Assembly: GCF_001427385.1 (NCBI RefSeq)
Contig: NZ_LMGJ01000001.1
Location: 366,377 to 430,376, forward strand
Length of the DNA stretch: 64,000 bases
Reading direction: 5' to 3'
Source: Mesorhizobium sp. Root157
Lineage (GTDB): Bacteria; Pseudomonadota; Alphaproteobacteria; Rhizobiales; Rhizobiaceae
In this document: positions 1 to 64,000 of the stretch, piece by piece
Layout of the letters: every line of letters begins with the position of its first letter
Position numbering within the stretch: position 1 is the stretch's first letter
Translations under genes and position numbers: made by a program
The notes under the pieces: generated by a model
The model's input: only the letters and a program-made list of their open reading frames with translations
Database searches by the model: none
Told to the model about the DNA's origin: nothing

Positions 1-1
1 A

Positions 2-127
2 TCCGGCACCGACGCTTCCCCTCGATACCCGGTGCGCACCGAGTTTCCCGCAGAAGCGATGGCACGGATTATGGAAGAGGTTGAGAGGGCGTGGAAAAGG
101 GTGGTGAGAGGTTTTTGCGGGAGGTGA
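2..127 (+). CDS. Possible C-terminal end of an upstream gene (partial)
   Basis: A reading frame is open from the first bases of the window to a TGA at 125-127. Its last residues, roughly PVRTEFPAEAMARIMEEVER followed by a basic tail, look like an amphipathic helix at a protein C-terminus. I do not recognise the family. With only 41 codons visible the frame could be open by chance, and the call needs the sequence to the left. The rest of the stretch up to 235 shows no gene. Confidence 0.3.
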   Translation, partial: SGTDASPRYPVRTEFPAEAMARIMEEVERAWKRVVRGFCGR

Positions 128-235
128 TTGGAAACAATGAGTTGGCGATGGGGTAGGAACGGCGGGTGGATGGATCGATCCACGGCTTGACGCGACCTCA
201 TCGACGGTGACGGAGAGGCCGCCGCGAGGCCTTCG

Positions 236-610
236 TCAATCGCTGGACGCCGTCTCGAAAAACGTCAGGCGGTTGCCGAAAGGATCGATCACCGTGATTT
301 CACGCGTGTTCCAAGGCGTGTGTTCGAGACCGGGCCTCGCATAGGCGTAGAGCCTGGCAATCAGTTCCTGATGCAGCCCGTCGATATCCGCAACCTCAAT
401 GCGCACCGCAGCTCCGGGGCTGCCGTCGCCATGGTGTTCGCTCAAGTGCAGGACACAGCCGTCCCGAACAATGCCCAGATAGAGCGGCGCCTTGTCGGAA
501 AACCGATGCTCGAAGTCGATCTGAAAACCAAGGAAGTCGAGATAGAATTCACGCGCCTTGGCGATATCGAACATGCGCAGGATCGGCGTGACGGTTCCGA
601 GTTCGGGCAT
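236..610 (-). CDS. VOC (glyoxalase/bleomycin-resistance fold) family protein
   Basis: This 124-residue protein has the paired beta-alpha-beta-beta-beta pattern of the vicinal-oxygen-chelate family. The N-terminal half carries VTPILRMFDIAKAREFYLDF and a LHLSEHHGDG segment. The C-terminal half ends with the typical ITVIDPFGNRLTFFE block, whose Glu is a usual metal ligand. Members include bleomycin-resistance-like proteins and small-molecule lyases or dioxygenases, and the substrate cannot be read from sequence. I chose the ATG at 610 (MPELGTV), because the upstream in-frame ATG at 631 adds only a basic stub. It lies 35 bp downstream of the TIGR02302 gene in the same direction and is probably the last gene of that run. 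Confidence 0.8.
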   Translation of the reverse strand: MPELGTVTPILRMFDIAKAREFYLDFLGFQIDFEHRFSDKAPLYLGIVRDGCVLHLSEHHGDGSPGAAVRIEVADIDGLHQELIARLYAYARPGLEHTPWNTREITVIDPFGNRLTFFETASSD

Positions 611-645
611 TGCTCTTCGCCTTGACGACAAACCATGCGTGAGAA

Positions 646-3216
646 TTATTTCAGTTCCAGCAGCCGTTCAAGATAGCTGCGCTCGACATCGGGCGACAAA
701 GCGTTGCCGAGCCGCTTGCGGATGGCTTCGAGAATCTGGCGGGCCCGCTGCACGTCGATCTCGTCCGGAACCTTGACCGAATCGCCGAAATCCGGCCCTT
801 GCGTGGCGCGTGGACGCCCCAGCGGATCGCGGTCCGCGTTCTGCTGGCGGCCGCCCTGTTCGCTACCCCCCTGATCGCCCTGCATCGCCTGCAATTGCTG
901 CATCATTTCCTTGGCGCCTTGCCGCAGCGCTTCAAGCGCACGGCCCTGATGGCCGACCGCGCGCTCGCCTTCGCCTTGTCCAAGCGACTGCCGGGCATCG
1001 CCCATCGAGCGGCCCGCCTGGCCGAAGCCTTCATTGGGCTCCATGCCCATGCCTTCCAGATCCTTGCCCAGTTGCTGCAGATCGCCTTGCAACTGGCCCT
1101 GGCCTTGCTGCAACTGCTTCAGCGCCTCGGCAAACTCCTCAGGGGTCATCGGACGGCCTTGCTGGCCCTGCTGGCCTTGGCCTTGCTGGTCCTGGCTTTG
1201 CTGGTCTTGCTCGCCTTCGCCCATCTGCCCGTCGCCATTTTCGCCACGCTGCATCTGGTCCATGCGGAAGGTCTCGTTCATCATCTCCTGCTGGCGCCGC
1301 ATGATCTCGCCCAGCTTGTCCATCTGCTGGCGAAGCTCGCTGTTTTGCTGGCCCTGTTGTCCCTGCCTGCCTGCCTGCAGATTGTTCATCATGTCCTGCA
1401 ACTGCGAAAGCAGTTCCTGCGCCCTGTCACGGTTGCCGGACCTGGCCAGATTCTCGATCTGGTCCATCAGTCGCTCCAGATCGCTCTGGCGCAGTTCCTG
1501 CGCATTTGGCGGCAACTGCATTGCGTTCTGGTTCTGCTGGTTGCGCTCTGCGAATTCGCGCAGGAATTCGTTCATCGCCTGACGCAATTCCTGCATCAGC
1601 TTTTCGATTTCCTCATCGCTGGCGCCGTTCTTCAACGCGTCCTGCAAGGCCTGCTGCGCCTGGCGCAGGCGCTTTTCGGCGGCCGAAAGGTCGCCTTCCT
1701 CGATGCCGAGCGCCACTTCCCAAAGATAGGAAACCACGTCGCGAAGCTGGTCGTCGCTGCCGGCCAGCTTGAGGCGGCTGCGCGCGCTCATGATGGCAAG
1801 ATAGTGGGCCATGCTGTCGAACGTATCTTCCGGGCGCAGCGTAATGGCGTCCATCAGATCGAGCACACGCGGCTTGGCATTGGCATCGAGCCCAAGCAGG
1901 CGGCGCTGCTCGATCACCGCGCGCGCCAGCGGATTGGTGAAGGTCCGCTCCGGCAGGACCATGGTCCTGGTTTCGCTGCGACCGATCTGGTCGGCACCGT
2001 CCGTTGCCGTCAGCGTCAGCTTGATCGGGCTCCCGGCCCAGACATGTTCGGTCAGGTCCTTGCTGGTCTTGGCCGCGTTCGCCTTCGAGCCGCGCCGGGG
2101 CAGCGACAACGGCATGTCCGGCGCACCGTAGAGCGGGCGGGCATTCGGCGCCGGAGCGTCGGCCAGCGCGAACTCGCTCATGGCCGAAGCCGCGCCATAG
2201 TCGTCCTCGATCTGGTAGTGCAGTTCGAGCGACCCGTTGACTGCCCGCCTTGGCTCGCCGGCAAAGCGTATCGTCGGCGGTTTGTCGGGCGTGACCGCGA
2301 AGTCCCACTGCCCGATTTCCTGCTCGCCCGCTTTCAGCACGAGTTGACCGTCACCGACGAGCTTGCTGGCGAATTGCAGCGCCACCAATCCGGATTGCGG
2401 TTGCGCCTCGGGCACGCCACCCTCTGCTCCGGAAGGTTCGATAGCCCGCGTTTCACCATCTGCCGACAGGTAAGCCAGCGTTTCCGTGCCCGCTCCCCCC
2501 GTGACGCGCAGCGACAGATCGCTGTTCTGCGGCACGGTGAACATTGCCGTTGCCTGATTGGTGTCGGCGGTGAGGAATATCGGAGCCTTGCCGGTATATG
2601 CCGGCGGCGTCACCCAGGCGTCGATACGCGGCGCAATGGCCTCCTGCCGGGCGCTTGGCCGAAAGCCGTCGGCGAGGCTGCCGCCAAGCGGGCCGAAGGA
2701 AAAGGCGAAGGCCACGGCCAGCACCAGCGCCGCCAGCGCACGCAAGCCCCAGGGATCGCGGTCAGGGATACCGGCGGACGGCAGGTCGGCGCCCAATCGG
2801 CCAAGCTTTGCCGCCATGCGCTTCTGGTGTTCGAGCCACAGCGCCTGGGCAAAACCTGTCTGCCTGCCGCTCGGCCGGTCCGTCTGGACCAGCACCGGGC
2901 TGTGCAGCAGCTTGTTCGCGCTTTCGATGCGCCGGTCGACCTCGGCGGCCAGGGGCAAGCGGAAGCGGCGCAGCGGAGACAGTGCAGCCAGAGCGGTGAT
3001 GCCGAAAGCCGCGACCAGGACAAGGCGTGGCACATCCGGCATTCGTCCAAGCAGCCCGAACCATGACAGGCTGGCGAACAGGCTGGCAACGATCACCAGC
3101 GGCAAGACCAGCGGCCAGCCGCGCTCGATGATCATGGCAAGGCGCGTGGCGGCGCGGCTCAGCGCCAGCCCTGCCGGCAGATTGCGGTGCGTGCTCTCGG
3201 CAGATTTCTCTGTCAT
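646..3216 (-). CDS. TIGR02302 / DUF4175 family membrane protein
   Basis: This protein of about 856 residues is typical of Rhizobiales. Two hydrophobic segments near the N-terminus (around residues 30-75) are followed by a third (GLRALAALVLAVAFAFSFGP, around residue 155). A long, probably periplasmic beta-rich region includes the APRIDAWVTPPAYTGKAPIF motif characteristic of the family. Roughly residues 570-790 are extremely rich in Gln, Gly and Met (repeats of QGQQGQQ type) with coiled-coil character, and the tail is basic. The molecular function is unknown; position after lysA is common in relatives. I chose the ATG at 3216 (MTEKSAEST) over the one at 3276, which adds an unlikely basic leader. 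The Gln/Gly segment produces a long open shadow frame on the opposite strand. Confidence 0.85.
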   Translation of the reverse strand: MTEKSAESTHRNLPAGLALSRAATRLAMIIERGWPLVLPLVIVASLFASLSWFGLLGRMPDVPRLVLVAAFGITALAALSPLRRFRLPLAAEVDRRIESANKLLHSPVLVQTDRPSGRQTGFAQALWLEHQKRMAAKLGRLGADLPSAGIPDRDPWGLRALAALVLAVAFAFSFGPLGGSLADGFRPSARQEAIAPRIDAWVTPPAYTGKAPIFLTADTNQATAMFTVPQNSDLSLRVTGGAGTETLAYLSADGETRAIEPSGAEGGVPEAQPQSGLVALQFASKLVGDGQLVLKAGEQEIGQWDFAVTPDKPPTIRFAGEPRRAVNGSLELHYQIEDDYGAASAMSEFALADAPAPNARPLYGAPDMPLSLPRRGSKANAAKTSKDLTEHVWAGSPIKLTLTATDGADQIGRSETRTMVLPERTFTNPLARAVIEQRRLLGLDANAKPRVLDLMDAITLRPEDTFDSMAHYLAIMSARSRLKLAGSDDQLRDVVSYLWEVALGIEEGDLSAAEKRLRQAQQALQDALKNGASDEEIEKLMQELRQAMNEFLREFAERNQQNQNAMQLPPNAQELRQSDLERLMDQIENLARSGNRDRAQELLSQLQDMMNNLQAGRQGQQGQQNSELRQQMDKLGEIMRRQQEMMNETFRMDQMQRGENGDGQMGEGEQDQQSQDQQGQGQQGQQGRPMTPEEFAEALKQLQQGQGQLQGDLQQLGKDLEGMGMEPNEGFGQAGRSMGDARQSLGQGEGERAVGHQGRALEALRQGAKEMMQQLQAMQGDQGGSEQGGRQQNADRDPLGRPRATQGPDFGDSVKVPDEIDVQRARQILEAIRKRLGNALSPDVERSYLERLLELK

Positions 3217-3338
3217 CGGCCTGTCTGGGCCTTTCTGGGGGCCTTTCCGGGTCTGGCTGCTATGGCGCGGCCTCACGTCGCAACAATAGCAGCAAACACG
3301 GCAAAGGCGAGGCAGCTTCCCGAAAACGTGAACGCTTG

Positions 3339-4604
3339 TCAGAGCCAGTCGGGGATGGAATCCAGTCCGATCAACTCGTCATAGGTCTGGCGTTTCCTGA
3401 CAACCGCGAAGCGATCGCCATCGACCAGCACTTCGGGCACCAGAAGGCGGCTATTGTAGGTGCCGGCCTGCACGGCCCCATAGGCGCCGGCGGTGCCCAC
3501 GGCGATCAGGTCGCCGAGCTGAAGACGGGGCAGATCTCGGTCGAGGCCAAGGAAATCGCCGGTCTCGCAGACCTGGCCGACCACATCGACGGTCATGCGC
3601 GGCGCGGTCAGCGCCGGCTGGACGACCGGACGGATGTCGTGGAAGGCGTCATAGAGGGTCGGACGGATCAGGTCGTTCATGGCCGCATCGACGATCAGGA
3701 AGTTCTTGGCGTCGCCTTCCTTCACGAAGATCACTTGCGAAACGAGGATGCCGGCATTGCCGACGATCAGCCGGCCGGGCTCGAACATCACCTTGATGCC
3801 CAGCGCCGTGACATGCTTGCGCACCACCGCCGCATAAGCTTCCGGCAAGGGCGGAGGATCGTTGTCGAACCGATAGGGGATGCCAAGGCCGCCGCCGAGA
3901 TCGACATGGCTGATATCGTGCCCGTCGGCGCGCAACGCGCCGATCAGGTCGACCAGCAGTGCGAAGGCGTCGTCGAAAGGCTGGAGTTCGGTGATCTGGC
4001 TGCCGATATGGGTGTCGATGCCCTTCACCTTCAGACCCGGCAACCGGGCCGCGCGCGCATAGACTTCGCGCGCCCGCTGCCAGGCAATGCCGAACTTGTT
4101 CTCGGCCTTGCCGGTCGAAATCTTCCTGTGCGTTTTGGCATCGACGTCCGGATTGATGCGCAGCGAAACCGGCGCGATCTTGCCAAGCGCAGTCGCACGC
4201 GCCGAAAGCAGTTCGAGTTCCGGCTCGGATTCGACGTTGAAGCACAATATGCCGGCCTCAAGCGCGAAATCCATTTCCTGCGCCGTCTTGCCGATGCCGG
4301 AGAACAGGATCTTGTCCGCCGGGATGCCTGCCGCCAGCGCGCGGCGCAGTTCGCCCTCCGACACCACATCGGCGCCGGCGCCCAACCTGGCCAGGGTTTT
4401 CAGCACGGCCTGGTTGGAGTTCGCCTTCATGGCATAGCAGACCAGGGCGTCGAGACCGGTAAAGGCCTGCGAGAACACCCGGTAGTGCCGCGTCAGCGTT
4501 GCCGTGGAATAGCAGTAGAAAGGCGTGCCGACCTGAGCCGCAATCTCGGGAATGGCCACGTTCTCGGCATGGAGAATGCCGTCGCGATAATCAAAGTGGT
4601 TCAA
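3339..4604 (-). CDS. lysA: Diaminopimelate decarboxylase
   Basis: This cytoplasmic, PLP-dependent fold-III enzyme converts meso-diaminopimelate to L-lysine, the last step of lysine synthesis. The 421-residue length fits the family. The PLP lysine lies in VCYAMKANSNQAV near the N-terminus, with IDTHIGSQI, the glycine loop LGGGLGIPY and the PGR motif MFEPGRLIVGNAG following. The frame appears to start at a TTG (4602-4604; leader MNHFDYRDG if read as Met), since no upstream in-frame ATG keeps the conserved N-terminus. It begins 19 bp after the lptM stop, so argH, lptM and lysA are probably co-transcribed. Confidence 0.95.
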   Translation of the reverse strand: MNHFDYRDGILHAENVAIPEIAAQVGTPFYCYSTATLTRHYRVFSQAFTGLDALVCYAMKANSNQAVLKTLARLGAGADVVSEGELRRALAAGIPADKILFSGIGKTAQEMDFALEAGILCFNVESEPELELLSARATALGKIAPVSLRINPDVDAKTHRKISTGKAENKFGIAWQRAREVYARAARLPGLKVKGIDTHIGSQITELQPFDDAFALLVDLIGALRADGHDISHVDLGGGLGIPYRFDNDPPPLPEAYAAVVRKHVTALGIKVMFEPGRLIVGNAGILVSQVIFVKEGDAKNFLIVDAAMNDLIRPTLYDAFHDIRPVVQPALTAPRMTVDVVGQVCETGDFLGLDRDLPRLQLGDLIAVGTAGAYGAVQAGTYNSRLLVPEVLVDGDRFAVVRKRQTYDELIGLDSIPDWL

Positions 4605-4623
4605 GAGGGTATGTTCCGAGAGA

Positions 4624-4830
4624 TCAAATCAACGGGTCGAGGATGAATGGCTTGTCCGTATCCGGCTTGGCCGGTTCCGGCGGCAGCGGCTCCTTGGCTT
4701 TCTGGGCGTCTTTTCGCGCCTGCACGGCCGCGTCATAGGGCGTATCGAGAGCCGATTTGCGCCCACAAGCGACAACCGTGGCCATCGCCGTAAGGAGCGT
4801 AAGCGTAACCAAAATCCTGCCAGCGGTCAT
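4624..4830 (-). CDS. lptM: LptM-like small outer-membrane lipoprotein
   Basis: This is a short lipoprotein of 68 residues starting at the ATG at 4830. A hydrophobic signal ends in the lipobox MATVVAC, giving a mature N-terminus CGRKSALDTP. That sequence resembles the CGxKGPLxxP signature of LptM/YifL, which helps mature the LPS translocon LptDE in enterobacteria. The remainder is Lys/Pro/Asp-rich and probably disordered. Location between argH and lysA is typical for alphaproteobacteria. The longer frame to 4911 lacks a signal peptide at its N-terminus, so the shorter start is preferred. Confidence 0.8.
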   Translation of the reverse strand: MTAGRILVTLTLLTAMATVVACGRKSALDTPYDAAVQARKDAQKAKEPLPPEPAKPDTDKPFILDPLI

Positions 4831-4897
4831 CGATCCACCCGTCCGTACATTTCGTACGACGCTTTTAGCCAAGTTCTGCGCGCATTGCACCCCGGCA

Positions 4898-6298
4898 TCA
4901 TGCCTTGGCAAGGCGCTTTTTCCAGTAACGCACCTGCCGGCGCACCTGGGAAGGTGCGGTGCCGCCGAAGCTCTCGCGGCTCTTCACCGAATTGTGCACC
5001 GACAGCACCGAGAATATGTCCTCGGTTATGCCGGCATGGATAGAGCGCAAATCCTCCAGCGACAATTTCTCGAGGCCGACCTTGTTTGCTTCCGCCAGCG
5101 CCACGGCCCGGCCCGTCACATGGTGGGCCTCGCGGAACGGCATGCCGAGGCTGCGCACCAGCCAGTCGGCGAGGTCGGTGGCGGTGGCATAGCCGGAGCC
5201 GGCGGCTTTCTTCATGGCGGCGGCATTGACGGTCAGGTCGCGCACCATGCCGGTCATCGCCGCCAGCATGAGGTCGAGCGTCTCGGCGGCGTCGAAGACG
5301 GCTTCCTTGTCTTCCTGCATGTCCTTGGAATAGGTGAGCGGCAGGCCCTTCATCACCGTCAGCAAGCCGATCAGATGGCCGTTGACGCGGCCGGTCTTGG
5401 CCCGCACCAGTTCGGCCGCGTCCGGGTTCTTCTTTTGCGGCATGATCGAGGAGCCGGTGGAATAGCTGTCCGAAAGCCGCACAAAACCGAATTGCGGCGT
5501 CGACCAGATGACGATCTCCTCTGCCAGCCTCGAAAGATGCGTCGCCGTGATGGCGGCGACGGACAGGAACTCCAGCGCATAGTCGCGGTCGGAGACGCTA
5601 TCCAGCGAATTGCGGGTCGGCTCGCGGAAGCCAAGCGCCCTTGCCGTCATGTGACGGTCGATGGGAAAGCCGGTGCCTGCAAGGGCCGCGGCACCCAGCG
5701 GGCTTTCGTCCATGCGTTCGATGGCGTCGCGCACCCTGGAAAGATCGCGGGCAAACATCTCGACATAGGCCAGGCAATGGTGCCCGAAGGTGACCGGCTG
5801 CGCGGTCTGGAGATGGGTGAAGCCGGGCATCACCGTAGCGGCATGTTCCTCGGCCCGCTCGACGAAGGCGGCCATCAGACCCTTGAGCGCTTCGGTGACC
5901 CGGAAGAACTCGTCCTTTACCCAAAGCCGGAAATCGACCGCGACCTGGTCGTTGCGCGAGCGGGCGGTGTGCAGCCGCCCGGCTGCCGGACCGATCATCT
6001 CGGCCAGTCGTGCCTCGACATTCATGTGGATGTCTTCCAGCCGGGTCGAGAACTCGAACTTTCCCGCCTCGATCTCTTTCAGGATCGTGGTCAGGCCGTC
6101 AGCGATCTTTTCTTGATCGGCCGCCGAAATGATGCCGGTTTTCGCCAGCATCTCACTGTGGGCGATGGAGCCGCGGATGTCTTGCGCGTAAAGTTTGCGG
6201 TCGAAGCCGATGGAGGCGTTGATCGCTTCCATGACCGCTGCGGGACCCGAGGCAAAACGTCCGCCCCACATCTGGTTGCTGGCCTTCTTGTCACTCAT
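4898..6298 (-). CDS. argH: Argininosuccinate lyase
   Basis: This cytoplasmic lyase cleaves argininosuccinate to arginine and fumarate in arginine biosynthesis. The ATG at 6298 gives [15 protein letters not shown] and 466 residues, the normal size; the longer frame to 6790 is a shadow extension over tlpA. Seen in the sequence are [13 protein letters not shown], the fumarase/aspartase signature [12 protein letters not shown] with the mobile catalytic loop, and [13 protein letters not shown] in the middle. It heads the minus-strand run and diverges from tlpA with 34 bp between the two starts, so the two promoters must overlap or sit inside the genes. Confidence 0.97.
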
Positions 6299-6332
6299 CG
6301 CTATAAACCCGTGTCCCGGAGCAGTTCGAAAT

Positions 6333-7013
6333 ATGGCAGACGGCAGAAAACTCTTTCCCACCACGCGCCTGATCCTGGCGGCTCTCGCCGCAGGCGTAGT
6401 GGCTGGCGCCGTCGCGGTATATGTCAGCGGCGGGCTTGCTGGCAACAACGCACCGCAAGGCCAGGTGGCGGCCCAGTCGACCGAGGATGCCGTTTGCGCC
6501 GCCAAGGTCGACCGCGCCAAGACCATTGCGGCCGCGGCAACGGGCGAGGTCGCCGCATTGCTGCCGGCCGACCCGCCGCAATCGCTCAAGTCGCTTGCCT
6601 TTGACGGGCCGGACGGCAAGCCGCTCGGTCTTGCCGGACATGCGGGCAAGACGGTGCTGCTCAATCTGTGGGCGACGTGGTGCGCGCCATGCCGTGCCGA
6701 GATGCCGGCGCTGGACGCGTTGCAAAAAGAGATGGGCGGCGACCGGTTCGAGGTCGTTGCCGTCAACGTCGATACCGGCGACGACGCCAAGCCGAAAGCG
6801 TTCCTCGAGGAAATCGGCGTCCGGGACCTGCGCTACTACAGCGACCATTCGCTGGCGCTGTTCAACGACGTCAAGCAACGCGGCCTCGCGCTCGGCCTTC
6901 CGGTCACCATGCTGATCGATGCCGAAGGTTGCCTTGTCGCCCACATGAACGGGCCGGCCGAATGGTCCGGCGCGGATGCAAAAAAACTGATCGAAACGGC
7001 GCTGAGGCCGTAA
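6333..7013 (+). CDS. tlpA: TlpA-family membrane-anchored thioredoxin
   Basis: This 226-residue thiol:disulfide oxidoreductase is anchored by one N-terminal transmembrane segment (about residues 12-33), leaving the thioredoxin fold in the periplasm. The active site is [18 protein letters not shown] (CxxC, WCAPC), and the cis-Pro region is [14 protein letters not shown]. TlpA proteins reduce cysteines for cytochrome c and cytochrome oxidase assembly in rhizobia. Extra Cys residues outside the active site (in AVCAAK and EGCLVAH) resemble the second disulfide seen in rhizobial TlpA. I chose the ATG at 6333 (MADGRKLFP). The upstream ATG at 6195 lies inside argH on the other strand. Confidence 0.9.
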
Positions 7014-7137
7014 CCCCCCGACGATCACGCAAGTTCGCCGCAGTCGATGACGCTTGGGACAGCAGTTCTTCGCGTCCGTTGGCTCGCGTAAGAGGTCGAT
7101 TCCCAAGCGAACCAAACGAAACCAATGTGAAATAAGG

Positions 7138-7185
7138 GTGAAAATTCACGAGCGCGTAACAAAACTATTGTGCTACTGTCACAAT
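7138..7185. promoter_or_regulatory. Candidate operator region upstream of ugpB
   Basis: Two inverted repeats lie in the 227-bp gap before ugpB. One is GTGAA-AA-TTCAC (7138-7149). The other is a perfect ATTGTG-N7-CACAAT (7167-7172 and 7180-7185), 56 bp before the ATG. Their position suits a repressor or activator of the ugp operon, but I cannot name the factor. Confidence 0.35.
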
Positions 7186-7240
7186 GCACCGATACTCCCG
7201 CAGCGAACCCATTTCGCCAATGACAAACCGGGAGAGAAAC

Positions 7241-8548
7241 ATGAAGTTTCACGGCTTCGCGGCCGGTGTGGCCGCCACCCTTACCTTGTTTTCAACCACA
7301 TCGGCCTTCGCCGTCACCGAGATCAGCTGGTGGCATGCGATGACCGGCGCCAATGCCGAGGTCGTCGACAAGATTTCCAAGGATTTCAACGCCAGCCAGA
7401 GCGACTATGAAATCGTTCCGGTGTTCAAGGGCACCTATCCCGAAGCATTGAATGCTGGCATTGCCGCGTTTCGCGCTGGCCAGTCGCCCGATATCCTCCA
7501 GGTCTTCGATGTCGGCACCGGTGTCATGATGGCCGCCGAAGGCGCCATCAAGCCCGTCGCCGAAGTGCTCGAGGGGGCCGGCCTGAAATTCGACAAGAGC
7601 CAGTATCTTCCCGGCATCGTCGCCTATTACTCGAAGCCGGACGGCACCATGCTGTCGTTCCCCTACAACTCGTCCTCGCCGATCCTGTACTACAACAAGG
7701 ATATCTTCAAGAAAGCCGGCCTGGACGTGGACAACCCGCCCAAGACCTGGAACGAGGTCTGGGACGCTGCCAAGAAGATCAAGTCCAGCGGTGCGGCCGC
7801 ATGCGGCTACACGTCGACCTGGCTGACCTGGATCCACCTTGAGAACTTCGCCGCATGGAACGACGTTTCCTACGGCACCAACGAGAACGGCCTCGCCGGC
7901 GGCGAGGTCGAGCTCAAGATCAATGCGCCGATCTTCGTCAATCACTTCCAGGCCATCGCCGACCTCGCCAAGGACGGCACCTTCAAATATGGCGGGCGCA
8001 CCTCCGAGGCCAAGCAGATCTTCCTCGCCGGCGAATGCGGTATCTTCACCGAATCTTCGGGCGGGCTTGGCGACATCGTCAAGTCCGGCATGAACTATGG
8101 CATCGGCCAATTGCCTTATGACACCGACGCCAAGGGCCCGCAGAACACCATTCCCGGTGGCGCCAGCCTGTGGGTGATGGCCGGCAAGACGGACGAGCAG
8201 TACAAGGGCGTCGCGGCCTTCTTCGACTATCTGTCGAAGACCGAGGTGCAGGAATATCTGCACCAGAAGTCAGGCTACCTGCCGGTCACGCTGGCAGCCT
8301 ATGAGGCGACCAAGAAGTCGGGCTTCTACGATGAGAACCCCGGCCGCGAAACGCCGATCCTGCAGATGATGGGCAAGGCGCCGACCGCGAATTCGAAGGG
8401 TGTCCGCCTCGCCAACCTGCCGCAGGTTCGCGATATCGAGAACGAGGAATTCGAGAAGATGCTTGCCGGCCAGCAGACCGCGCAGCAGGCGCTCGACAAC
8501 GCCGTCAAGCGTGGCGATGCGGCAATCAAGGACGCGATGGGCAACTGA
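7241..8548 (+). CDS. ugpB: sn-Glycerol-3-phosphate ABC transporter, binding protein
   Basis: This 435-residue periplasmic binding protein belongs to extracellular solute-binding family 1. A Sec signal peptide ends near STTSAFA. Blocks resembling UgpB are ISWWHAMTGANAEVVDKI, NAGIAAFRAGQSPDILQVFD, LSFPYNSSSPILYYNKD and NTIPGGASLWVMAGK. UgpB captures glycerol-3-phosphate or glycerophosphodiesters for import as carbon and phosphate source. The ATG at 7241 is preceded by GGGAGAG and starts directly with the signal peptide. It is followed by a stem-loop (8601-8625), then ugpA, ugpE and ugpC. The substrate assignment rests on family resemblance and the complete ugpBAEC order. Confidence 0.9.
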   Translation: MKFHGFAAGVAATLTLFSTTSAFAVTEISWWHAMTGANAEVVDKISKDFNASQSDYEIVPVFKGTYPEALNAGIAAFRAGQSPDILQVFDVGTGVMMAAEGAIKPVAEVLEGAGLKFDKSQYLPGIVAYYSKPDGTMLSFPYNSSSPILYYNKDIFKKAGLDVDNPPKTWNEVWDAAKKIKSSGAAACGYTSTWLTWIHLENFAAWNDVSYGTNENGLAGGEVELKINAPIFVNHFQAIADLAKDGTFKYGGRTSEAKQIFLAGECGIFTESSGGLGDIVKSGMNYGIGQLPYDTDAKGPQNTIPGGASLWVMAGKTDEQYKGVAAFFDYLSKTEVQEYLHQKSGYLPVTLAAYEATKKSGFYDENPGRETPILQMMGKAPTANSKGVRLANLPQVRDIENEEFEKMLAGQQTAQQALDNAVKRGDAAIKDAMGN

Positions 8549-8600
8549 TCTCGTTGACCTTGCCCACCGTTAAAACTCTTCCGGTTCGCACCGTACCAAG

Positions 8601-8625
8601 CCTCTCTCCCCGCCGGGGGGAGAGG
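8601..8625 (+). terminator. Stem-loop between ugpB and ugpA
   Basis: CCTCTCTCCCC and GGGGGGAGAGG face each other around a short GCC loop, giving a strong GC-rich hairpin 52 bp after ugpB. No long T-run follows, so it more likely acts as an mRNA 3'-end stabiliser or attenuator than as a full terminator. That would keep binding-protein output above permease output. Confidence 0.6.
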
Positions 8626-8726
8626 TTAGGTGTTTTGCTCGGCGAAATTCATCTCCTTTTTACAGGGAGTTCGTGTCGCGGCAGGGGCGGGCTTGGAGTG
8701 ACGCCTGTGCGAGGGGTGCGCTTCGC

Positions 8727-9611
8727 ATGACCCCGCGCGTCGTCTTCCCCAACAGGGTTCTTCCCTATCTTCTGGTGGCGCCGCAACTCGCCATCACGCT
8801 CGTCTTCTTCTACTGGCCGGCCGGGCAAGCGCTCTACCAGTCGATGCTGAAGGAGGATCCGTTTGGGCTGAGATCGAAATTCGTCTGGTTCGCCAATTTC
8901 GAGAAAGTACTCTCAGACCCCGCCTACATGAATTCCATCAAGGTCACGACGGTATTTTCGCTTGCCACGGCGATCGTGGCGATGAGCGTCGCGTTGCTGC
9001 TGGCGGTCATGGCCGACAAGGTGGTGCGCGGCAAAGGCATCTACCGCACCTTGATGATCTGGCCCTACGCAGTCGCGCCGGCCATTGCCGGCATGCTGTT
9101 TCTGTTCATGTTCAATCCGTCGATCGGAACGCTTGCCGTGTTGCTGCGCAAGGCGGGCTTTGCCTGGGATCCGCTGCTGAACGGCACCGACGCCATGATG
9201 CTTGTCGTCACCGCCGCCGCGTGGAAGCAGATCAGCTACAATTTCCTGTTCTTCGTCGCCGGGCTGCAGGCCATTCCCAAGACCCTGATCGAGGCTGCGG
9301 CGATCGATGGCGCCGGCGAGACCAAGCGCTTCTGGACGATCATCTTTCCGCTGCTGGCGCCGACGACGTTCTTCCTGCTGGTCATCAACACGACCTACGC
9401 CTTTTTCGACACCTTCGGCATCATTCATGCCGTTACCGGGGGCGGGCCGGGCAAGTCCACGGAAACGCTGGTCTACAAGGTCTACAATGACGGCTTCGTC
9501 AATCTGATCCTCGGCGATTCCGCGGCGCAATCGGTGATCTTGATGGTCATCGTCATCGCCCTTACCGCCGTCCAGTTCCGGTACGTGGAGAAGAAGGTGC
9601 ATTATGGGTGA
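8727..9611 (+). CDS. ugpA: sn-Glycerol-3-phosphate ABC transporter permease
   Basis: This 294-residue inner-membrane permease has six predicted transmembrane segments. The coupling motif [20 protein letters not shown] near residue 210 (EAA-x3-G-x9-I-x-LP type) contacts the ATPase UgpC. The N-terminus ([19 protein letters not shown]) and the [20 protein letters not shown] block are typical of UgpA. I chose the ATG at 8727 (MTPRVVFP), which has a GAGGGG element about 10 bp upstream; the frame to 8673 adds a non-conserved stub. It pairs with UgpE, 6 bp downstream. Confidence 0.9.
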
Positions 9612-9617
9612 GATCAA

Positions 9618-10466
9618 ATGATCGGCTCATCGTCGACGCGCACCTTCATCGCCCACGCCGTCCTGCTTCTCGGCATCCTGATCGTCGCGTTCCCGATCTA
9701 CTATACCTTCGTCGCGTCGACCCATACGTTGCAGACGATCCTGCGGCCGCCCTTGCCGCTCCTGCCCGGCGGCGAGTTCTGGAACAACTATTCGGAGGCC
9801 CTGACGGGAGGCGTCAACCGCATCGGCGGCGTCGGCGTCGATGTGCTCCTGCTCAATACCACGGTGATGGCGCTCGGCATTGCCGTCGGCAAGATCTGCA
9901 TCTCGATCCTGTCGGCCTACGCCATCGTCTTCTTCCGCTTTCCGCTCCGGATGGTGTTTTTCTGGCTGATCTTCATCACGCTGATGCTGCCGGTCGAGGT
10001 TCGCATCCTGCCCACCTACAAGGTGATGGTCGATCTCGGCCTCATCGACACCTATGCCGGGCTGATCGTGCCCCTGATTGCCTCGGCAACGGCAACGCTG
10101 CTGTTCCGGCAATTCTTCATGACCATTCCCGGCGAACTGGTCGAGGCGGCGCGTGTCGACGGCGCCGGTCCGTGGCGCTTTTTCTTCGATATCCTATTGC
10201 CGCTGTCACGCACCAACATCGCGGCCCTGTTCGTCATCCTCTTCATCTACGGCTGGACGCAATATCTGTGGCCGCTTCTGGTCACCAACCACAACGACAT
10301 GAACACCATCGTCATCGCGCTGCGCAAAATGGTGTCGTTTGCCGACGCCGATACGCAATGGCACCTGGTCATGGTGACGGCGATGCTCGCCATCGTGCCG
10401 CCGATCCTCGTTGTCGTGGCCATGCAGCGATGGTTCGTGCGCGGCCTGGTCGAATCGGAGAAGTAA
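9618..10466 (+). CDS. ugpE: sn-Glycerol-3-phosphate ABC transporter permease
   Basis: This second membrane subunit of the importer has 282 residues and six predicted transmembrane helices, starting with HAVLLLGILIVAFPIYYTFV. The EAA coupling loop reads VEAARVDGAGPWRFFFDILL. QYLWPLLVTNHNDMNTIVIA near the C-terminal third matches the UgpE pattern. It starts 6 bp after ugpA and ends 6 bp before ugpC, so the three are translated from one message. The heterodimer with UgpA forms the translocation pore. Confidence 0.92.
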   Translation: MIGSSSTRTFIAHAVLLLGILIVAFPIYYTFVASTHTLQTILRPPLPLLPGGEFWNNYSEALTGGVNRIGGVGVDVLLLNTTVMALGIAVGKICISILSAYAIVFFRFPLRMVFFWLIFITLMLPVEVRILPTYKVMVDLGLIDTYAGLIVPLIASATATLLFRQFFMTIPGELVEAARVDGAGPWRFFFDILLPLSRTNIAALFVILFIYGWTQYLWPLLVTNHNDMNTIVIALRKMVSFADADTQWHLVMVTAMLAIVPPILVVVAMQRWFVRGLVESEK

Positions 10467-10472
10467 GCATTT

Positions 10473-11531
10473 ATGGCAACCGTCGATCTGAAGGATGTGA
10501 AGAAGGTCTATGCCGGCGGCATCGAGGCCGTGAAGGGCGTCAGCATCGCCATTCCGGACAAGGAACTGTGCGTGCTGGTCGGCCCTTCCGGCTGCGGCAA
10601 GTCCACGCTGTTGCGCATGATCGCGGGGCTGGAGGCCATATCGTCGGGGACCGTCTCCATCGACGGCAAGGTGGTCAATGAGATCAGCCCGACCGATCGC
10701 GACATCGCCATGGTGTTCCAGAACTACGCGCTCTATCCGCACATGAAGGTCTACGACAACATGGCCTACGGCTTGCGCAACCGCGGCACGCCGAAAGCGG
10801 AGATCGACAGCCGCGTCCGCTCGACGGCCAAGGTGCTCGAACTCGACCATTTGCTGGATCGCCGGCCGCGTGAATTGTCCGGCGGCCAGCGCCAGCGCGT
10901 CGCCATGGGTCGCGCCATCGTGCGCAACCCGAAGGTGTTCCTGTTCGATGAGCCGCTTTCCAATCTCGACGCCAAGCTGCGCGGCCAGATGCGGGTCGAG
11001 ATCAAGAACCTGCAGCGCAGCCTTGGCGTGACCTCGGTCTATGTCACCCACGACCAGCTTGAGGCGATGACGCTGGCCGACATCCTCGTCGTCATGAATG
11101 CCGGCCTCGTCGAGCAGATGGGCGCTCCGCTGGACATCTATGAGAAGCCGGCCTCAACTTTCGTGGCTTCCTTCATCGGCGCGCCGCCGATGAACTTGAT
11201 GGCTCTGGGACGCGATGGCGGGCAACCGCACCTGGCCGATGGCGCGAAACTCGGCGTCGAACCTCCAGCAGCGGCCACGACGCTCGGTTTCCGGCCTGAG
11301 GATGCACTTGTCTTGCCCCCGGATGCCAAGCAGGGCGGTTTCGTCCTGCCTGCCGTTGTCGAGGCGGTGGAGCCGGTCGGCGCCGAGAGCTTCCTGCATT
11401 GCGCGGCAGCCGGCAGCCGGATCCTGGTGCGTGTTTCCGGCCGCGCTACAGCCAAGCCCGGCGACAAGCTCGCCGTAGCAGCCAATTCGGACAAGATTCA
11501 CTGGTTCGACGCATCGGGAAAGCGGGTCTGA
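10473..11531 (+). CDS. ugpC: sn-Glycerol-3-phosphate ABC transporter ATPase
   Basis: This 352-residue ABC ATPase of the MalK/UgpC class energises the importer at the cytoplasmic face. Seen in order are Walker [19 protein letters not shown], the Q-loop [20 protein letters not shown], the signature [17 protein letters not shown], Walker [16 protein letters not shown] and the switch His in [17 protein letters not shown]-terminal TOBE domain (from about residue 240, [13 protein letters not shown]) follows, where the class is regulated. It is the last gene of the operon and ends just before a palindromic intergenic repeat that could terminate it. Confidence 0.93.
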
Positions 11532-11561
11532 AACCCGCATTCCCAGCTCTCGAGGCGAGTT

Positions 11562-11663
11562 AGAGCGCGTTACGATCTTTCAGATTCGCCGGCGCGCTCT
11601 AAGTATTTGTCTTTATGCATGTCGTTATCCCGAAACCGGTTCCCACTTTCGGGCGACATGCAT
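11562..11663. repeat. Palindromic intergenic repeat, copy 1 (two nested stem-loops)
   Basis: The first stem-loop is AGAGCGCG (11562-11569) with CGCGCTCT (11593-11600). The second is ATGCATGTCG (11615-11624) with CGACATGCAT (11654-11663), with an inner stem CCCGAAA/TTTCGGG. The last base overlaps the stop codon of the converging transglycosylase gene. A second copy lies at 17182-17269 with the same 5' half. Such elements are abundant between genes in Mesorhizobium and relatives. Here it sits between converging genes and could serve as a two-way terminator. Confidence 0.8.
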
Positions 11664-12478
11664 CAGTTGGCGATGCGGTGCGCGAACTCGGCCAGCGCCT
11701 TCTGGTAGATGGTCGCCCGGTTCCAGTCGTTCCAGACGCCATAATTGGCTTCGCCCGGCCTATAGCCGCCGCCCGCGCTCCAGCCATGGCCGCGCAGGAA
11801 ATTGGCGGTCGATGCGAGAACGTCGGCGCGGGAATGGATTAGGTCGCGGCGGCCGTCGCCATCGAAGTCGACCGCGAACTGCAGATATTTGGAAGGCAGG
11901 AACTGCGTCTGGCCGAGTTCGCCAAAACCGGCGCCGCGCATCTGTGCCGCGGAAATGTAGCCCTTCTGGGCGATCTCAAGGGCTGAATCCAGTTCGTTGG
12001 TGAAGAATTCCGAACGGCGGCAGTCATAGGCGAGCGTGGCCAGCGGGCCGAACACGCTCTTGTTGCCGGAATTGGCCCCAAAGCCTGTCTCCATGCCCCA
12101 GATCGCCAGCAGGACTTCAGGCTGCACGCCGAATTGCGCCTCGATCTTTCGAAGCAGGCCGGCCTGCGACTTCATATAGCCCTTGGCCTTGCTGACATAG
12201 GAGGCGGGGGCGCGGCGGGCCAGGAACTGCTCGACCGTTCCCTTGAACGCCTTGTGCTGGCTGCGGTCGATCTTGATGACGCCGGTGTCGTACTTCACGC
12301 CTTGCATCGGCCGGGTGTCGATGCCACGTGCCTGCGCGTCCGCCTTGTAGGCCTCGGTCCAGGCGGCGAAGCCGCTGCCGTCCTTGCCGCACTGGCCCGC
12401 GGCTTGCGCCCCGGTGGCCATCATCAGCGCCGCCAGCGTGGCCGCAGCAAAAACCCGTCCTTTGGCAAGAACTGCCAT
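11663..12478 (-). CDS. Secreted lytic murein transglycosylase (MltB/SLT_2 type)
   Basis: This 271-residue exported enzyme would cleave peptidoglycan glycan strands to 1,6-anhydro-muropeptides. The signal peptide is MAVLAKGRVFAAATLAALMM up to GAQA. The catalytic Glu lies in LLAIWGMETGFGANSG, followed by GAGFGELGQTQFLPSKYLQF and DFDGDGRRDLIHSRADVLAS, all hallmarks of the MltB family. There is no lipobox, so it is probably soluble in the periplasm. It converges on ugpC across the palindromic repeat and diverges from the SH3/DUF1236 gene. Confidence 0.9.
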   Translation of the reverse strand: MAVLAKGRVFAAATLAALMMATGAQAAGQCGKDGSGFAAWTEAYKADAQARGIDTRPMQGVKYDTGVIKIDRSQHKAFKGTVEQFLARRAPASYVSKAKGYMKSQAGLLRKIEAQFGVQPEVLLAIWGMETGFGANSGNKSVFGPLATLAYDCRRSEFFTNELDSALEIAQKGYISAAQMRGAGFGELGQTQFLPSKYLQFAVDFDGDGRRDLIHSRADVLASTANFLRGHGWSAGGGYRPGEANYGVWNDWNRATIYQKALAEFAHRIAN

Positions 12479-12665
12479 ATTCGTCTCCTGATTGCCTGAA
12501 TCACATCCTTGACGCGAATTTGCCAGTGAAACTCGCGTTTGTCATCGCCCTTTGGCTGCAGCCCTTCGGGAAGGCGGCTCTGTGTCCCATGAACACGCTC
12601 TAAATGTGGCAACGGGCCGGCCACCGGGCTTAACAATTCGTGAGGCATGCCAAGATGGATTAGCT

Positions 12666-12690
12666 GGAACTAATGCTAGCTCCCTCCGTT
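12666..12690 (+). promoter_or_regulatory. EcfG-type general stress promoter
   Basis: GGAAC (12666-12670), a 16-bp spacer and CGTT (12687-12690) match the EcfG/RpoE2 consensus GGAAC-N16/17-CGTT of alphaproteobacteria exactly. The element lies about 39 bp before the ATG of the SH3/DUF1236 gene, leaving a transcription start near 12698. I infer stress-induced expression of that gene. Confidence 0.65.
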
Positions 12691-12728
12691 CCTTGCCCTG
12701 AGGGGTGGTGCAAAAACGGAGAGAAACC

Positions 12729-13328
12729 ATGAAACTGCTCTTGCTGCCGATTGCCGCCGCACTTGCCCTTTCTTCAGGTGCAGCACTTGCCGACACTTCG
12801 GTTTCCGCGGTCGCCGACCTCAATGTGCGCGCAGGTCCGGGCCCGCAATATCCGGTGATCGGCGTCCTGAAGGTTGGCCAGCCGGCAACGCTCACGGGAT
12901 GCCTCGAGAATTCGAAATGGTGCACGATCGCCGAAGCCGGCGGGCAGGGGTGGGTCTACTCCGACTATGTGACCGCCGAATTTGGCAGCACCCGTCTGGT
13001 TGTGACCCAGCGGCCGCCTGACGCCGGCATCACCATTGTCCCGCCACCGGCCGACCTCGACCGGTATCCGTCCAGCTATACGGCCGCCATTGTTCCGGGC
13101 GAGCCGATCGACGTGATCGACGCCCCGCCTGACGCGGTTCGCACCTATATCAGCGAGAACACGCTGGAGCCGGTCTATCTTGAGGGCGAGGTGGTCACGG
13201 GCTCGTCATTGCCGGATACCGTCATGCTTGGCGAAATTCCGGACTACGACTACCGCTACGTTTACGTGAACGGCCAGCCGGCCCTCGTCGATCCGGCAAC
13301 CCGCCGTATCGTCTACATGGTTCGCTGA
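12729..13328 (+). CDS. Exported SH3-domain / DUF1236 envelope protein
   Basis: This 199-residue protein has a Sec signal peptide (MKLLLLPIAAALALSSGAAL ending at ALA). A bacterial SH3-like domain follows (about residues 25-85; SAVADLNVRAGPGPQYPVIG and GWVYSDYV). The C-terminal DUF1236 segment is strongly conserved in Rhizobiales (VRTYISENTLEPVYLEGEVV, then SSLPDTVMLGEIPDY and YVYVNGQPALVDPATRRIVY). SH3b domains often bind peptidoglycan peptides or metals, but the role here is unknown. The ATG at 12729 starts right at the signal peptide. A GGAAC-N16-CGTT promoter upstream suggests control by the general stress sigma factor EcfG. Confidence 0.88.
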   Translation: MKLLLLPIAAALALSSGAALADTSVSAVADLNVRAGPGPQYPVIGVLKVGQPATLTGCLENSKWCTIAEAGGQGWVYSDYVTAEFGSTRLVVTQRPPDAGITIVPPPADLDRYPSSYTAAIVPGEPIDVIDAPPDAVRTYISENTLEPVYLEGEVVTGSSLPDTVMLGEIPDYDYRYVYVNGQPALVDPATRRIVYMVR

Positions 13329-13425
13329 ACACCGTTTACCCTGTCGACAACTGCGTCGCCGAAGTGAATTCAACTTTGGCGGCGCATGCGCTAGTCATAC
13401 CTGCCAACACAATGCAGGGTGATGC

Positions 13426-14409
13426 GTGCTGTTCAATTCCCAGGCCTTTGAACGATACCGGCGTTCTCCGAACGACAAAACGACGCTCCTGCGCATCATC
13501 CTGGGCGTAGCGATCGTCATGGTCGCCTGGGCGAGCTCGACTTTGATCATGGTTGCGGCCGGCGCCTATATCCACGCCACGCAATCGGCCGATGCCGGCG
13601 AAGCCGTGAGGCCGAACGTCATGGAAAGCTTCATGGCGTCGCCGGCAGGCATCCTCACCGCGCTTCTGTCCTTCGCCGGTATCTGGCTCGGCGTCTGGAT
13701 CGCCATGAGGTGGGTGCACCGCGAACGGATCACCGCATTGTTCGGCAACAGCCGCCGCATTTCCCGCGACGCTTTCCTCAAGGGCTTTGTTGCCGTCGTC
13801 ATCACCTCGCTTTTGTCGGAAGTGCTGCTTTACCTGCTGCGGCCCGAGATCGGGCGTGGATCGATCCCCATCGGCTCCTGGCTGCTTTTCCTCGTTCCGA
13901 TCTGCCTTCTGACCTTTGTGCAGACGTCATCGGAGGAACTGCTGTTTCGCGGCTACCTGCCACGCGGGCTTGCCAAGCTGTTTCGCAGTCCGGTGATCTG
14001 GGGCCTGTTGCCGCTTGTCGTGTTCACGTCGCTGCACTGGAGCCCGACAACAAACTCTTCGATGAACATGGCCGGCCTTGGCGCCATCGGCGCGTTCGCG
14101 CTGGTGCTGATGGTCCTTGTCTACGCGACCGGCAATCTCGGCGCGGCGTTCGGCGCCCACCTCGGCAACAACCTGTTCGGATTCCTGCTGATCTCGCATC
14201 AGGAAAGCTACAATGCCTTCGCCCTGTTCACGGCGGCTCCCCTGGAAGGTCCCGGTTGGGGCTCCAGCGACGCGTTGCTCATCACCGCGATCGGCATCAT
14301 CTCAAGCGCGCTGACGCTGCTTTTGCTGGTGCATCCCCGGTCGTTCCTGCGGGTCGCACCTGACCTTGCGCCGGCAGGCGAACAGGGCGCATCGTCAGCG
14401 CCAGCTTGA
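13426..14409 (+). CDS. CPBP-family intramembrane metalloprotease
   Basis: This 327-residue polytopic membrane protein has about eight hydrophobic segments. The CPBP (Abi) motifs are the EExxxR element in TSSEELLFRGYLPRGL (about residue 170), the HW motif in FTSLHWSPTTNSSMNMAG and the HxxxN motif in AAFGAHLGNNLFGF. Together they would hold a metal for proteolysis within the membrane. Members process prenylated proteins, bacteriocins or regulators, and the substrate here cannot be told. The frame opens with a GTG at 13426 (LFNSQAFERYRR follows), and I see no better ATG in frame. The 250-bp region behind it holds the candidate RNA before ffh. Confidence 0.87.
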   Translation: MLFNSQAFERYRRSPNDKTTLLRIILGVAIVMVAWASSTLIMVAAGAYIHATQSADAGEAVRPNVMESFMASPAGILTALLSFAGIWLGVWIAMRWVHRERITALFGNSRRISRDAFLKGFVAVVITSLLSEVLLYLLRPEIGRGSIPIGSWLLFLVPICLLTFVQTSSEELLFRGYLPRGLAKLFRSPVIWGLLPLVVFTSLHWSPTTNSSMNMAGLGAIGAFALVLMVLVYATGNLGAAFGAHLGNNLFGFLLISHQESYNAFALFTAAPLEGPGWGSSDALLITAIGIISSALTLLLLVHPRSFLRVAPDLAPAGEQGASSAPA

Positions 14410-14440
14410 CTCTGGCGTAATTTTCCTGTCTACAGCGCGC

Positions 14441-14565
14441 AAATTCCGCGACGAGTTTTTCTCCGAGCAAGCCGACCGGGACGCGAAGCCTCTCTTGAGG
14501 TGAACGCCGTAAATCGATCCTGGAGGCCAACACCCGGCAGCGCAATGCGCCCCCGGGTGCTTTTT
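14441..14565 (+). ncRNA. Candidate structured RNA or ffh leader ending in an intrinsic terminator
   Basis: No ORF covers this stretch. A possible sigma-70-like promoter (TTGACT 14406-14411, 17 bp, TCTACA 14429-14434) would start an RNA near 14441. CCTC (14489-14492) can pair with GAGG (14497-14500) or, extended by one base, GCCTC (14488-14492) with GAGGC (14523-14527), a mutually exclusive choice. The end is a hairpin CACCCGG (14531-14537) / CCGGGTG (14553-14559) with an inner GCGC/GCGC stem, then C and five T. This could be a trans-acting small RNA, an attenuator leader of ffh, or only the CPBP terminator. It lacks the conserved SRP RNA core. Confidence 0.45.
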
Positions 14566-14662
14566 GGCTTTGGGTTTTTTGCCCGATGGTTTTGCTTGGA
14601 CGCTTGGCGCAGACGCACTACCTTTCCGGCATCATCCGGGTGCCTGGGAAAAAGGGAAAAGA

Positions 14663-16225
14663 ATGTTCGAGAGCTTACAAGAACGGCTTGGTTCCATTCT
14701 GAACGGCCTGACCGGCCGTGGCGCGCTGTCGGAGGCTGATGTCGCCGCAGCACTTCGCGAAGTGCGCCGCGCGCTGCTGGAAGCCGACGTGGCGCTGGAA
14801 GTGGTGCGCTCCTTCACCGACAAGGTGCGCGACAAGGCCGTTGGCGCCGACGTGCTGAAGTCGATCAAGCCCGGCCAGATGGTCGTCAAGATCGTCCACG
14901 ACGAACTGGTCGAGATGCTCGGCGCCGAGGGCGTGGCCATCGACCTCAACGCGCCCGCCCCGGTCGTCATCATGATGGTCGGCCTGCAAGGATCGGGCAA
15001 GACCACCACCTCCGCCAAGATCGCCAAGCGCCTGACCGACCGCCAGAACAAGAAGGTTCTGATGGCCTCGCTCGACACGCGCCGTCCCGCCGCGCAGGAG
15101 CAGTTGCGCCAGTTGGGCGAGCAGACGAAGGTCGCCACCTTGCCGGTCATCGCCGGCCAGACGCCGGTCGACATCGCCAAGCGCGCCGTGCAGGCCGCCA
15201 AGCTCGGCGGCCATGACGTTGTCATCCTCGATACCGCAGGCCGCACCCATATCGACGAGCCGCTGATGGTCGAGATGGCGGACATCAAGAAGATGTCCGC
15301 ACCGCACGAAATCCTGCTGGTCGCCGATTCGCTGACCGGCCAGGACGCCGTCAATCTGGCCAAGAGTTTCGATGAGCGCGTCGGCATCACCGGCCTTGTG
15401 CTGACCCGCATGGACGGCGACGGCCGCGGCGGCGCCGCCCTTTCCATGCGCGCCGTCACCGGCAAGCCGATCAAGCTGATCGGCACCGGCGAAAAGATGG
15501 ATGCGCTGGAGGAGTTCTATCCCAAGCGCATCGCCGACCGCATCCTCGGCATGGGCGACATCGTCTCGCTGGTGGAAAAAGCCGCCGAAAACATCGACGC
15601 CGAACAGGCGGCGGCGATGGCGAAAAAGATGCAGTCGGGCAAGTTCGACCTCAACGACCTTGCCGGACAGTTGCAGCAGATGTCGAAAATGGGCGGCATG
15701 GGCGGCATCATGGGCATGATGCCCGGCATGGGCAAGATGAAGGACCAGATGGCCGCGGCCGGCCTCGACGACAAGATGTTCGGGCGCCAGCTCGCCATCA
15801 TCTCTTCGATGACCAGGGCCGAGCGCGCCAATCCCGATATGCTCAAGCACAGCCGCAAGAAGCGTATCGCTGCCGGTTCCGGCACCGATGCGGCCGAGAT
15901 CAACAAGTTGCTCAAGATGCATCGCGGCATGGCCGACATGATGAAGGCCATGGGCGGCAAGGGCAAAGGCGGCGGCATGATGCGCTCCATGATGGGCGGG
16001 CTCGCTTCGAAGATGGGGCTTGGCGGCATGGGCGGCATGCCGGATCTGTCGAAGATGGATCCCAAGCAGATTGAGGCGCTCAAGAAGCAGGCCGAGGCGG
16101 CTGGTTTCGGCAAGGGCCTGCCCAAAGGCATGCCAGGCGGATTGCCCGGCCTTGGCGGTGGCGGGTTGCCGGGCCTTCCAGGCGGCGGACTTCCAGGGCT
16201 GCCCGGCCTCGGCAAGAAGAAGTGA
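14663..16225 (+). CDS. ffh: Signal recognition particle protein Ffh
   Basis: This 520-residue GTPase binds signal sequences of nascent inner-membrane proteins and docks at FtsY together with 4.5S RNA. In order: an N-domain helical bundle (MFESLQERLGSILNGLTGRG), G1 VGLQGSGKTTTSAKIA, the DTRRPAAQEQL insertion, G3 LDTAGRTHID and G4 TRMDGDGRGGAALS. A Met-rich M domain follows (from about residue 330; GGIMGMMPGMGKMKDQM), with the RNA-binding SMTRAERANPDMLKHSRKKR segment. The tail is a Gly-Leu-Pro repeat (LPGLGGGGLPGLPGGG) longer than in enterobacteria. The ATG at 14663 matches the conserved N-terminus. Chorismate mutase and rpsP follow closely. Confidence 0.97.
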   Translation: MFESLQERLGSILNGLTGRGALSEADVAAALREVRRALLEADVALEVVRSFTDKVRDKAVGADVLKSIKPGQMVVKIVHDELVEMLGAEGVAIDLNAPAPVVIMMVGLQGSGKTTTSAKIAKRLTDRQNKKVLMASLDTRRPAAQEQLRQLGEQTKVATLPVIAGQTPVDIAKRAVQAAKLGGHDVVILDTAGRTHIDEPLMVEMADIKKMSAPHEILLVADSLTGQDAVNLAKSFDERVGITGLVLTRMDGDGRGGAALSMRAVTGKPIKLIGTGEKMDALEEFYPKRIADRILGMGDIVSLVEKAAENIDAEQAAAMAKKMQSGKFDLNDLAGQLQQMSKMGGMGGIMGMMPGMGKMKDQMAAAGLDDKMFGRQLAIISSMTRAERANPDMLKHSRKKRIAAGSGTDAAEINKLLKMHRGMADMMKAMGGKGKGGGMMRSMMGGLASKMGLGGMGGMPDLSKMDPKQIEALKKQAEAAGFGKGLPKGMPGGLPGLGGGGLPGLPGGGLPGLPGLGKKK

Positions 16226-16232
16226 GGACGCG

Positions 16233-16559
16233 ATGAACGAAGAACAGGATACGTCCGTGGCGAGGAAAATGCTCGCCGAATACCGCGCCTCGATCGACAA
16301 TCTCGATGCGATCCTCATCCACACGCTGGCCGAGCGCTTCCGCTGCACCAAGGCTGTCGGCGTGCTCAAGGCCACGCATGGCCTGCCGCCGGCGGATCCG
16401 ACGCGGGAAGCCGAGCAGATCGAGCGGTTACGCCGGCTCGCCAAGGAAGCCAACCTCGATCCGGATTTCGCGGAAAAATTCCAGAATTTCGTCGTTCGCG
16501 AGGTGATCCGCCACCACGAACAGATCGCCGCCGCGAACGGCGCAACTCAAAACGGCTGA
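16233..16559 (+). CDS. Chorismate mutase (AroQ type)
   Basis: This 108-residue all-helical mutase converts chorismate to prephenate for phenylalanine and tyrosine synthesis. The first helix carries the active-site Arg in LAEYRASIDNLDAILIHTLA, followed by ERFRCTKAVGVLKATHGLPP. The end, FQNFVVREVIRHHEQIA, completes the AroQ fold. The size is that of a monofunctional enzyme without the prephenate dehydratase part found in enterobacterial PheA. It starts 7 bp after ffh and is followed 50 bp later by rpsP, an arrangement I recall from other Rhizobiales. Confidence 0.92.
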   Translation: MNEEQDTSVARKMLAEYRASIDNLDAILIHTLAERFRCTKAVGVLKATHGLPPADPTREAEQIERLRRLAKEANLDPDFAEKFQNFVVREVIRHHEQIAAANGATQNG

Positions 16560-16609
16560 AGACCGGCCGCAACCGACCAACGAGAAACCAGAGCTTTTAG
16601 GAGAAAGAA

Positions 16610-17011
16610 ATGGCACTGAAGATCAGACTGGCCCGCGCGGGCTCGAAGAAGCGTCCTTACTACCACATCGTCGTTGCCGACGTGCGCTCGCCGCGCGACG
16701 GCCGCTTCATCGAAGCGATCGGCGCCTGGAACCCGCTGCTGCCGAAGGATGGCGACCGCATCAAGATCGACGCCGATCGCGTCAAGCATTGGCTGGGCCA
16801 CGGAGCGGTGCCGACCGACCGCGTCGCCCGCTTCCTCGACCAGGCTGGTCTGGCCAAGCGTGAAGTCCGCAGCAATCCGACCAAGGCGCTCCCCGGCAAG
16901 AAGGCCCAGGAACGCGACGCCCTGCTGAAGAAGGCACAAGAGGAAGCCGCAGCCGCGCTTGCCGCTGCCTCTGCGCCTGCCGAGGCTCCTGCGGAAGCGA
17001 CCGCCGAGTAA
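16610..17011 (+). CDS. rpsP: 30S ribosomal protein S16
   Basis: This 133-residue protein of the small ribosomal subunit starts with the invariant [20 protein letters not shown] and contains [20 protein letters not shown] and the [19 protein letters not shown] core. After about residue 85 it has an Ala/Glu/Lys-rich tail typical of alphaproteobacterial S16. The RBS AGGAGAAAG lies just upstream of the ATG. In most bacteria rimM and trmD follow rpsP directly. Here a hairpin and repeats follow instead, and rimM-trmD lie near 56 kb on the other strand. Confidence 0.97.
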
Positions 17012-17029
17012 AATACCGCGCTCAATGAA

Positions 17030-17067
17030 GCAAAGCCACGCCTGCCGATCGGTTGGAGTGGCTTTGC
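17030..17067 (+). terminator. Terminator-like hairpin after rpsP
   Basis: GCAAAGCCAC (17030-17039) and GTGGCTTTGC (17058-17067) form a perfect 10-bp stem starting 18 bp after the rpsP stop. There is no long T-run, so termination efficiency is uncertain. It marks the present 3' end of the ffh-rpsP transcription unit. Confidence 0.65.
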
Positions 17068-17080
17068 TGTCTCAAGCGAC

Positions 17081-17127
17081 CTGCTCCAACACTTGCCTGC
17101 TCCAACACTTGCCTGCTCCAGCACTTT
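17081..17127. repeat. Three tandem copies of a 16-bp unit
   Basis: The unit CTGCTCCAACACTTGC is repeated at 17081-17096 and 17097-17112 exactly, and at 17113-17127 with two changes and a shortened end. It lies in the gap between the rpsP hairpin and the second palindromic repeat. Tandem repeats of this kind often vary in copy number between strains. Confidence 0.85.
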
Positions 17128-17181
17128 GATTGAGCATCGCAACAATCCGAAAACCGAGCACGCTTTCCGGTCCGATTCTTC

Positions 17182-17269
17182 AGAGCGCGTCGCGATCTTT
17201 CAAATTCGCCGGCGCGCTCTAAGTATTTGTTTTTATGCATGCCGCTGTCCCGAAACCGGCGACATGCAT
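17182..17269. repeat. Palindromic intergenic repeat, copy 2 (shortened)
   Basis: The first stem-loop AGAGCGCG/CGCGCTCT (17182-17189, 17213-17220) and the linker AAGTATTTGT are conserved with copy 1. The second stem-loop keeps its outer arms (ATGCATGCCG and CGACATGCAT, one mismatch). It has lost about 14 bases, including the inner TTTCGGG arm. It ends near the stop of the converging glycine-zipper gene. Confidence 0.78.
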
Positions 17270-17291
17270 TAGATCGTAGTGACGAACCAAA

Positions 17292-17639
17292 TCAGTAGTA
17301 CGGATCATAGCGATCGTCGTACCGGGCTGGATAACGGCGGTCGTTATAGCGGCTCGAATAATAGCGATCATTGTAGTCCCGAGGGCAGGCCGCCACATAG
17401 ACCCGGCCATAGCGGTCTCGGTAACGGCACCTGTTCGGCTCGTTGGCCTGGCCGATCAGGGCACCGGCCACGGCGCCCACCGCGCCACCGACGAGCGCTC
17501 CTTCCGCCCGATTGCCGGGTGATGCCACGGCACTGCCGATCGCCGCGCCGCCCAGGCCGCCGATCGCCGCGCCCTGCTCGGTCTGGGAACAGGCGCCGAG
17601 CGGCAAAAGCAATGCCATCAACACAACTAACTTCTTCAT
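17292..17639 (-). CDS. Glycine-zipper outer-membrane lipoprotein
   Basis: This 115-residue lipoprotein starts at the ATG at 17639 with signal MKKLVVLMALLLPLGAC, whose cysteine is the lipidation site. A glycine-zipper region follows (AAIGGLGGAAIGSAVAS and GALVGGAVGAVAGALIGQA), forming two tightly packed helices as in SlyB/Rcp-type proteins. The tail is rich in Tyr, Arg and Asp (RYPARYDDRYDPYY) with two Cys residues that could form a disulfide. Such proteins are thought to stabilise the outer membrane under stress. The shadow start at 17657 only adds six residues before the signal. Confidence 0.82.
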   Translation of the reverse strand: MKKLVVLMALLLPLGACSQTEQGAAIGGLGGAAIGSAVASPGNRAEGALVGGAVGAVAGALIGQANEPNRCRYRDRYGRVYVAACPRDYNDRYYSSRYNDRRYPARYDDRYDPYY

Positions 17640-17906
17640 CGGACTTACCTCTCGCAAGCGGAATATCCATCCTCGCCGCCACGCCCATAACGAACGAAAC
17701 GAGGATTCGATCCGAACAAGGCCAATCGAGGGCGATGATTCCAGCAGTTATTTCAGGAACCGGGCCCGAAAACCGGCCGCCGATCAGTCTTTGCCGAAGC
17801 ATGCCAGGGCAGGCCTAGACGGATTTCCTATTCCTGTCGGCGGTTTTATCAAGCATTCTGCTGTCTGGCCCGCATGCTTGACGGGCTGCATTCAAGGGAG
17901 GACTGC

Positions 17907-18866
17907 ATGAAGCTCCATTATTCCAAGCTGTTGCTCGCTGGCGCGGTAGCCGTGTCGACCAGCCTCGCCGCACTTTCCGTGCGGGCGGACGAATTCGTCA
18001 ACGTGCTGACCGGCGGAACGAGCGGTGTCTATTACCCGCTCGGCGTCGCGCTTTCGGAGATCTACGGCAAGAACATGGAAGGGGCCCACGTCCAGGTCCA
18101 GGCGACCAAGGCATCCGTGGAGAACCTAAACCTGCTTCAGCAGGGCAAGGGCGAGATCGCCTTCTCGCTCGGCGATTCGGTGCAATTCGCATGGCAAGGC
18201 AATACCGAGGCCGGATTTCCCGGCAAGCTCGATAAATTGCGCGCCATCGCCGCCATCTATCCCAACTATATCCAGATCGTGGCCACGCAAGAGTCCGGTG
18301 TGAAAACCCTGTCCGACCTCAAGGGCAAGAGCCTTTCGGTGGGCGCGCCTGCTTCGGGAACCGAACTCAACGCCCGGGCCATCTTCGAAGCGTCCGGGAT
18401 GAGCTATACCGACCTCGGCAAGGTGGAGTATCTGCCGTTTGGCGATTCCGTGGAACTGATGAAAAATCGCCAGCTCGATGCAACGCTGCAATCGGCTGGC
18501 CTCGGCGTGGCATCGCTGCGCGATCTTTCGACCGCCCTGCCCATCAACATCGTCGCCGTGCCGGCTGACGAGGTCACCAAGATCGGCGCGCCCTATGTCG
18601 CGACCATCATCCCCAAGGGAACCTACGAGGGGCAGGCCGAAGACGTGCCGACCGCCGCTGTCGGCAACATCCTGGTGACGCGCGAAGGCGTTTCCGATGA
18701 AACAGCCTACCAGATGACCAAGCTTCTGTTCGAGCATCTCGACCAGTTGATTGCAGCGCATGCCGCAGCCAAGGGCATCGACCCTGCCAAGGCTGTCGAG
18801 GGCTTGCCGATTCCCCTGCATCCCGGTGCGGAGCGCTACTACAAGGAAATAGGGCTGATCAAGTAA
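17907..18866 (+). CDS. TAXI-family TRAP transporter binding protein
   Basis: This 319-residue periplasmic binding protein of the TRAP-associated extracytoplasmic immunogenic (TAXI) class has a signal peptide ending near LSVRA. The diagnostic motif is FVNVLTGGTSGVYYPLGVAL, followed by LSVGAPASGTELNARAIFEA and a C-terminal SLT-type region. Related TAXI proteins bind glutamate, 2-oxoglutarate or other small acids. The ligand is not predictable here. The ATG at 17907 has an AAGGGAGGA element 7 bp upstream. A stem-loop follows, then the fused permease. Confidence 0.92.
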   Translation: MKLHYSKLLLAGAVAVSTSLAALSVRADEFVNVLTGGTSGVYYPLGVALSEIYGKNMEGAHVQVQATKASVENLNLLQQGKGEIAFSLGDSVQFAWQGNTEAGFPGKLDKLRAIAAIYPNYIQIVATQESGVKTLSDLKGKSLSVGAPASGTELNARAIFEASGMSYTDLGKVEYLPFGDSVELMKNRQLDATLQSAGLGVASLRDLSTALPINIVAVPADEVTKIGAPYVATIIPKGTYEGQAEDVPTAAVGNILVTREGVSDETAYQMTKLLFEHLDQLIAAHAAAKGIDPAKAVEGLPIPLHPGAERYYKEIGLIK

Positions 18867-18890
18867 AGCCCCTGAACCGGTCATGAGCCT

Positions 18891-18920
18891 GGAGCGGCGA
18901 ATCTTCCGTTGCGCCGCTCC
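18891..18920 (+). terminator. Stem-loop after the TAXI binding-protein gene
   Basis: GGAGCGGCG (18891-18899) pairs perfectly with CGCCGCTCC (18912-18920) 24 bp after the stop codon. No T-run follows. It probably protects the 3' end of the abundant binding-protein message or partly terminates it. The 185 bp from here to the permease gene holds no ORF, only a weak resemblance to the second half of the palindromic repeat near 19035-19065. Confidence 0.6.
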
Positions 18921-19105
18921 ATCTCATCTGTTCGGGTGTTGGACTTTCTTCGAAAGCGGTTCCGGGAAAATGGACAGATTTTCCCTCAGCGATTGCGGGA
19001 CCAAAGAGAACCCTTCGCCGATTCCATAAAAACGAACCGTCCTCGGGCCGGTTCCACTATCGGGCATAAGCTCTGAACATCAGCTGACAGCAGGGGAAGC
19101 CGGGC

Positions 19106-21226
19106 ATGAGCGACGGGAGCTTCGCGGCGATTTCGCCGAACGAGCCGCCACCCATTCAGGAAACTCCGATCGAGGGCCTGCCGCCTGGCTTCGGCGAGGG
19201 GCTGGCAGGCCGCGCGGCGTTCGGCATCGCGGTCGCCTTTTCATTGTTCCAGCTATGGGTCGCGGCCTATGGCAGCCTGGCCAGCCAGATTGTGCGCGCC
19301 ATGCATGTCGGCTTCCTGCTGTTGCTGGGCTTTGCACTGATCGCCAATCTCAAAGCCACGTCCAGGGTCGCCAAGACATGGTTTTGGGTGCTCGGCATTC
19401 TGGGCTTCATCACCGGCCTCTACCACTGGGTTTTCTACTTCGATCTCGTGCGCCGCAGCGGCTTCCTGACGGCACCTGACCTGGTGATCGGCGTCGTGTT
19501 CATCCTGCTGGTTTTCGAGGGCTCGCGGCGGATCATGGGACTGCCGCTGACCGTCATCGCCGGCATATTCCTCGCCTACTGTTTCTTCGGCAACTATCTG
19601 CCGCCGCCCTTCATCCATCGCGGCTACGACTTCGCCCAGATCATCGACAACTTTGCCTACGGGACGGAAGGCATCTATGGCACGCCGGTCTATGTATCGG
19701 CGGCCTACATCTTCATCTTCGTGGTGTTCGCCTCCTTTCTCGAACGCGCCGGCATGATCGCGCTGTTCAACGACGTCGCGCTCGGCATGGTTGGCAGCTG
19801 GCGTGGCGGGCCGGCCCAGGTCTGCGTGCTTTCCTCGGCCCTGATGGGCACGATTTCCGGATCGGGCGTCGCCAACGTCGTCGCCAGCGGGCAGTTCACC
19901 ATCCCATTGATGAAGCGCTTCGGATTCCGCTCGGCCTTTGCCGGCGGCGTCGAAGCGACCTCCTCCATGGGCGGCCAGATCATGCCGCCGGTGATGGGCG
20001 CGGTCGCCTTCATCATGGCCGAAACGCTCAACGTGCCCTATTCCGACATCGTCAAGGCGGCCCTCATCCCGGCATTCCTCTATTTCGGCGCCTGCTTCTG
20101 GATGGTGTATCTCGAGGCAGGAAAGGCCGGCCTCAGCGGCATGGACAAGGCATCGCTGCCCAATCCGTGGCAGGCGATACGCCAGCACTGGATGCTGGTC
20201 ATGCCGCTTGCCGTCCTCGTCTACCTGCTGTTTGCCGGCTATACGCCGATTTTCGCCGGCACGATGGGCCTGGCCCTGACGATCGTGCTGGTGCTGGGAA
20301 CGCCTTTGGCGGCGCTGATCGGCCCGATGGCCTTCCGGGTGGTGTTCTGGATCGCGCTCGGCATCGGCTCGGCCGCCTTCCTGGAGTATGGGGTCAATAT
20401 ACTGGCGATCGTGCTTGTGCTGCTCATCGGCGCCTGTGTCGCCTTCAGGGGCGGACGCGAAACCCTGTCGCTGTGTGTCGAAGCTTTGGCGGAAGGCGCA
20501 CGCAACGCACTGCCGGTGGGAATTGCCTGCGCCATAGTGGGCGTGATCATCGGTACGCTGACGCTCACCGGCATAGCCTCCACCTTCATCTCATGGGTGA
20601 TCGCGATCGGCCAGAACAACCTGTTCCTGTCGCTGGTGCTGACGATGATCACATGCCTCATCCTCGGCATGGGCATCCCTACCATTCCCAACTACATCAT
20701 CACCTCTTCGCTCGCCGGGCCTGCGTTGCTGCAATTGGGCGTACCGCTCATCGTCAGCCACATGTTCGTGTTCTATTTCGGCATCATGGCCGACCTGACG
20801 CCACCGGTGGCGCTGGCCGCCTTCGCTGCCGCGCCGATGGCCAAGGAATCCGGCCTCAAGATTGGCGTTCAAGCGGTCAAACTGGCGATTGCCGGCTTCG
20901 TCGTGCCGTTCATGGCCGTCTATACGCCGGCGCTGATGCTCCAGGATGCCGGGCCGCTGTCGGCCTACCTCACCTATCCAGGCGAGGTCATCTACCTCGT
21001 CACCAAGGCGTGCCTCGGAATCGTGCTGTGGGGAACCGTGGTCGTCGGCTTCCTTGTCGCGCCGATGGCTTGGTGGGAACGGCTTGTCGCATTCGCCGCA
21101 GGACTGCTGCTGGTGCTGGCGCTTCCCATGACGGACGAGGCCGGCTGGCTGCTGGCGGCGGCCTGGATCGGCTGGCATGTCTGGAATGCCCGCGCACGCC
21201 GCCCGCAGACGGGATCCGGCCGTTGA
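19106..21226 (+). CDS. TRAP transporter fused DctQM permease
   Basis: This 706-residue inner-membrane protein fuses the small (DctQ) and large (DctM) TRAP subunits, as is usual in TAXI systems. A short cytoplasmic N-terminus is followed by about 17 hydrophobic segments. DctM-type motifs include GTISGSGVANVVASGQFTIP, GVEATSSMGGQIMPPVMGAV, TCLILGMGIPTIPNYIITSS and the DLTPPVALAAFAAAPMAKES block near the end. It would use an ion gradient to move the ligand delivered by the TAXI protein. The stop overlaps the TTG start of the DUF1850 gene. Confidence 0.93.
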   Translation: MSDGSFAAISPNEPPPIQETPIEGLPPGFGEGLAGRAAFGIAVAFSLFQLWVAAYGSLASQIVRAMHVGFLLLLGFALIANLKATSRVAKTWFWVLGILGFITGLYHWVFYFDLVRRSGFLTAPDLVIGVVFILLVFEGSRRIMGLPLTVIAGIFLAYCFFGNYLPPPFIHRGYDFAQIIDNFAYGTEGIYGTPVYVSAAYIFIFVVFASFLERAGMIALFNDVALGMVGSWRGGPAQVCVLSSALMGTISGSGVANVVASGQFTIPLMKRFGFRSAFAGGVEATSSMGGQIMPPVMGAVAFIMAETLNVPYSDIVKAALIPAFLYFGACFWMVYLEAGKAGLSGMDKASLPNPWQAIRQHWMLVMPLAVLVYLLFAGYTPIFAGTMGLALTIVLVLGTPLAALIGPMAFRVVFWIALGIGSAAFLEYGVNILAIVLVLLIGACVAFRGGRETLSLCVEALAEGARNALPVGIACAIVGVIIGTLTLTGIASTFISWVIAIGQNNLFLSLVLTMITCLILGMGIPTIPNYIITSSLAGPALLQLGVPLIVSHMFVFYFGIMADLTPPVALAAFAAAPMAKESGLKIGVQAVKLAIAGFVVPFMAVYTPALMLQDAGPLSAYLTYPGEVIYLVTKACLGIVLWGTVVVGFLVAPMAWWERLVAFAAGLLLVLALPMTDEAGWLLAAAWIGWHVWNARARRPQTGSGR

Positions 21227-21582
21227 GCCTGTGCATCCTTGCGGCCGGCAAGACGACGATGATAGCCGCGACCGCCTTTACGCTTTCGTGGACGCACTCG
21301 GTACAGAAAAGCCGGTGGGAGGAAAGCTGGCGGGTCGGCCCCTCGGGCCTTCAGGTGGTCGAAGCCCGCGTCGAGGGATCAGGCGCCGGCATGGAGCCGC
21401 CGCCCGACTCAGTGTTCAGGGACGGCTGGTGGATCTATCGCCCCAACGTGCCGCCGCAACCATCGGTCGCCCTGGCTGCATCCGGCGCCACCGGGGCCGG
21501 CTGGACGCTTTGCGCAAACGGCGCCTGCCAGACCCTTGGCAGCCAACGGGACGACGCCATCATTCTTCACTACTGCGAGTGA
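21223..21582 (+). CDS. DUF1850 protein linked to the TAXI-TRAP transporter
   Basis: This small protein of about 119 residues has its best start at a TTG (21223-21225) overlapping the permease stop as TTGA. The in-frame ATG at 21259 would remove conserved residues. It has a weak hydrophobic N-terminus, then FTLSWTHSVQKSRWEESWRV, VEARVEGSGAGMEPPPDSV and GWTLCANGACQTLG. These match the DUF1850 family, which is regularly encoded beside TAXI-TRAP genes. Its function is unknown, perhaps an accessory of the transporter. The overlap implies translational coupling with the permease. Confidence 0.82.
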   Translation: MSLCILAAGKTTMIAATAFTLSWTHSVQKSRWEESWRVGPSGLQVVEARVEGSGAGMEPPPDSVFRDGWWIYRPNVPPQPSVALAASGATGAGWTLCANGACQTLGSQRDDAIILHYCE

Positions 21583-21644
21583 GTTGCCTCGCCGGTTGCG
21601 GCCAGGGCTGCAACTGGCGGTCTGATGGAAACGCTTGCCGGCAA

Positions 21645-21677
21645 ACAGAAAGGCGGCCCGGTTGTGTCCGAGCCGCC
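21645..21677 (-). terminator. Intrinsic terminator of phaB
   Basis: On the minus strand, GGCGGC and GCCGCC arms (21672-21677 and 21652-21657) with an extra CGG/CCG pair form a hairpin. It is followed by TTTCTGTTT and begins about 23 bp after the phaB stop. Confidence 0.7.
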
Positions 21678-21700
21678 CTTGGGAAAACAGCACGAAAAGG

Positions 21701-22426
21701 TCAGGCGAAATACTGGCCGCCATTGGCCGAAATCGTCGAACCGGTGATGAAGCCGGCTTCCTCGGAAGCCAGGAAGGCGACGCACCGCGCGATTTCTTCC
21801 GGCTCGCCCAGGCGGCCGACCGGAATTTGCGGAATGATGCGCTCGTTGAGCACCTTCTCGTCGATGGCCTTGACCATGTCGGTAGCGATATAGCCCGGGC
21901 AAATGACGTTGACGGTGATGCCGGCGCGCGCGCCTTCCTGCGCCAGGGCCTTGGTGAAGCCGATATCGCCGGCCTTCGAGGCCGAGTAATTGACCTGGCC
22001 GGCCTGCCCTTTCTGCCCGTTGATCGAGGAAATGGTGATGATGCGGCCGAACTTGCGGTCGCGCATGCCGCTCCACAGCGGATGCGTCATGTTGAACACG
22101 CCGCTGAGGTTGGTGCCGATCACCTCGCTCCACTGCTGGGGCGTCATCTTGTGGAACATGGCGTCCCGGGTGATGCCGGCATTGTTGACCAGGACCCCCA
22201 CCGGCCCGAGATCGGCCTCGACCTGCTTGATCCCGGCCGCACAGGCATCGTAGTCGGCGACCGACCATTTGTAGACGGGAATGCCGGTCTCGGCCTTGAA
22301 CTTCTGCGCGGCCTCGTCATTGCCGGCATAAATGGCCGCAACTTTATAGCCGGCATTCTTCAGGCCGACCGATATCGCCGCCCCGATGCCGCGCGAACCG
22401 CCGGTCACGATTGCCACTTTGCTCAT
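21701..22426 (-). CDS. phaB: Acetoacetyl-CoA reductase
   Basis: This 241-residue short-chain dehydrogenase reduces acetoacetyl-CoA to (R)-3-hydroxybutyryl-CoA with NADPH, the second step of polyhydroxybutyrate synthesis. The nucleotide-binding VTGGSRGIGAAISVGLK lies at the N-terminus, with NNAGITRDAMFHKM next and the catalytic Ser-Tyr-Lys in ISSINGQKGQAGQVNYSASK. Also seen are VNVICPGYIATDMV and the terminal SANGGQYFA. I chose the ATG at 22426 (MSKVAIVTGG). It lies 116 bp after phaA on the same strand, making a two-gene unit. Confidence 0.95.
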   Translation of the reverse strand: MSKVAIVTGGSRGIGAAISVGLKNAGYKVAAIYAGNDEAAQKFKAETGIPVYKWSVADYDACAAGIKQVEADLGPVGVLVNNAGITRDAMFHKMTPQQWSEVIGTNLSGVFNMTHPLWSGMRDRKFGRIITISSINGQKGQAGQVNYSASKAGDIGFTKALAQEGARAGITVNVICPGYIATDMVKAIDEKVLNERIIPQIPVGRLGEPEEIARCVAFLASEEAGFITGSTISANGGQYFA

Positions 22427-22542
22427 TCCAGTCCTCCTCCAGTGAATGACAGAGAAAGCTGATGCGCGGAGCAGCGGCAATGCGGACTGGCGTCGAGCCA
22501 GTCGTCCGTCTTGCCGTCGCCGCCACTCGCCGCGGCAGCAGC

Positions 22543-23730
22543 CTAGTTCATTGCCTCAACGCACATGGCAACCCCCATGCCGCCGCCGATGCACAGCGTG
22601 GCAAGGCCCTTCCTGGCGCCGCGGCGCTTCATCTCGAACACCAGCGTGTTGAAGATGCGCGCGCCCGACGCCCCGACCGGATGGCCGATGGCGATGGCGC
22701 CGCCATTGACGTTGACGATCGACGGGTCCCAGCCCATATCCTTGTTGACGGCGCAAGCCTGCGCGGCGAACGCCTCGTTGGCTTCGACGAGATCGAGATC
22801 GCCGACCGACCAGCCGGCCTTCTGCAGCGCCTTGCGCGATGACGGGATCGGGCCGGTGCCCATGATCTGCGGATCGACGCCGGCGGTTGCCCAGGACACG
22901 ATGCGCACCAGCGGCGTGAGCCCGCGGCGCGCCGCCTCGGCCTCCGTCATCAGCACGACGGCTGCTGCACCATCGTTGATACCGGAAGCGTTGCCCGCCG
23001 TAACCGTGCCTTCCTTGTCGAAAGCCGGCTTCAGCTTGGTCATGCCATCCAGCGTCGCGCCGTGGCGGATATACTCGTCCTGGTCGACAATGGTGTCGCC
23101 CTTGCGGCCCTTGACGGTGAACGGAACGATCTCGTCCTTGAACTTGCCGGCCTTTTGCGCGGCCTCGGCCTTGTTTTGCGAAGCGACGGCGAACTTGTCC
23201 TGGTCGTCGCGGGTCAATTGCCACTGGCGGGCGACGTTCTCGGCGGTATTGCCCATGTGATAGCCGTAGAAGGCATCGGTCAGGCCGTCCTTGATCATGG
23301 TGTCGATCAGCTTGAGGTCGCCCATCTTGGTGCCGCCGCGCAAATGCTGGGCGTGCGGCGCCATCGACATCGATTCCTGGCCGCCGGCAACGATGATGCT
23401 GGCATCGCCCTGCGCGATCTGCTGCATGCCGATGGCGATGGTCCTGAGGCCGGAGCCGCAAAGCTGGTTGAGCCCCCATGCGGTCGCCTCTTGCGGGATA
23501 CCGGCTGCCATCGCCGCCTGGCGGGCCGGGTTCTGGCCCTGCGCAGCCGTCAATATCTGGCCGAGAATCACCTCATCGACTTCCTTGGCATCGACGCCAG
23601 CGCGGCTCAACGCTTCCTTGATGACGGCGGCGCCCAGTTCGTGCGCCGGCGTGTTGGCGAAGGCGCCGTTGAAGGAGCCGACCGGCGTGCGTGCGGCGCT
23701 GGCGACAACGATGGCGTTGGAAGCGGACAT
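22543..23730 (-). CDS. phaA: Acetyl-CoA acetyltransferase (beta-ketothiolase)
   Basis: This 395-residue thiolase condenses two acetyl-CoA to acetoacetyl-CoA, the entry step of polyhydroxybutyrate synthesis, and can run in reverse. The acyl-carrying Cys is in GLNQLCGSGLRTI near residue 90. The GGAIAIGHPVGASGARI motif holds the catalytic His, and the second Cys is in LATLCIGGGMGVAMCVE near the end. It is followed by phaB and diverges from phaR across 285 bp holding PhaR-like operator candidates. The polymerase gene phaC is not in the window. Confidence 0.96.
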   Translation of the reverse strand: MSASNAIVVASAARTPVGSFNGAFANTPAHELGAAVIKEALSRAGVDAKEVDEVILGQILTAAQGQNPARQAAMAAGIPQEATAWGLNQLCGSGLRTIAIGMQQIAQGDASIIVAGGQESMSMAPHAQHLRGGTKMGDLKLIDTMIKDGLTDAFYGYHMGNTAENVARQWQLTRDDQDKFAVASQNKAEAAQKAGKFKDEIVPFTVKGRKGDTIVDQDEYIRHGATLDGMTKLKPAFDKEGTVTAGNASGINDGAAAVVLMTEAEAARRGLTPLVRIVSWATAGVDPQIMGTGPIPSSRKALQKAGWSVGDLDLVEANEAFAAQACAVNKDMGWDPSIVNVNGGAIAIGHPVGASGARIFNTLVFEMKRRGARKGLATLCIGGGMGVAMCVEAMN

Positions 23731-23856
23731 TTTCTTCTCCAGACTCTGCGGAAAATAGGTTCACGATAAGGTTGTAGTGACTTTTGTTGCCCTTTCCAGA
23801 ACCTGAGTCAAACCGGAAATCGACGGCTTCGACTTCTTGCCAAGGGCCGGTTTGGC

Positions 23857-23911
23857 AATGCTGCGCAGCATTTTGCAGTGCCGAAAGCGAGCCTATTCCT
23901 TCCGCACTGCA
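23857..23911. promoter_or_regulatory. Candidate PhaR operator between phaA and phaR
   Basis: A perfect 16-bp palindrome AATGCTGCGCAGCATT (23857-23872) is followed by an inverted pair TGCAGTGC (23874-23881) and GCACTGCA (23904-23911). PhaR of Paracoccus and rhizobia is known to bind TGC-rich inverted repeats. Both sites lie in the shared promoter region of phaAB and phaR. Binding by PhaR is inferred. Confidence 0.5.
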
Positions 23912-24015
23912 CAAACCGCTTGGAGTTGCGGACATTTTGCGCATATCCTGACCGACAGGCAAATTAGTAACCGGTGACTTACCAAGCAAGCCGGGGCTTT
24001 CTGGGGAGGATGCTG

Positions 24016-24633
24016 ATGGCCGCGAAAGACGGACCGGTGGTGATCAAGAAATATGCCAATCGCCGCCTCTACAACACCGGCACGAGCACCTACGTCACGC
24101 TCGAAGACCTCGCCGACATGGTCAAGAAGGGCGAAGAGTTCACCGTCCAGGATGCCAAGAGCGGGGATGACATCACCCATCCCGTGCTCACCCAGATCAT
24201 TTTCGAGCTTGAGAACAAGGAGGGGCAGAACATGCTGCCCATTTCCTTCCTTCGACAGCTCATCGCTTTCTATGGCGACCAGATGCAGATGATCGTGCCC
24301 TCCTTCCTCGAGCAATCGATGATTGCGTTTTCGAAGGAACAGGAACGTTTCCGCGAACAGATGAAAGGCACCGTCGGCAAATCGCCCATCGACGTCATGA
24401 ACATGACGACGCCGATGAAGGCGCTGGAGGAACAGACGCGCCGCAACATGGAGATGTTCCAGAACGCCATGCGCATGTTCACGCCGTTCCCGGCCGCAGG
24501 TGCAGCACAAGCCGCTCCTGCATCATCCGAGACTGCGCCAACCGGCAAGGAGACTTCCGAAAAGGGAGGCGACCTGCAGGACCTCAAGGAACAGATCGCT
24601 GCAATGCAGCGCAAGCTCGACACCTTGTCGTAA
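24016..24633 (+). CDS. phaR: Polyhydroxyalkanoate synthesis repressor PhaR
   Basis: This 205-residue DNA-binding protein senses free polyhydroxybutyrate and represses phasin and granule genes. The N-terminal PHB/PHA accumulation regulator domain reads VVIKKYANRRLYNTGTSTYV and TLEDLADMVKKGEEFTVQDA, followed by PVLTQIIFELENKEGQNMLP. The C-terminal part is Met/Gln-rich with an Ala/Pro linker and a short coiled coil at the end (LKEQIAAMQRKLDTL). I prefer the ATG at 24016, because the GGGGAGG element at 24003-24009 touches the ATG at 24010. It diverges from phaA. Confidence 0.94.
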   Translation: MAAKDGPVVIKKYANRRLYNTGTSTYVTLEDLADMVKKGEEFTVQDAKSGDDITHPVLTQIIFELENKEGQNMLPISFLRQLIAFYGDQMQMIVPSFLEQSMIAFSKEQERFREQMKGTVGKSPIDVMNMTTPMKALEEQTRRNMEMFQNAMRMFTPFPAAGAAQAAPASSETAPTGKETSEKGGDLQDLKEQIAAMQRKLDTLS

Positions 24634-24896
24634 CGGCGCGGCCGAGCGCCGGCTGGCCCCTCTCGGCAAACAGGGCGGCTTATCAAGCCGGACGCCTGCC
24701 CCTGCGCCGAGATCGGGGGGCGCGACACCGGTCTCGGCCGATTCCGGCACGCCTGCCTGCAGCATCACGCGCTCCCCAGCCATAAGAGGTAATAGCATGC
24801 TGGCATTTGCGGCGACGGCTCCTGTTGCCTAAACAAGCTATTCCCGGTGGTCGGCATCCTCGTCGTCGGCCTCTTTCAACGAATCCGAACGGTGCC

Positions 24897-25961
24897 ATGA
24901 TGACAGACCAAACGCTTGTCCCGGTTTTCGACGGCCATAACGACACGCTGCTGAAGCTTTATGGCGAGCCGGACGCCGACAGGGAAAAACTGTTCATCGA
25001 TGGCAGCCCGGCGAACTGGCATATCGACCTGCCGCGGGCGCGAAAGGGCGGATTCGCAGGTGGCATGTTCGCCATCTTTCCGCCGCCGGTCGAGAAAAAG
25101 AAACGCGACGCAGCGCCCATGCCGGGTCCCAACGAGCCGATGGCTCCCGAGCTTTCCATGGAGGAAGCCCGGGCTTCGACGCTTGGCATGGCATCCATCC
25201 TGTTTCGGCTGGAACGCGCCGGCGCGCTGACCGTGTGCCGCAGCGCTTCCGATATCCGCACGGCGATGGCGAAGGGTTCGCTTGCCGCCGTCTTCCATAT
25301 CGAAGGCGCGGAAGCGATCGGCACCGATCTTGCCATGCTCGACGTGCTCTACGCTGCCGGCCTGCGTTCGCTGGGCATCGTCTGGAGCCGTCCCAACGCC
25401 TTCGGCCACGGCGTCCCGTTTCGCTTTCCATCCTCGCCGGACACCGGCCCCGGCCTGACCGATGCCGGCAAGGCGCTGGTCAAGGCCTGCAACCGGCTCA
25501 AGGTGATGATCGACCTGTCGCATCTCAACGAGAAGGGTTTTCGCGATGTGGCGGCGTTGAGCGACGCGCCGCTTGTCGCCACCCATTCCAACGTGCATGC
25601 GATTTGCGCCAGTGCCCGCAACCTGACCGACTGGCAACTGGGCGCCATCCGCGACTCCAAAGGCATGGTCGGGCTGAACTTCGCCGTCGGATTCCTGAAT
25701 CCGAAGGGGCAGCGGGGAGGAGATGCCGATCTCGACACGATGGTCCGGCACATCGACGCGCTGCTGGAAGCTCTGGGTGAGGACGGCGTCGGCCTGGGCT
25801 CGGATTTCGACGGCGCGCCGGTTCCTTCCGGGATCGACGATGTCGCCGGCCTGCCGAAGCTGATCGCAGCATTCGAAAAACGCGGCTATGGGCGCGAACT
25901 GATCGAGAAGATCGCCTGGAAGAACTGGGTCAACGTGCTGGAACGGACGCTGGGGTCCTGA
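24897..25961 (+). CDS. Peptidase M19 membrane-type dipeptidase
   Basis: This 354-residue zinc dipeptidase of the renal dipeptidase family hydrolyses dipeptides, including D-residues. Metal and active-site motifs are FDGHNDTLLKLYG (HxD), VFHIEGAEAIG (bridging Glu), IDLSHLNEKGF, VATHSNVHAIC and GLGSDFDGAPVPSG. No signal peptide is seen, so it is probably cytoplasmic despite the family name. Two in-frame ATGs (24897 and 24900) are equivalent. The 263 bp between phaR and this gene shows no convincing feature. A hairpin at its end separates it from the converging trcR. Confidence 0.92.
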   Translation: MMTDQTLVPVFDGHNDTLLKLYGEPDADREKLFIDGSPANWHIDLPRARKGGFAGGMFAIFPPPVEKKKRDAAPMPGPNEPMAPELSMEEARASTLGMASILFRLERAGALTVCRSASDIRTAMAKGSLAAVFHIEGAEAIGTDLAMLDVLYAAGLRSLGIVWSRPNAFGHGVPFRFPSSPDTGPGLTDAGKALVKACNRLKVMIDLSHLNEKGFRDVAALSDAPLVATHSNVHAICASARNLTDWQLGAIRDSKGMVGLNFAVGFLNPKGQRGGDADLDTMVRHIDALLEALGEDGVGLGSDFDGAPVPSGIDDVAGLPKLIAAFEKRGYGRELIEKIAWKNWVNVLERTLGS

Positions 25962-25990
25962 ACCGACCCGGATCAGCCAAGTCGGTTCAG
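25958..25990. terminator. Two-way terminator-like hairpin
   Basis: CTGAACCGAC (25958-25967) and GTCGGTTCAG (25981-25990) form a perfect 10-bp stem overlapping the dipeptidase stop codon. It lies 12 bp from the stop of the converging trcR. Being symmetrical it could end transcripts from both sides, though T-runs are weak. Confidence 0.55.
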
Positions 25991-26002
25991 GTCAGCCTGT
26001 AA

Positions 26003-26689
26003 TTATTCTTCGTCGTTATCCGTCGACTTCAAAGCCGAGAGCTTGGCGAACACGGCATTGGCGTCGAGTTCGGCATCCTCGTCCTTCGGCTTGGCGGCTT
26101 CAGGCGTGAGCCGCTCGGTCAGAGACGCCGGCAGCAGCGTATCGCCGGCCGGCTGCGCCTGATCGCGGCCGCGCGAGGCGCGGTTGACTTCCATGTCGAG
26201 ATCGATCTGCGAGGTCAGGCCGAGCATCACCGGATCCATCGGCACGAGGTTGGCGGCGTTCCAATGCTTGCGCTCGCGAATCTGCTCGATGGTCGACTTG
26301 GTGGTGCCGACCAGGCGCGAAATTTGCGCATCCTTCAGTTCGGGATGGTTGCGGACCAGCCACAAAATGGCATTGGGTCGGTCCTGGCGCTTGGACAGCG
26401 GCGTGTAGCGCGGGCCCTTGCGTTTGGATTCCGGCACCCGCACCTTGGGGTCGGACAACTTGAGGCGATGGTTCTGATCCTTTTCGCCGCGGGCGATTTC
26501 CTCGCGCGTCAACTGGCCGGTCATGATCGGATCCATGCCCTTGATGCCCTGCGCCGACTCACCGTCCGCGATCGCCTTCACCTCGAGCGGATGCAGGCCG
26601 CAGAACTGCGCGATCTGGTCGAAGGACAGCGCGGTATTGTCGACCAGCCAGACTGCGGTCGCCTTCGGCATCAAAAGCGTATTTGCCAT
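26003..26689 (-). CDS. trcR: Cell-cycle transcriptional regulator TrcR (DUF1013)
   Basis: This 228-residue protein matches the alphaproteobacterial DUF1013/TrcR family. The N-terminal MANTLLMPKATAVWLVDNTA and LSFDQIAQFCGLHPLEVKAI form a helix-turn-helix-like unit. A second unit, VRNHPELKDAQISRLVGTTK, is followed by STIEQIRERKHWNAANLVPM. The acidic, variable tail ends DNDEE. TrcR was described as a regulator tied to cell-cycle genes in Rhodobacterales-type bacteria, and its targets here are unknown. I chose the ATG at 26689, where conservation begins. Transcription probably starts in the 216 bp up to the DUF1127 gene. Confidence 0.88.
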   Translation of the reverse strand: MANTLLMPKATAVWLVDNTALSFDQIAQFCGLHPLEVKAIADGESAQGIKGMDPIMTGQLTREEIARGEKDQNHRLKLSDPKVRVPESKRKGPRYTPLSKRQDRPNAILWLVRNHPELKDAQISRLVGTTKSTIEQIRERKHWNAANLVPMDPVMLGLTSQIDLDMEVNRASRGRDQAQPAGDTLLPASLTERLTPEAAKPKDEDAELDANAVFAKLSALKSTDNDEE

Positions 26690-26905
26690 CGAAAAACCCT
26701 TCTCGTTCGCCCGCGTTCCCGCGCGGGCGGTGGTTTCTAGAGCCACCAAAATAGGAAAAATCGAGGCCTATATAAACGCGTTCGCGTTCGGGGGCAAGAA
26801 ATTCTGCCGCCTAAAACAAAACCCGCCGGACGGGGTCCAGCGGGTTCGGAACCGGAGGCGCGATGGTTACGCCAGACGTCGGCTCTGCTTTCAGACCAGC
26901 TCTGC

Positions 26906-27046
26906 TCAAAGAGCAGCGCGGGCAACCTTGGCGATGTCGCCGCGGGCGATGCCGAGATCGTTGAGTTCGCGGGCGTTCAAGCGGTTGAGCTCACGGACGG
27001 TTTCCGTGTAGCGGCGCCAGTTCTTGTAAGAGCGGATCAGGTTCAT
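26906..27046 (-). CDS. DUF1127 small basic protein
   Basis: This 46-residue protein has the compact DUF1127 (YjiS-like) pattern: MNLIRSYKNWRRYTETVREL followed by NRLNARELNDLGIARGDIAK. The Arg-rich start and the DLGI turn are family hallmarks. Short DUF1127 proteins are linked in alphaproteobacteria to RNA binding and to phosphate or stress responses. The role of this one is open. The ATG at 27046 is preceded by GGAGGC on the minus strand. It stands alone between trcR and the quinone oxidoreductase, both on the same strand. Confidence 0.85.
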   Translation of the reverse strand: MNLIRSYKNWRRYTETVRELNRLNARELNDLGIARGDIAKVARAAL

Positions 27047-27230
27047 GTTTGCCTCCAGCAAGTTCGGTTGAATTCGATGGTGCTTAGATAGGCTTTCCTG
27101 CCTCACTGTTGAACAGACGCTTTTGCATAGCGGGAATGCATTTGCTGCATTGCAACATGAACGATCGGTAAACGCGCGGAAAAGCGCGGAGAACCGTCAT
27201 TCGCGGGCATGCCATCACCCGAATTGCAGA

Positions 27231-28241
27231 CTAACCGACGTCGAGCACGATCTTGCCGATAAGATCGCCCTCTTCCATGCGCTCATGCGCCCGCCAGGCC
27301 TCCTTGAGCGGAAAGATCATATCCATCACCGGCGCGATCTTGCGGGCGGCAAGCAGTGGCCATACCTGCGCCTCAAGCGCGGCTGCCACGGCGCCCTTGA
27401 ACTCGACGCTGCGCGGCCTCAGCGTCGAACCGGTATGCGTCAGCCGCTTGACCATCAGCCTGGAAAAATCGGCGCTTGCCACCGCCCCCGCCTGCGTGGC
27501 GATCTGGACGATGCGCCCCTCGACCGCCGCCGCCGAATAGTTCCTGCCGACATAGTCGCCGCCCACCATGTCGAGGATGACGTTGGCGCCCTTGCCGCCG
27601 GTCGCATCCTTGACCGCCTGCACGAAATCCTCCTCGTGGTAGTTCACCGCGCGGTCGGCACCGAGCTTGAGGCAAGTGTCGCATTTCTCCTTCGAACCGG
27701 CGGTGGCGACGACATAGGCACCGAAGGCGGAGGCAAGCTGGATTGCGGTGGTGCCGATGCCCGACGATCCGCCATGGACGAGCAGCGTCTCGCCCGCTTT
27801 CAACGCGCCACGCTCGAACACATTGTGCCAGACGGTGAAATAGGTCTCCGGCACCGCGGCGGCCTCGGTATAGGTGAAACCGGCCGGTAAAGGCAGCGCA
27901 TGACTGGCATGCACCACCACATATTCGGCATAGCCGCCACCTGCGGTCAGCGCGCAGACCTGGTCGCGCAGGCGCCAGCGCCGAGCGCCTTCGCCCAGCG
28001 CCGCGACCTCGCCGGCAACCTCCAGCCCTGGCAGGTCGGATGCGCCGGGCGGCGCTGGATAGGCCCCCTTGCGTTGCAGAATATCTGGCCGGTTGACCCC
28101 GGCGGCATGCACCCGGATCAGGATTTCGCCCGGTCCCGGCTGCGGCACGTCGCGCTTTTCCGCCTTGAGCACCAGCGGCCCGCCAGGCTCCGAAATGGCA
28201 ACCGCCGTCATCTTCTCGGGGATCTTGTGCCCATTTGCCAT
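27231..28241 (-). CDS. NAD(P)H quinone oxidoreductase (PIG3/QOR-type MDR)
   Basis: This 336-residue member of the zinc-independent medium-chain dehydrogenase/reductase family shows a GroES-like N-terminus (MTAVAISEPGGPLVLKAEKR, GVNRPDILQRKGAYPAPPGA). A Rossmann domain follows with TLLVHGGSSGIGTTAIQLAS and NVILDMVGGDYVGRNYSAAA. The missing zinc ligands and the PIG3-like N-terminus point to quinone reduction with NADPH. The ATG at 28241 has GGAGACGGG upstream; one ten residues inside (28211) is also possible. It diverges from the DUF1192 gene. Confidence 0.9.
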   Translation of the reverse strand: MANGHKIPEKMTAVAISEPGGPLVLKAEKRDVPQPGPGEILIRVHAAGVNRPDILQRKGAYPAPPGASDLPGLEVAGEVAALGEGARRWRLRDQVCALTAGGGYAEYVVVHASHALPLPAGFTYTEAAAVPETYFTVWHNVFERGALKAGETLLVHGGSSGIGTTAIQLASAFGAYVVATAGSKEKCDTCLKLGADRAVNYHEEDFVQAVKDATGGKGANVILDMVGGDYVGRNYSAAAVEGRIVQIATQAGAVASADFSRLMVKRLTHTGSTLRPRSVEFKGAVAAALEAQVWPLLAARKIAPVMDMIFPLKEAWRAHERMEEGDLIGKIVLDVG

Positions 28242-28449
28242 TTTCCCGTCTCCATTTTTTGCGGCATGTGCCGGCTGTTTGCATCACGGCCCCTGCCCTA
28301 TGTATGCTGACTGACGATTCAGGCAAACCGCCTGAAGCAATTCCAGGAAAGGGGAAGCTGGTTTTCCGCCCGGAATTGCGCAAATGCGAGAAGTTGGAGC
28401 GGTTCGAAAGCGCTCCAGCAGGCTACCAACCGGTTATCGGGGAGCGATC

Positions 28450-28644
28450 ATGGCGATCTTCGACGATGAGCCCAGGAAAAAGCCGCAGCCGCACGAGATC
28501 GGCCAGGACCTGGCGCTGCTCTCGGTCGGCGAACTCAAGGAGCGTATCGATATATTGCGTGCCGAGATCACGCGCATCGAGGCCGAATTGCACGCCAAGG
28601 GCTCGACCAAATCCGCCGCCGAGGCGCTTTTCAGACGGGGCTAG
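28450..28644 (+). CDS. DUF1192 small protein
   Basis: This 64-residue cytoplasmic protein carries the DUF1192 pattern: MAIFDDEPRKKPQPHEIGQD, then LSVGELKERIDILRAEITRI, a short amphipathic coiled coil, and the conserved AAEALFRRG end. The family is common in alphaproteobacteria and has no known function. The ATG at 28450 has GGGGAG upstream. A 7-bp hairpin (TGGAGCG...CGCTCCA, 28395-28417) precedes it. It may be in one unit with the MFS gene 109 bp downstream. Otherwise the 208 bp ahead of it shows nothing clear. Confidence 0.88.
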   Translation: MAIFDDEPRKKPQPHEIGQDLALLSVGELKERIDILRAEITRIEAELHAKGSTKSAAEALFRRG

Positions 28645-28753
28645 TCGCCTGCGGCGGCTTATGCCCCTGAAAAGACCGAAACAAACTAAAGCCTGAAACA
28701 AGCTGTTGTCAGGCAGTGCCCGCCAGATTCGATTTCTCCACCGGACCGCGCAG

Positions 28754-30001
28754 ATGTTTGCAACCTACAGACCGATCCTGTCGCTCCTGCGGGGCACCGC
28801 CTTTCTTCTGGCGGCTTCCGGCCTGCACGGCCTGCTCTTGCCGCTTCGCGGCCAGATGGAGGGGTTTTCCACCGCTTCGCTGGGCCTGATGGGCACGGCC
28901 TGGGCAACCGGCTTCGTCGCCGGCTGCTATTTCGCCCCCCGCATCGTTCGCCGCGCCGGGCATGTGCGGGCCTTCGGCACCTTCGCAGCCTCGGGCGCCA
29001 TCATCGCCCTGCTCACCGGGCTCATCATCGATGAATACGCCTGGATCGTGCTGCGCGCCTTCACCGGTTTCGTCATGGCCGGCGCTTTCATGATCATCGA
29101 GAGCTGGCTGAACGAAAAGGCCACCAACGAGAACCGCGGCACCGTTTTCGGCCTCTACATGATGGTCACCTATGCCTCCATCATGGGCGGTCAGATGATC
29201 GTGGCTGCCGGCGACGTTCAGTCGGCCTCGCTGTTCATGATCACCGGCATCTTCTTTTGCCTGTCACTCATTCCGACAGCCGTTTCCACCCAGTCGACAC
29301 CGCAACCTCTGCAGGACGTGAAACTCGACCTGACAGGGCTCTACGCCAACTCGCCGGTCGCGGCGATCGCCTGCCTGCTGATCGGCATCGCCAATGGTGC
29401 CTGGGGCACGCTTGGCGCGGTCTATGGCGCACGCGCCGGCATCCCGACGGCTCAGATCGCGCTGATGATGAGCCTTGTCGTCGTCGCCGGCGCTGTCATG
29501 CAACTTCCGGCAGGCCGGCTCTCGGACAAGACCGACCGCCGCTTTGTGCTGGCGGGCGCCGCGTTCGGCGCAGCGTTTTTCGCCCTGGTCGTCTTCCTTC
29601 TGCAGCCGCGTTCCGGCCTGGTCGTGCTGATAACGACCGCGGCCTACGGCGGCTTCGCCTACACGCTCTATTCCATTGCGGTCGCCCACGCCAACGACCA
29701 CGCCAAGGCGGAAGATTTCGTCAAGGTTTCCAGCGGCTTGCTGATGCTCTACGGTTTCGGCACCATGATCGGGCCGCTGCTGGCCGCCGCATTGATGGAG
29801 TGGATGCGCCCCGAGAGCCTTTTCCTCGCCACCGCGCTCGCCCACATCTGTCTTGCCGGCTACACCATGCTGCGCATCAAGCGCCGCGCGCCCGTTCCGA
29901 TCGAAGAGCGCGACGCCTTCAAGACACTGCCGGTCGAGCGCTCGATCACGCCGGAATCGCTGCGGCTCGACCCCCGCACAAAAAATGAAACCGATGGTTG
30001 A
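28754..30001 (+). CDS. MFS transporter (YcaD-like)
   Basis: This 415-residue major facilitator superfamily protein has 12 predicted transmembrane helices. Motifs recalling E. coli YcaD are GAFMIIESWLNEKATNENRG, followed by GLYMMVTYASIMGGQMIVAA. The second half carries the MFS loop motif PAGRLSDKTDRRFVLAG. The substrate is unknown. I chose the ATG at 28754 (MFATYRPILSL), which begins just before the first helix. The ArsR-type regulator 31 bp downstream may be co-transcribed. Confidence 0.87.
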   Translation: MFATYRPILSLLRGTAFLLAASGLHGLLLPLRGQMEGFSTASLGLMGTAWATGFVAGCYFAPRIVRRAGHVRAFGTFAASGAIIALLTGLIIDEYAWIVLRAFTGFVMAGAFMIIESWLNEKATNENRGTVFGLYMMVTYASIMGGQMIVAAGDVQSASLFMITGIFFCLSLIPTAVSTQSTPQPLQDVKLDLTGLYANSPVAAIACLLIGIANGAWGTLGAVYGARAGIPTAQIALMMSLVVVAGAVMQLPAGRLSDKTDRRFVLAGAAFGAAFFALVVFLLQPRSGLVVLITTAAYGGFAYTLYSIAVAHANDHAKAEDFVKVSSGLLMLYGFGTMIGPLLAAALMEWMRPESLFLATALAHICLAGYTMLRIKRRAPVPIEERDAFKTLPVERSITPESLRLDPRTKNETDG

Positions 30002-30032
30002 GATTCGGGCAACTTTACCGCACAAATAGACC

Positions 30033-30305
30033 ATGATGCTGATAGATGCGTTCACGGCCATCGCCGACCCCACCCGACGCCATCTTCTCGAAGAGCTTCG
30101 GCGCGGGCCGAAAACCGTCAACGAACTGGCCGCCGGCCTGCCGGTATCGCGCCCGGCCGTTTCTCAACATCTGAAAGTGCTGCTTGACGCCGGCCTTGTC
30201 AGTGCGCGGGCCGACGGCACGCGACGCGTCTATACCGTCACCAATGCAGGCTTTCTCAAGCTGAACATCTGGCTCGACCAGTTCTGGGATGCGCAGGCTT
30301 CGTAA
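30033..30305 (+). CDS. ArsR-family winged-helix regulator
   Basis: This 90-residue protein is essentially one ArsR/SmtB winged-helix domain: FTAIADPTRRHLLEELRRGP, then TVNELAAGLPVSRPAVSQHL as recognition helix and a wing SARADGTRRVYTVTNAG. No Cys or His metal-binding pair is visible, so it is probably not a metal sensor. It resembles the SdpR-like group that responds to other cues. Two adjacent ATGs (30033 and 30036) open the frame. It follows the MFS gene closely and may regulate it. Confidence 0.9.
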   Translation: MMLIDAFTAIADPTRRHLLEELRRGPKTVNELAAGLPVSRPAVSQHLKVLLDAGLVSARADGTRRVYTVTNAGFLKLNIWLDQFWDAQAS

Positions 30306-30325
30306 GCGCCCGCCCACAGACGCCG

Positions 30326-30733
30326 TCAGTTCAGATTGACGTCCCGGCCGGCAGCGCGGATCGACACCGAGAAACCTGCCAGCACGTCGATCAGCGTGAT
30401 AACCATCAGCGTGAAGAACACCGAGTGCGCCGCGCCCTTGATCAGCAGGAACTCTACCAGGAAAGCCACGAAGACGAAGGTCGACAACAGATGATCGATC
30501 ACCGAGGCGTTGCTGGTGCGGGTCGATTTGAGGATTTCGACAAAGAAGAAGACCAGGCCGATCAGGACCATGAGATCGCCGAGCGTCATGGAAAAGACGC
30601 CGCCGGACATCATGCCGATGGAGAGTATTTCGGCAGCCCAGGGATCGCCGTTGACGCCGGAGCCGAAAAAGCCGGCAAGGCCGAGATTGTAGATGATGAA
30701 CGGCACGATCAGCAGCGGAAGGCTAGCCAGCAT
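30326..30733 (-). CDS. Small four-helix membrane protein of unknown function
   Basis: I do not recognise a named family. The 135-residue protein has four hydrophobic segments: about 2-23 (LLIVPFIIYNLGLAGFF), 40-66 (GGVFSMTLGDLMVLIGLVFF), 83-100 (FVFVAFLVEFLLI) and 102-125. A charged loop EILKSTRTSNASVIDHLLST lies between the second and third. There is no signal peptide or enzyme motif. It stands alone on the minus strand after the rpmF terminator and converges with the ArsR gene at 20 bp distance. The reading frame and codon use look genuine. Confidence 0.7.
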   Translation of the reverse strand: MLASLPLLIVPFIIYNLGLAGFFGSGVNGDPWAAEILSIGMMSGGVFSMTLGDLMVLIGLVFFFVEILKSTRTSNASVIDHLLSTFVFVAFLVEFLLIKGAAHSVFFTLMVITLIDVLAGFSVSIRAAGRDVNLN

Positions 30734-30863
30734 GTCATGTCTCCAACCGAGGCGCCAAGGACAGTTCGGCGCGGGTTTGCTTTCAGCGCGAGCATCCGCT
30801 CCTGCTCACAGTTGTAGAATGCAGGTCGCTTTGCCGGTCAAGCCCCAGGCGGGTTTCCGGAAA

Positions 30864-30888
30864 GCAAAAGACCGCCCGAAGGCGGTCT
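30864..30888 (-). terminator. Intrinsic terminator of rpmF
   Basis: On the minus strand GACCGCC and GGCGGTC pair around a TTCG tetraloop (30870-30887) and are followed by TTTTGCTTT. It starts about 33 bp after the rpmF stop and is a classic Rho-independent terminator. Confidence 0.85.
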
Positions 30889-30919
30889 CGAATGCGTCGC
30901 AAATGCGGGAAAGCCGAAC

Positions 30920-31102
30920 TCAGCTTTCTTTCGGCGTCAGCACCTGGCGGCCGCGATACATGCCGGTCTTCAGATCGATATGGTGCGGACGGCGCATTTC
31001 GCCGGAATTCTTGTCCTCGACATAGGTCGGCGCCTTGAGCGCGTCGGCCGAACGGCGCATGCCGCGCTTCGAGGGAGAGGTTTTTCGTTTCGGTACGGCC
31101 AT
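30920..31102 (-). CDS. rpmF: 50S ribosomal protein L32
   Basis: This 60-residue large-subunit ribosomal protein starts with the invariant [20 protein letters not shown]. It lacks the C-terminal zinc Cys pairs of some L32 forms, ending with [13 protein letters not shown] as alphaproteobacterial versions do. It is followed by a strong intrinsic terminator. It normally lies downstream of mtgA in Rhizobiales; here a MITE-like element separates the two. Confidence 0.96.
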
Positions 31103-31249
31103 GGATATGCTCCACTCAAGTGTTCAAAAGCCTGTCATGCCCTGGTGAAAGGGCCGCGTGTCGGGCCTAATTCTAGGAGAAAGTGGCGTGCCTATACACG
31201 GCCCACGGCGCTTTGACCAGCGTCATGGCAAGATTTTTTGCGCCGACGC

Positions 31250-31279
31250 CTTATACCGGCCGGACTGTGGCGGGATCAA
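31250..31279 (-). promoter_or_regulatory. Possible rpmF promoter
   Basis: On the minus strand TTGATC (31279-31274), an 18-bp spacer and TATAAG (31255-31250) resemble a sigma-70 promoter about 150 bp before rpmF. It lies in the original mtgA-rpmF gap, downstream of the inserted element, so rpmF would keep its own promoter. The rest of 31103-31349 holds nothing else I can name. Confidence 0.35.
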
Positions 31280-31349
31280 GTCGGAGACGAGCCGGCACGG
31301 TTCTTGGCAAATCCACAACCGTCCGCGGCGGCCCCAAGCGCGTCGAGAT

Positions 31350-31619
31350 CTAGGGTCAGGACCTGTTAATTTGGCTGGAATGGCGTTCGAAATGGCGAGA
31401 GATGCAAGGAAAAGCCCCAAGAGTGGGGTTGTTCCCCCAGTCGAGGGTTTTGACGAAGCAGGTCGACGCCAGTTCGATCGTCCTTCGGATCGGATGGATT
31501 TGCCCGGACTACTTTGTCGCAATGTCTTGAAAGGCTTGAGCCTTCCTGCGGCATTGCTTCGCGTATCCGCACAAATCCGCTCCGGCCATTCGAGCCAAAT
31601 TAACAGGTCCTGACCCTAG
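31350..31619. mobile_element. 270-bp MITE-like element with 27-bp perfect inverted repeats
   Basis: CTAGGGTCAGGACCTGTTAA plus TTTGGCT (31350-31376) is repeated in perfect inverted form at 31593-31619. The inside (about 216 bp) has no transposase-sized frame. Both outer ends are CTAG, which may be a palindromic target site or part of the repeat. TCGAGA occurs just outside each end (31343-31348 and 31620-31625), offset by one base on the left. The layout suggests a non-autonomous derivative of an IS5-like element; the family is inferred. The right end supplies the stop codon of mtgA. Confidence 0.8.
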
Positions 31620-32326
31620 TCGAGACAGCCGACATATCCGCCAGCCCGCGCAGCCCTGCGCTCGATGACGCTCGCCAACTGCCTCAATCCACGGCTTGGC
31701 TTGCCTGGATTTCGTGCCACCGGATTGGGCAGGGCAACGGCAAGCAGGGCAGCCTGCCGGCGCGACAGTTTCCTGGCGGCAACACCGAAATGATGCTGTG
31801 CGGCAGCCTCAATGCCGTAGATGCCCGGCCCCCATTCGGCAATGTTGAGATAGATTTCCATGATCCGTCGTTTCGGCACGACAAGGTCGAAATAGACCGC
31901 CAACGGCAATTCGACGACTTTGCGCAAGGTCGTGAACGGCCGCTGCCACAGATACAGGTTCTTGACCGTCTGCATGGTGATGGTCGAGGCGCCGCGCGTT
32001 GCCTCCCCCGCGATGGCGTCGCTCACCACGCCCTTCAGTTCACGGAAGTCGATGCCGTGATGGGAACAGAACTGGCCATCCTCCGACATGATGACGGAAT
32101 GCGCCAGCACCGGGGCGATATCGTCGATACCCACCCAGCGCCGGTCGTAGCCGGAGAAGGTCGCCAAATCCTTCAGCATCAGCGTTGAAACCGGATGCAC
32201 GAAGGAAGGCAGGTAGAGGATGGTCAAAATCACGGGAATGAGCGCAAGTATGACCGCGCCTCTCACCCCGGTGCGGATCAAGCTCTTGCGCGAGATGGTC
32301 CGCCCGCCCCTTTTTGCTCGCGACAT
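31616..32326 (-). CDS. mtgA: Monofunctional peptidoglycan glycosyltransferase
   Basis: This 236-residue inner-membrane enzyme polymerises lipid II into glycan strands without transpeptidase activity. One transmembrane anchor (about residues 25-46) precedes the GT51 domain. Its motifs are [17 protein letters not shown] (catalytic Glu), [19 protein letters not shown], the [20 protein letters not shown] block and [15 protein letters not shown]. The stop TAG (31618-31616) lies inside the end of the MITE-like element, so the last residues after GGYVGC may differ from the ancestral form. I chose the ATG at 32326; the frame extends to 32407. Confidence 0.92.
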
Positions 32327-32474
32327 GAGATGTCCCTCGGTTCCATGAACCAATCCCTCAGTCTCTTGCTCGATGATCGGTTCCGGCACCTGGCTTGTCC
32401 CTGCCAATCACCTTCCCGCATAACGGCGCCTGACTGCTTGCGCAATGTCTGAGTGTCGGCTACCGCTCGCCGCC

Positions 32475-33410
32475 ATGACGACAGACGCTGAAATCGCCTT
32501 TGAAACCCGGCTGACAGAGCAAGCCAGCGCCGTTGAAGCCAGGCTGCGGCGCAGTCTCGACGATCGCCCGCTTTCCGGCGAGATCGCAAGGCCGGAGCGC
32601 CTGCTTTTAGCCATGCGCCACGGCGTGCTCAACGGCGGCAAGCGGCTGCGTCCCTTCCTGGTGATGGAAAGCGCCGCCCTGTTCGACCCCGATGCCAGGG
32701 ACGATACGGCGCTTTGCGTGGCGGCTGCGCTGGAATGCGTCCACTGCTATTCACTGATCCACGACGATTTGCCGGCGATGGACGACGACGATCTGCGGCG
32801 CGGCCAGCCGACCGTGCACAGGGCATATGACGAAGCGACGGCCATCCTCGCTGGCGACAGCCTGCTCACGCTTGCCTTCGATATCATTGCCGGCGAACCC
32901 TGGGAGCACGGAAAAAGGCCTACAGCCGCCACGCGCCTTGTCCTGGTCAAGGGCCTTGCCCGTGCAGCCGGCCTTGGCGGCATGACCGGCGGACAGATGC
33001 TCGACCTGGCGGCGGAGCATGCCTCCCCCGACGAAGCCGGCATCATTCGCCTGCAAGCGATGAAGACCGGTGCATTGATCCGCTTTGCCTGCGAGGCCGG
33101 CGCGATCCTTGCCCATGCCTCGTCGGCGGACCAGGAACGGCTGGCTGAATTCGGCTCGGCCATAGGGCTTGCCTTCCAGCTTGCCGACGACCTGCTCGAC
33201 ATGACGGCGGATGCCAGCCAGATCGGCAAGGCCACCGGCAAGGATGCCGCCGCCGGCAAGGCCACGCTGGCAGCCCTTCACGGCGCCGACTGGGCACGCC
33301 GGCAACTGAACGGCCTTGTCGAACAGGCGCACGCCTTGCTCGATCCCTACGGCGAACGGGCGGCAATGCTGAAAGCCGCGGCGACATTCGTCGCCAATCG
33401 CACCAGATAG
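32475..33410 (+). CDS. ispA: Farnesyl diphosphate synthase-type polyprenyl synthetase
   Basis: This 311-residue prenyltransferase joins isopentenyl diphosphate to allylic diphosphates, most likely to farnesyl diphosphate. The first Asp-rich motif with its upstream residues (CYSLIHDDLPAMDDDDLRRG) matches IspA closely. The second Asp-rich motif is in LAFQLADDLLDMTADASQIG, and GVLNGGKRLRPFLVMESAAL binds IPP. Two starts are possible, ATG 32445 (MSECRLP) and ATG 32475 (MTTDAEIA); I took the second by N-terminal similarity. It diverges from mtgA. The MEP-pathway gene ispG is also in the window, 3.4 kb further on. Confidence 0.9.
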   Translation: MTTDAEIAFETRLTEQASAVEARLRRSLDDRPLSGEIARPERLLLAMRHGVLNGGKRLRPFLVMESAALFDPDARDDTALCVAAALECVHCYSLIHDDLPAMDDDDLRRGQPTVHRAYDEATAILAGDSLLTLAFDIIAGEPWEHGKRPTAATRLVLVKGLARAAGLGGMTGGQMLDLAAEHASPDEAGIIRLQAMKTGALIRFACEAGAILAHASSADQERLAEFGSAIGLAFQLADDLLDMTADASQIGKATGKDAAAGKATLAALHGADWARRQLNGLVEQAHALLDPYGERAAMLKAAATFVANRTR

Positions 33411-33512
33411 GCCCTGGCCAAGCCGCAAAGCTCTGCCGCACCAACGAAATCTTAATGTTAATGCAGTGTGATCCCCGCCGTTACAATTGCGCGTATGTGT
33501 TGGGGGTTACGC

Positions 33513-35846
33513 ATGCCGGAATACATGTCCTTCTTCCGGTCTATCCGGATTCGTTATCTGTCCGGCCTGCTGGTTCTCGCATTGTCCGTCGGCGGCCTTA
33601 TCGCCACGCTGAACCACGTCAATTCATATCGCCATCAGGTCGATACGCTGAGCGCGCATTTCGTCGCCTTTTCGCGCGATCTCAACAATGCCGCGAGCTT
33701 CGCTGAAACGGCCGTCTCCGCCTGGCGCCCGGATACGCGCAATGAACTGGCCAATGCCGCCTTCGGCCATGCCCAGAAGATTACCCAGGGCATTGAAGCG
33801 CTGACCAGCGAAGTTGCGGACATCTCCCCGCGCCTGACCAGGCAGACGGTAGACGAGTTGAAAGCGGCCTCGATCAACGGCTATCTCTTGTGGTCGGCGC
33901 GCGACATGGTGCGCAATCTCAACCTGATGGCCGAAGCAAAGTCGATCGACGACTGGAGCTATCGCGAAATCCGCAACCAGAACGACCTGTTTGCACAGTC
34001 CATGCTGGTCCGTGCCCGTGCCGCCGTCGACAGCGAGCGACGCCTCGCCGATGCGCGCGCCGACCGGCTGCTTTTGTGGGGAACCTTCCTGATGGCCGCG
34101 GCACTCGCCGCGGTTGCCTTCTGGATATTCCGCCCGATGGAAAAGGCGATCCGCCGGGCTTTTGCCGAAACCTCAGCGTCGCTGTTCAAGGCAGAAGCGG
34201 CAGATCGTGCCAAGTCCGAATTCCTGGCCAATATGAGCCACGAAATACGCACCCCGATGAACGGCGTGCTCGGCATGGCCGAACTTCTGGCCAAGACGGA
34301 GCTCACGCCGCGCCAGAAGACGTTCACCGATGTGATCGTCAAATCCGGCAACGCATTGCTGACCATCATCAATGACGTCCTCGATTTCTCGAAGATCAAC
34401 GCCGGCCAGTTGACGCTCGACCCTGCCCCGTTCCGCCTGACCGAAGCTGTCGAAGACGTTGCAACCCTGGTTTCGGCTCGCGTTGCTGAAAAGAACCTGG
34501 AACTGATCGTGCGGGTAGATCCGCGCCTGCCGGCCTTCGTCGTCGGCGATGCCGGCCGCTTCCGCCAGATCGTCACCAACCTGCTCGGCAACGCCATCAA
34601 GTTCACCGAAAAAGGCCACGTGCTGATCGATGTGTCCGGTGAGGTCGTGGACGGCACCGTCCGGCTCAAGGTCGGTGTCGAGGATACAGGCATCGGCATT
34701 CCGGCCGACAAGCTGCAAAGCGTGTTCGAAAAGTTTGCACAGGTGGATTCCTCCTCGACCCGCCGTCACGAAGGCACCGGCCTCGGCCTGGCCATCGGTG
34801 CCCGCCTCGTCGATCTGATGGGCGGCAAGATCGGCGTCGAAAGCGAAATCGGACGAGGCTCCATCTTCTGGTTCACCGTGCCGTTGCCTGTGCATGAGGC
34901 GCAACAGCGCGACGAAGTCGTTCCCGGTGACGTCACCGGAGCGCGCGTCCTGGTCATCGACGACAATCCCGTCAATCGAGAGATCCTGCTGGAGCAGCTC
35001 AAGAGCTGGCGCTTCGATTGTGCGGCGGCAGAAAGCGGAGCAGTCGGCCTCGCCTTCCTCGACCGCGCGTTCCAGCTCGGCGCCTCCGTCGACTGCATCA
35101 TCCTCGATTACCAGATGCCCGGCATGAGCGGCGCCGACGTGGCCAAGGCCATCGCCGCCGACAGCCGTCTGGCCTCCATTCCGGTCGTGCTGCTGACCTC
35201 CGTCGATCAGGTCGACTTCGGCAAGCTGGTCATCGATTTCGGTATCGCCGCCCATCTCACCAAGCCGGCGCGTTCGGCAATCCTTCTGGGTACCGTCATC
35301 TCCGTCATCCAGAAGGCGCGTACCCAAGCCGGTACGGCGCATTTCGTGCGCGAGCCGGTGCCGGCCCCGCAACCAGTGCGTCCAGCCCCGACGGTCCTGC
35401 GCCATCCCGCCCTGGTAACAACGGCCCCGGAAATCACCGGCACCGCGAACGCCTCGATCGATATCCTGATCGCCGAGGACAACGAGGTGAACCAGTTGGT
35501 GTTCGGCCAGATCCTCAACGGACTTGGCCTCAGCTACCGTATCGCCGGCAATGGCCGCACGGCGGTGGAGATGCACCGGGCCTTGAAGCCGAAACTGATC
35601 CTGATGGACGTCTCCATGCCGGAAATGAACGGCTATGAGGCAACACGCGCCATCCGCGCCTACGAAGCCGGCAAGGGCGAGCATATCCCGATCATCGGCG
35701 TGACCGCCCACGCGCTGAAAGGCGACCGCGACAAATGTCTCGACTCAGGCATGGACGACTATCTGCCTAAGCCGATCTCGCCCGATCGCCTGGGAACCAA
35801 GATCGGCAGTTGGTTGAGCGAAACCATGTCTGTCAAGATCGCCTGA
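33513..35846 (+). CDS. Hybrid sensor histidine kinase with two receiver domains
   Basis: This membrane kinase of about 777 residues has a first helix near 15-35 and a second near 185-206, enclosing a roughly 150-residue helical periplasmic sensor. The phosphorylated His is residue 243 in [20 protein letters not shown]. ATPase boxes are [20 protein letters not shown] (N), [12 protein letters not shown] (G1) and [13 protein letters not shown] (G2). Receiver 1 (about 475-595) has [16 protein letters not shown] and [13 protein letters not shown]. Receiver 2 (about 650-770) has [16 protein letters not shown] and [20 protein letters not shown]. No Hpt domain or output regulator lies nearby. The ATG at 33513 follows TTGGGGG; the frame extends up to 33468. 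Confidence 0.92.
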
Positions 35847-35927
35847 TCGCGCCACGCTACAGCTAACGCTTTGCTTTCAGAGTATCGGAATTTTCCGAGA
35901 ACGAGGTCCAGCATCCCGGTCCGGTGC

Positions 35928-36788
35928 CTAACGGTTCCTGACCACGACACAAGCACCGCCGGCGCTATGCAGGTCGCGGCAAATGGTGTTGGCTTCGCCC
36001 CTGTTGTCCGCTCCGATGCGCACGGCATAGATGCCGCGCCAGCCAAGTGGCGACCGGACCCGGCTGACCACCGGATCGTGTGCGCCGAGCACAGCTGGAA
36101 ATCTCGCTTTCAGGCGTTGCCATTGCCTGATTGCCGCGCTGCGCTGGAAAGTGCCTGCCACCTGAATGCCCCACGGCTTCACGTGCACGCTGGCCATCGC
36201 CACGGTTGCCGACATGGTGACCGGCAACCTGCGGCAGGCGACAGCAAAATTCTGCTTTTCGTCCAGTTGCGCGACCCGGCCCGCATAGGCGGTATCGGTG
36301 AAATTGTCGGCCGGTTCGCCCATGATGTCGAGCACGTAGTCCTCGGTTTCCAACGGCAGGAAGCCGCCTGATCTTAGCCAGCGCGACACGCGGCTTTCGC
36401 CGGCATTGTAGGCTGCGGCCGCAAGGCCGAGGTTGCCGAAACCTGTCTTGAGCTCCCCGAGATAACGGGCAGACGCCGGAATCGCCTGCTCGATGTCGAA
36501 AGGATCGGCCAGCCCGCGCATCTTTGCGGTTCCGGGCATGAACTGGGCGATGCCTTCCGCGCCGACCGGGCTGACGGCGTTGGGGTCGAAGCGGCTTTCC
36601 TTCCAGATCAGCCGGGCGAAAAACGCCTCCGGCAAACCGGCGCGCTCGGCGTGAACCTCGATAAGTTCGCACACACGGCCGACAAGCCGCTCCCTTGCCG
36701 GCTTGGGCGGATCGGCTTCAGCCGTCCCCTCAGTGGCGAGCAGCATCGCAAGGATTGCAATGAGCCGCGCCGCGTCCCGAGCCCGCAT
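35928..36788 (-). CDS. Exported SLT-type lytic transglycosylase
   Basis: This 286-residue periplasmic enzyme has a signal peptide (RLIAILAMLLATEGTAEA). The SLT domain includes FFARLIWKESRFDPNAVSPV with the catalytic Glu, GAEGIAQFMPGTAKMRGLAD and LGLAAAAYNAGESRVSRWL. The C-terminal quarter (SVHVKPWGIQVAGTFQRSAA ... RVRSPLGWRGIYAVRIGADN) looks like a SPOR-type peptidoglycan-binding domain. That would direct it to denuded glycan at the septum. It starts 3 bp after the ispG stop on the same strand, so the two are probably co-transcribed. Confidence 0.88.
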   Translation of the reverse strand: MRARDAARLIAILAMLLATEGTAEADPPKPARERLVGRVCELIEVHAERAGLPEAFFARLIWKESRFDPNAVSPVGAEGIAQFMPGTAKMRGLADPFDIEQAIPASARYLGELKTGFGNLGLAAAAYNAGESRVSRWLRSGGFLPLETEDYVLDIMGEPADNFTDTAYAGRVAQLDEKQNFAVACRRLPVTMSATVAMASVHVKPWGIQVAGTFQRSAAIRQWQRLKARFPAVLGAHDPVVSRVRSPLGWRGIYAVRIGADNRGEANTICRDLHSAGGACVVVRNR

Positions 36789-36791
36789 CGG

Positions 36792-38048
36792 CTACTCCGC
36801 GGCCTTGGCCCTGCTGCCATGGCCGAAGCGCTGCTCGATATAGTCGGCAACCATTTTCTCGAAATCGGAGGCGATATTCGGTCCGCGCAGCGTCGCCGCC
36901 TTCCTGCCGTCGATGAACACCGGTGCGGTCGGCATTTCGCCCGTTCCCGGCAAGGAGATGCCGATATCGGCATGCTTGGATTCGCCCGGACCGTTGACGA
37001 TGCAGCCCATCACCGCGACCTTGAGTTGCTCGACGCCGGGATATCTGGTGCGCCATACCGGCATGTTCTTGCGCAGATCGTCCTGGATCGACTGCGCCAA
37101 TTCCTGGAACACGGTGGATGTCGTGCGCCCGCAGCCCGGACAGGCCGCCACGATCGGCACGAACTGGCGAAATCCCATCGTCTGCAGCAGTTCCTGCGCC
37201 ACCTGCACCTCCTTGGTGCGGTCGCCGCCGGGCTCGGGCGTCAGCGAAACGCGGATGGTGTCGCCAATGCCTTGCTGCAAAAGGATGCCCATCGCCGCCG
37301 ATGAGGCCACGATGCCTTTCGAGCCCATGCCGGCCTCGGTAAGGCCGAGATGCAGGGCATGGTTCGAGCGCGTTGCAAGTTCGGCATAGACGGCGACCAG
37401 GTCCTGAACGCCGCTGACCTTGGCCGAGAGGATGATCTTGTCGCGGCCAAGCCCGATTTCCTCGGCAAGCTCGGCCGACAGGATCGCCGACTGCACGATC
37501 GCCTCACGCGTCACGTCCTGCGCCGTCATGGGAGAGCCGTTCCGCTGGTTTTCGTCCATCAGCCTGGTCAGCAACTCCTGGTCGAGCGAACCCCAATTGA
37601 CGCCGATGCGCACCGGCTTGTCGTGACGGATCGCCATCTCGACGATCGCCGCGAACTGCTTGTCCCTCTTGTCCTTGAAACCGACATTGCCGGGGTTGAT
37701 GCGGTATTTCGCCAGTGCTTCGGCGCAGGCCGGATGATCGGCAAGCAGCTTGTGGCCGATATAGTGGAAGTCGCCCACCAGCGGCACGTTGACGCCAAGC
37801 CGCGCCAGCCGGTCGCGGATGAACGGCACGGCGGCGGCACTTTCGTCCCGATCCACGGTGATGCGAACGATCTCGGAGCCGGCGCGATGCAGGGCCGCCA
37901 CCTGGGCGACCGTCTGGTCGATGTCTGCCGTATCCGTATTGGTCATCGACTGGACGACGACCGGCGCAGATCCGCCAACCATGACGCCGCCGACATCGAC
38001 ACCGACCGAGGCGCGGCGCTGAAATGGTGAGGAATAGTATCCGGTCAT
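36792..38048 (-). CDS. ispG: 4-Hydroxy-3-methylbut-2-enyl diphosphate synthase
   Basis: This 418-residue [4Fe-4S] enzyme (GcpE) catalyses the next-to-last step of the MEP isoprenoid pathway. TIM-barrel motifs are [54 protein letters not shown] and [14 protein letters not shown]. The cluster ligands are CPGCGRTT and the later Cys in [20 protein letters not shown]. Between them lies an alphaproteobacterial form of the C-terminal domain. The SLT transglycosylase gene follows within 3 bp. The 320 bp upstream holds its promoter region and the terminators of the DUF465 gene. Confidence 0.96.
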
Positions 38049-38368
38049 GCCCGGCCGCCTCTAGAATCTTTTCGAGACGTCGCGCATCCGGCCGGATGCG
38101 TCAGGGCGCCCCACTGCATCAATGCGCGCAACATGCCGTGAGAAATGTGAAATCCTTTTGGCGGACGCGCAAAATCCTCGCATGAGGTGGAGGAGAGCGC
38201 CCGACTTGTCAATGCGGCGATTGCATCAGCAGGGTTTTAACAGGTGCCGGACACGCCAAAACACCTACCTGACCCGATAGGGCAGGTCGGTCGAAATAAA
38301 ACCCGATATCATTCGGCGACGCTCACGCCGCCGAAATCAATTCGGCTTTGACTTGATGACCTTGTGCG
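38049..38368. other. 320-bp gene-free stretch before ispG
   Basis: No ORF with coding character is seen on either strand. The right part holds two minus-strand hairpins that follow the DUF465 gene (see the terminator entry). The left part should contain the ispG promoter, but no clear -35/-10 pair stands out. The sequence is less GC-rich than its surroundings near 38240-38320. Confidence 0.6.
38258..38335 (-). terminator. Tandem hairpins downstream of the minus-strand DUF465 gene
   Basis: TTCGGCG/CGCCGAA (38312-38318, 38329-38335) forms the first stem-loop. ACCTG-A-CCC/GGG-CAGGT (38267-38287) forms the second, followed on the minus strand by AGGTGTTTT. Together they probably end transcription of the gene at 38369-38548. 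Confidence 0.6.
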
Positions 38369-38548
38369 TCAGTGCGTAGTCGGTTGACCTCGCAGTTTTT
38401 CAATCTCGTCCTTGATGGCCAGCTTGCGTCGCTTGAGGTTAGCTATTTCGAGATCGTCGACCGACGGATGCAACAAGGCATTGTCAATCTCGCGCTCGAT
38501 GTCGCCGTGTTTCCTCTGCAATTCGTCAAGATGGGATGCAAGAGACAT
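38369..38548 (-). CDS. DUF465 (YdcH/SlyX-like) small coiled-coil protein
   Basis: This 59-residue protein starts at the ATG at 38548 and reads MSLASHLDELQRKHGDIERE, then IDNALLHPSVDDLEIANLKR and RKLAIKDEIEKLRGQPTTH. The DxLEIxxLKxxKLxIKDEI pattern is the DUF465 family, a short antiparallel coiled coil of unknown role. An AGGGAGAACC element precedes the start. A second, diverged DUF465 gene lies 246 bp away in the opposite direction. Confidence 0.85.
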   Translation of the reverse strand: MSLASHLDELQRKHGDIEREIDNALLHPSVDDLEIANLKRRKLAIKDEIEKLRGQPTTH

Positions 38549-38794
38549 GATTGGTTCTCCCTTTCATGGTTTCCTCGATTGCAGCCGTCACGGCACACCG
38601 CAAGTACCCACTGTGACGGCACGATGACAGTGTGCCATCAACTCAAGCCGATGTCGAATGAACTTGGGTCGCATTCCACGACAAGCTGAAATGTGATATC
38701 TGCATGACTTCAGTGGCCCGACGCCGCTGTTTCCGCCCAACAGGGTTCCCAGCCAAGGCGCACTGTGGGCGCCGAAATATGCAGACGGTAAGTA

Positions 38795-38998
38795 ATGTCC
38801 GAACAGGAACAGGCCGATATCCGCCTAGAATTCGCGCGCTTGAAGCAGGATCACGCCGACTTCGACGCGGCCATCAATGCAATGCTCGCCACCGGCTGCG
38901 ATCCGCTGCAAATCCAGCGCATGAAGAAAAAGAAGCTGGCCCTGAAAGACCGGCTGCGATCTCTTGAGGATCGCATCATCCCCGACATCATCGCCTGA
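38795..38998 (+). CDS. DUF465 small protein (second copy)
   Basis: This 67-residue protein (MSEQEQADIRLEFARLKQDH, ADFDAAINAMLATGCDPLQI, then QRMKKKKLALKDRLRSLEDR) has the same KKKLALKDRL core as DUF465 proteins. Its N-terminal half is different and more acidic, with one Cys. It forms a helical hairpin of unknown function. It is transcribed away from the other DUF465 gene. The 246 bp between them contains no other ORF I can support. Confidence 0.85.
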   Translation: MSEQEQADIRLEFARLKQDHADFDAAINAMLATGCDPLQIQRMKKKKLALKDRLRSLEDRIIPDIIA

Positions 38999-39075
38999 TA
39001 CGGGTAGGCCGAACCGCCGCAGCGTCAGGCTGCCAAAGCCGATCCGGTTTCGGAGCATCGGCAAGGATGCGCGCG

Positions 39076-40596
39076 CTATCGATCGGTGATGATCTTGACC
39101 TTGTCTCCAGCCGAGACGGTGGCGCCGGGCGCAAGTGCGTTGAGCACCCGGAAAAGGTCCAGCTTGCGGTCCACGCCCACCATCTGGGCCGAAAGCGTGC
39201 CCATGGTCTGGCCCGGCTTGACCGTCACGATGCGGATGCGTAGCGGCTTCAAAGCCGCCTTTTCGGCAGGGCTCAGGATGCGGAAACTGCCGCCGACGGA
39301 GCGGGCAACGCTGTCGAGCGAGGTGCTTGCCGCAGGGGCCGCAGTCAGCAGCCGATAGACCTGCCCGCCGGCGCGGATGACGGTGACGTCGAAGCGCCAG
39401 CCCTCGGCGCTGGCGCTGGCCACCGCAGCTTCGTTGCCGTTGATCGTTTCCTGCCGCACGCTGGCGTCGTCGAGGCCGGCGACCCAGCCGCTGCGGATAT
39501 AATCGGTCAGCGAGCGGCTCTGGCTCACCGTCACGCCGTCGAAGCGTACCGCCATGTCGCCCGGTCCGGTCGCGGTAACGGCGGTCGCCGAATTGTCGAT
39601 TATGAAGCCGTCCGGTACCGAGAACGAGACGCCGAGCCCGGGATGCAGGAAGGTATTGCCGCGCACATAGCCCTCTTCCGGCGTGTCGCCGTAAAGCAGA
39701 CCGTCTATGCCGGCAAGGAAACTGTCCCGGTCACGCGTGCCGACGCCTGGCGGGCCGAACTGGCGCGCATGGCGCAGCGCCAGTTCGATACGCTGCGGCG
39801 TGTTGGGATGCGTCGCCAGGAAGTCGAGGCTGGCGTCCGTCGCGCCGCTGACCGAGCGGAAATCGGTGTAGGTGGACATCGATTGCAGGAAGCGGCTGGC
39901 AGCATAGGGATCGTAGCCCGCCTCGCCCACCGACTTGATGCCGATGGCGTCGGCCTCCAGTTCCTGGTTGCGCGAAAACTGTGCCAGCCTGAGCTTGCCC
40001 CTGATCAGCGCAACTTTTGCGGTAGGGCTATCGCCCAGCACGTCCGAGACGACCTTGGTCGCCAGACTTTCTTCCGCCTCGAGTTGCTGACGCTGCAACC
40101 CGTGATTGGCGGTGACATGGCCCATTTCATGCGCGACGACTGCGGCAAGCTCGGATGAATCGTTGGCCAGCGCCAGGAGACCGCGGGTGATGTAGAGGTA
40201 GCCGCCCGGCAGCGCGAACGCATTGACGTTCGGCGAATTGAGGATGGTGATGCGGTAGTTTTGCGTTGGATTAGCCGAAACCGTGGTCAGGCTGCCGATG
40301 ACCTTGGCGACCATGCGCTCAAGCTTGGGATCGGAATATTCGCCGCCGTAAGTGGCCAGAATGCGCGGATGCTGGGCACGCGCCAGTTCGGCCAGCTTGT
40401 TGTTGGCGGTGACATTGTCGACCGTGACCGGCCGGTCGGACGGACGGAATGCCGATTCCTGCACGCCGGGCGGCGTGATTGCCTGACAAGCGGCCAAGAC
40501 GACGGCAGCGCCCGCCAGCACGAGCGCGCGCGACAGCGTGGATTTGCTGATATGATCCAGGCCGGTCGACAGATCGGCGTCCTTTCGCGTTCCCAT
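39076..40596 (-). CDS. M48-family zinc metalloprotease lipoprotein with LysM-like end
   Basis: This protein of about 506 residues has an N-terminal hydrophobic signal and lipobox-like LAAC (ALVLAGAAVVLAACQ). The M48 peptidase domain has the zinc motif AAVVAHEMGHVTANHGLQRQ, the third ligand in RNQELEADAIGIKSVGEAGY and DFLATHPNTPQRIELAL. The C-terminal part (from about residue 440, RIVTVKPGQTMGTLSAQMVG) resembles a LysM-like module that could bind peptidoglycan. It is related to BepA/YfgC-type periplasmic quality-control proteases. I took the ATG at 40596; the frame opens at 40647. It follows thiQ on the same strand with 102 bp between. Confidence 0.9.
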   Translation of the reverse strand: MGTRKDADLSTGLDHISKSTLSRALVLAGAAVVLAACQAITPPGVQESAFRPSDRPVTVDNVTANNKLAELARAQHPRILATYGGEYSDPKLERMVAKVIGSLTTVSANPTQNYRITILNSPNVNAFALPGGYLYITRGLLALANDSSELAAVVAHEMGHVTANHGLQRQQLEAEESLATKVVSDVLGDSPTAKVALIRGKLRLAQFSRNQELEADAIGIKSVGEAGYDPYAASRFLQSMSTYTDFRSVSGATDASLDFLATHPNTPQRIELALRHARQFGPPGVGTRDRDSFLAGIDGLLYGDTPEEGYVRGNTFLHPGLGVSFSVPDGFIIDNSATAVTATGPGDMAVRFDGVTVSQSRSLTDYIRSGWVAGLDDASVRQETINGNEAAVASASAEGWRFDVTVIRAGGQVYRLLTAAPAASTSLDSVARSVGGSFRILSPAEKAALKPLRIRIVTVKPGQTMGTLSAQMVGVDRKLDLFRVLNALAPGATVSAGDKVKIITDR

Positions 40597-40698
40597 GGGC
40601 AAATCAGGGCTGCCCAACCATCCTTGTGCGGACCTAGCCACACTCAACCTTGCATAGCAAGAACGGGCCCCGACTGCTGGCGACGCTTTGGCCGTAAA

Positions 40699-41460
40699 TT
40701 ATGTCCGCTTCCGGGCAACATCTCGTGATTCGTTCTCGGAGCCGATATAGCGCCGGAACGCCTCCGGTCCACCCCCGTTGAAGAAATGCTCCGCAGGTCC
40801 GGCCGCCGCGACTGCGCCGTTCTCAACGAACACCATGTTCTTGACGATTCGACGCGCATCCTCGGGCTGATGGGTCACGAACAGCACCGTCATGCGCCGC
40901 TCGGCCTGCAAATTGGCCACGAGATCCAGCATGCCGTCGCGCAATGCCGGCCCCAGCGAAGCGAAAGGCTCGTCAAGCAACAGGACCGGACGGTCGCGCA
41001 CCAGGACGCGCGCCAGGGCCACCCTTTGGCGCTCGCCGCCGGACAGTTCGCGCGGCAAGCGGCATTGCTTTCCGTCGAGCCCGGTCCGTGCCAGCGCTTC
41101 TCCAACGGCATCGCGCTCGGCGGTGCTCAGCTTGAATGAGGGTGAGCAGCCCAGCCCGACATTGTCTTCGACCGACAAATGCGAAAACAGGTTGTTTTCC
41201 TGGAACACCATGGACACCGGGCGGTTGGCCGGCGCTTCGAGCGTCACGTCCGTGCGGCCGATCACGACGCGGCCGGCCTGAGGCATCTCGAAGCCGGCGA
41301 CAAGATTGAGCAGGGTCGACTTTCCCGAACCGCTCGGTCCCATCACCGCGGTGATCTCGCCCGGGACGAATGCCACGTCGAAGGTGAAACTGGTCTCGCC
41401 ATAGCTGAATTCCACCGATTCAAGCTTGACTGCCGCGCCTGCCCGTACCGGTTCGTTCAT
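40699..41460 (-). CDS. thiQ: Thiamine ABC transporter ATPase
   Basis: This 253-residue ATPase drives uptake of thiamine, thiamine phosphate and TPP. Walker A is [20 protein letters not shown], the Q-loop is [20 protein letters not shown], the signature is [20 protein letters not shown] and Walker B is [19 protein letters not shown]. The switch His is in [14 protein letters not shown]. It overlaps the thiP stop by ATGA, indicating translational coupling. It ends the riboswitch-controlled thiBPQ operon. Confidence 0.95.
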
Positions 41461-43076
41461 GCGGAAGCTTCCTTTCCGAAACGGCTGGCGGCGAGCATCA
41501 AAACGAGGCAGACGGCACCCAGGATCAGCGCCAGTCCGGCCGCATCCTCGGTGCGGTAGCTGCCCATGCGCGACAGGAGCAGATAGGGCAGCGTCTGCAC
41601 CGAATCGCTGCCGAACAGCGCGATCACGCCAAGGTCTCCCAGCGACAAGGCCATGGCGAAAGCGAACGCCGTCGCCAGCGGGCGCCGCAACGGCGGCCAG
41701 TCGATCAGCTTCAGCCGGTTCCAGCCCGAAATGCCAAGAAGCGCACACAGACGCTCATGGCGTTCGCTGGCGGCATCATAGGCGGGGCGTAGCGCCCGGA
41801 TCGCAAAGGGCATCGCCATCACCGCATTGACGGCCGCGACCATCACCGGCGCAAGCGCGAACACGTCGCTGCTGTGGCGCAGGAGTACGAACCAGCCTGC
41901 GCCGATGACGATGGGCGGCACGACCAGCACGAAGCCGGCACCGGTATCGGTCGCGTGTTCGAGAAGCGTCCTGCCTTGCCCGGAACGCCGCAGCGCCAGA
42001 GCGCGGCGCGCCATGATCAAGGCGAGCGACAAGACCGACGCCAGCAAGGCAGACACGAATGCCAGCACCATGCTGGTCAGTGCGGCACGACGCACGGCGT
42101 CCTCCATGACCAGCCGCCCGAGGTCGGCCTGAACGCCCGCCGCGACAGTCGCGGCCATCGGCCCGGCGACAAACGCAAGCGCAAGCACGATCAGCGTCAC
42201 GTTAAGGAGAGCCTCGCCCTTGCCGACCGAATGGTAGCGGCGCGGCGCGACCTGCAGGTTGGCATCGCCTGTGGTGTTGGCGCCGAGGCGGGCAAGCACG
42301 AGCACGACGACAAGCGTCAGCCCGATCTGCAGCAAGGTCAGCGACACGGCACGCGCCGGATCGAAATCGAAGCGCAGCGCCTGGTAGATCGCCACTTCCA
42401 GCGTGGTGGCGCGCGGCCCCCCACCAAGCGTCAGGACGATGGTGAAGGAGGTGATGCAAAGCATGAATACCAGCCCGGCAACGCCCGGAAGCGCTTGCCT
42501 GAGCACTGGCCATTCGATTAGCCGAAAGGCCGGCCGCGCACCCATGCCGAGTTGGCTGGCCAGCCGCCACTGGTCGGCCGGCACGGCATGCAACACTTCG
42601 AGGAACAGCCGCACCGCCAGAGGCAGATTGAAGAAGACATGGGCAACGAGGATGCCGGAGAGACCGTAGATGCCCGGCCATGTCCCGCCGCCCAGTTCGC
42701 TCAGGAAGCCGGCGAAATAGCCGGCGCGGCCATAGAGCGCGAGAATCCCGAGCGCGGCGACGATCGCCGGCAGCGCCAGCGGCACCGCAAACAATTGCAG
42801 GATCAGGTCGCGGCCGAAGAAGCGCGGATGGCGCGCCAGTGCGCGGGCGACGAACAGCGCCGGCAGCACCGAAAACAGGGTGGACAGGATCGCTTGCCAC
42901 AGCGTGAAACGGGCGACGCGCGCCAGATAGCCGTCGAAAGCGGCATAGGCCCCCGACATGTCGCGCGCGCCCTCGGCGATCAGGCCGGCGAACGCCCCGC
43001 CGATCAAAAGCGTGACGAATGCCAGCGCAATGATACCGGCGTGAATGCGGGGGTCTGATGTACGGGTCGAATGCAT
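41457..43076 (-). CDS. thiP: Thiamine ABC transporter permease
   Basis: This 539-residue inner-membrane permease is a fused tandem of two FbpB-like halves with about 12 transmembrane helices. Each half carries an EAA-like coupling loop ([20 protein letters not shown] in the first, [20 protein letters not shown] in the second). It receives thiamine from ThiB and works with ThiQ. I chose the ATG at 43076 ([12 protein letters not shown]), just before the first helix; the frame to 43187 runs through the stem-loop after thiB. Confidence 0.94.
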
Positions 43077-43107
43077 AGGCTGCAAAGTGCCCAAAAACCG
43101 GTTTGTT

Positions 43108-43145
43108 GGAACACCCTTTTCCGACCAGCCGGAGAAGGGTGTTCC
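43108..43145 (-). terminator. Stem-loop between thiB and thiP
   Basis: GGAACACCCTT (43108-43118) and AAGGGTGTTCC (43135-43145) form a perfect 11-bp stem about 18 bp after the thiB stop. A T-run is lacking. It probably lowers thiPQ relative to thiB by partial termination or by protecting the thiB 3' end. Confidence 0.65.
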
Positions 43146-43162
43146 TGTAGGGTGGGGAAGAA

Positions 43163-44161
43163 CTATTTGCTCATCACGCCGAGCCATTCGTCCACCCAGG
43201 CCTTGCGGTTCTCAGCTACTTCCTCGGAGCTGAACAGCAAGGTCTTGGCCGGCTTGACCAGTTTGTCGAAAGCCGGGTTGAGCGGCTTGTCGGTCTTTCC
43301 GGCCGGGAACATCCAGTTGGTTTCCGGGATGACATCCTGGAAGCCGGGGCCGGTCATGAAGGCGATGAACTTTTCCGCCAGCGGATTGCCGGCTCCTGTC
43401 GTGGTGACGCCGGCAACTTCGATCTGCAGGTAATGCCCCTCCTCGAAGGCGGCCGCCTGGTAGCGTTCGCTGCTTTCGGCCACCATGTGGTAGGCCGGTG
43501 AGGTGGTATAGGAAAGCACCATCGGCGCCTCGCCCTTGGTGAACAGGCCATAGGCCTCGCTCCAGCCGGGCGTCACCGTCAGCACGCGGCCCTTGAGCTT
43601 GGCCCAGGCCTCGCCCGCCTGGTCGCCGTAGACCGACTTGACCCACAACAGCAGGCCAAGTCCGGGCGTCGAGGTGCGCGGATCCTGGATGGCGATCTTC
43701 TGTTCGGGATCGCCCTCGACCAGCTCCTTGAGGCTCTTCGGCGGCGTCTTCAGCTTTTCGGCATCATAGATGATGGCAAAATAGCCGTAGTCATAGGGAA
43801 CGAAGATATCGTCGCTCCAGCCGCCCGGCACGTTGATGTCGCCGACGGTGCCATGCGGGACAAACAGCCCGGTTTGCCTGGCTTCGGCGGTCAGATTGGT
43901 ATCGAGCCCCAGAACCACGTCAGCCTTGGTCGAAGCCCCTTCCAGCTTGACACGGTTCAGCAGGGCGACGCCGTCGGCGACCGAGACGAAATCGACTTCG
44001 CAGCCACATTCGGCCTCGAAGTTCTTTTTCACCTGCGGACCCGGACCCCATTCCGCGGTGAAACTTTCATAGGTGTAGACGGTGAGCTTGTCCTTGGCTG
44101 CCGCCGGGACAATCAAGGCAAGCGTGGTGGCTGCGAGAAACGATAAAAGCAATGTGCGCAT
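43163..44161 (-). CDS. thiB: Thiamine-binding periplasmic protein
   Basis: This 332-residue binding protein captures thiamine and its phosphates in the periplasm. A signal peptide ends at [25 protein letters not shown] is the typical ThiB N-terminus, with [40 protein letters not shown] and [20 protein letters not shown] as further ThiB/TbpA blocks. It is the first gene after the TPP riboswitch and is followed by a stem-loop. Confidence 0.95.
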
Positions 44162-44220
44162 CGGCGCCTCCTTCGTTCAAACAATTAAGGGAATTGAGGC
44201 GCCGGGAGTTCCCGAAAGCA

Positions 44221-44310
44221 TCTAATCCCTCCGCCGGTACAAGCCGGATCAGGTTCAGCGGGTTGGCATTTTGCCTCTCAGCCGGTCCGCATGACGCGTC
44301 CGGCACCCCG
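44221..44310 (-). promoter_or_regulatory. TPP (THI-box) riboswitch of thiBPQ
   Basis: Read on the minus strand, GGGGTGCC (44309-44302) opens P1/P2. GCTGAGAGGC and the THI-box core CTGAACCTGATCCGG follow, then ACCGGCGGAGGGATTAG closes it. These are the conserved bases that bind the pyrimidine and pyrophosphate of TPP. It ends about 60 nt before the thiB start. With TPP bound it should switch off thiBPQ, probably by blocking translation start since no terminator is obvious. Confidence 0.95.
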
Positions 44311-44412
44311 TTAGAGCGTTTTGACACATAGTCCGCGATGACCGGCCATGCAAGAGCAGCTTGCTTGTGTCGGACTTCCGTTCTGTCATGGGGGCTGCTA
44401 AGGGCCTCGCCC

Positions 44413-45057
44413 ATGAGCCAATTCACCATTCTTCTGGGCGGCGACCTTGTCCGCACCCCGGTGCTTGACGATCAGGTCGCGGGAACACGCGTCATCGCTG
44501 CCGATTCCGGCATCCGCCATGCCGAATTGCTCGGCCTGACACCGGAACTTTGGGTCGGCGATTTCGATTCGGTCCCAAAGGATTTGCCGCCACGCCTGCA
44601 ATCGGTGCCGACGCGGAAATTCCCGGCCGAAAAGGACAAGACCGACGGCGAACTGGCCATCGACATTGCCCGTGAAAAGGGCGCGACCTCGCTGATCCTT
44701 GCCGGAGCATTCGGCGGGCTGCGCGCGGACCACGCCTTCCTGCACCTGGCACTGGCGCTGCGCCTTGCGGAAAACGGTGTCTCTGTTCTGTTGACCAGCG
44801 GCGCCCAGGAGGGTGTGCCGCTGCTCAACCGGTCGGCTGAATTCGACTATGGCGAAGGCACCATGTTCTCGATCCACGGCTTTTCCGATCTGGCCGGCTT
44901 GACCGTCGAAGGGGCAAGGTGGCCACTTGCCAACGTCGAGGTGCCGTTCGGCTCATCTCTGACCATATCAAACGCGGTCGCCGGAAAGCTGCGCATCCAA
45001 CTCGCCAGCGGCCGTGCGTTGCTGGTTGCCCATCCCTTCCCCATTTCCGGAAGCTGA
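44413..45057 (+). CDS. Thiamine diphosphokinase
   Basis: This 214-residue enzyme transfers pyrophosphate from ATP to thiamine, giving TPP. Motifs are ILLGGDLVRTPVLDD, VIAADSGIRHAELLGLTPEL, WVGDFDSVPKDLP with the metal-binding Asp residues, and FPAEKDKTDGELAIDIARE. LILAGAFGGLRADHAFLHLA follows, and SSLTISNAVAGKLRIQLASG forms the C-terminal thiamine-binding barrel. It is the ThiN/TPK type. It diverges from thiBPQ, so imported thiamine is turned into the riboswitch ligand by its neighbour. The ATG at 44413 begins at the conserved core. Confidence 0.93.
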   Translation: MSQFTILLGGDLVRTPVLDDQVAGTRVIAADSGIRHAELLGLTPELWVGDFDSVPKDLPPRLQSVPTRKFPAEKDKTDGELAIDIAREKGATSLILAGAFGGLRADHAFLHLALALRLAENGVSVLLTSGAQEGVPLLNRSAEFDYGEGTMFSIHGFSDLAGLTVEGARWPLANVEVPFGSSLTISNAVAGKLRIQLASGRALLVAHPFPISGS

Positions 45058-45058
45058 C

Positions 45059-46882
<1,824 letters not shown>

Positions 46883-46904
46883 GAGCCGGATCCAGCGCCT
46901 GGCA

Positions 46905-47843
46905 CTATAGGCAGGCTTCGCAGATCGCCTCGATATGGCGGCTGTCGGTGCCGCAACATCCTCCAAGCACCGAAATATGCTTGAAACGGTCGCGCATCGC
47001 ACGGTAGCGACGGCCAAGATCGGCGGGATCGCCTGGGTCGAGTTCGGTCGCCCCATCGAGTTCCGCGTGGCTCCTGGTAGAGGCGTTGGCCCGCACCCCG
47101 CGAATGCGGCTCACCCAATGTGCATTGTCGCTGAGAATGGCCTCGAAATGGCTTGGATGGGCGCAGTTGATCATGAAATAGGCCGGGGCGCCGTCGGTCT
47201 CGTCATCGACCAGTTCGATCGCCTCCTGCAGGCTTTCCCCCGAGGGCAAGCGGCCATCCGTCTCGACCGTGAAGGAAATCACCGAAGGCAATCCGACACT
47301 CATCGCGGCGCAGGCGATACCGACAGCTTCGTCGGGATAGTTCATGGTAACGGCGCTGACCATGTCGGCGCCGGCATCGCCAAAGGCCCTCATCTGATCG
47401 CAATGATAGTCTTCCGCCTGCCGGGTCGTCATCAGCGCGTCGGGCCGGTAGCCGTCGCCGCGCGGGCCGATGACGCCGTTCACCAGAACCGTCATGCCGC
47501 GCGCCACATAAGGCGCGCCAAGCGCCCTCGCATGCGCAATGGCGCGGCGATTGACGCCAGCCAGAACCTCACGCGAATAGCCGAGCTTTTCGCCCCAATC
47601 GAGATTGGCTCGCCAGGTGGGTGTATCGAGCACGAAACCCACACCATGCCTTTCGGCGATATCCAGATACTGGCTGAAATAGCTATCGAGCCGTTCCAGG
47701 CCCTTGGCATCGTCAAGCAGGGGGAAGGCCGCGAAGCCCGGCAATTCGATCCCGTCCAGAAAGACAAGCGAAGTTTCCAGCCCGCCATCTGTGAGAAGAA
47801 CGGCTTCGCCCAGATTTCTCGGATCGATCCTTGCAGCGCACAT
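46905..47843 (-). CDS. Homocysteine S-methyltransferase family protein
   Basis: This 312-residue TIM-barrel enzyme of the MHT/BHMT family transfers a methyl group to homocysteine or a related thiol. LTDGGLETSLVFLDGIELPG is the N-terminal substrate motif. The zinc ligands are the Cys in AYFMINCAHPSHFEAIL and the Cys pair in VLGGCCGTDSRHIEAIC. The methyl donor may be S-methylmethionine, betaine or another compound and cannot be fixed from sequence. It converges with the ABC-F gene at 22 bp distance. Confidence 0.9.
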   Translation of the reverse strand: MCAARIDPRNLGEAVLLTDGGLETSLVFLDGIELPGFAAFPLLDDAKGLERLDSYFSQYLDIAERHGVGFVLDTPTWRANLDWGEKLGYSREVLAGVNRRAIAHARALGAPYVARGMTVLVNGVIGPRGDGYRPDALMTTRQAEDYHCDQMRAFGDAGADMVSAVTMNYPDEAVGIACAAMSVGLPSVISFTVETDGRLPSGESLQEAIELVDDETDGAPAYFMINCAHPSHFEAILSDNAHWVSRIRGVRANASTRSHAELDGATELDPGDPADLGRRYRAMRDRFKHISVLGGCCGTDSRHIEAICEACL

Positions 47844-48012
47844 GCGCGTGCTCCGCTAGCCGTGGAGCCTCAAGAGGTTGTTCTCGGTTAGTCCGATGCC
47901 ACAGCAAAAGAGCGGCGCGGCGCAAACGTCGCGTGCCGCCAATCACTGTTTCAGAATATTAGCACATGCCGACGAAACTGCCACAGGAAGGCACCGCCGC
48001 CGCAGCGGTGTT

Positions 48013-49536
48013 TCATCCAGCCGAGTTTACCTGCCAGGCTTTCAGCGCTTCATCGAACACCTTGTCGCCGGGGATACCCTTTTCCATCGTCAGCAGCGCC
48101 CTGCGCCCCGATTTGTAGATGACCGGAACGTCGATCCAATCCTGATTGCGCAGGAGCGTCATGTTGGCGTTCTCGTCGGCTTTGGTATCATTGAGGGCAA
48201 CGAGGAAGTAGCCGTCGGCGATCTTGGCCGGGATGCCGATCAACGGGCTGCCAGCTTCCTGCTCGGCAGCCTTCATGGCAATCCGAAGCACGTTCTCGAT
48301 GCCGCCGCCTTCAAAGCCGTCGGGTGTCAGGAATATCATCTCGATGATGTGGCTCGCGGGCAGCGTCTGGTCCGCATTGCGGCGGATCGTCAGGCGCAGT
48401 TGCACATCCTTGCCCGGAATTGTCGCCTCGCCCCGGATCGCCGGTTCGGGAGGCGCATCGCCGCCAGGTGATTCCTGCACGAGTGACCAGACGATATTGC
48501 CGGATTCGGCCGAACCCTGCGCGACACTGGTACGCTCTTCGTAAAAGATCGCTTTCTGCCCGACAGGTACGGCAGCCTGCGCTTCGGGAGCAGCCGGTGC
48601 TGTTCCTTCGCCGGCGGCGGGCGGCGTGGCCGACCCTTCGGAACCCGGCTCCGTAGGCGCAACGGCAGGCGGCGGCGTGGTCAGCGCCACGACGGAGGTG
48701 CCCTCGCCGATACCGCTTTCACCGCCGGCCGGACCGGGATCGGTTTCATTTCCGTCCGGCAGCAGGCGCTGCGTGAACTTTGCCGCTTCGCCGGCATCGT
48801 TCCCGCTTGCCGGGTTATTGGCCGGCGCCGGCGTGGTTTCGGCAGCTGCGGTCTCGCTGGCGGTCGGCGGCGCAACTTTCACCGGCTTGACCACGACAGG
48901 CGTCGGCTCGTCGCTGGACGCGAACATACCCTGGAAGGCATCCTTGTTCGACCATACGCCGTAGGCACCGCCGGCGACGACCAACACGGCAACGGCAGCC
49001 GCGATCAGCCCCCGGTAGCTGCGTTTGCCATCCGGCTCGTCGCCAGACGCGAACACATCGCCGCGCCGATCGCCTTCCGTCTCAAGCTCTTCGCCTGCCG
49101 TGTACGAGGGGCCGTTCCCGGCCGCCGGCAACTCGGGCGGCGCCGGCTCTGTCCACACCGCCTGCTCGGCCTTGCGCCAGGACGGGTCCGGCCTGGCCTC
49201 CAGGTTCGGCGACAAAGGTTCGGCCTTGGCGGCCGGCCGGACATGGTTGGGCTGGTTCTTGTTCTTGTCGATCGAGGAAAAGATATTGTCCAGTTCCGCC
49301 AGCGGATCGATGTCTGCGGCCACCGGCGGCGCAAAGCCCCGCTCCACCGTTGCAATGGCATCTTCCAGCGCGCGCGTCTGACGCTCGGCCACCGAAGCCG
49401 GCGGCGCAGGCTCGATGGCCGCCAGCTTGGCAGCCACCGTCGAGCGGGCCTTGTCGTAGACCCTCGCCCGCATCTGCGGCGTCGTTTCGCCGAGACCGTC
49501 GAGCGTCTTTTTCAGAACCGCAACGAAATCTGCCAT
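48013..49536 (-). CDS. Bitopic membrane protein of unknown function
   Basis: I do not recognise a named family. The 507-residue protein opens with a helical cytoplasmic domain (MADFVAVLKKTLDGLGETTP, then RARVYDKARSTVAAKLAAIE). A disordered linker precedes one transmembrane segment around 170-190 (GLIAAAVAVLVVAGGAYGVW). A long Pro/Ala/Thr-rich periplasmic linker follows (about 195-320). The C-terminal domain of about 180 residues is rich in beta-strands (KAIFYEERTSVAQGSAESGN, SHIIEMIFLTPDGFEGGGIE, GYFLVALNDTKADENANMTL). The layout suggests a cytoplasm-to-cell-wall link. It is transcribed alone, 70 bp downstream of purA on the same strand. Confidence 0.75.
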   Translation of the reverse strand: MADFVAVLKKTLDGLGETTPQMRARVYDKARSTVAAKLAAIEPAPPASVAERQTRALEDAIATVERGFAPPVAADIDPLAELDNIFSSIDKNKNQPNHVRPAAKAEPLSPNLEARPDPSWRKAEQAVWTEPAPPELPAAGNGPSYTAGEELETEGDRRGDVFASGDEPDGKRSYRGLIAAAVAVLVVAGGAYGVWSNKDAFQGMFASSDEPTPVVVKPVKVAPPTASETAAAETTPAPANNPASGNDAGEAAKFTQRLLPDGNETDPGPAGGESGIGEGTSVVALTTPPPAVAPTEPGSEGSATPPAAGEGTAPAAPEAQAAVPVGQKAIFYEERTSVAQGSAESGNIVWSLVQESPGGDAPPEPAIRGEATIPGKDVQLRLTIRRNADQTLPASHIIEMIFLTPDGFEGGGIENVLRIAMKAAEQEAGSPLIGIPAKIADGYFLVALNDTKADENANMTLLRNQDWIDVPVIYKSGRRALLTMEKGIPGDKVFDEALKAWQVNSAG

Positions 49537-49605
49537 GCTTCAGTCGACCTGTCATTTCCTTGCCGGCAGTCCTCGGTTGGGCTCGCGGCCGGCAAATCGG
49601 GAGTG

Positions 49606-50904
49606 TTAGTCTTGAAACGGATCGGTCACAAGTATCGTGTCGTCCCGTTCCGGGCTGGTTGAAAGTAGCGCCACAGGTGCGCCGATCAATTCCTCGATAT
49701 GGCGTACATACTTCACCGCCTGCGCCGGCAGGTCGGCCCAGCTTCTGGCCCCGGCCGTGGTTTCCTGCCAGCCTTCAAGGGTTTCGTAGATCGGCTGGAC
49801 GCGCGCCTGCGCGCCCTGGCTCGCCGGCAGGTAATCGATCACCTCGCCGTCGAGCGTGTAGCCTGTGCACACCTTGATCTCGGGTAGCCCGTCGAGAACG
49901 TCGAGCTTGGTCAGCGCGATGCCCTTGATGCCGTTGACGGCAACCGCCTGGCGCACCAGCACCGCATCGAACCAGCCGCAGCGCCGCTTGCGCCCGGTGA
50001 CGACCCCGAACTCGTGCCCCTTGGTGCCGAGGAACTCGCCGATCTCGTTCTGCTGCTCAGTGGGAAACGGTCCCTCTCCGACCCTGGTCGTATAGGCCTT
50101 GGTAATGCCAAGTACATAGCTCAGGGCGCCCGGACCCACGCCCGATCCGGCCGACGCCTGCCCGGCGACGGTATTGGACGAGGTCACGAACGGATAGGTG
50201 CCGTGATCGATATCGAGCAACGTGCCTTGCGCTCCCTCGAACAGGATGCGCTCGCCAGCCCGGCGGCGATCGTCGAGAATCTTCCAGACCCGATCCATAT
50301 AGGGCAGGATCTCTCCGGCGACAGAGGTCAGTTCCTGCATGATCACATCATGCGCCACCTCGCCGTGACCGAGGCCGCGCCGCAAGGCATTGTGGTGGGT
50401 CAACAGCCTGTCGACCTTCGCAGGAAGCGTGTCCAAATCCGCCAAATCCATCACCCTGATGGCGCGCCGGCCTACCTTGTCCTCATAGGCTGGGCCGATA
50501 CCGCGCCGGGTCGTGCCAATCTTCGTCCCGGAATTGGAGGCCGCGTCCTCGCGAAATCCGTCCAGTTCCCGGTGCAGCGACAGGATAAGCGCTGTATTTT
50601 CGGCTATTTTCAGGCGCTCGGGCGTCACCTCCACCCCTTGCGCCTTGAGCTTGGTAGCCTCGGCCACGAAGGCGTGCGGATCGAAGACGACGCCGTTGCC
50701 GATGATCGACAGCTTGCCTTTGCGCACCACGCCTGACGGCAGCAGCGAGAGTTTATAGACATTGCCGTCGACCACGAGCGTATGCCCGGCATTGTGGCCG
50801 CCCTGGAAGCGCACCACCACATCGGCGCGTTCCGACAGCCAGTCGACGATCTTGCCCTTGCCCTCGTCGCCCCATTGGGAGCCGACGACCACCACATTGG
50901 CCAT
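49606..50904 (-). CDS. purA: Adenylosuccinate synthase
   Basis: This 432-residue GTP-dependent enzyme joins IMP and aspartate on the way to AMP. The N-terminal P-loop is [20 protein letters not shown], followed by [15 protein letters not shown] and [40 protein letters not shown] is the family signature. [37 protein letters not shown] and [20 protein letters not shown] complete the fold. All catalytic residues appear present. The 203-bp gap upstream is shared with the divergent DMT gene. Confidence 0.97.
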
Positions 50905-51107
50905 GTTTTCTTCCCTTCAATCCCGACCGCAAACAACGGCCGACCCGTCAAAAACGACAGGCCTCTATAGCGTCATGCAAGAGCCTGCGCGACCATTCTT
51001 TGCCGCCGGAATGCACCCCAGGCACAACAATTTTCGTCTTTCGCATCATTTACTTGACCGTCAAGCGGTATTAGCCCGAACCCGGCCTTGATATATCGGA
51101 CACAGCC

Positions 51108-52007
51108 ATGCACCGAAACGCCTACCTCCTTTTGCTCCTGACCATGCTGTTTTGGGCCGGCAACGCAATTGCCGGCAAGCTGGCGGTCGGGCATGTGTCG
51201 CCGATGATCCTGACAGCATCGCGCTGGGGCTTCACCCTCGCCATCCTGGCGGTCGTCGGCCGCCGCCAGCTAGCAGCCGACTGGCCTGTCATTCGGCAGC
51301 GCATCTGGTTCCTTCTTTTGATGGGCATGCTTGGCTTCACCATCTTCAGCGTCGCCATGTACTGCGCCCTGCTCTACACCACGGCCACCAATGTCAGCAT
51401 CGAGCAGGGCGGCATGCCGCTGTTCGTCTTTGCCATGTCGTTCGTTCTTTTCAGAACGCGAACCACGGCGGCACAGATCGTGGGCTTCGCCCTGTCCTTC
51501 GTCGGCGTCATCGTTACCGCGACGCATGGCGAGATCGAGCGCCTCGTCCATCTCGACATGAATTTCGGCGATGCGCTGATGCTTCTGGCGATCCTGACCT
51601 ACGGTATCTACACGGCCGCGCTACGCCACAAGCCGCAGGTGCATTGGATGAGCCTGATGGCAGCCCTTTGCCTCGGGGCTTTCCTAAGCGCCATACCCTT
51701 CGTCTTCGCGGAAGCCCAGGCCGGCGCCACGATCCTGCCAGACGCCAGGGGATGGGCGATCATCGCCTATGTGGTGTTGTTTCCCTCACTGATCGCGCAG
51801 GCCTTCTACATTCGCGGCGTGGAACTGATCGGGGCCAACCGTGCCGGCCTGTTCATCAATTTCCTGCCGCTGTGGGGTGCGCTTTTGGCGGTACTGATCC
51901 TTGGGGAAGACTTCCAACCCTACCACGCGGTGGCAATGGTTCTGGTGCTCGGCGGCGTGCTGATCGCGGAATATAGCGGCCGCAAGGTGGCGGCACTGCA
52001 GCCGTGA
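51108..52007 (+). CDS. EamA/DMT-family transporter
   Basis: This 299-residue drug/metabolite transporter superfamily protein has ten predicted transmembrane helices in two EamA repeats. The first repeat starts LLLLTMLFWAGNAIAGKLAV and ends around IVGFALSFVGVIVTATHGEI. The second starts ALMLLAILTYGIYTAALRHK and ends LFINFLPLWGALLAVLILGE, then VLGGVLIAEYSGRK. Members export amino acids, nucleosides or metabolites, and the substrate is unknown. It diverges from purA and converges with the amino-acid ABC genes at 7 bp distance. Confidence 0.9.
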   Translation: MHRNAYLLLLLTMLFWAGNAIAGKLAVGHVSPMILTASRWGFTLAILAVVGRRQLAADWPVIRQRIWFLLLMGMLGFTIFSVAMYCALLYTTATNVSIEQGGMPLFVFAMSFVLFRTRTTAAQIVGFALSFVGVIVTATHGEIERLVHLDMNFGDALMLLAILTYGIYTAALRHKPQVHWMSLMAALCLGAFLSAIPFVFAEAQAGATILPDARGWAIIAYVVLFPSLIAQAFYIRGVELIGANRAGLFINFLPLWGALLAVLILGEDFQPYHAVAMVLVLGGVLIAEYSGRKVAALQP

Positions 52008-52014
52008 CGACGCC

Positions 52015-52778
<764 letters not shown>

Positions 52779-52782
<4 letters not shown>

Positions 52783-53462
52783 ACCCGTGCCTCCTCAAGG
52801 AAGCCGCCATAGCGGTTGAGCCGTCCTTCCAGCCGTGTCTGCAGCGCCGACAGCACGGAACTCATCGCCAGGTAGAGGATCGCCGCCTCGACATAGAGGA
52901 TCAGCGGTTCGTAGGTGACGGCGACGATGCGCTGGGCGGCCTGGAACATTTCCGGCACGGTGATGGCGGCGGCCAGCGAAGTATCCTTGACCAGCGAGAT
53001 GAAGGTGTTGGACAGAGGCGGCACCGCCACGCGCGCCGCCTGCGGCAGGATCGTGCGCCACATAGCCTGCCTCCAGGTCATGCCGATCGAATAGGCGGCT
53101 TCCCACTGGCCCTTCGGCACCGAGCCGATGACGGCGCGGATAATCTCCGACGTATAGGCGCCGACATTGAGGGTGAAGCCGATCAGCGCCGCCGTGAAGG
53201 CGTCGAGCAGGATGCCTGCGGAAGGCAGGCCGTAAAAGATCAGGAAAAGCTGAACCAGAAGCGGCGTGCCGCGAAAGATCCAGACGTAGAAGCGCACCAC
53301 CGCCACCAACGGCTTCGGCCCGAACAGCCGGATCAGCGCCACCGCCAGCCCGACGAAAAGACCGAAGGCGAAGGACAGAAGCGTGAGTGGCGTGGTGAAA
53401 ACGGCTGCGGCCCACAACAGGGGCCAAAGCGAATCCAGCATCAATTGCAGCCAATGGGGCAC
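52779..53462 (-). CDS. Polar amino acid ABC transporter permease
   Basis: This 227-residue permease has about five transmembrane helices and the His/Glu/Gln-permease motif. RLFGPKPLVAVVRFYVWIFR and GTPLLVQLFLIFYGLPSAGI open it. AYTSEIIRAVIGSVPKGQWE then EAAYSIGMTWRQAMWRTILP (coupling loop) and FISLVKDTSLAAAITVPEMF follow. Only one permease gene is present, so it should act as a homodimer, as in cystine and glutamine systems. It lies 141 bp after the binding-protein gene, with a hairpin between. Confidence 0.93.
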
Positions 53463-53535
53463 GGAAAACCTCCGGAAATCATCGCTCGCATGACAGCGGG
53501 ACGCGCAAGATAGCGCGCCGACCCGTCAAGCGGAA

Positions 53536-53567
53536 AGCGGCGGCCGATTGGTCTGGCGGCCGCCGCT
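53536..53567 (-). terminator. Stem-loop between amino-acid binding protein and permease genes
   Basis: AGCGGCGGCC (53536-53545) pairs perfectly with GGCCGCCGCT (53558-53567), and on the minus strand TTCCGCTT follows. It starts about 37 bp after the binding-protein stop and could partly end or protect its transcript. Confidence 0.68.
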
Positions 53568-53603
53568 CATTCATTCGGTTAGGCTGGAAGACCAGCCCGG
53601 TTC

Positions 53604-54377
53604 CTACTTCGAAACGTCCTGGCCGAAATAGGTGTCGGCGATCTTCTGGTAGGTGCCGTCGGCCTTGATGTCGGCCAGCGCCTTGTTGATCGCAGCCACC
53701 AGTTCAGGATCGCCCTTGCGCACAATGACGCCGGAATAATCGGCGTTTTCTTCCTGGGCGGCGATCTTCACATCGGCATCGGGCTTGTGTTTCTTGAAGT
53801 CGAGGAAGGACAGGCTGTCATTGATGGTGGCGTCGGCCCGGCCGGTCAAAAGCAGCTGGATCGACTGGTCGAAACCGTCGGTGCCGACGAGTTCCGCACC
53901 ATTCTTCTCGGCCAGCTTGCCGAAATTGGAGGTCAGCGACTGAGCCGACTTCTTGCCCTTGAGATCGGCGAAGCCCTTGATCTCGCTATTGTCGCCCTTG
54001 ACGATCAGCACCGCCTTCGAAGCGATATAGGGGTCGGAGAAGTCGTATTTCGCCTTGCGTTCGTCGGTGATGCCGACCTGGTTGATGACGGCGTCATAGC
54101 GGTTGGCGTCGAGGCCGGCGATCAACCCGTCCCACTTGCCTTCAAGGAATTCGGCCTTGACGCCGAGCTTGTCGGCAATTGCCTTGCCGATCTCGACATC
54201 GAAGCCGACGAGCGTGTTCGACGCGTCGTGATAGGTGAAGGGAGCGTAGGTGCCTTCGGTGCCGATCTTGAAGACGCCCTCGGCCTTGATCTGGTCGAGA
54301 TTGGCACCCGCGGCAGCAGCCGTGACAGCCAGCGCCTGCAGCGTGCCGGCGATGATGAGCGATTTAAGCCAGTTCAT
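53604..54377 (-). CDS. Polar amino acid ABC transporter binding protein (cystine/glutamine type)
   Basis: This 257-residue periplasmic family-3 binding protein has a signal peptide ending near TAAAA. The family signature is in TYHDASNTLVGFDVEIGKAI, with GKWDGLIAGLDANRYDAVIN, DFSDPYIASKAVLIVK and QSLTSNFGKLAEKNGAELVG. These resemble FliY/TcyJ-like cystine binders more than basic amino-acid binders, but the ligand is not certain. I chose the ATG at 54377; the frame to 54692 runs into the rpoH2 promoter region. It diverges from rpoH2. Confidence 0.92.
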   Translation of the reverse strand: MNWLKSLIIAGTLQALAVTAAAAGANLDQIKAEGVFKIGTEGTYAPFTYHDASNTLVGFDVEIGKAIADKLGVKAEFLEGKWDGLIAGLDANRYDAVINQVGITDERKAKYDFSDPYIASKAVLIVKGDNSEIKGFADLKGKKSAQSLTSNFGKLAEKNGAELVGTDGFDQSIQLLLTGRADATINDSLSFLDFKKHKPDADVKIAAQEENADYSGVIVRKGDPELVAAINKALADIKADGTYQKIADTYFGQDVSK

Positions 54378-54572
54378 TTTCCTGTGATCCTGTTCAGCCC
54401 GCAACGGGCACATTTTGTAGAGGCCGGCAATCTCGCAGAAGTTTAAGCATAAAATAAGGAATGAAAATCCGAAGATGCGTGTCGTTTTGGAATGATATGC
54501 CAAGAAGCCTGATCCCTGCTGCGCCCCATGCCCTGCATCACGAAAACGCGTTCCAAACCACCGCCACCACGC

Positions 54573-54598
54573 GGAACCATCCTCTGTTCTTGCACGTT
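54573..54598 (+). promoter_or_regulatory. EcfG-type promoter of rpoH2
   Basis: GGAAC (54573-54577), a 17-bp spacer and CGTT (54595-54598) match the EcfG/RpoE2 consensus. It lies 75 bp before the rpoH2 ATG in the same direction. In Sinorhizobium meliloti rpoH2 is known to depend on RpoE2, so the same cascade is likely here. The rest of the 296-bp gap must hold the promoter of the divergent binding-protein gene. Confidence 0.72.
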
Positions 54599-54673
54599 CA
54601 ATCATGGTGACCGCATTGCAGTCCACGCGCGGCGTGGCGCACGCAAGATGTTCATCGAAGCCGGGGCACCGCC

Positions 54674-55531
54674 ATGTTGCAGGACAGTACATCGCGAGAT
54701 TTCATCCGCATTGCCATGGCCGCCCCTTATCTCGATCGGGAGCAGGAGCACGAACTGGCGCTGAGTTGGCGCAAGGATCACGACCAGAGCGCTTTGAACC
54801 AGATAACCGTGGCGCATATGCGGCTGGTGATTTCCATGGCCACCAAGTTCCGCCACTACGGTCTATCGGTGAGCGACCTGATCCAGGAAGGCCATGTCGG
54901 CCTGCTCGAAGCGGCGGCCCGCTTCGAGCCGGAGCGTGAGGTGCGCTTCTCCACCTATGCGACATGGTGGATACGTGCCTCCATGCAGGACTACATTCTG
55001 CGCAACTGGTCGATCGTGCGGGGTGGCACCAGTTCGGCGCAGAAATCGCTGTTCTTCAACCTGCGACGGCTCAGGGCGCGGCTGGCCAGCGGCAACGAAA
55101 TGCTGTCTAACGCCGCGCTCTATCAGGAGATCTCGGCAGCGCTAGGTGTTTCGGAGGCCGACGTCGCGACCATGGATGCGCGCCTGTCCACACCTGACAG
55201 GTCGTTGAACGCAACGTTGTCCGGCGACGCCGACACAACGGAACGGATGGATTTTCTGGTTTGTGACGATCCCTGGCCGGATGAAGTCGCCTCCACGGCC
55301 ATCGATGTCGAAAGACGTTCCGGCTGGCTCAAGGCCGCGCTCAGGGCGCTGAACGCACGAGAGTTGAGGATCATCGAAGAGCGTCGGCTGAAGGACGAAG
55401 GCGCGACACTCGAAGAGCTTGGAGGCAAGCTTGGCATCTCCAAGGAACGGGTTCGCCAGATAGAGGCGCGAGCTCTGGAAAAGCTCAAGGTTGCGCTGGT
55501 GAAGCAGAATCCCGAATTTCTTGCCGCCTGA
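54674..55531 (+). CDS. rpoH2: RNA polymerase sigma-32 factor, RpoH2 type
   Basis: This 285-residue group-3 sigma factor has region 2 in VISMATKFRHYGLSVSDLIQ and RFSTYATWWIRASMQDYILR, which bind core and the -10 element. The RpoH box is QKSLFFNLRRLRARLASGNE, unique to sigma-32 proteins. Region 4 is EELGGKLGISKERVRQIEAR, with the helix-turn-helix for the -35 element. The sequence differs from the heat-shock RpoH1 by its more divergent middle. The EcfG promoter upstream supports the RpoH2 role in oxidative and general stress. It converges on trmD. Confidence 0.92.
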   Translation: MLQDSTSRDFIRIAMAAPYLDREQEHELALSWRKDHDQSALNQITVAHMRLVISMATKFRHYGLSVSDLIQEGHVGLLEAAARFEPEREVRFSTYATWWIRASMQDYILRNWSIVRGGTSSAQKSLFFNLRRLRARLASGNEMLSNAALYQEISAALGVSEADVATMDARLSTPDRSLNATLSGDADTTERMDFLVCDDPWPDEVASTAIDVERRSGWLKAALRALNARELRIIEERRLKDEGATLEELGGKLGISKERVRQIEARALEKLKVALVKQNPEFLAA

Positions 55532-55550
55532 AAACGACCAGTTGGTTCAT

Positions 55551-56237
55551 TCACGCCTTGCCGAGCAAATCCGGTCGCCGTTCCCGTGTCAGGCGCTCTG
55601 CCTGGCCTCGCCGCCAGGCTGCGATCTTGGCGTGATTGCCGGAGACCAGCACCTCGGGAATAGGCTGCCCTTCGAACTCCTGCGGCCGTGTATAGTGCGG
55701 GTGTTCCAGGAGCCCGTGCTCGAAGCTTTCCTCCTCGCCCGATTGTTCGTTGCCCATGACGCCGGGCAGCAGGCGCACGATCGCATCGAGCAACACCAGA
55801 GCCGCCGGTTCGCCGCCTGAGAGAATATAATCGCCGATCGAGACTTCCTCGAGATCGCGCGCCTCGATCAGCCGCTGGTCGACACCTTCGAAGCGTCCGC
55901 AAACAACGACGACACCGGGACCGGAGGCCAGTTCGCGCACCCTCGCCTGGGCCAGCGGCCTGCCGCGCGGACTCATCAGGAGGCGCGGACGCGGATCGCC
56001 TTGCGGGGCCGTACTGTCAATGGCGCGGGCAAGCACGTCGGCGCGCATGACCATGCCGGCGCCACCGCCGGCAGGTGTATCATCCACCGTGCGATGGCGA
56101 TCGGTGGCGAAGTCGCGAATCTGGACCGCCTCAAGCGACCAGGTGCCGCCCCCCAGGGCACGCCCGGCGAGCGAAAGCCCGAGTGCGCCCGGAAACATTT
56201 CCGGATAGAGCGTCAGCACGGACGCGGCAAAGCTCAC
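55551..56237 (-). CDS. trmD: tRNA (guanine-37-N1)-methyltransferase
   Basis: This 228-residue SPOUT enzyme methylates G37 next to the anticodon to prevent frameshifting. [20 protein letters not shown] is the N-terminus, with [20 protein letters not shown], the knot region [20 protein letters not shown], and [20 protein letters not shown] binding S-adenosylmethionine. The C-terminus [20 protein letters not shown] binds tRNA. The start is a GTG overlapping the rimM stop as GTGA. The usual downstream partner rplS is absent, since rpoH2 converges here. Confidence 0.95.
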
Positions 56238-56854
56238 CGGTTGCCTCCGGAATCCTTCGGTCCGCGCGGGCGGCGTTTTGCATCGAAACCGTCACGCCCC
56301 GGCTCCGTTTCGATGTCCGGCTCGCCATCGCCGTCCTCATCCTCGACCAACCCGGCGGCAACCGTATCGATACGTACGAAGCCGGCGGCAATCGAAACTT
56401 CCGGAACCGCTGCCAGCGTAAAGGGAATAAGCACGCCCTTGCGGCTGCCAACCATCAGGTCGAGAATATCGCCACCACCGAAATTCTGCACTGCCAGCAC
56501 CTTGCCAATGGTCGCGCCGGTTTCGTCCTTGACGGCAAGGCCGATCAGATCGGCCTGGTAGAACTCGTCTTCCTCGACCGTTTCGGGCAGTACGGAACGG
56601 TCGACGAAAAGCTCGGTGCCGGTCAGAGTTTCCGCCGCGTTACGGCTGTCTATGCCCTTGAAACGCACCACCGCAACGTTGCCAGCCGGCCTTATGCTCG
56701 TGATCTCGAAGCTGCGGCCATCTTTGGACGACAGCGGCCCGTAGTCGCCGAGCGCCTCGGGTGCGCCGGTAAAGGTCTTGACGCGCAGTTCTCCCTTGAT
56801 GCCGTGCGCGGCTCCGATGACGGCCATCTGGACGGGGTTGTTAAGCTTGGGCAT
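56234..56854 (-). CDS. rimM: Ribosome maturation factor RimM
   Basis: This 206-residue factor binds S19 and helps mature the 30S head. The N-terminal beta-barrel starts [20 protein letters not shown]. The PRC-barrel domain includes [40 protein letters not shown] and [20 protein letters not shown]. An acidic, Arg-containing extension follows. I chose the ATG at 56854 (MPKLNNPVQ); others at 56878 and 56827 are possible. Its normal upstream neighbour rpsP is about 39 kb away on the other strand. Confidence 0.94.
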
Positions 56855-56957
56855 CCACTGAATCCTACGCTTTATCATGTCCTAAATTTTGGGCATTCGC
56901 ATTACAAGCGCCCTTCACCGCTTCCTAACCTCGCTTCAGCAAGATGGCGAGACGGAG

Positions 56958-57911
56958 ATGGAAACGATCATGCAGGAACAATTCCTGATTTCGGCAAAAC
57001 CCGACCTGCAAAAAGCACGGCAGTGCTGGCTTGCCACGCTGGCGGGCGAGCGCCGCCTGTCCGCGCTTACCGTCGAAGCCTATGAACGCGACACCCGCCA
57101 GTTCCTGCAATTCCTGACCGGACATTGTGCTGGGCCGCCGGGCATAGCCGACATCGCCGACCTGCGGCCAGCCGACCTGCGTGGTTTTCTCGCAGCGCGC
57201 AGAAACGCCGGAGCCGGTGCGCGCACGCTGGGTCGCGGCCTTGCCGGCATCCGCTCGCTGCTGCGCTTCCTCGAACGGCAAGGCTTGGTCAATGCGGCAG
57301 GCGCAGCAGCCCTGCGCGCGCCCAGGCAACCCAAGTCGCTTCCCAAGCCGCTAACCGCAGAAGACGCCAGGCGCGTCGTCTCGGCCCGCGAACAACTGGC
57401 CGAGGAGCCATGGATCGCCGCACGAAATGCCGCCGTGCTGACCCTGCTCTACGGTTCGGGCCTGCGCATTTCGGAAGCGCTCGCACTGACTGGTAGCGAC
57501 CTTGTCAACCAGCGCGAAACGGTGCTGCGAGTGACCGGCAAGGGCGGCAAGACCCGGCTGGTGCCGGTTCTGCCGGTCGCGCTACAGGCAATTGCCGAAT
57601 ATCGGCGGCTTTGTCCGTTTCATCTCGGAGCCGAGGGGCCGCTGTTTCGCGGCGCGCGTGGCGGCCCGCTCAACCCGGCCATCCTCCAGCGCGAAATGGG
57701 CAAGTTGCGCTCTGCGCTGAACCTGCCGGACACCGCAACGCCGCATGCGCTGCGTCATTCCTTCGCAACCCACCTGCTTGGACGCGGTGGCGATTTGCGC
57801 ACCATCCAGGAACTGCTCGGTCACGCCAGCCTCTCGACCACGCAAATCTACACGGGTGTCGACACGGCGCGTCTGCTGGAAATCTACGAGTCGGCGCATC
57901 CGCGCGCCTGA
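56958..57911 (+). CDS. xerC: Tyrosine recombinase XerC
   Basis: This 317-residue site-specific recombinase acts with XerD at dif to resolve chromosome dimers. The N-terminal SAM-like domain spans about residues 10-105 (GERRLSALTVEAYERDTRQF). The catalytic set is Arg in LLYGSGLRISEALALTGSDL, Lys in VTGKGGKTRLVPVLP, His-x2-Arg in ATPHALRHSFATHLLGRGGD, His in IQELLGHASLSTTQ and the nucleophile Tyr in IYTGVDTARLLEIY. Starts at 56958 and 56970 are both possible. It stands alone without phage genes, so I read it as the chromosomal XerC rather than an integrase. Confidence 0.88.
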   Translation: METIMQEQFLISAKPDLQKARQCWLATLAGERRLSALTVEAYERDTRQFLQFLTGHCAGPPGIADIADLRPADLRGFLAARRNAGAGARTLGRGLAGIRSLLRFLERQGLVNAAGAAALRAPRQPKSLPKPLTAEDARRVVSAREQLAEEPWIAARNAAVLTLLYGSGLRISEALALTGSDLVNQRETVLRVTGKGGKTRLVPVLPVALQAIAEYRRLCPFHLGAEGPLFRGARGGPLNPAILQREMGKLRSALNLPDTATPHALRHSFATHLLGRGGDLRTIQELLGHASLSTTQIYTGVDTARLLEIYESAHPRA

Positions 57912-57995
57912 GGACGCGACCTTTCGCGCGGCATCCCGACAATTTTCCGGCACTCGTTAACGGTTTGGCTGCGATTTGGATTTACGCTCCGTGCC

Positions 57996-58112
57996 ATGAA
58001 ACGCGCCATCATCATAGCAGACCGCACCGCCCTTATCGGCATTAAACTGCTTGCAGCATTGAACGTGCTGTTCTTCCTGTCGTTCCTGGCCATTTTGATG
58101 TCGGCCGCTTAA
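57996..58112 (+). CDS. Very small single-helix membrane protein
   Basis: This 38-residue frame reads MKRAIIIADRTALIGIKLLA followed by ALNVLFFLSFLAILMSAA. Basic residues sit at the N-terminus and one long hydrophobic helix fills the rest. I know no family for it. It lies 84 bp after xerC, and a short inverted repeat TCACG...CGTGA follows at 58155-58169. It could be a genuine micro-protein, but 38 codons alone are weak evidence. Confidence 0.45.
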   Translation: MKRAIIIADRTALIGIKLLAALNVLFFLSFLAILMSAA

Positions 58113-58232
58113 CGGACCTCCATCCCGATCCGCTGACACAAGCAAGCCTGCTGCTCACGTAAAGCGTGATTGGGCCGTCCTAATCAAATCTGCTAGCCTC
58201 TTCGGACACTGATAAAGTGGAAGGAGAAGAGC

Positions 58233-58448
58233 ATGACAAAAGCGCTTATCCTGGCAGCGTCGCTTGGCCTCTCGGTGTCGGCAGCAAACGCTTGCGACTA
58301 CTTGAAATCCGCCGACAGCGCCGCTGTAGACAAAACGGCTGTGGTCGCGAGCATTTCGGAAGATCAGGCAGTCCCGATGTCGGTTCCGGGCGACCAGATC
58401 GTATTGCCGCTGCCTTCGCAGGCCGATACGGGTCAACCAACTCAATAA
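58233..58448 (+). CDS. Small exported protein of unknown function
   Basis: This 71-residue protein has a clear Sec signal peptide (MTKALILAASLGLSVSAANA) with a cleavage site before CDYLK. The short mature part of about 50 residues is acidic (SADSAAVDKTAVVASISEDQ, MSVPGDQIVLPLPSQA) with one Cys. An AAGGAGAAG element precedes the ATG. No known domain is visible. It may be a small periplasmic protein. Confidence 0.7.
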   Translation: MTKALILAASLGLSVSAANACDYLKSADSAAVDKTAVVASISEDQAVPMSVPGDQIVLPLPSQADTGQPTQ

Positions 58449-58653
58449 GCTTCGCGGTAGCGAACTATCTCAGGCTCGTCGGGGCGACTGGTCCGATCCG
58501 CAAGGGTCGGAACCGAGCGTGTTTGCCGTGGTACTCGTATGTGTGAATCCCCCGATCTGATGTGTGACGGATAATGCACGATCGGTGATGAAACCCATTC
58601 GCCGTTTGTGCGTTGATGGGTATTGCCCGATGCATTTCACCCAGGAGGACAGC

Positions 58654-59052
58654 ATGGCCAACCCGAACAAGCCGGACCCGAACGATCCACGACTGACGGA
58701 TCCGTTGAACCCGGTACCGCCGCTCTCAACATCCGATCCGCGCATTGGCAATCGACCGCCGATGGGACAGCGAAGCAGCGGCAGCACATGGCTGATAGCG
58801 CTCATCGTCATCGTCTTGGCGATCGTGGCCTACTACATATTCGTGCGCAGCGAACCGGCAGTCCCAACCGCCGAGCAGCCTGCGGCCACCGAATCCGCAC
58901 CAGCACCAGTCGAACCTGCTCCTGCCGAGCCGGCTCCGGCCCCGGCAGAAACAGCACCTGCTCCGACTGAAACCCAACCCGCACCGGCTCCGACTGAGTC
59001 GGCGCCCGCTGAACCGGCACCGGCCGAACCGGCTCCGGCTCCCGCCAACTGA
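58654..59052 (+). CDS. Membrane-anchored Ala/Pro/Glu-rich protein
   Basis: This 132-residue protein has a polar Pro/Asp/Asn-rich N-terminus of about 45 residues. A single transmembrane helix (STWLIALIVIVLAIVAYYIF) and a C-terminal tail of about 60 residues made almost wholly of Ala, Pro, Glu and Thr (EPAPAEPAPAPAETAPAP) follow. Such tails are flexible spacers in the periplasm. The function is unknown. The ATG at 58654 has AGGAGG upstream; the frame to 58564 adds an unlikely leader. It ends at a symmetrical terminator facing lpdA. Confidence 0.75.
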   Translation: MANPNKPDPNDPRLTDPLNPVPPLSTSDPRIGNRPPMGQRSSGSTWLIALIVIVLAIVAYYIFVRSEPAVPTAEQPAATESAPAPVEPAPAEPAPAPAETAPAPTETQPAPAPTESAPAEPAPAEPAPAPAN

Positions 59053-59072
59053 CCGCCGTTCAAGCTGAAAGC

Positions 59073-59104
59073 AAAACGGCCCGCCGATCGGCGGGCCGGT
59101 TTTA
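59073..59104. terminator. Two-way intrinsic terminator
   Basis: CGGCCCGCCGATCGGCGGGC plus CG is a perfect 22-bp palindrome (59077-59098). AAAA precedes it and TTTT follows (after GG), so it can end both the Ala/Pro-rich gene and the converging lpdA operon. Confidence 0.88.
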
Positions 59105-59122
59105 GAACGCGAAAAACGCCTG

Positions 59123-60529
59123 TCAGATGTGGATCGGCTTGAAGAAGGTGGCGAGCGCCGCTTCCTTGATCGCTTCTGACATGGTCGGATGGGCGTGGCA
59201 GGTTCGGGCGAGATCTTCCGACGAGCCGCCGAATTCCATCAGCACCGTCAACTCGTGGATCATCTCGCCGGCCCCGAAACCGACGATGTGGGCGCCCAGG
59301 ACGCGGTCGCTGGCCTTGTCAGCCAAAATCTTCACGAAGCCGTCCGTGTGCTGCATGGCGCGCGCGCGGCCATTGGCGGTGAAGGGGAATTTGCCGATCT
59401 TGTAGTCGACGCCGGCCTTTTTCAGTTCTTCCTCGGTCTTGCCGACCGAAGCGATTTCCGGGCTGGTATAGACGACACCGGGAATGACGTCGTAATTCAC
59501 ATGGCCGGCCTGGCCAGCGATGATCTCGGCCACCGCAACGCCCTCGTCCTCGGCCTTGTGAGCCAGCATCGGCCCGGCCACCACATCGCCGATGGCATAG
59601 ATGCCGGGGATGTTCGTTTGCAGGCGAGCATCGGTCCTAACCCGGCCGCGCTCGTCCATCTCGACGCCGGCCTCGTTGAGGCCGAGGCTGTCTGTGTAAG
59701 GCCGCCGCCCGGTAGCGATCAGCACGACATCGGCGTCGACAGTTTCGGCAGCGCCGCCCTTGACCGGCTCGAAGGTCACCGTGGCGCCCTTCTTGGCCTT
59801 GGCAACGCCCGTCACCTTAGCGCCCAGCTTGAAGGTGAAGCCTTGCTTGCCGAGCATGCGCTGGAATTGCTTGGATACCTCGCCATCCATGCCGCCAAGG
59901 ATGGCGTCGAGGAATTCGACCACCGTGACCTTGGCGCCGAGCCTCGCCCAGACCGAGCCGAGTTCAAGGCCGATGACGCCGCCGCCGACCACCACCAGAT
60001 GGCCAGGCACCTTGTCCAGCGACAGCGCGCCGGTGGAAGACACGATCGTCGTCTCATCGATATCGACCTTGACGCCCGGAATGCCCGCGACTTCGGAGCC
60101 GGTGGCGATGACGATGTTCTTCGCCTCGATGTCCTGGCTCTTGCCGTCTTCGCCGGCGACGGTGACCTTACCCGCCGAAACCACCTTGCCGGTGCCGCGG
60201 AAGGTGTCGATCTTGTTCTTCTTGAACAGGAAGGCGACGCCGCTGACATTGGCCGCAACGGTCGTGTCCTTGTGCGCCATCATCTTCTTGAGGTTGAGTT
60301 TGGGCGCGGAAATCTCGACACCCAGCGTATCGAAGGAATGGCCGGCCTCGGCGAACATTTCGGAGGCGTGCAGCAGCGCCTTGGACGGAATGCAGCCGAT
60401 GTTGAGGCAAGTGCCGCCGAAGGTGTCGCGCTTTTCCACCACGGCAACCTTCAGACCAAGTTGCGCTGCCTTGATGGCGCAAACATAACCGCCCGGGCCC
60501 GATCCGATAACGACGACGTCATAAGCCAT
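59123..60529 (-). CDS. lpdA: Dihydrolipoyl dehydrogenase (E3)
   Basis: This 468-residue flavoenzyme reoxidises the dihydrolipoyl groups of 2-oxoglutarate dehydrogenase (and possibly other complexes), passing electrons to NAD. FAD binding is [20 protein letters not shown], and the redox disulfide is [20 protein letters not shown] binding is [20 protein letters not shown]. The FAD motif is [20 protein letters not shown], and the catalytic His is in [13 protein letters not shown]. It is the last gene of the sucA-sucB-unknown-lpdA run. Confidence 0.96.
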
Positions 60530-60606
60530 GATACCAATCCTTCCAGCCGGTCCTCCGGCACCTTCGATTTATGCAGGGCGAAACGCTTCCGCCACCAGCC
60601 AGCCAT

Positions 60607-61131
60607 TTATTCCTGGCAACCCTTCAATGCAAAAACGTCCCACGGCACCTTGGACAGACCATCTTCCCCGTAGACTGCCGACAGGCGCAGCGTGGGACCC
60701 AAGTCAGGAAAGATCAGGGCCTGCGGCGCATCCACGCCTTCGGCCGCAATGAGTTCCACCTTCCCGTCGGCGTTCGCCGAATAGACGACCCCTTCCCACA
60801 GCGTGCAGGCGGCGATCTCCTCGCCGGTGACATCACCTTCAGGGCACTGATACATCAGCGAGGCATAGGGCCGCCTGACCCCTTCGCTCCACATCACCAT
60901 GCCATCGAGGACGACCCCCTTGTCGAGCACCATCTTGAAAGTGTTGGTCACCACCGCCGACTCACCTGTCGGCCTGAAATCGATCCATGCAGCGTCGTCG
61001 CGGTCACTGTAGACGGCAAGCTCCATGGGACAAGCGGCATGGGCAGGCGTCAGCGATGCAAGCAGCAAAGCCGACGCCACCGTACCCCGGAAAAACCGGG
61101 CGTTTCGCAAGCGGGTTGTGCCTGCTGCCAT
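60607..61131 (-). CDS. Exported protein of unknown function inside the 2-oxoglutarate dehydrogenase operon
   Basis: This 174-residue protein has a signal peptide (GTVASALLLASLTPAHA) and four Cys in the mature part (AACPMELAVYSDRDDAAWID, MYQCPEGDVTGEEIAACTLW, FALKGCQE) that could form two disulfides. I recognise no family. It begins 12 bp after the sucB stop and ends 77 bp before lpdA, so it is probably co-transcribed with enzymes of the cytoplasm although it is itself periplasmic. Confidence 0.75.
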   Translation of the reverse strand: MAAGTTRLRNARFFRGTVASALLLASLTPAHAACPMELAVYSDRDDAAWIDFRPTGESAVVTNTFKMVLDKGVVLDGMVMWSEGVRRPYASLMYQCPEGDVTGEEIAACTLWEGVVYSANADGKVELIAAEGVDAPQALIFPDLGPTLRLSAVYGEDGLSKVPWDVFALKGCQE

Positions 61132-61143
61132 GGTGCCGAACCC

Positions 61144-62430
61144 TTACAGGTCGAGCACCAGCCGCTCCGGATCCTCCAGGCTTTCCTTGACCCGCACGAG
61201 GAAGGTCACGGCCTCCTTGCCGTCGACGATACGGTGATCGTAGGACAGCGCCAGATACATCATCGGACGAATGACGATCTGGCCGCCAACGACGACCGGG
61301 CGCTCCTGGATCTTGTGCATGCCGAGGATGCCCGACTGCGGTGCGTTGAGGATCGGCGTCGACATCAGCGAGCCGTAGACGCCGCCATTGGAGATGGTGA
61401 AGGTGCCGCCCTGCATGTCGGCAACCGAGAGCTTGCCGTCGCGCGCGGCGAGACCCAGGCGGCCGACTTCCTTCTCGATCTCGGCAATCGACATGGCGTC
61501 GGCATCGCGCACCACCGGCACGACCAGTCCCTTGTCGGTGCCGACCGCGACGCCGATATGGGCAAAGTTCTTGTAGATGATATCGGTGCCGTCGATCTCG
61601 GCGTTGACCGAGGGGATTTCCTTCAGCGCATGCGTCACCGCCTTGGTGAAGAAGCCCATGAAGCCGAGCTTCACGCCGTGCTTCTTCTCGAACACGTCCT
61701 TGTATTTGGTGCGCAGTTCCATGACCGCCTTCATGTCCACCTCGTTGAAGGTCGTGAGCATGGCGGCGGTCGACTGCGCTTCCTTCAGCCGGCGAGCGAT
61801 GGTCTGGCGCAGCCGCGTCATGCGCACGCGTTCCTCGCGCGGCGCATCGTCCACGGACGATGGCGCACGAACCGCGACAGAAGCGGCAGGGGCGCGAGGG
61901 GCTTCGGCCGGTTGCGACGGGGCGCCCCTGGCGACGGCGTCCAGAACGTCACCCTTCAGCACCTGGCCACGTTTGCCGGAGCCGGAAACCTGATCGACGG
62001 AAAGGTTTGCCTCGGCAAGCAGCTTCGCGGCTGCCGGAGCCGGCGGCATGGTGCGCGCTTCGATTGGCGTATCGCCAGCGATCTTGGCGCCCTGGGCGGC
62101 CGCTTCCTTGGTTGTCGAAGCCGCAGTCGGTGCCGACGCTTGCGCCACGGCCGTTTCCTGCCTGGGCTCGGGCGCTGCGGATTTGCCTGCGCCGCCGCCG
62201 GCAATGGTGCCGAGCAAAGCCCCGACGGCGACGGTCTCGCCTTCCTTCACCGCGATTTCGGCAAGGGTTCCCGCAGCGGACGCCGGAACTTCGATGGTCA
62301 CCTTGTCGGTTTCGAGTTCGACCAGCGGCTCGTCCATGGCGATGGCGTCGCCGACCTTCTTGAACCACTTGCCGATGGTCGCTTCGGATACGGATTCGCC
62401 GAGAGTGGGAACGCGGATTTCAGTAGCCAT
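61144..62430 (-). CDS. sucB: 2-Oxoglutarate dehydrogenase E2 (dihydrolipoyl succinyltransferase)
   Basis: This 428-residue core subunit of the 2-oxoglutarate dehydrogenase complex carries one lipoyl domain (about 1-77) with the lipoylated Lys in [20 protein letters not shown]. An Ala/Pro linker is followed by the E3/E1-binding domain ([20 protein letters not shown]). The catalytic domain ends with [20 protein letters not shown], holding the active-site His and Asp. It transfers succinyl to CoA. It starts 31 bp after the sucA stop. Confidence 0.96.
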
Positions 62431-62461
62431 TTTGCCTGTCCGTTCTTTCTCTTCCAGATTC

Positions 62462-64000
62462 TTATTCGCCGAGCGCGTCTTCGAGCAGGGCGGCGAGTTG
62501 CGCCAGATGCTTCGACATCAGGCCGGTTGCCGGGGAAGCGGCAGCGGGACGGCCAGTGTAGCGTACCCGCTGGTACTTGGCGTCGATATGAGCCAGCACC
62601 CATTCCAGATAAGGATCGATGAACGACCAGGCGCCCATGTTCTTGGGCTCCTCCTGGCACCACACCATCTGGGCCCCGCGGAAGCGAGACAGTTCGGTGA
62701 TCAGCGCCTTGGCCGGGAACGGATAAAGCTGCTCGACGCGCAGCAGATAGATATCGTTGATGCCCCGCTTCTCGCGTTCTTCGAGAAGGTCGTAGTAGAC
62801 CTTGCCGGTGCACAAGACGACGCGGCGGATCTTGGAGTCCTTCACCAGCCGCACGAGATCGCTGCCACTGCCAGCCGACTGCGCATCATCCCACAACAGG
62901 CGATGGAAAGCGCTTTCGCCCGACATTTCCGACAAGCTCGACACCGCCCGCTTGTGACGCAGCAGCGACTTCGGCGTCATCAGGATCAGCGGCTTGCGGA
63001 AATCACGCTTCAACTGACGCCGGAGAACATGGAAATAGTTCGACGGCGTGGTTGGATAGACCACCTGCATGTTGTCTTCGGCACAAAGTTGCAGGAAGCG
63101 CTCTAGGCGGGCGGAGGAGTGTTCCGGTCCCTGCCCTTCGTAGCCGTGCGGCAGAAGGCAAACGAGACCAGACATGCGCAGCCACTTGCGCTCGCCCGAC
63201 GAGATGAACTGGTCGAACACCACTTGGGCACCGTTGGCAAAGTCGCCGAACTGCGCTTCCCACAAGGTGAGAGCCTTGGGCGCGGCCAGCGAATAGCCGT
63301 ATTCGAAGCCAAGCACGGCCTCTTCCGACAGCATCGAGTTGATCACCTCATAGCCGGCTTGCGCCGCCGAGAGACTGTTGAGCGGAATGTAGCGGGTTTC
63401 ATCCTTCTGGTCGTAAAGCACAGAGTGGCGCTGCGAGAAGGTGCCGCGTTCGGAATCCTGGCCGGATAGCCGCACCGGGTTGCCATCGAGCAAAATGGCG
63501 CCAAAAGCCAGAGCTTCGGCGGTTGCCCAGTCGATGCCCTCGCCCGACTCGATGGCGTTGCGGCGGTTATCGAGGAAACGCTGGATCGTCCTGTGCGCCT
63601 CGAAGCCCTTCGGCACCTCGGTCAGCTTCTTGCCGATCTCCTTCAACGTCTTCACCGGCACGGCGGTCTTGCCGCGCCGCTGTTCGTCCTGATTGTCCGC
63701 GGTGCGCAGGCCCGACCAGGCCCCGTCAAGCCAGTCGGCCTTGTTAGGCTTGTAGGACTGGCCGCTTTCGAACTCCTGCTCGAGATGCTCGCGCCAGTCG
63801 GCCTTCATCTTGTCGAATTCGGCCTGGGTGATGTGGCCTTCGGCGATCAGGCGTTCGGCATAAAGCTGCACCGTGGTCTTGTGAGCGCGGATTGCACGGT
63901 ACATGTTCGGCTGGGTGAACGCCGGCTCGTCGCCCTCGTTGTGGCCGAAGCGGCGGTAGCAGAACATGTCCACCACCACCGGCTTGTGGAATTTCATGCG
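62462..64000 (-). CDS. sucA: 2-Oxoglutarate dehydrogenase E1, C-terminal part (cut by the window end)
   Basis: The visible 512 or so residues are the C-terminal half of this thiamine-diphosphate enzyme; the start lies beyond 64000. [20 protein letters not shown] and [20 protein letters not shown] belong to the TPP domain. [40 protein letters not shown] and [20 protein letters not shown]-type blocks (here [20 protein letters not shown]) mark the transketolase-like domain. [20 protein letters not shown] and [15 protein letters not shown] close the protein. It decarboxylates 2-oxoglutarate and succinylates the E2 lipoyl group. Confidence 0.97.

Follow-up and report, generated by a model that had tools for sequence, protein, structure and literature searches.

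The ffh motif (RF01793) as a probable leader RNA of the ffh-rpsP operon in Alphaproteobacteria, with ribosomal protein S16 as a candidate ligand

The ffh motif was published in 2009 by Meyer et al. as a single bulged hairpin, located nearly always before ffh, with its function unproven (PMC2704228). It was seen in this position in Pelagibacter, Rhodobacterales, Sphingomonadales and Rhizobiales, and was reported to be absent from the sequenced Rhodospirillales and Caulobacterales; its discoverers suggested that it may regulate ffh and remarked that it is unlike the bound part of 4.5S RNA (PMC2704228). The same place in the genome of Sinorhizobium meliloti (dapF< ffh>) is occupied by the candidate sRNA sm5, with a microarray signal, a sigma-70-type promoter, a predicted terminator and a predicted length of about 120 nt, although sm5 was treated as a candidate sRNA gene and its observed size was entered as 'not done' (PMC2573895). 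In addition, an 'ffH leader RNA' was expressed in Bartonella bacilliformis (PMC7717549), and a 441-nt sequence obtained by RNA-seq is given in a table as an RF01793 candidate of M. huakuii (PMC5596092). The label of this last candidate (MH_s5), IGR_Pb-19, is of the style used in that table for plasmid regions, which is odd for a hairpin preceding ffh.

Two other RNAs are relevant to this locus. The 4.5S or SRP RNA (RF00169) is the partner RNA of Ffh, the protein encoded downstream of the motif. In Flavobacteria, a leader has been proposed for S16, consisting of a structured RNA before rpsP, usually followed by rimM, with S16 as the proposed ligand (PMC7247131). The rule used for ribosomal-protein leaders in that work is that a leader controls the gene for its own ligand (PMC7247131). 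A 2024 review stated that there was no information on the regulation of the rpsP-rimM-trmD-rplS operon, a rare situation among ribosomal-protein operons (PMC10931766), and a link between RF01793 and the S16 operon was not found in titles and abstracts among the matches listed.

We analysed a stretch of 64,000 nucleotides of Mesorhizobium sp. Root157 (contig NZ_LMGJ01000001.1), hereafter the window, in which a structured stretch preceding ffh had been singled out by an initial annotation made from the letters alone. The features of this region are collected in the table.

Features of the leader region and its flanking genes (positions within the window)
Feature	Position	Strand	Basis
CPBP/Rce1-like gene upstream, outside the element	13426-14409	+	Pfam PF02517
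Putative leader promoter: TTGACT (14406-14411), 17 nt, TCTACA (14429-14434)	14406-14434	+	sequence reading
Helix P1: CCGGGA (14476-14481) with TCCTGG (14518-14523), around a genus-specific insert hairpin	14476-14523	+	in the MFE fold
Insert hairpin GCCTC/GAGGT in the P1 loop	14488-14501	+	possible in 34/45 distinct genus sequences
RF01793 'ffh sRNA' match	14516-14567	+	cmscan, 56.2 bits (gathering score 35), whole model 1-52
Hairpin P2: 7 bp, C.C (14538/14552), A.C (14539/14551), 4 bp, loop AAT	14531-14559	+	RNAalifold
U-rich tract TTTTT (14561-14565), then conserved GYUUUGG-like segment	14561-14573	+	downstream profile, 263 loci
ffh (SRP54)	14663-16225	+	Pfam PF00448, PF02978, PF02881
Chorismate mutase type II	16233-16559	+	Pfam PF01817
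rpsP, ribosomal protein S16	16610-17011	+	Pfam PF00886

A covariance-model search of Rfam, which had been proposed for this stretch, returned a match to the whole RF01793 model above its gathering score (E 5e-8 in 64 kb), and the element is thus an already known one. The minimum free energy fold of positions 14440-14570 consists of P1 and P2 (-50.3 kcal/mol, z -2.3, with 2/200 shuffles as good); together with the E value, this places the RNA far beyond chance. It has the sequence of the published ffh motif (P2: CACCCGG-CA-GCGC-AAT-GCGC-CC-CCGGGTG), its place before ffh and its hairpin with two bulge cytosines, here C14538 and C14552, whose columns are both invariant in 31/31 aligned sequences; counts from the hairpin parser used later in this study say nothing on the conservation of this C.C, as the parser requires it. 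The element shows no sequence or model match to SRP RNA, the partner RNA of Ffh: a search of the region gave no SRP RNA match, in agreement with the earlier statement that the stretch is not ffs, and the SRP RNA match of this genome lies on another contig. Beyond the description of Meyer et al., the present analysis adds a conserved promoter, a 3' segment and a probable second helix, extends the motif to about twice as many genomes of the class as are found by Rfam's model, and finds it retained before rpsP where ffh is missing.

The -35 box of the leader overlaps the stop codon of the CPBP/Rce1-like gene, the distance from promoter to P2 is 125 nt, and the ATG of ffh follows P2 after 103 nt, close to the 100 bp first noted. 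The stretch had been described as free of ORFs, but a mechanical list does give ORFs in it. After rpsP, the first gene to match Pfam (17292-17657) is on the opposite strand. Elsewhere in the window, a TPP riboswitch (RF00059, 69.4 bits) is located at 44209-44320 on the minus strand.

With Rfam's model, the element was detected in 99/99 genomes of the genus, 183/199 of the order, 106/385 of the class (E 0.001) and 44/249 of a sample of the phylum, with the matches listed all from Alphaproteobacteria, and in 0/14 control genomes. A covariance model of our own, R1, was built from a 31-sequence alignment of P2 and its 3' flank and was only roughly calibrated; it matched 233/372 genomes of the class at E 0.01, 228 of these at 0.001 or below, in a class sample that differs slightly from the one searched with Rfam's model. 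The other 139/372 genomes had no R1 match, as judged by the model score alone. All 40 of the newly found strong R1 matches that were fetched stand before ffh, and of the 70 weak matches read (from 75 genomes), 68 stand before ffh and 2 before rpsP. The loci read also cover 104 of the 106 class genomes matched by Rfam's model (G172 and G339 were left out) and part of the order and genus matches; a group of R1 matches with E values of about 8e-12 to 2e-10 was left out. As a rule there is one match per genome. Second R1 matches occur in 16 genomes; most of these, with E values of 9e-6 to 0.009, are weak and likely due to chance, whereas the strong ones, in G616, G007 and G354, are on separate contigs and may represent duplicate or foreign contigs.

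Hairpin P2 is strongly supported by covariation. In the alignment of 31 diverse sequences, RNAalifold gave 11 pairs without a broken cell, 10 of them with the compensatory changes that had been looked to as a check among relatives. Paired cells amounted to 94.1%, versus 76.0% in shuffled alignments, and the covariation score was 0.507 versus 0.161, figures that count the position adjoining the C.C mismatch as a pair. Similar values were obtained with 72 distinct sequences from named organisms (94.4% versus 76.6% paired, score 0.536 versus 0.204), in an alignment that was fitted to the model. For loci outside the genus, 12 of the 275 could not be parsed and are excluded from the profile, pair, promoter and P1 counts. 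In the 263 remaining, the position adjoining the C.C is AC in 103, CG in 100, GU in 16, GC in 15, UA in 12 and AA in 10, with few others, and the loop-proximal GCG/CGC pairs are near-fixed across the class.

The sequence following P2 is partly conserved. The profile of the 263 loci outside the genus reaches T85% at +4, 88% at +10 and 89% at +11, and a conserved segment resembling GYUUUGG or GUUGG is seen from +7 to +14. At least five T in the first 8 nt are found in 46/50 genus loci and 82/263 others, and a T-run of at least four in the first 10 nt in 121/263 loci outside the genus, suggesting that the T-run is mostly a feature of the genus and not a conserved property of the element. These data bear on the strong terminator originally read here: the hairpin and its TTTTT are indeed present, but with 4 terminator-like sites in 1.5 kb versus 2.2 expected, a count near chance, the site is unremarkable as a terminator alone. 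Attenuation at the T-run could operate in the genus.

A conserved promoter precedes the hairpin. TTGAC occurs 25-170 nt before P2 in 242/259 loci outside the genus (24/258 in the control stretch preceding this zone, 30/259 in shuffles), and TTGAC paired with a -10 box matching at four or more of its six positions in 161/259 (control 3/258, shuffles 9/259), mostly 71-110 nt before P2. All 50 genus loci have TTGAC, 44 of them with a -10 box (control stretch 17/50 and 0/50). The promoter TTGACT-17-TCTACA of the initial annotation is thus present and its -35 core conserved. A generic E. coli-type scan reported no promoter in the stretch, and a comparison of relatives was needed. A second, weak promoter had been suggested at 14595/14618, between hairpin and gene; however, TTGAC with a -10 box was found between P2 and the ATG in 0/135 loci (50 of them from the genus) having at least 60 nt there, and TTGAC alone in 17/135. 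As the promoter is conserved upstream and none was found between, a single promoter most likely serves both hairpin and operon, and ffh is most simply read from it.

By tblastn, ffh lies on the same strand in 249/255 loci, with a median of 63 nt from P2 to its start; this distance is below 40 nt in 61/249, and some loci leave less than 20 nt between element and start codon. The comparison gives helix P1 less support than P2. Stems of at least 5 bp were found in 201/261 loci versus 469/783 shuffles, a modest enrichment, with 160 distinct arm pairs among the 201, and an A.C mismatch is present in 5/37 aligned genus sequences. The two mutually exclusive pairings proposed for 14488-14492 can both be drawn, with 14497-14501 or with 14523-14527; yet this GCCTC segment, found in 28/45 distinct genus sequences, sits in an insert seen only in the genus, and there is thus no sign of a conserved switch.

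The most informative genomes are those in which the hairpin stands without ffh. Among the 325 loci read, the motif is followed by ffh in 319 and, in the other 6, from three families, by rpsP with no ffh between. Two of the 319 (L132 and L155) end soon after the motif and are counted as ffh from Ffh-like first residues, and two others (L299 and L474), in which tblastn with the Ffh of the window missed ffh, were settled from the translation. The 6/255 loci without an Ffh match by tblastn comprise the two contig ends (L132, L155) and four from one family of small genomes, in which the hairpin is directly before rpsP. This family (genomes G049, G174, G270 and G347, with loci L126, L115, L098 and L103) has bacteria of the PS1 clade and the OCS116 cluster as its close named relatives, represented by loci L401-L404.

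These four PS1 genomes are 93-97% complete, and in all four the element scores above the cut-off of Rfam's model (38.5-48.7 bits). PF00448, which covers both Ffh and FtsY, matched in 0/4 of them, and in 6/6 comparison genomes and 14/14 controls. The SRP RNA model RF00169 also matched in 0/4, and in 6/6 comparison genomes (one below the cut-off); as it found only 11 of the 14 controls, the missing 4.5S RNA carries less weight than the missing PF00448. A protein search of the PS1 genomes with the Ffh of the window gave no match, an empty answer that alone shows nothing. In OCS116 bacterium AG-390-A19 (L402), the order by Pfam domains is mtaB< dapF< [hairpin] >rpsP>rimM>trmD>rplS, with the name mtaB given to a radical SAM protein by its place, and leuC, leuD, leuB and asd-like frames, recognised from translations, lie further behind. 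Between the end of the model match (7983) and the start of rpsP (8001) there is no room for ffh. The usual location of ftsY is beside mtaB, and no FtsY-like frame was seen there in L402. Taken together, this clade appears, from its gene content, to have lost the SRP route, which has been called conserved in all living organisms (PMC7844537).

The hairpin of the PS1 clade is intact. In six distinct sequences, 66/66 pair cells are kept; both partners have changed in two pairs, and two pairs show G-U. This covariation is modest, given six sequences and two changed pairs, and 40/500 shuffles scored as high. A strong -35/-10 promoter pair is again readable before it (TTGACT, 17 nt, CTATAT). The two other families are represented by G089, with an intact 7+4 bp hairpin 69 nt before rpsP, a RimM-like frame beyond and a photolyase-like gene flanking the opposite side, and by G282, with the hairpin 299 nt before rpsP; in both, rpsP was found by tblastn, the other neighbours were recognised from translation, and the absence of ffh refers to the locus. 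As the PS1 clade keeps the hairpin intact with no detectable Ffh, FtsY or 4.5S RNA, the element is very probably independent of Ffh and the SRP.

In 80/80 genomes with motif and ffh, chosen for few contigs and with the six rpsP-only loci excluded, rpsP is found 1.4-3.7 kb downstream, on the contig and strand of the motif; no unlinked case exists among them, and this linkage therefore cannot separate S16 from Ffh. When loci of named organisms were fetched by their S16 gene, a model match (E up to 0.05) was found upstream of rpsP in 74/80. In 70 of the 74, ffh lies between the two (found by tblastn in 69 and by reading in L474), and in 4, from the PS1 clade, it does not; of the six named loci without a match, four have sequence that ends within 730 nt of rpsP, while two have a degenerate hairpin. 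In the latter, L418 and L420, this hairpin was recognised by eye before ffh and is not counted.

All of rimM, trmD and rplS follow rpsP in 51/74 named motif loci, a count lowered by contig ends. In the window, rimM and trmD are found at 55557-56842 on the minus strand, 39 kb from rpsP. No match to rplS was found within the 64 kb. The usual rpsP-rimM-trmD-rplS cluster is therefore split in this genome, and no ribosomal-protein gene other than that of S16 was seen behind the leader. Two features of a ribosomal-protein leader are found: a covarying RNA in the 5' UTR of a ribosomal-protein operon, one transcript being suggested by gene order, and a tie to the ribosomal-protein gene over its neighbours, seen in the 6/325 rpsP-only loci. 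The converse was not seen, nor could it have appeared among the 80 genomes with both genes linked.

In light of these comparisons, the stretch is very probably a cis-acting 5' leader RNA, serving the operon ffh-(chorismate mutase)-rpsP. The leader is most simply taken as protein-binding, since it lies in the 5' UTR, remains with the S16 operon where ffh has been lost, and has a conserved mismatch as well as loop-proximal pairs that are near-fixed across the class; we lean, by a little, towards a ribosomal-protein leader. S16 is the likeliest ligand, because a leader ligand is encoded by a regulated gene and rpsP is the only candidate seen, although S16 itself is put at slightly less than an even chance. 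For the whole explanation, an ffh-rpsP operon leader that is probably a ribosomal-protein leader with S16 as its likeliest ligand, we consider the chances evenly balanced. The earlier suggestion that the stretch senses the state of translation comes close to this ribosomal-protein-leader reading, and the initial annotation, which offered it beside others discussed below, was largely correct in its observation of the sequence. Compared with the S16 leader of Flavobacteria, to which it is likened by description only, the element belongs to another phylum and mostly has ffh between leader and rpsP (PMC7247131).

Under an S16-responsive leader, free S16, itself a product of the operon, would attach to the P1-P2 unit whenever it outnumbers 16S rRNA, and the bound leader would lower expression of the operon. 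Translation would be blocked where P2 adjoins the start codon and, in the genus, transcription might end prematurely at P2 and its U-tract. As ffh is the first gene of the operon, Ffh would be regulated along with S16. Two points speak against this reading. Some ribosomal-protein leaders resemble the site at which their protein binds rRNA, but in a crude scan against E. coli rRNA, P2 gave 7 hits in 16S (12.1 in shuffles) and 21 in 23S (17.9), showing no resemblance beyond chance. Retention in the PS1 clade, moreover, may stem from some other function of the leader in this operon and need not mean binding of a ribosomal protein.

An alternative hypothesis is that the hairpin sets the basal output of the operon without a protein ligand, as a partial terminator, a pause or a stabilising 5' structure. 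The U-rich sequence after P2, with T85% at +4 and at least five T in 8 nt at nearly all genus loci, and the reported transcripts of S. meliloti (sm5, PMC2573895) and Bartonella (PMC7717549) are consistent with such a role. However, a mere terminator or stabiliser needs no class-wide C.C, near-fixed GCG/CGC pairs or GYUUUGG segment, and less than half of the loci outside the genus have a T-run of at least four in the first 10 nt. We thus regard this hypothesis as unlikely, though a serious one.

Fairly improbable, in our estimation, is a leader that responds to L19, RimM or TrmD, or to a ligand encoded elsewhere. In published ribosomal leaders, the ligand is often encoded by a gene further down the operon than its first (PMC7247131), and the three genes do follow rpsP in most named motif loci; yet in the window rimM and trmD, distant and on the opposite strand, and rplS, with no match, would lie outside the unit of the leader.

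The initial annotation also allowed for an independent small RNA, and a trans-acting RNA placed before ffh by chance would account for the conserved promoter of its own, the terminator-like end in the genus, the annotation as sRNA in Rfam and the predicted length of sm5 of about 120 nt (PMC2573895). This idea fares poorly against the genome comparison: there is as a rule one match per genome, the same operon follows in 325/325 loci read, always beginning with ffh or rpsP, P2 lies less than 40 nt from the ffh start in 61/249 loci, the element at some loci being less than 20 nt from the start codon, and no TTGAC-type promoter with a -10 box intervenes in the 135 loci with room for one. We consider it quite improbable.

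A feedback element on which free Ffh acts, or more generally the sensor of secretion or SRP state once suggested here, would suit the position before ffh and the remark of the discoverers on ffh regulation (PMC2704228), but is very improbable given the intact hairpin in PS1 genomes with no detectable Ffh, FtsY or 4.5S RNA, the lack of an SRP RNA match in the region, and the non-significant R1 scores at five SRP RNA loci (best E 0.09, on the minus strand and outside the SRP RNA). Mimicry of the SRP RNA was rejected on the same searches of the region and of the SRP RNA loci.

Our analyses add to the description of 2009 that a natural loss of ffh at its own place separates RF01793 from Ffh and ties the element to the S16 operon, and RF01793 thereby becomes a directly testable candidate ribosomal-protein leader. 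We tentatively propose, at somewhat less than even confidence, that RF01793 acts throughout the class as an autoregulatory leader for S16, coupling the SRP protein to small-subunit assembly in Alphaproteobacteria, and that a marine clade which gave up the whole SRP route retained it solely for S16. If this is true, the gap in our knowledge of how the rpsP/trmD operon is regulated would be filled and a family without a function since 2009 would be explained, and it would suggest that the SRP protein and ribosome assembly are regulated together in a large class of bacteria.
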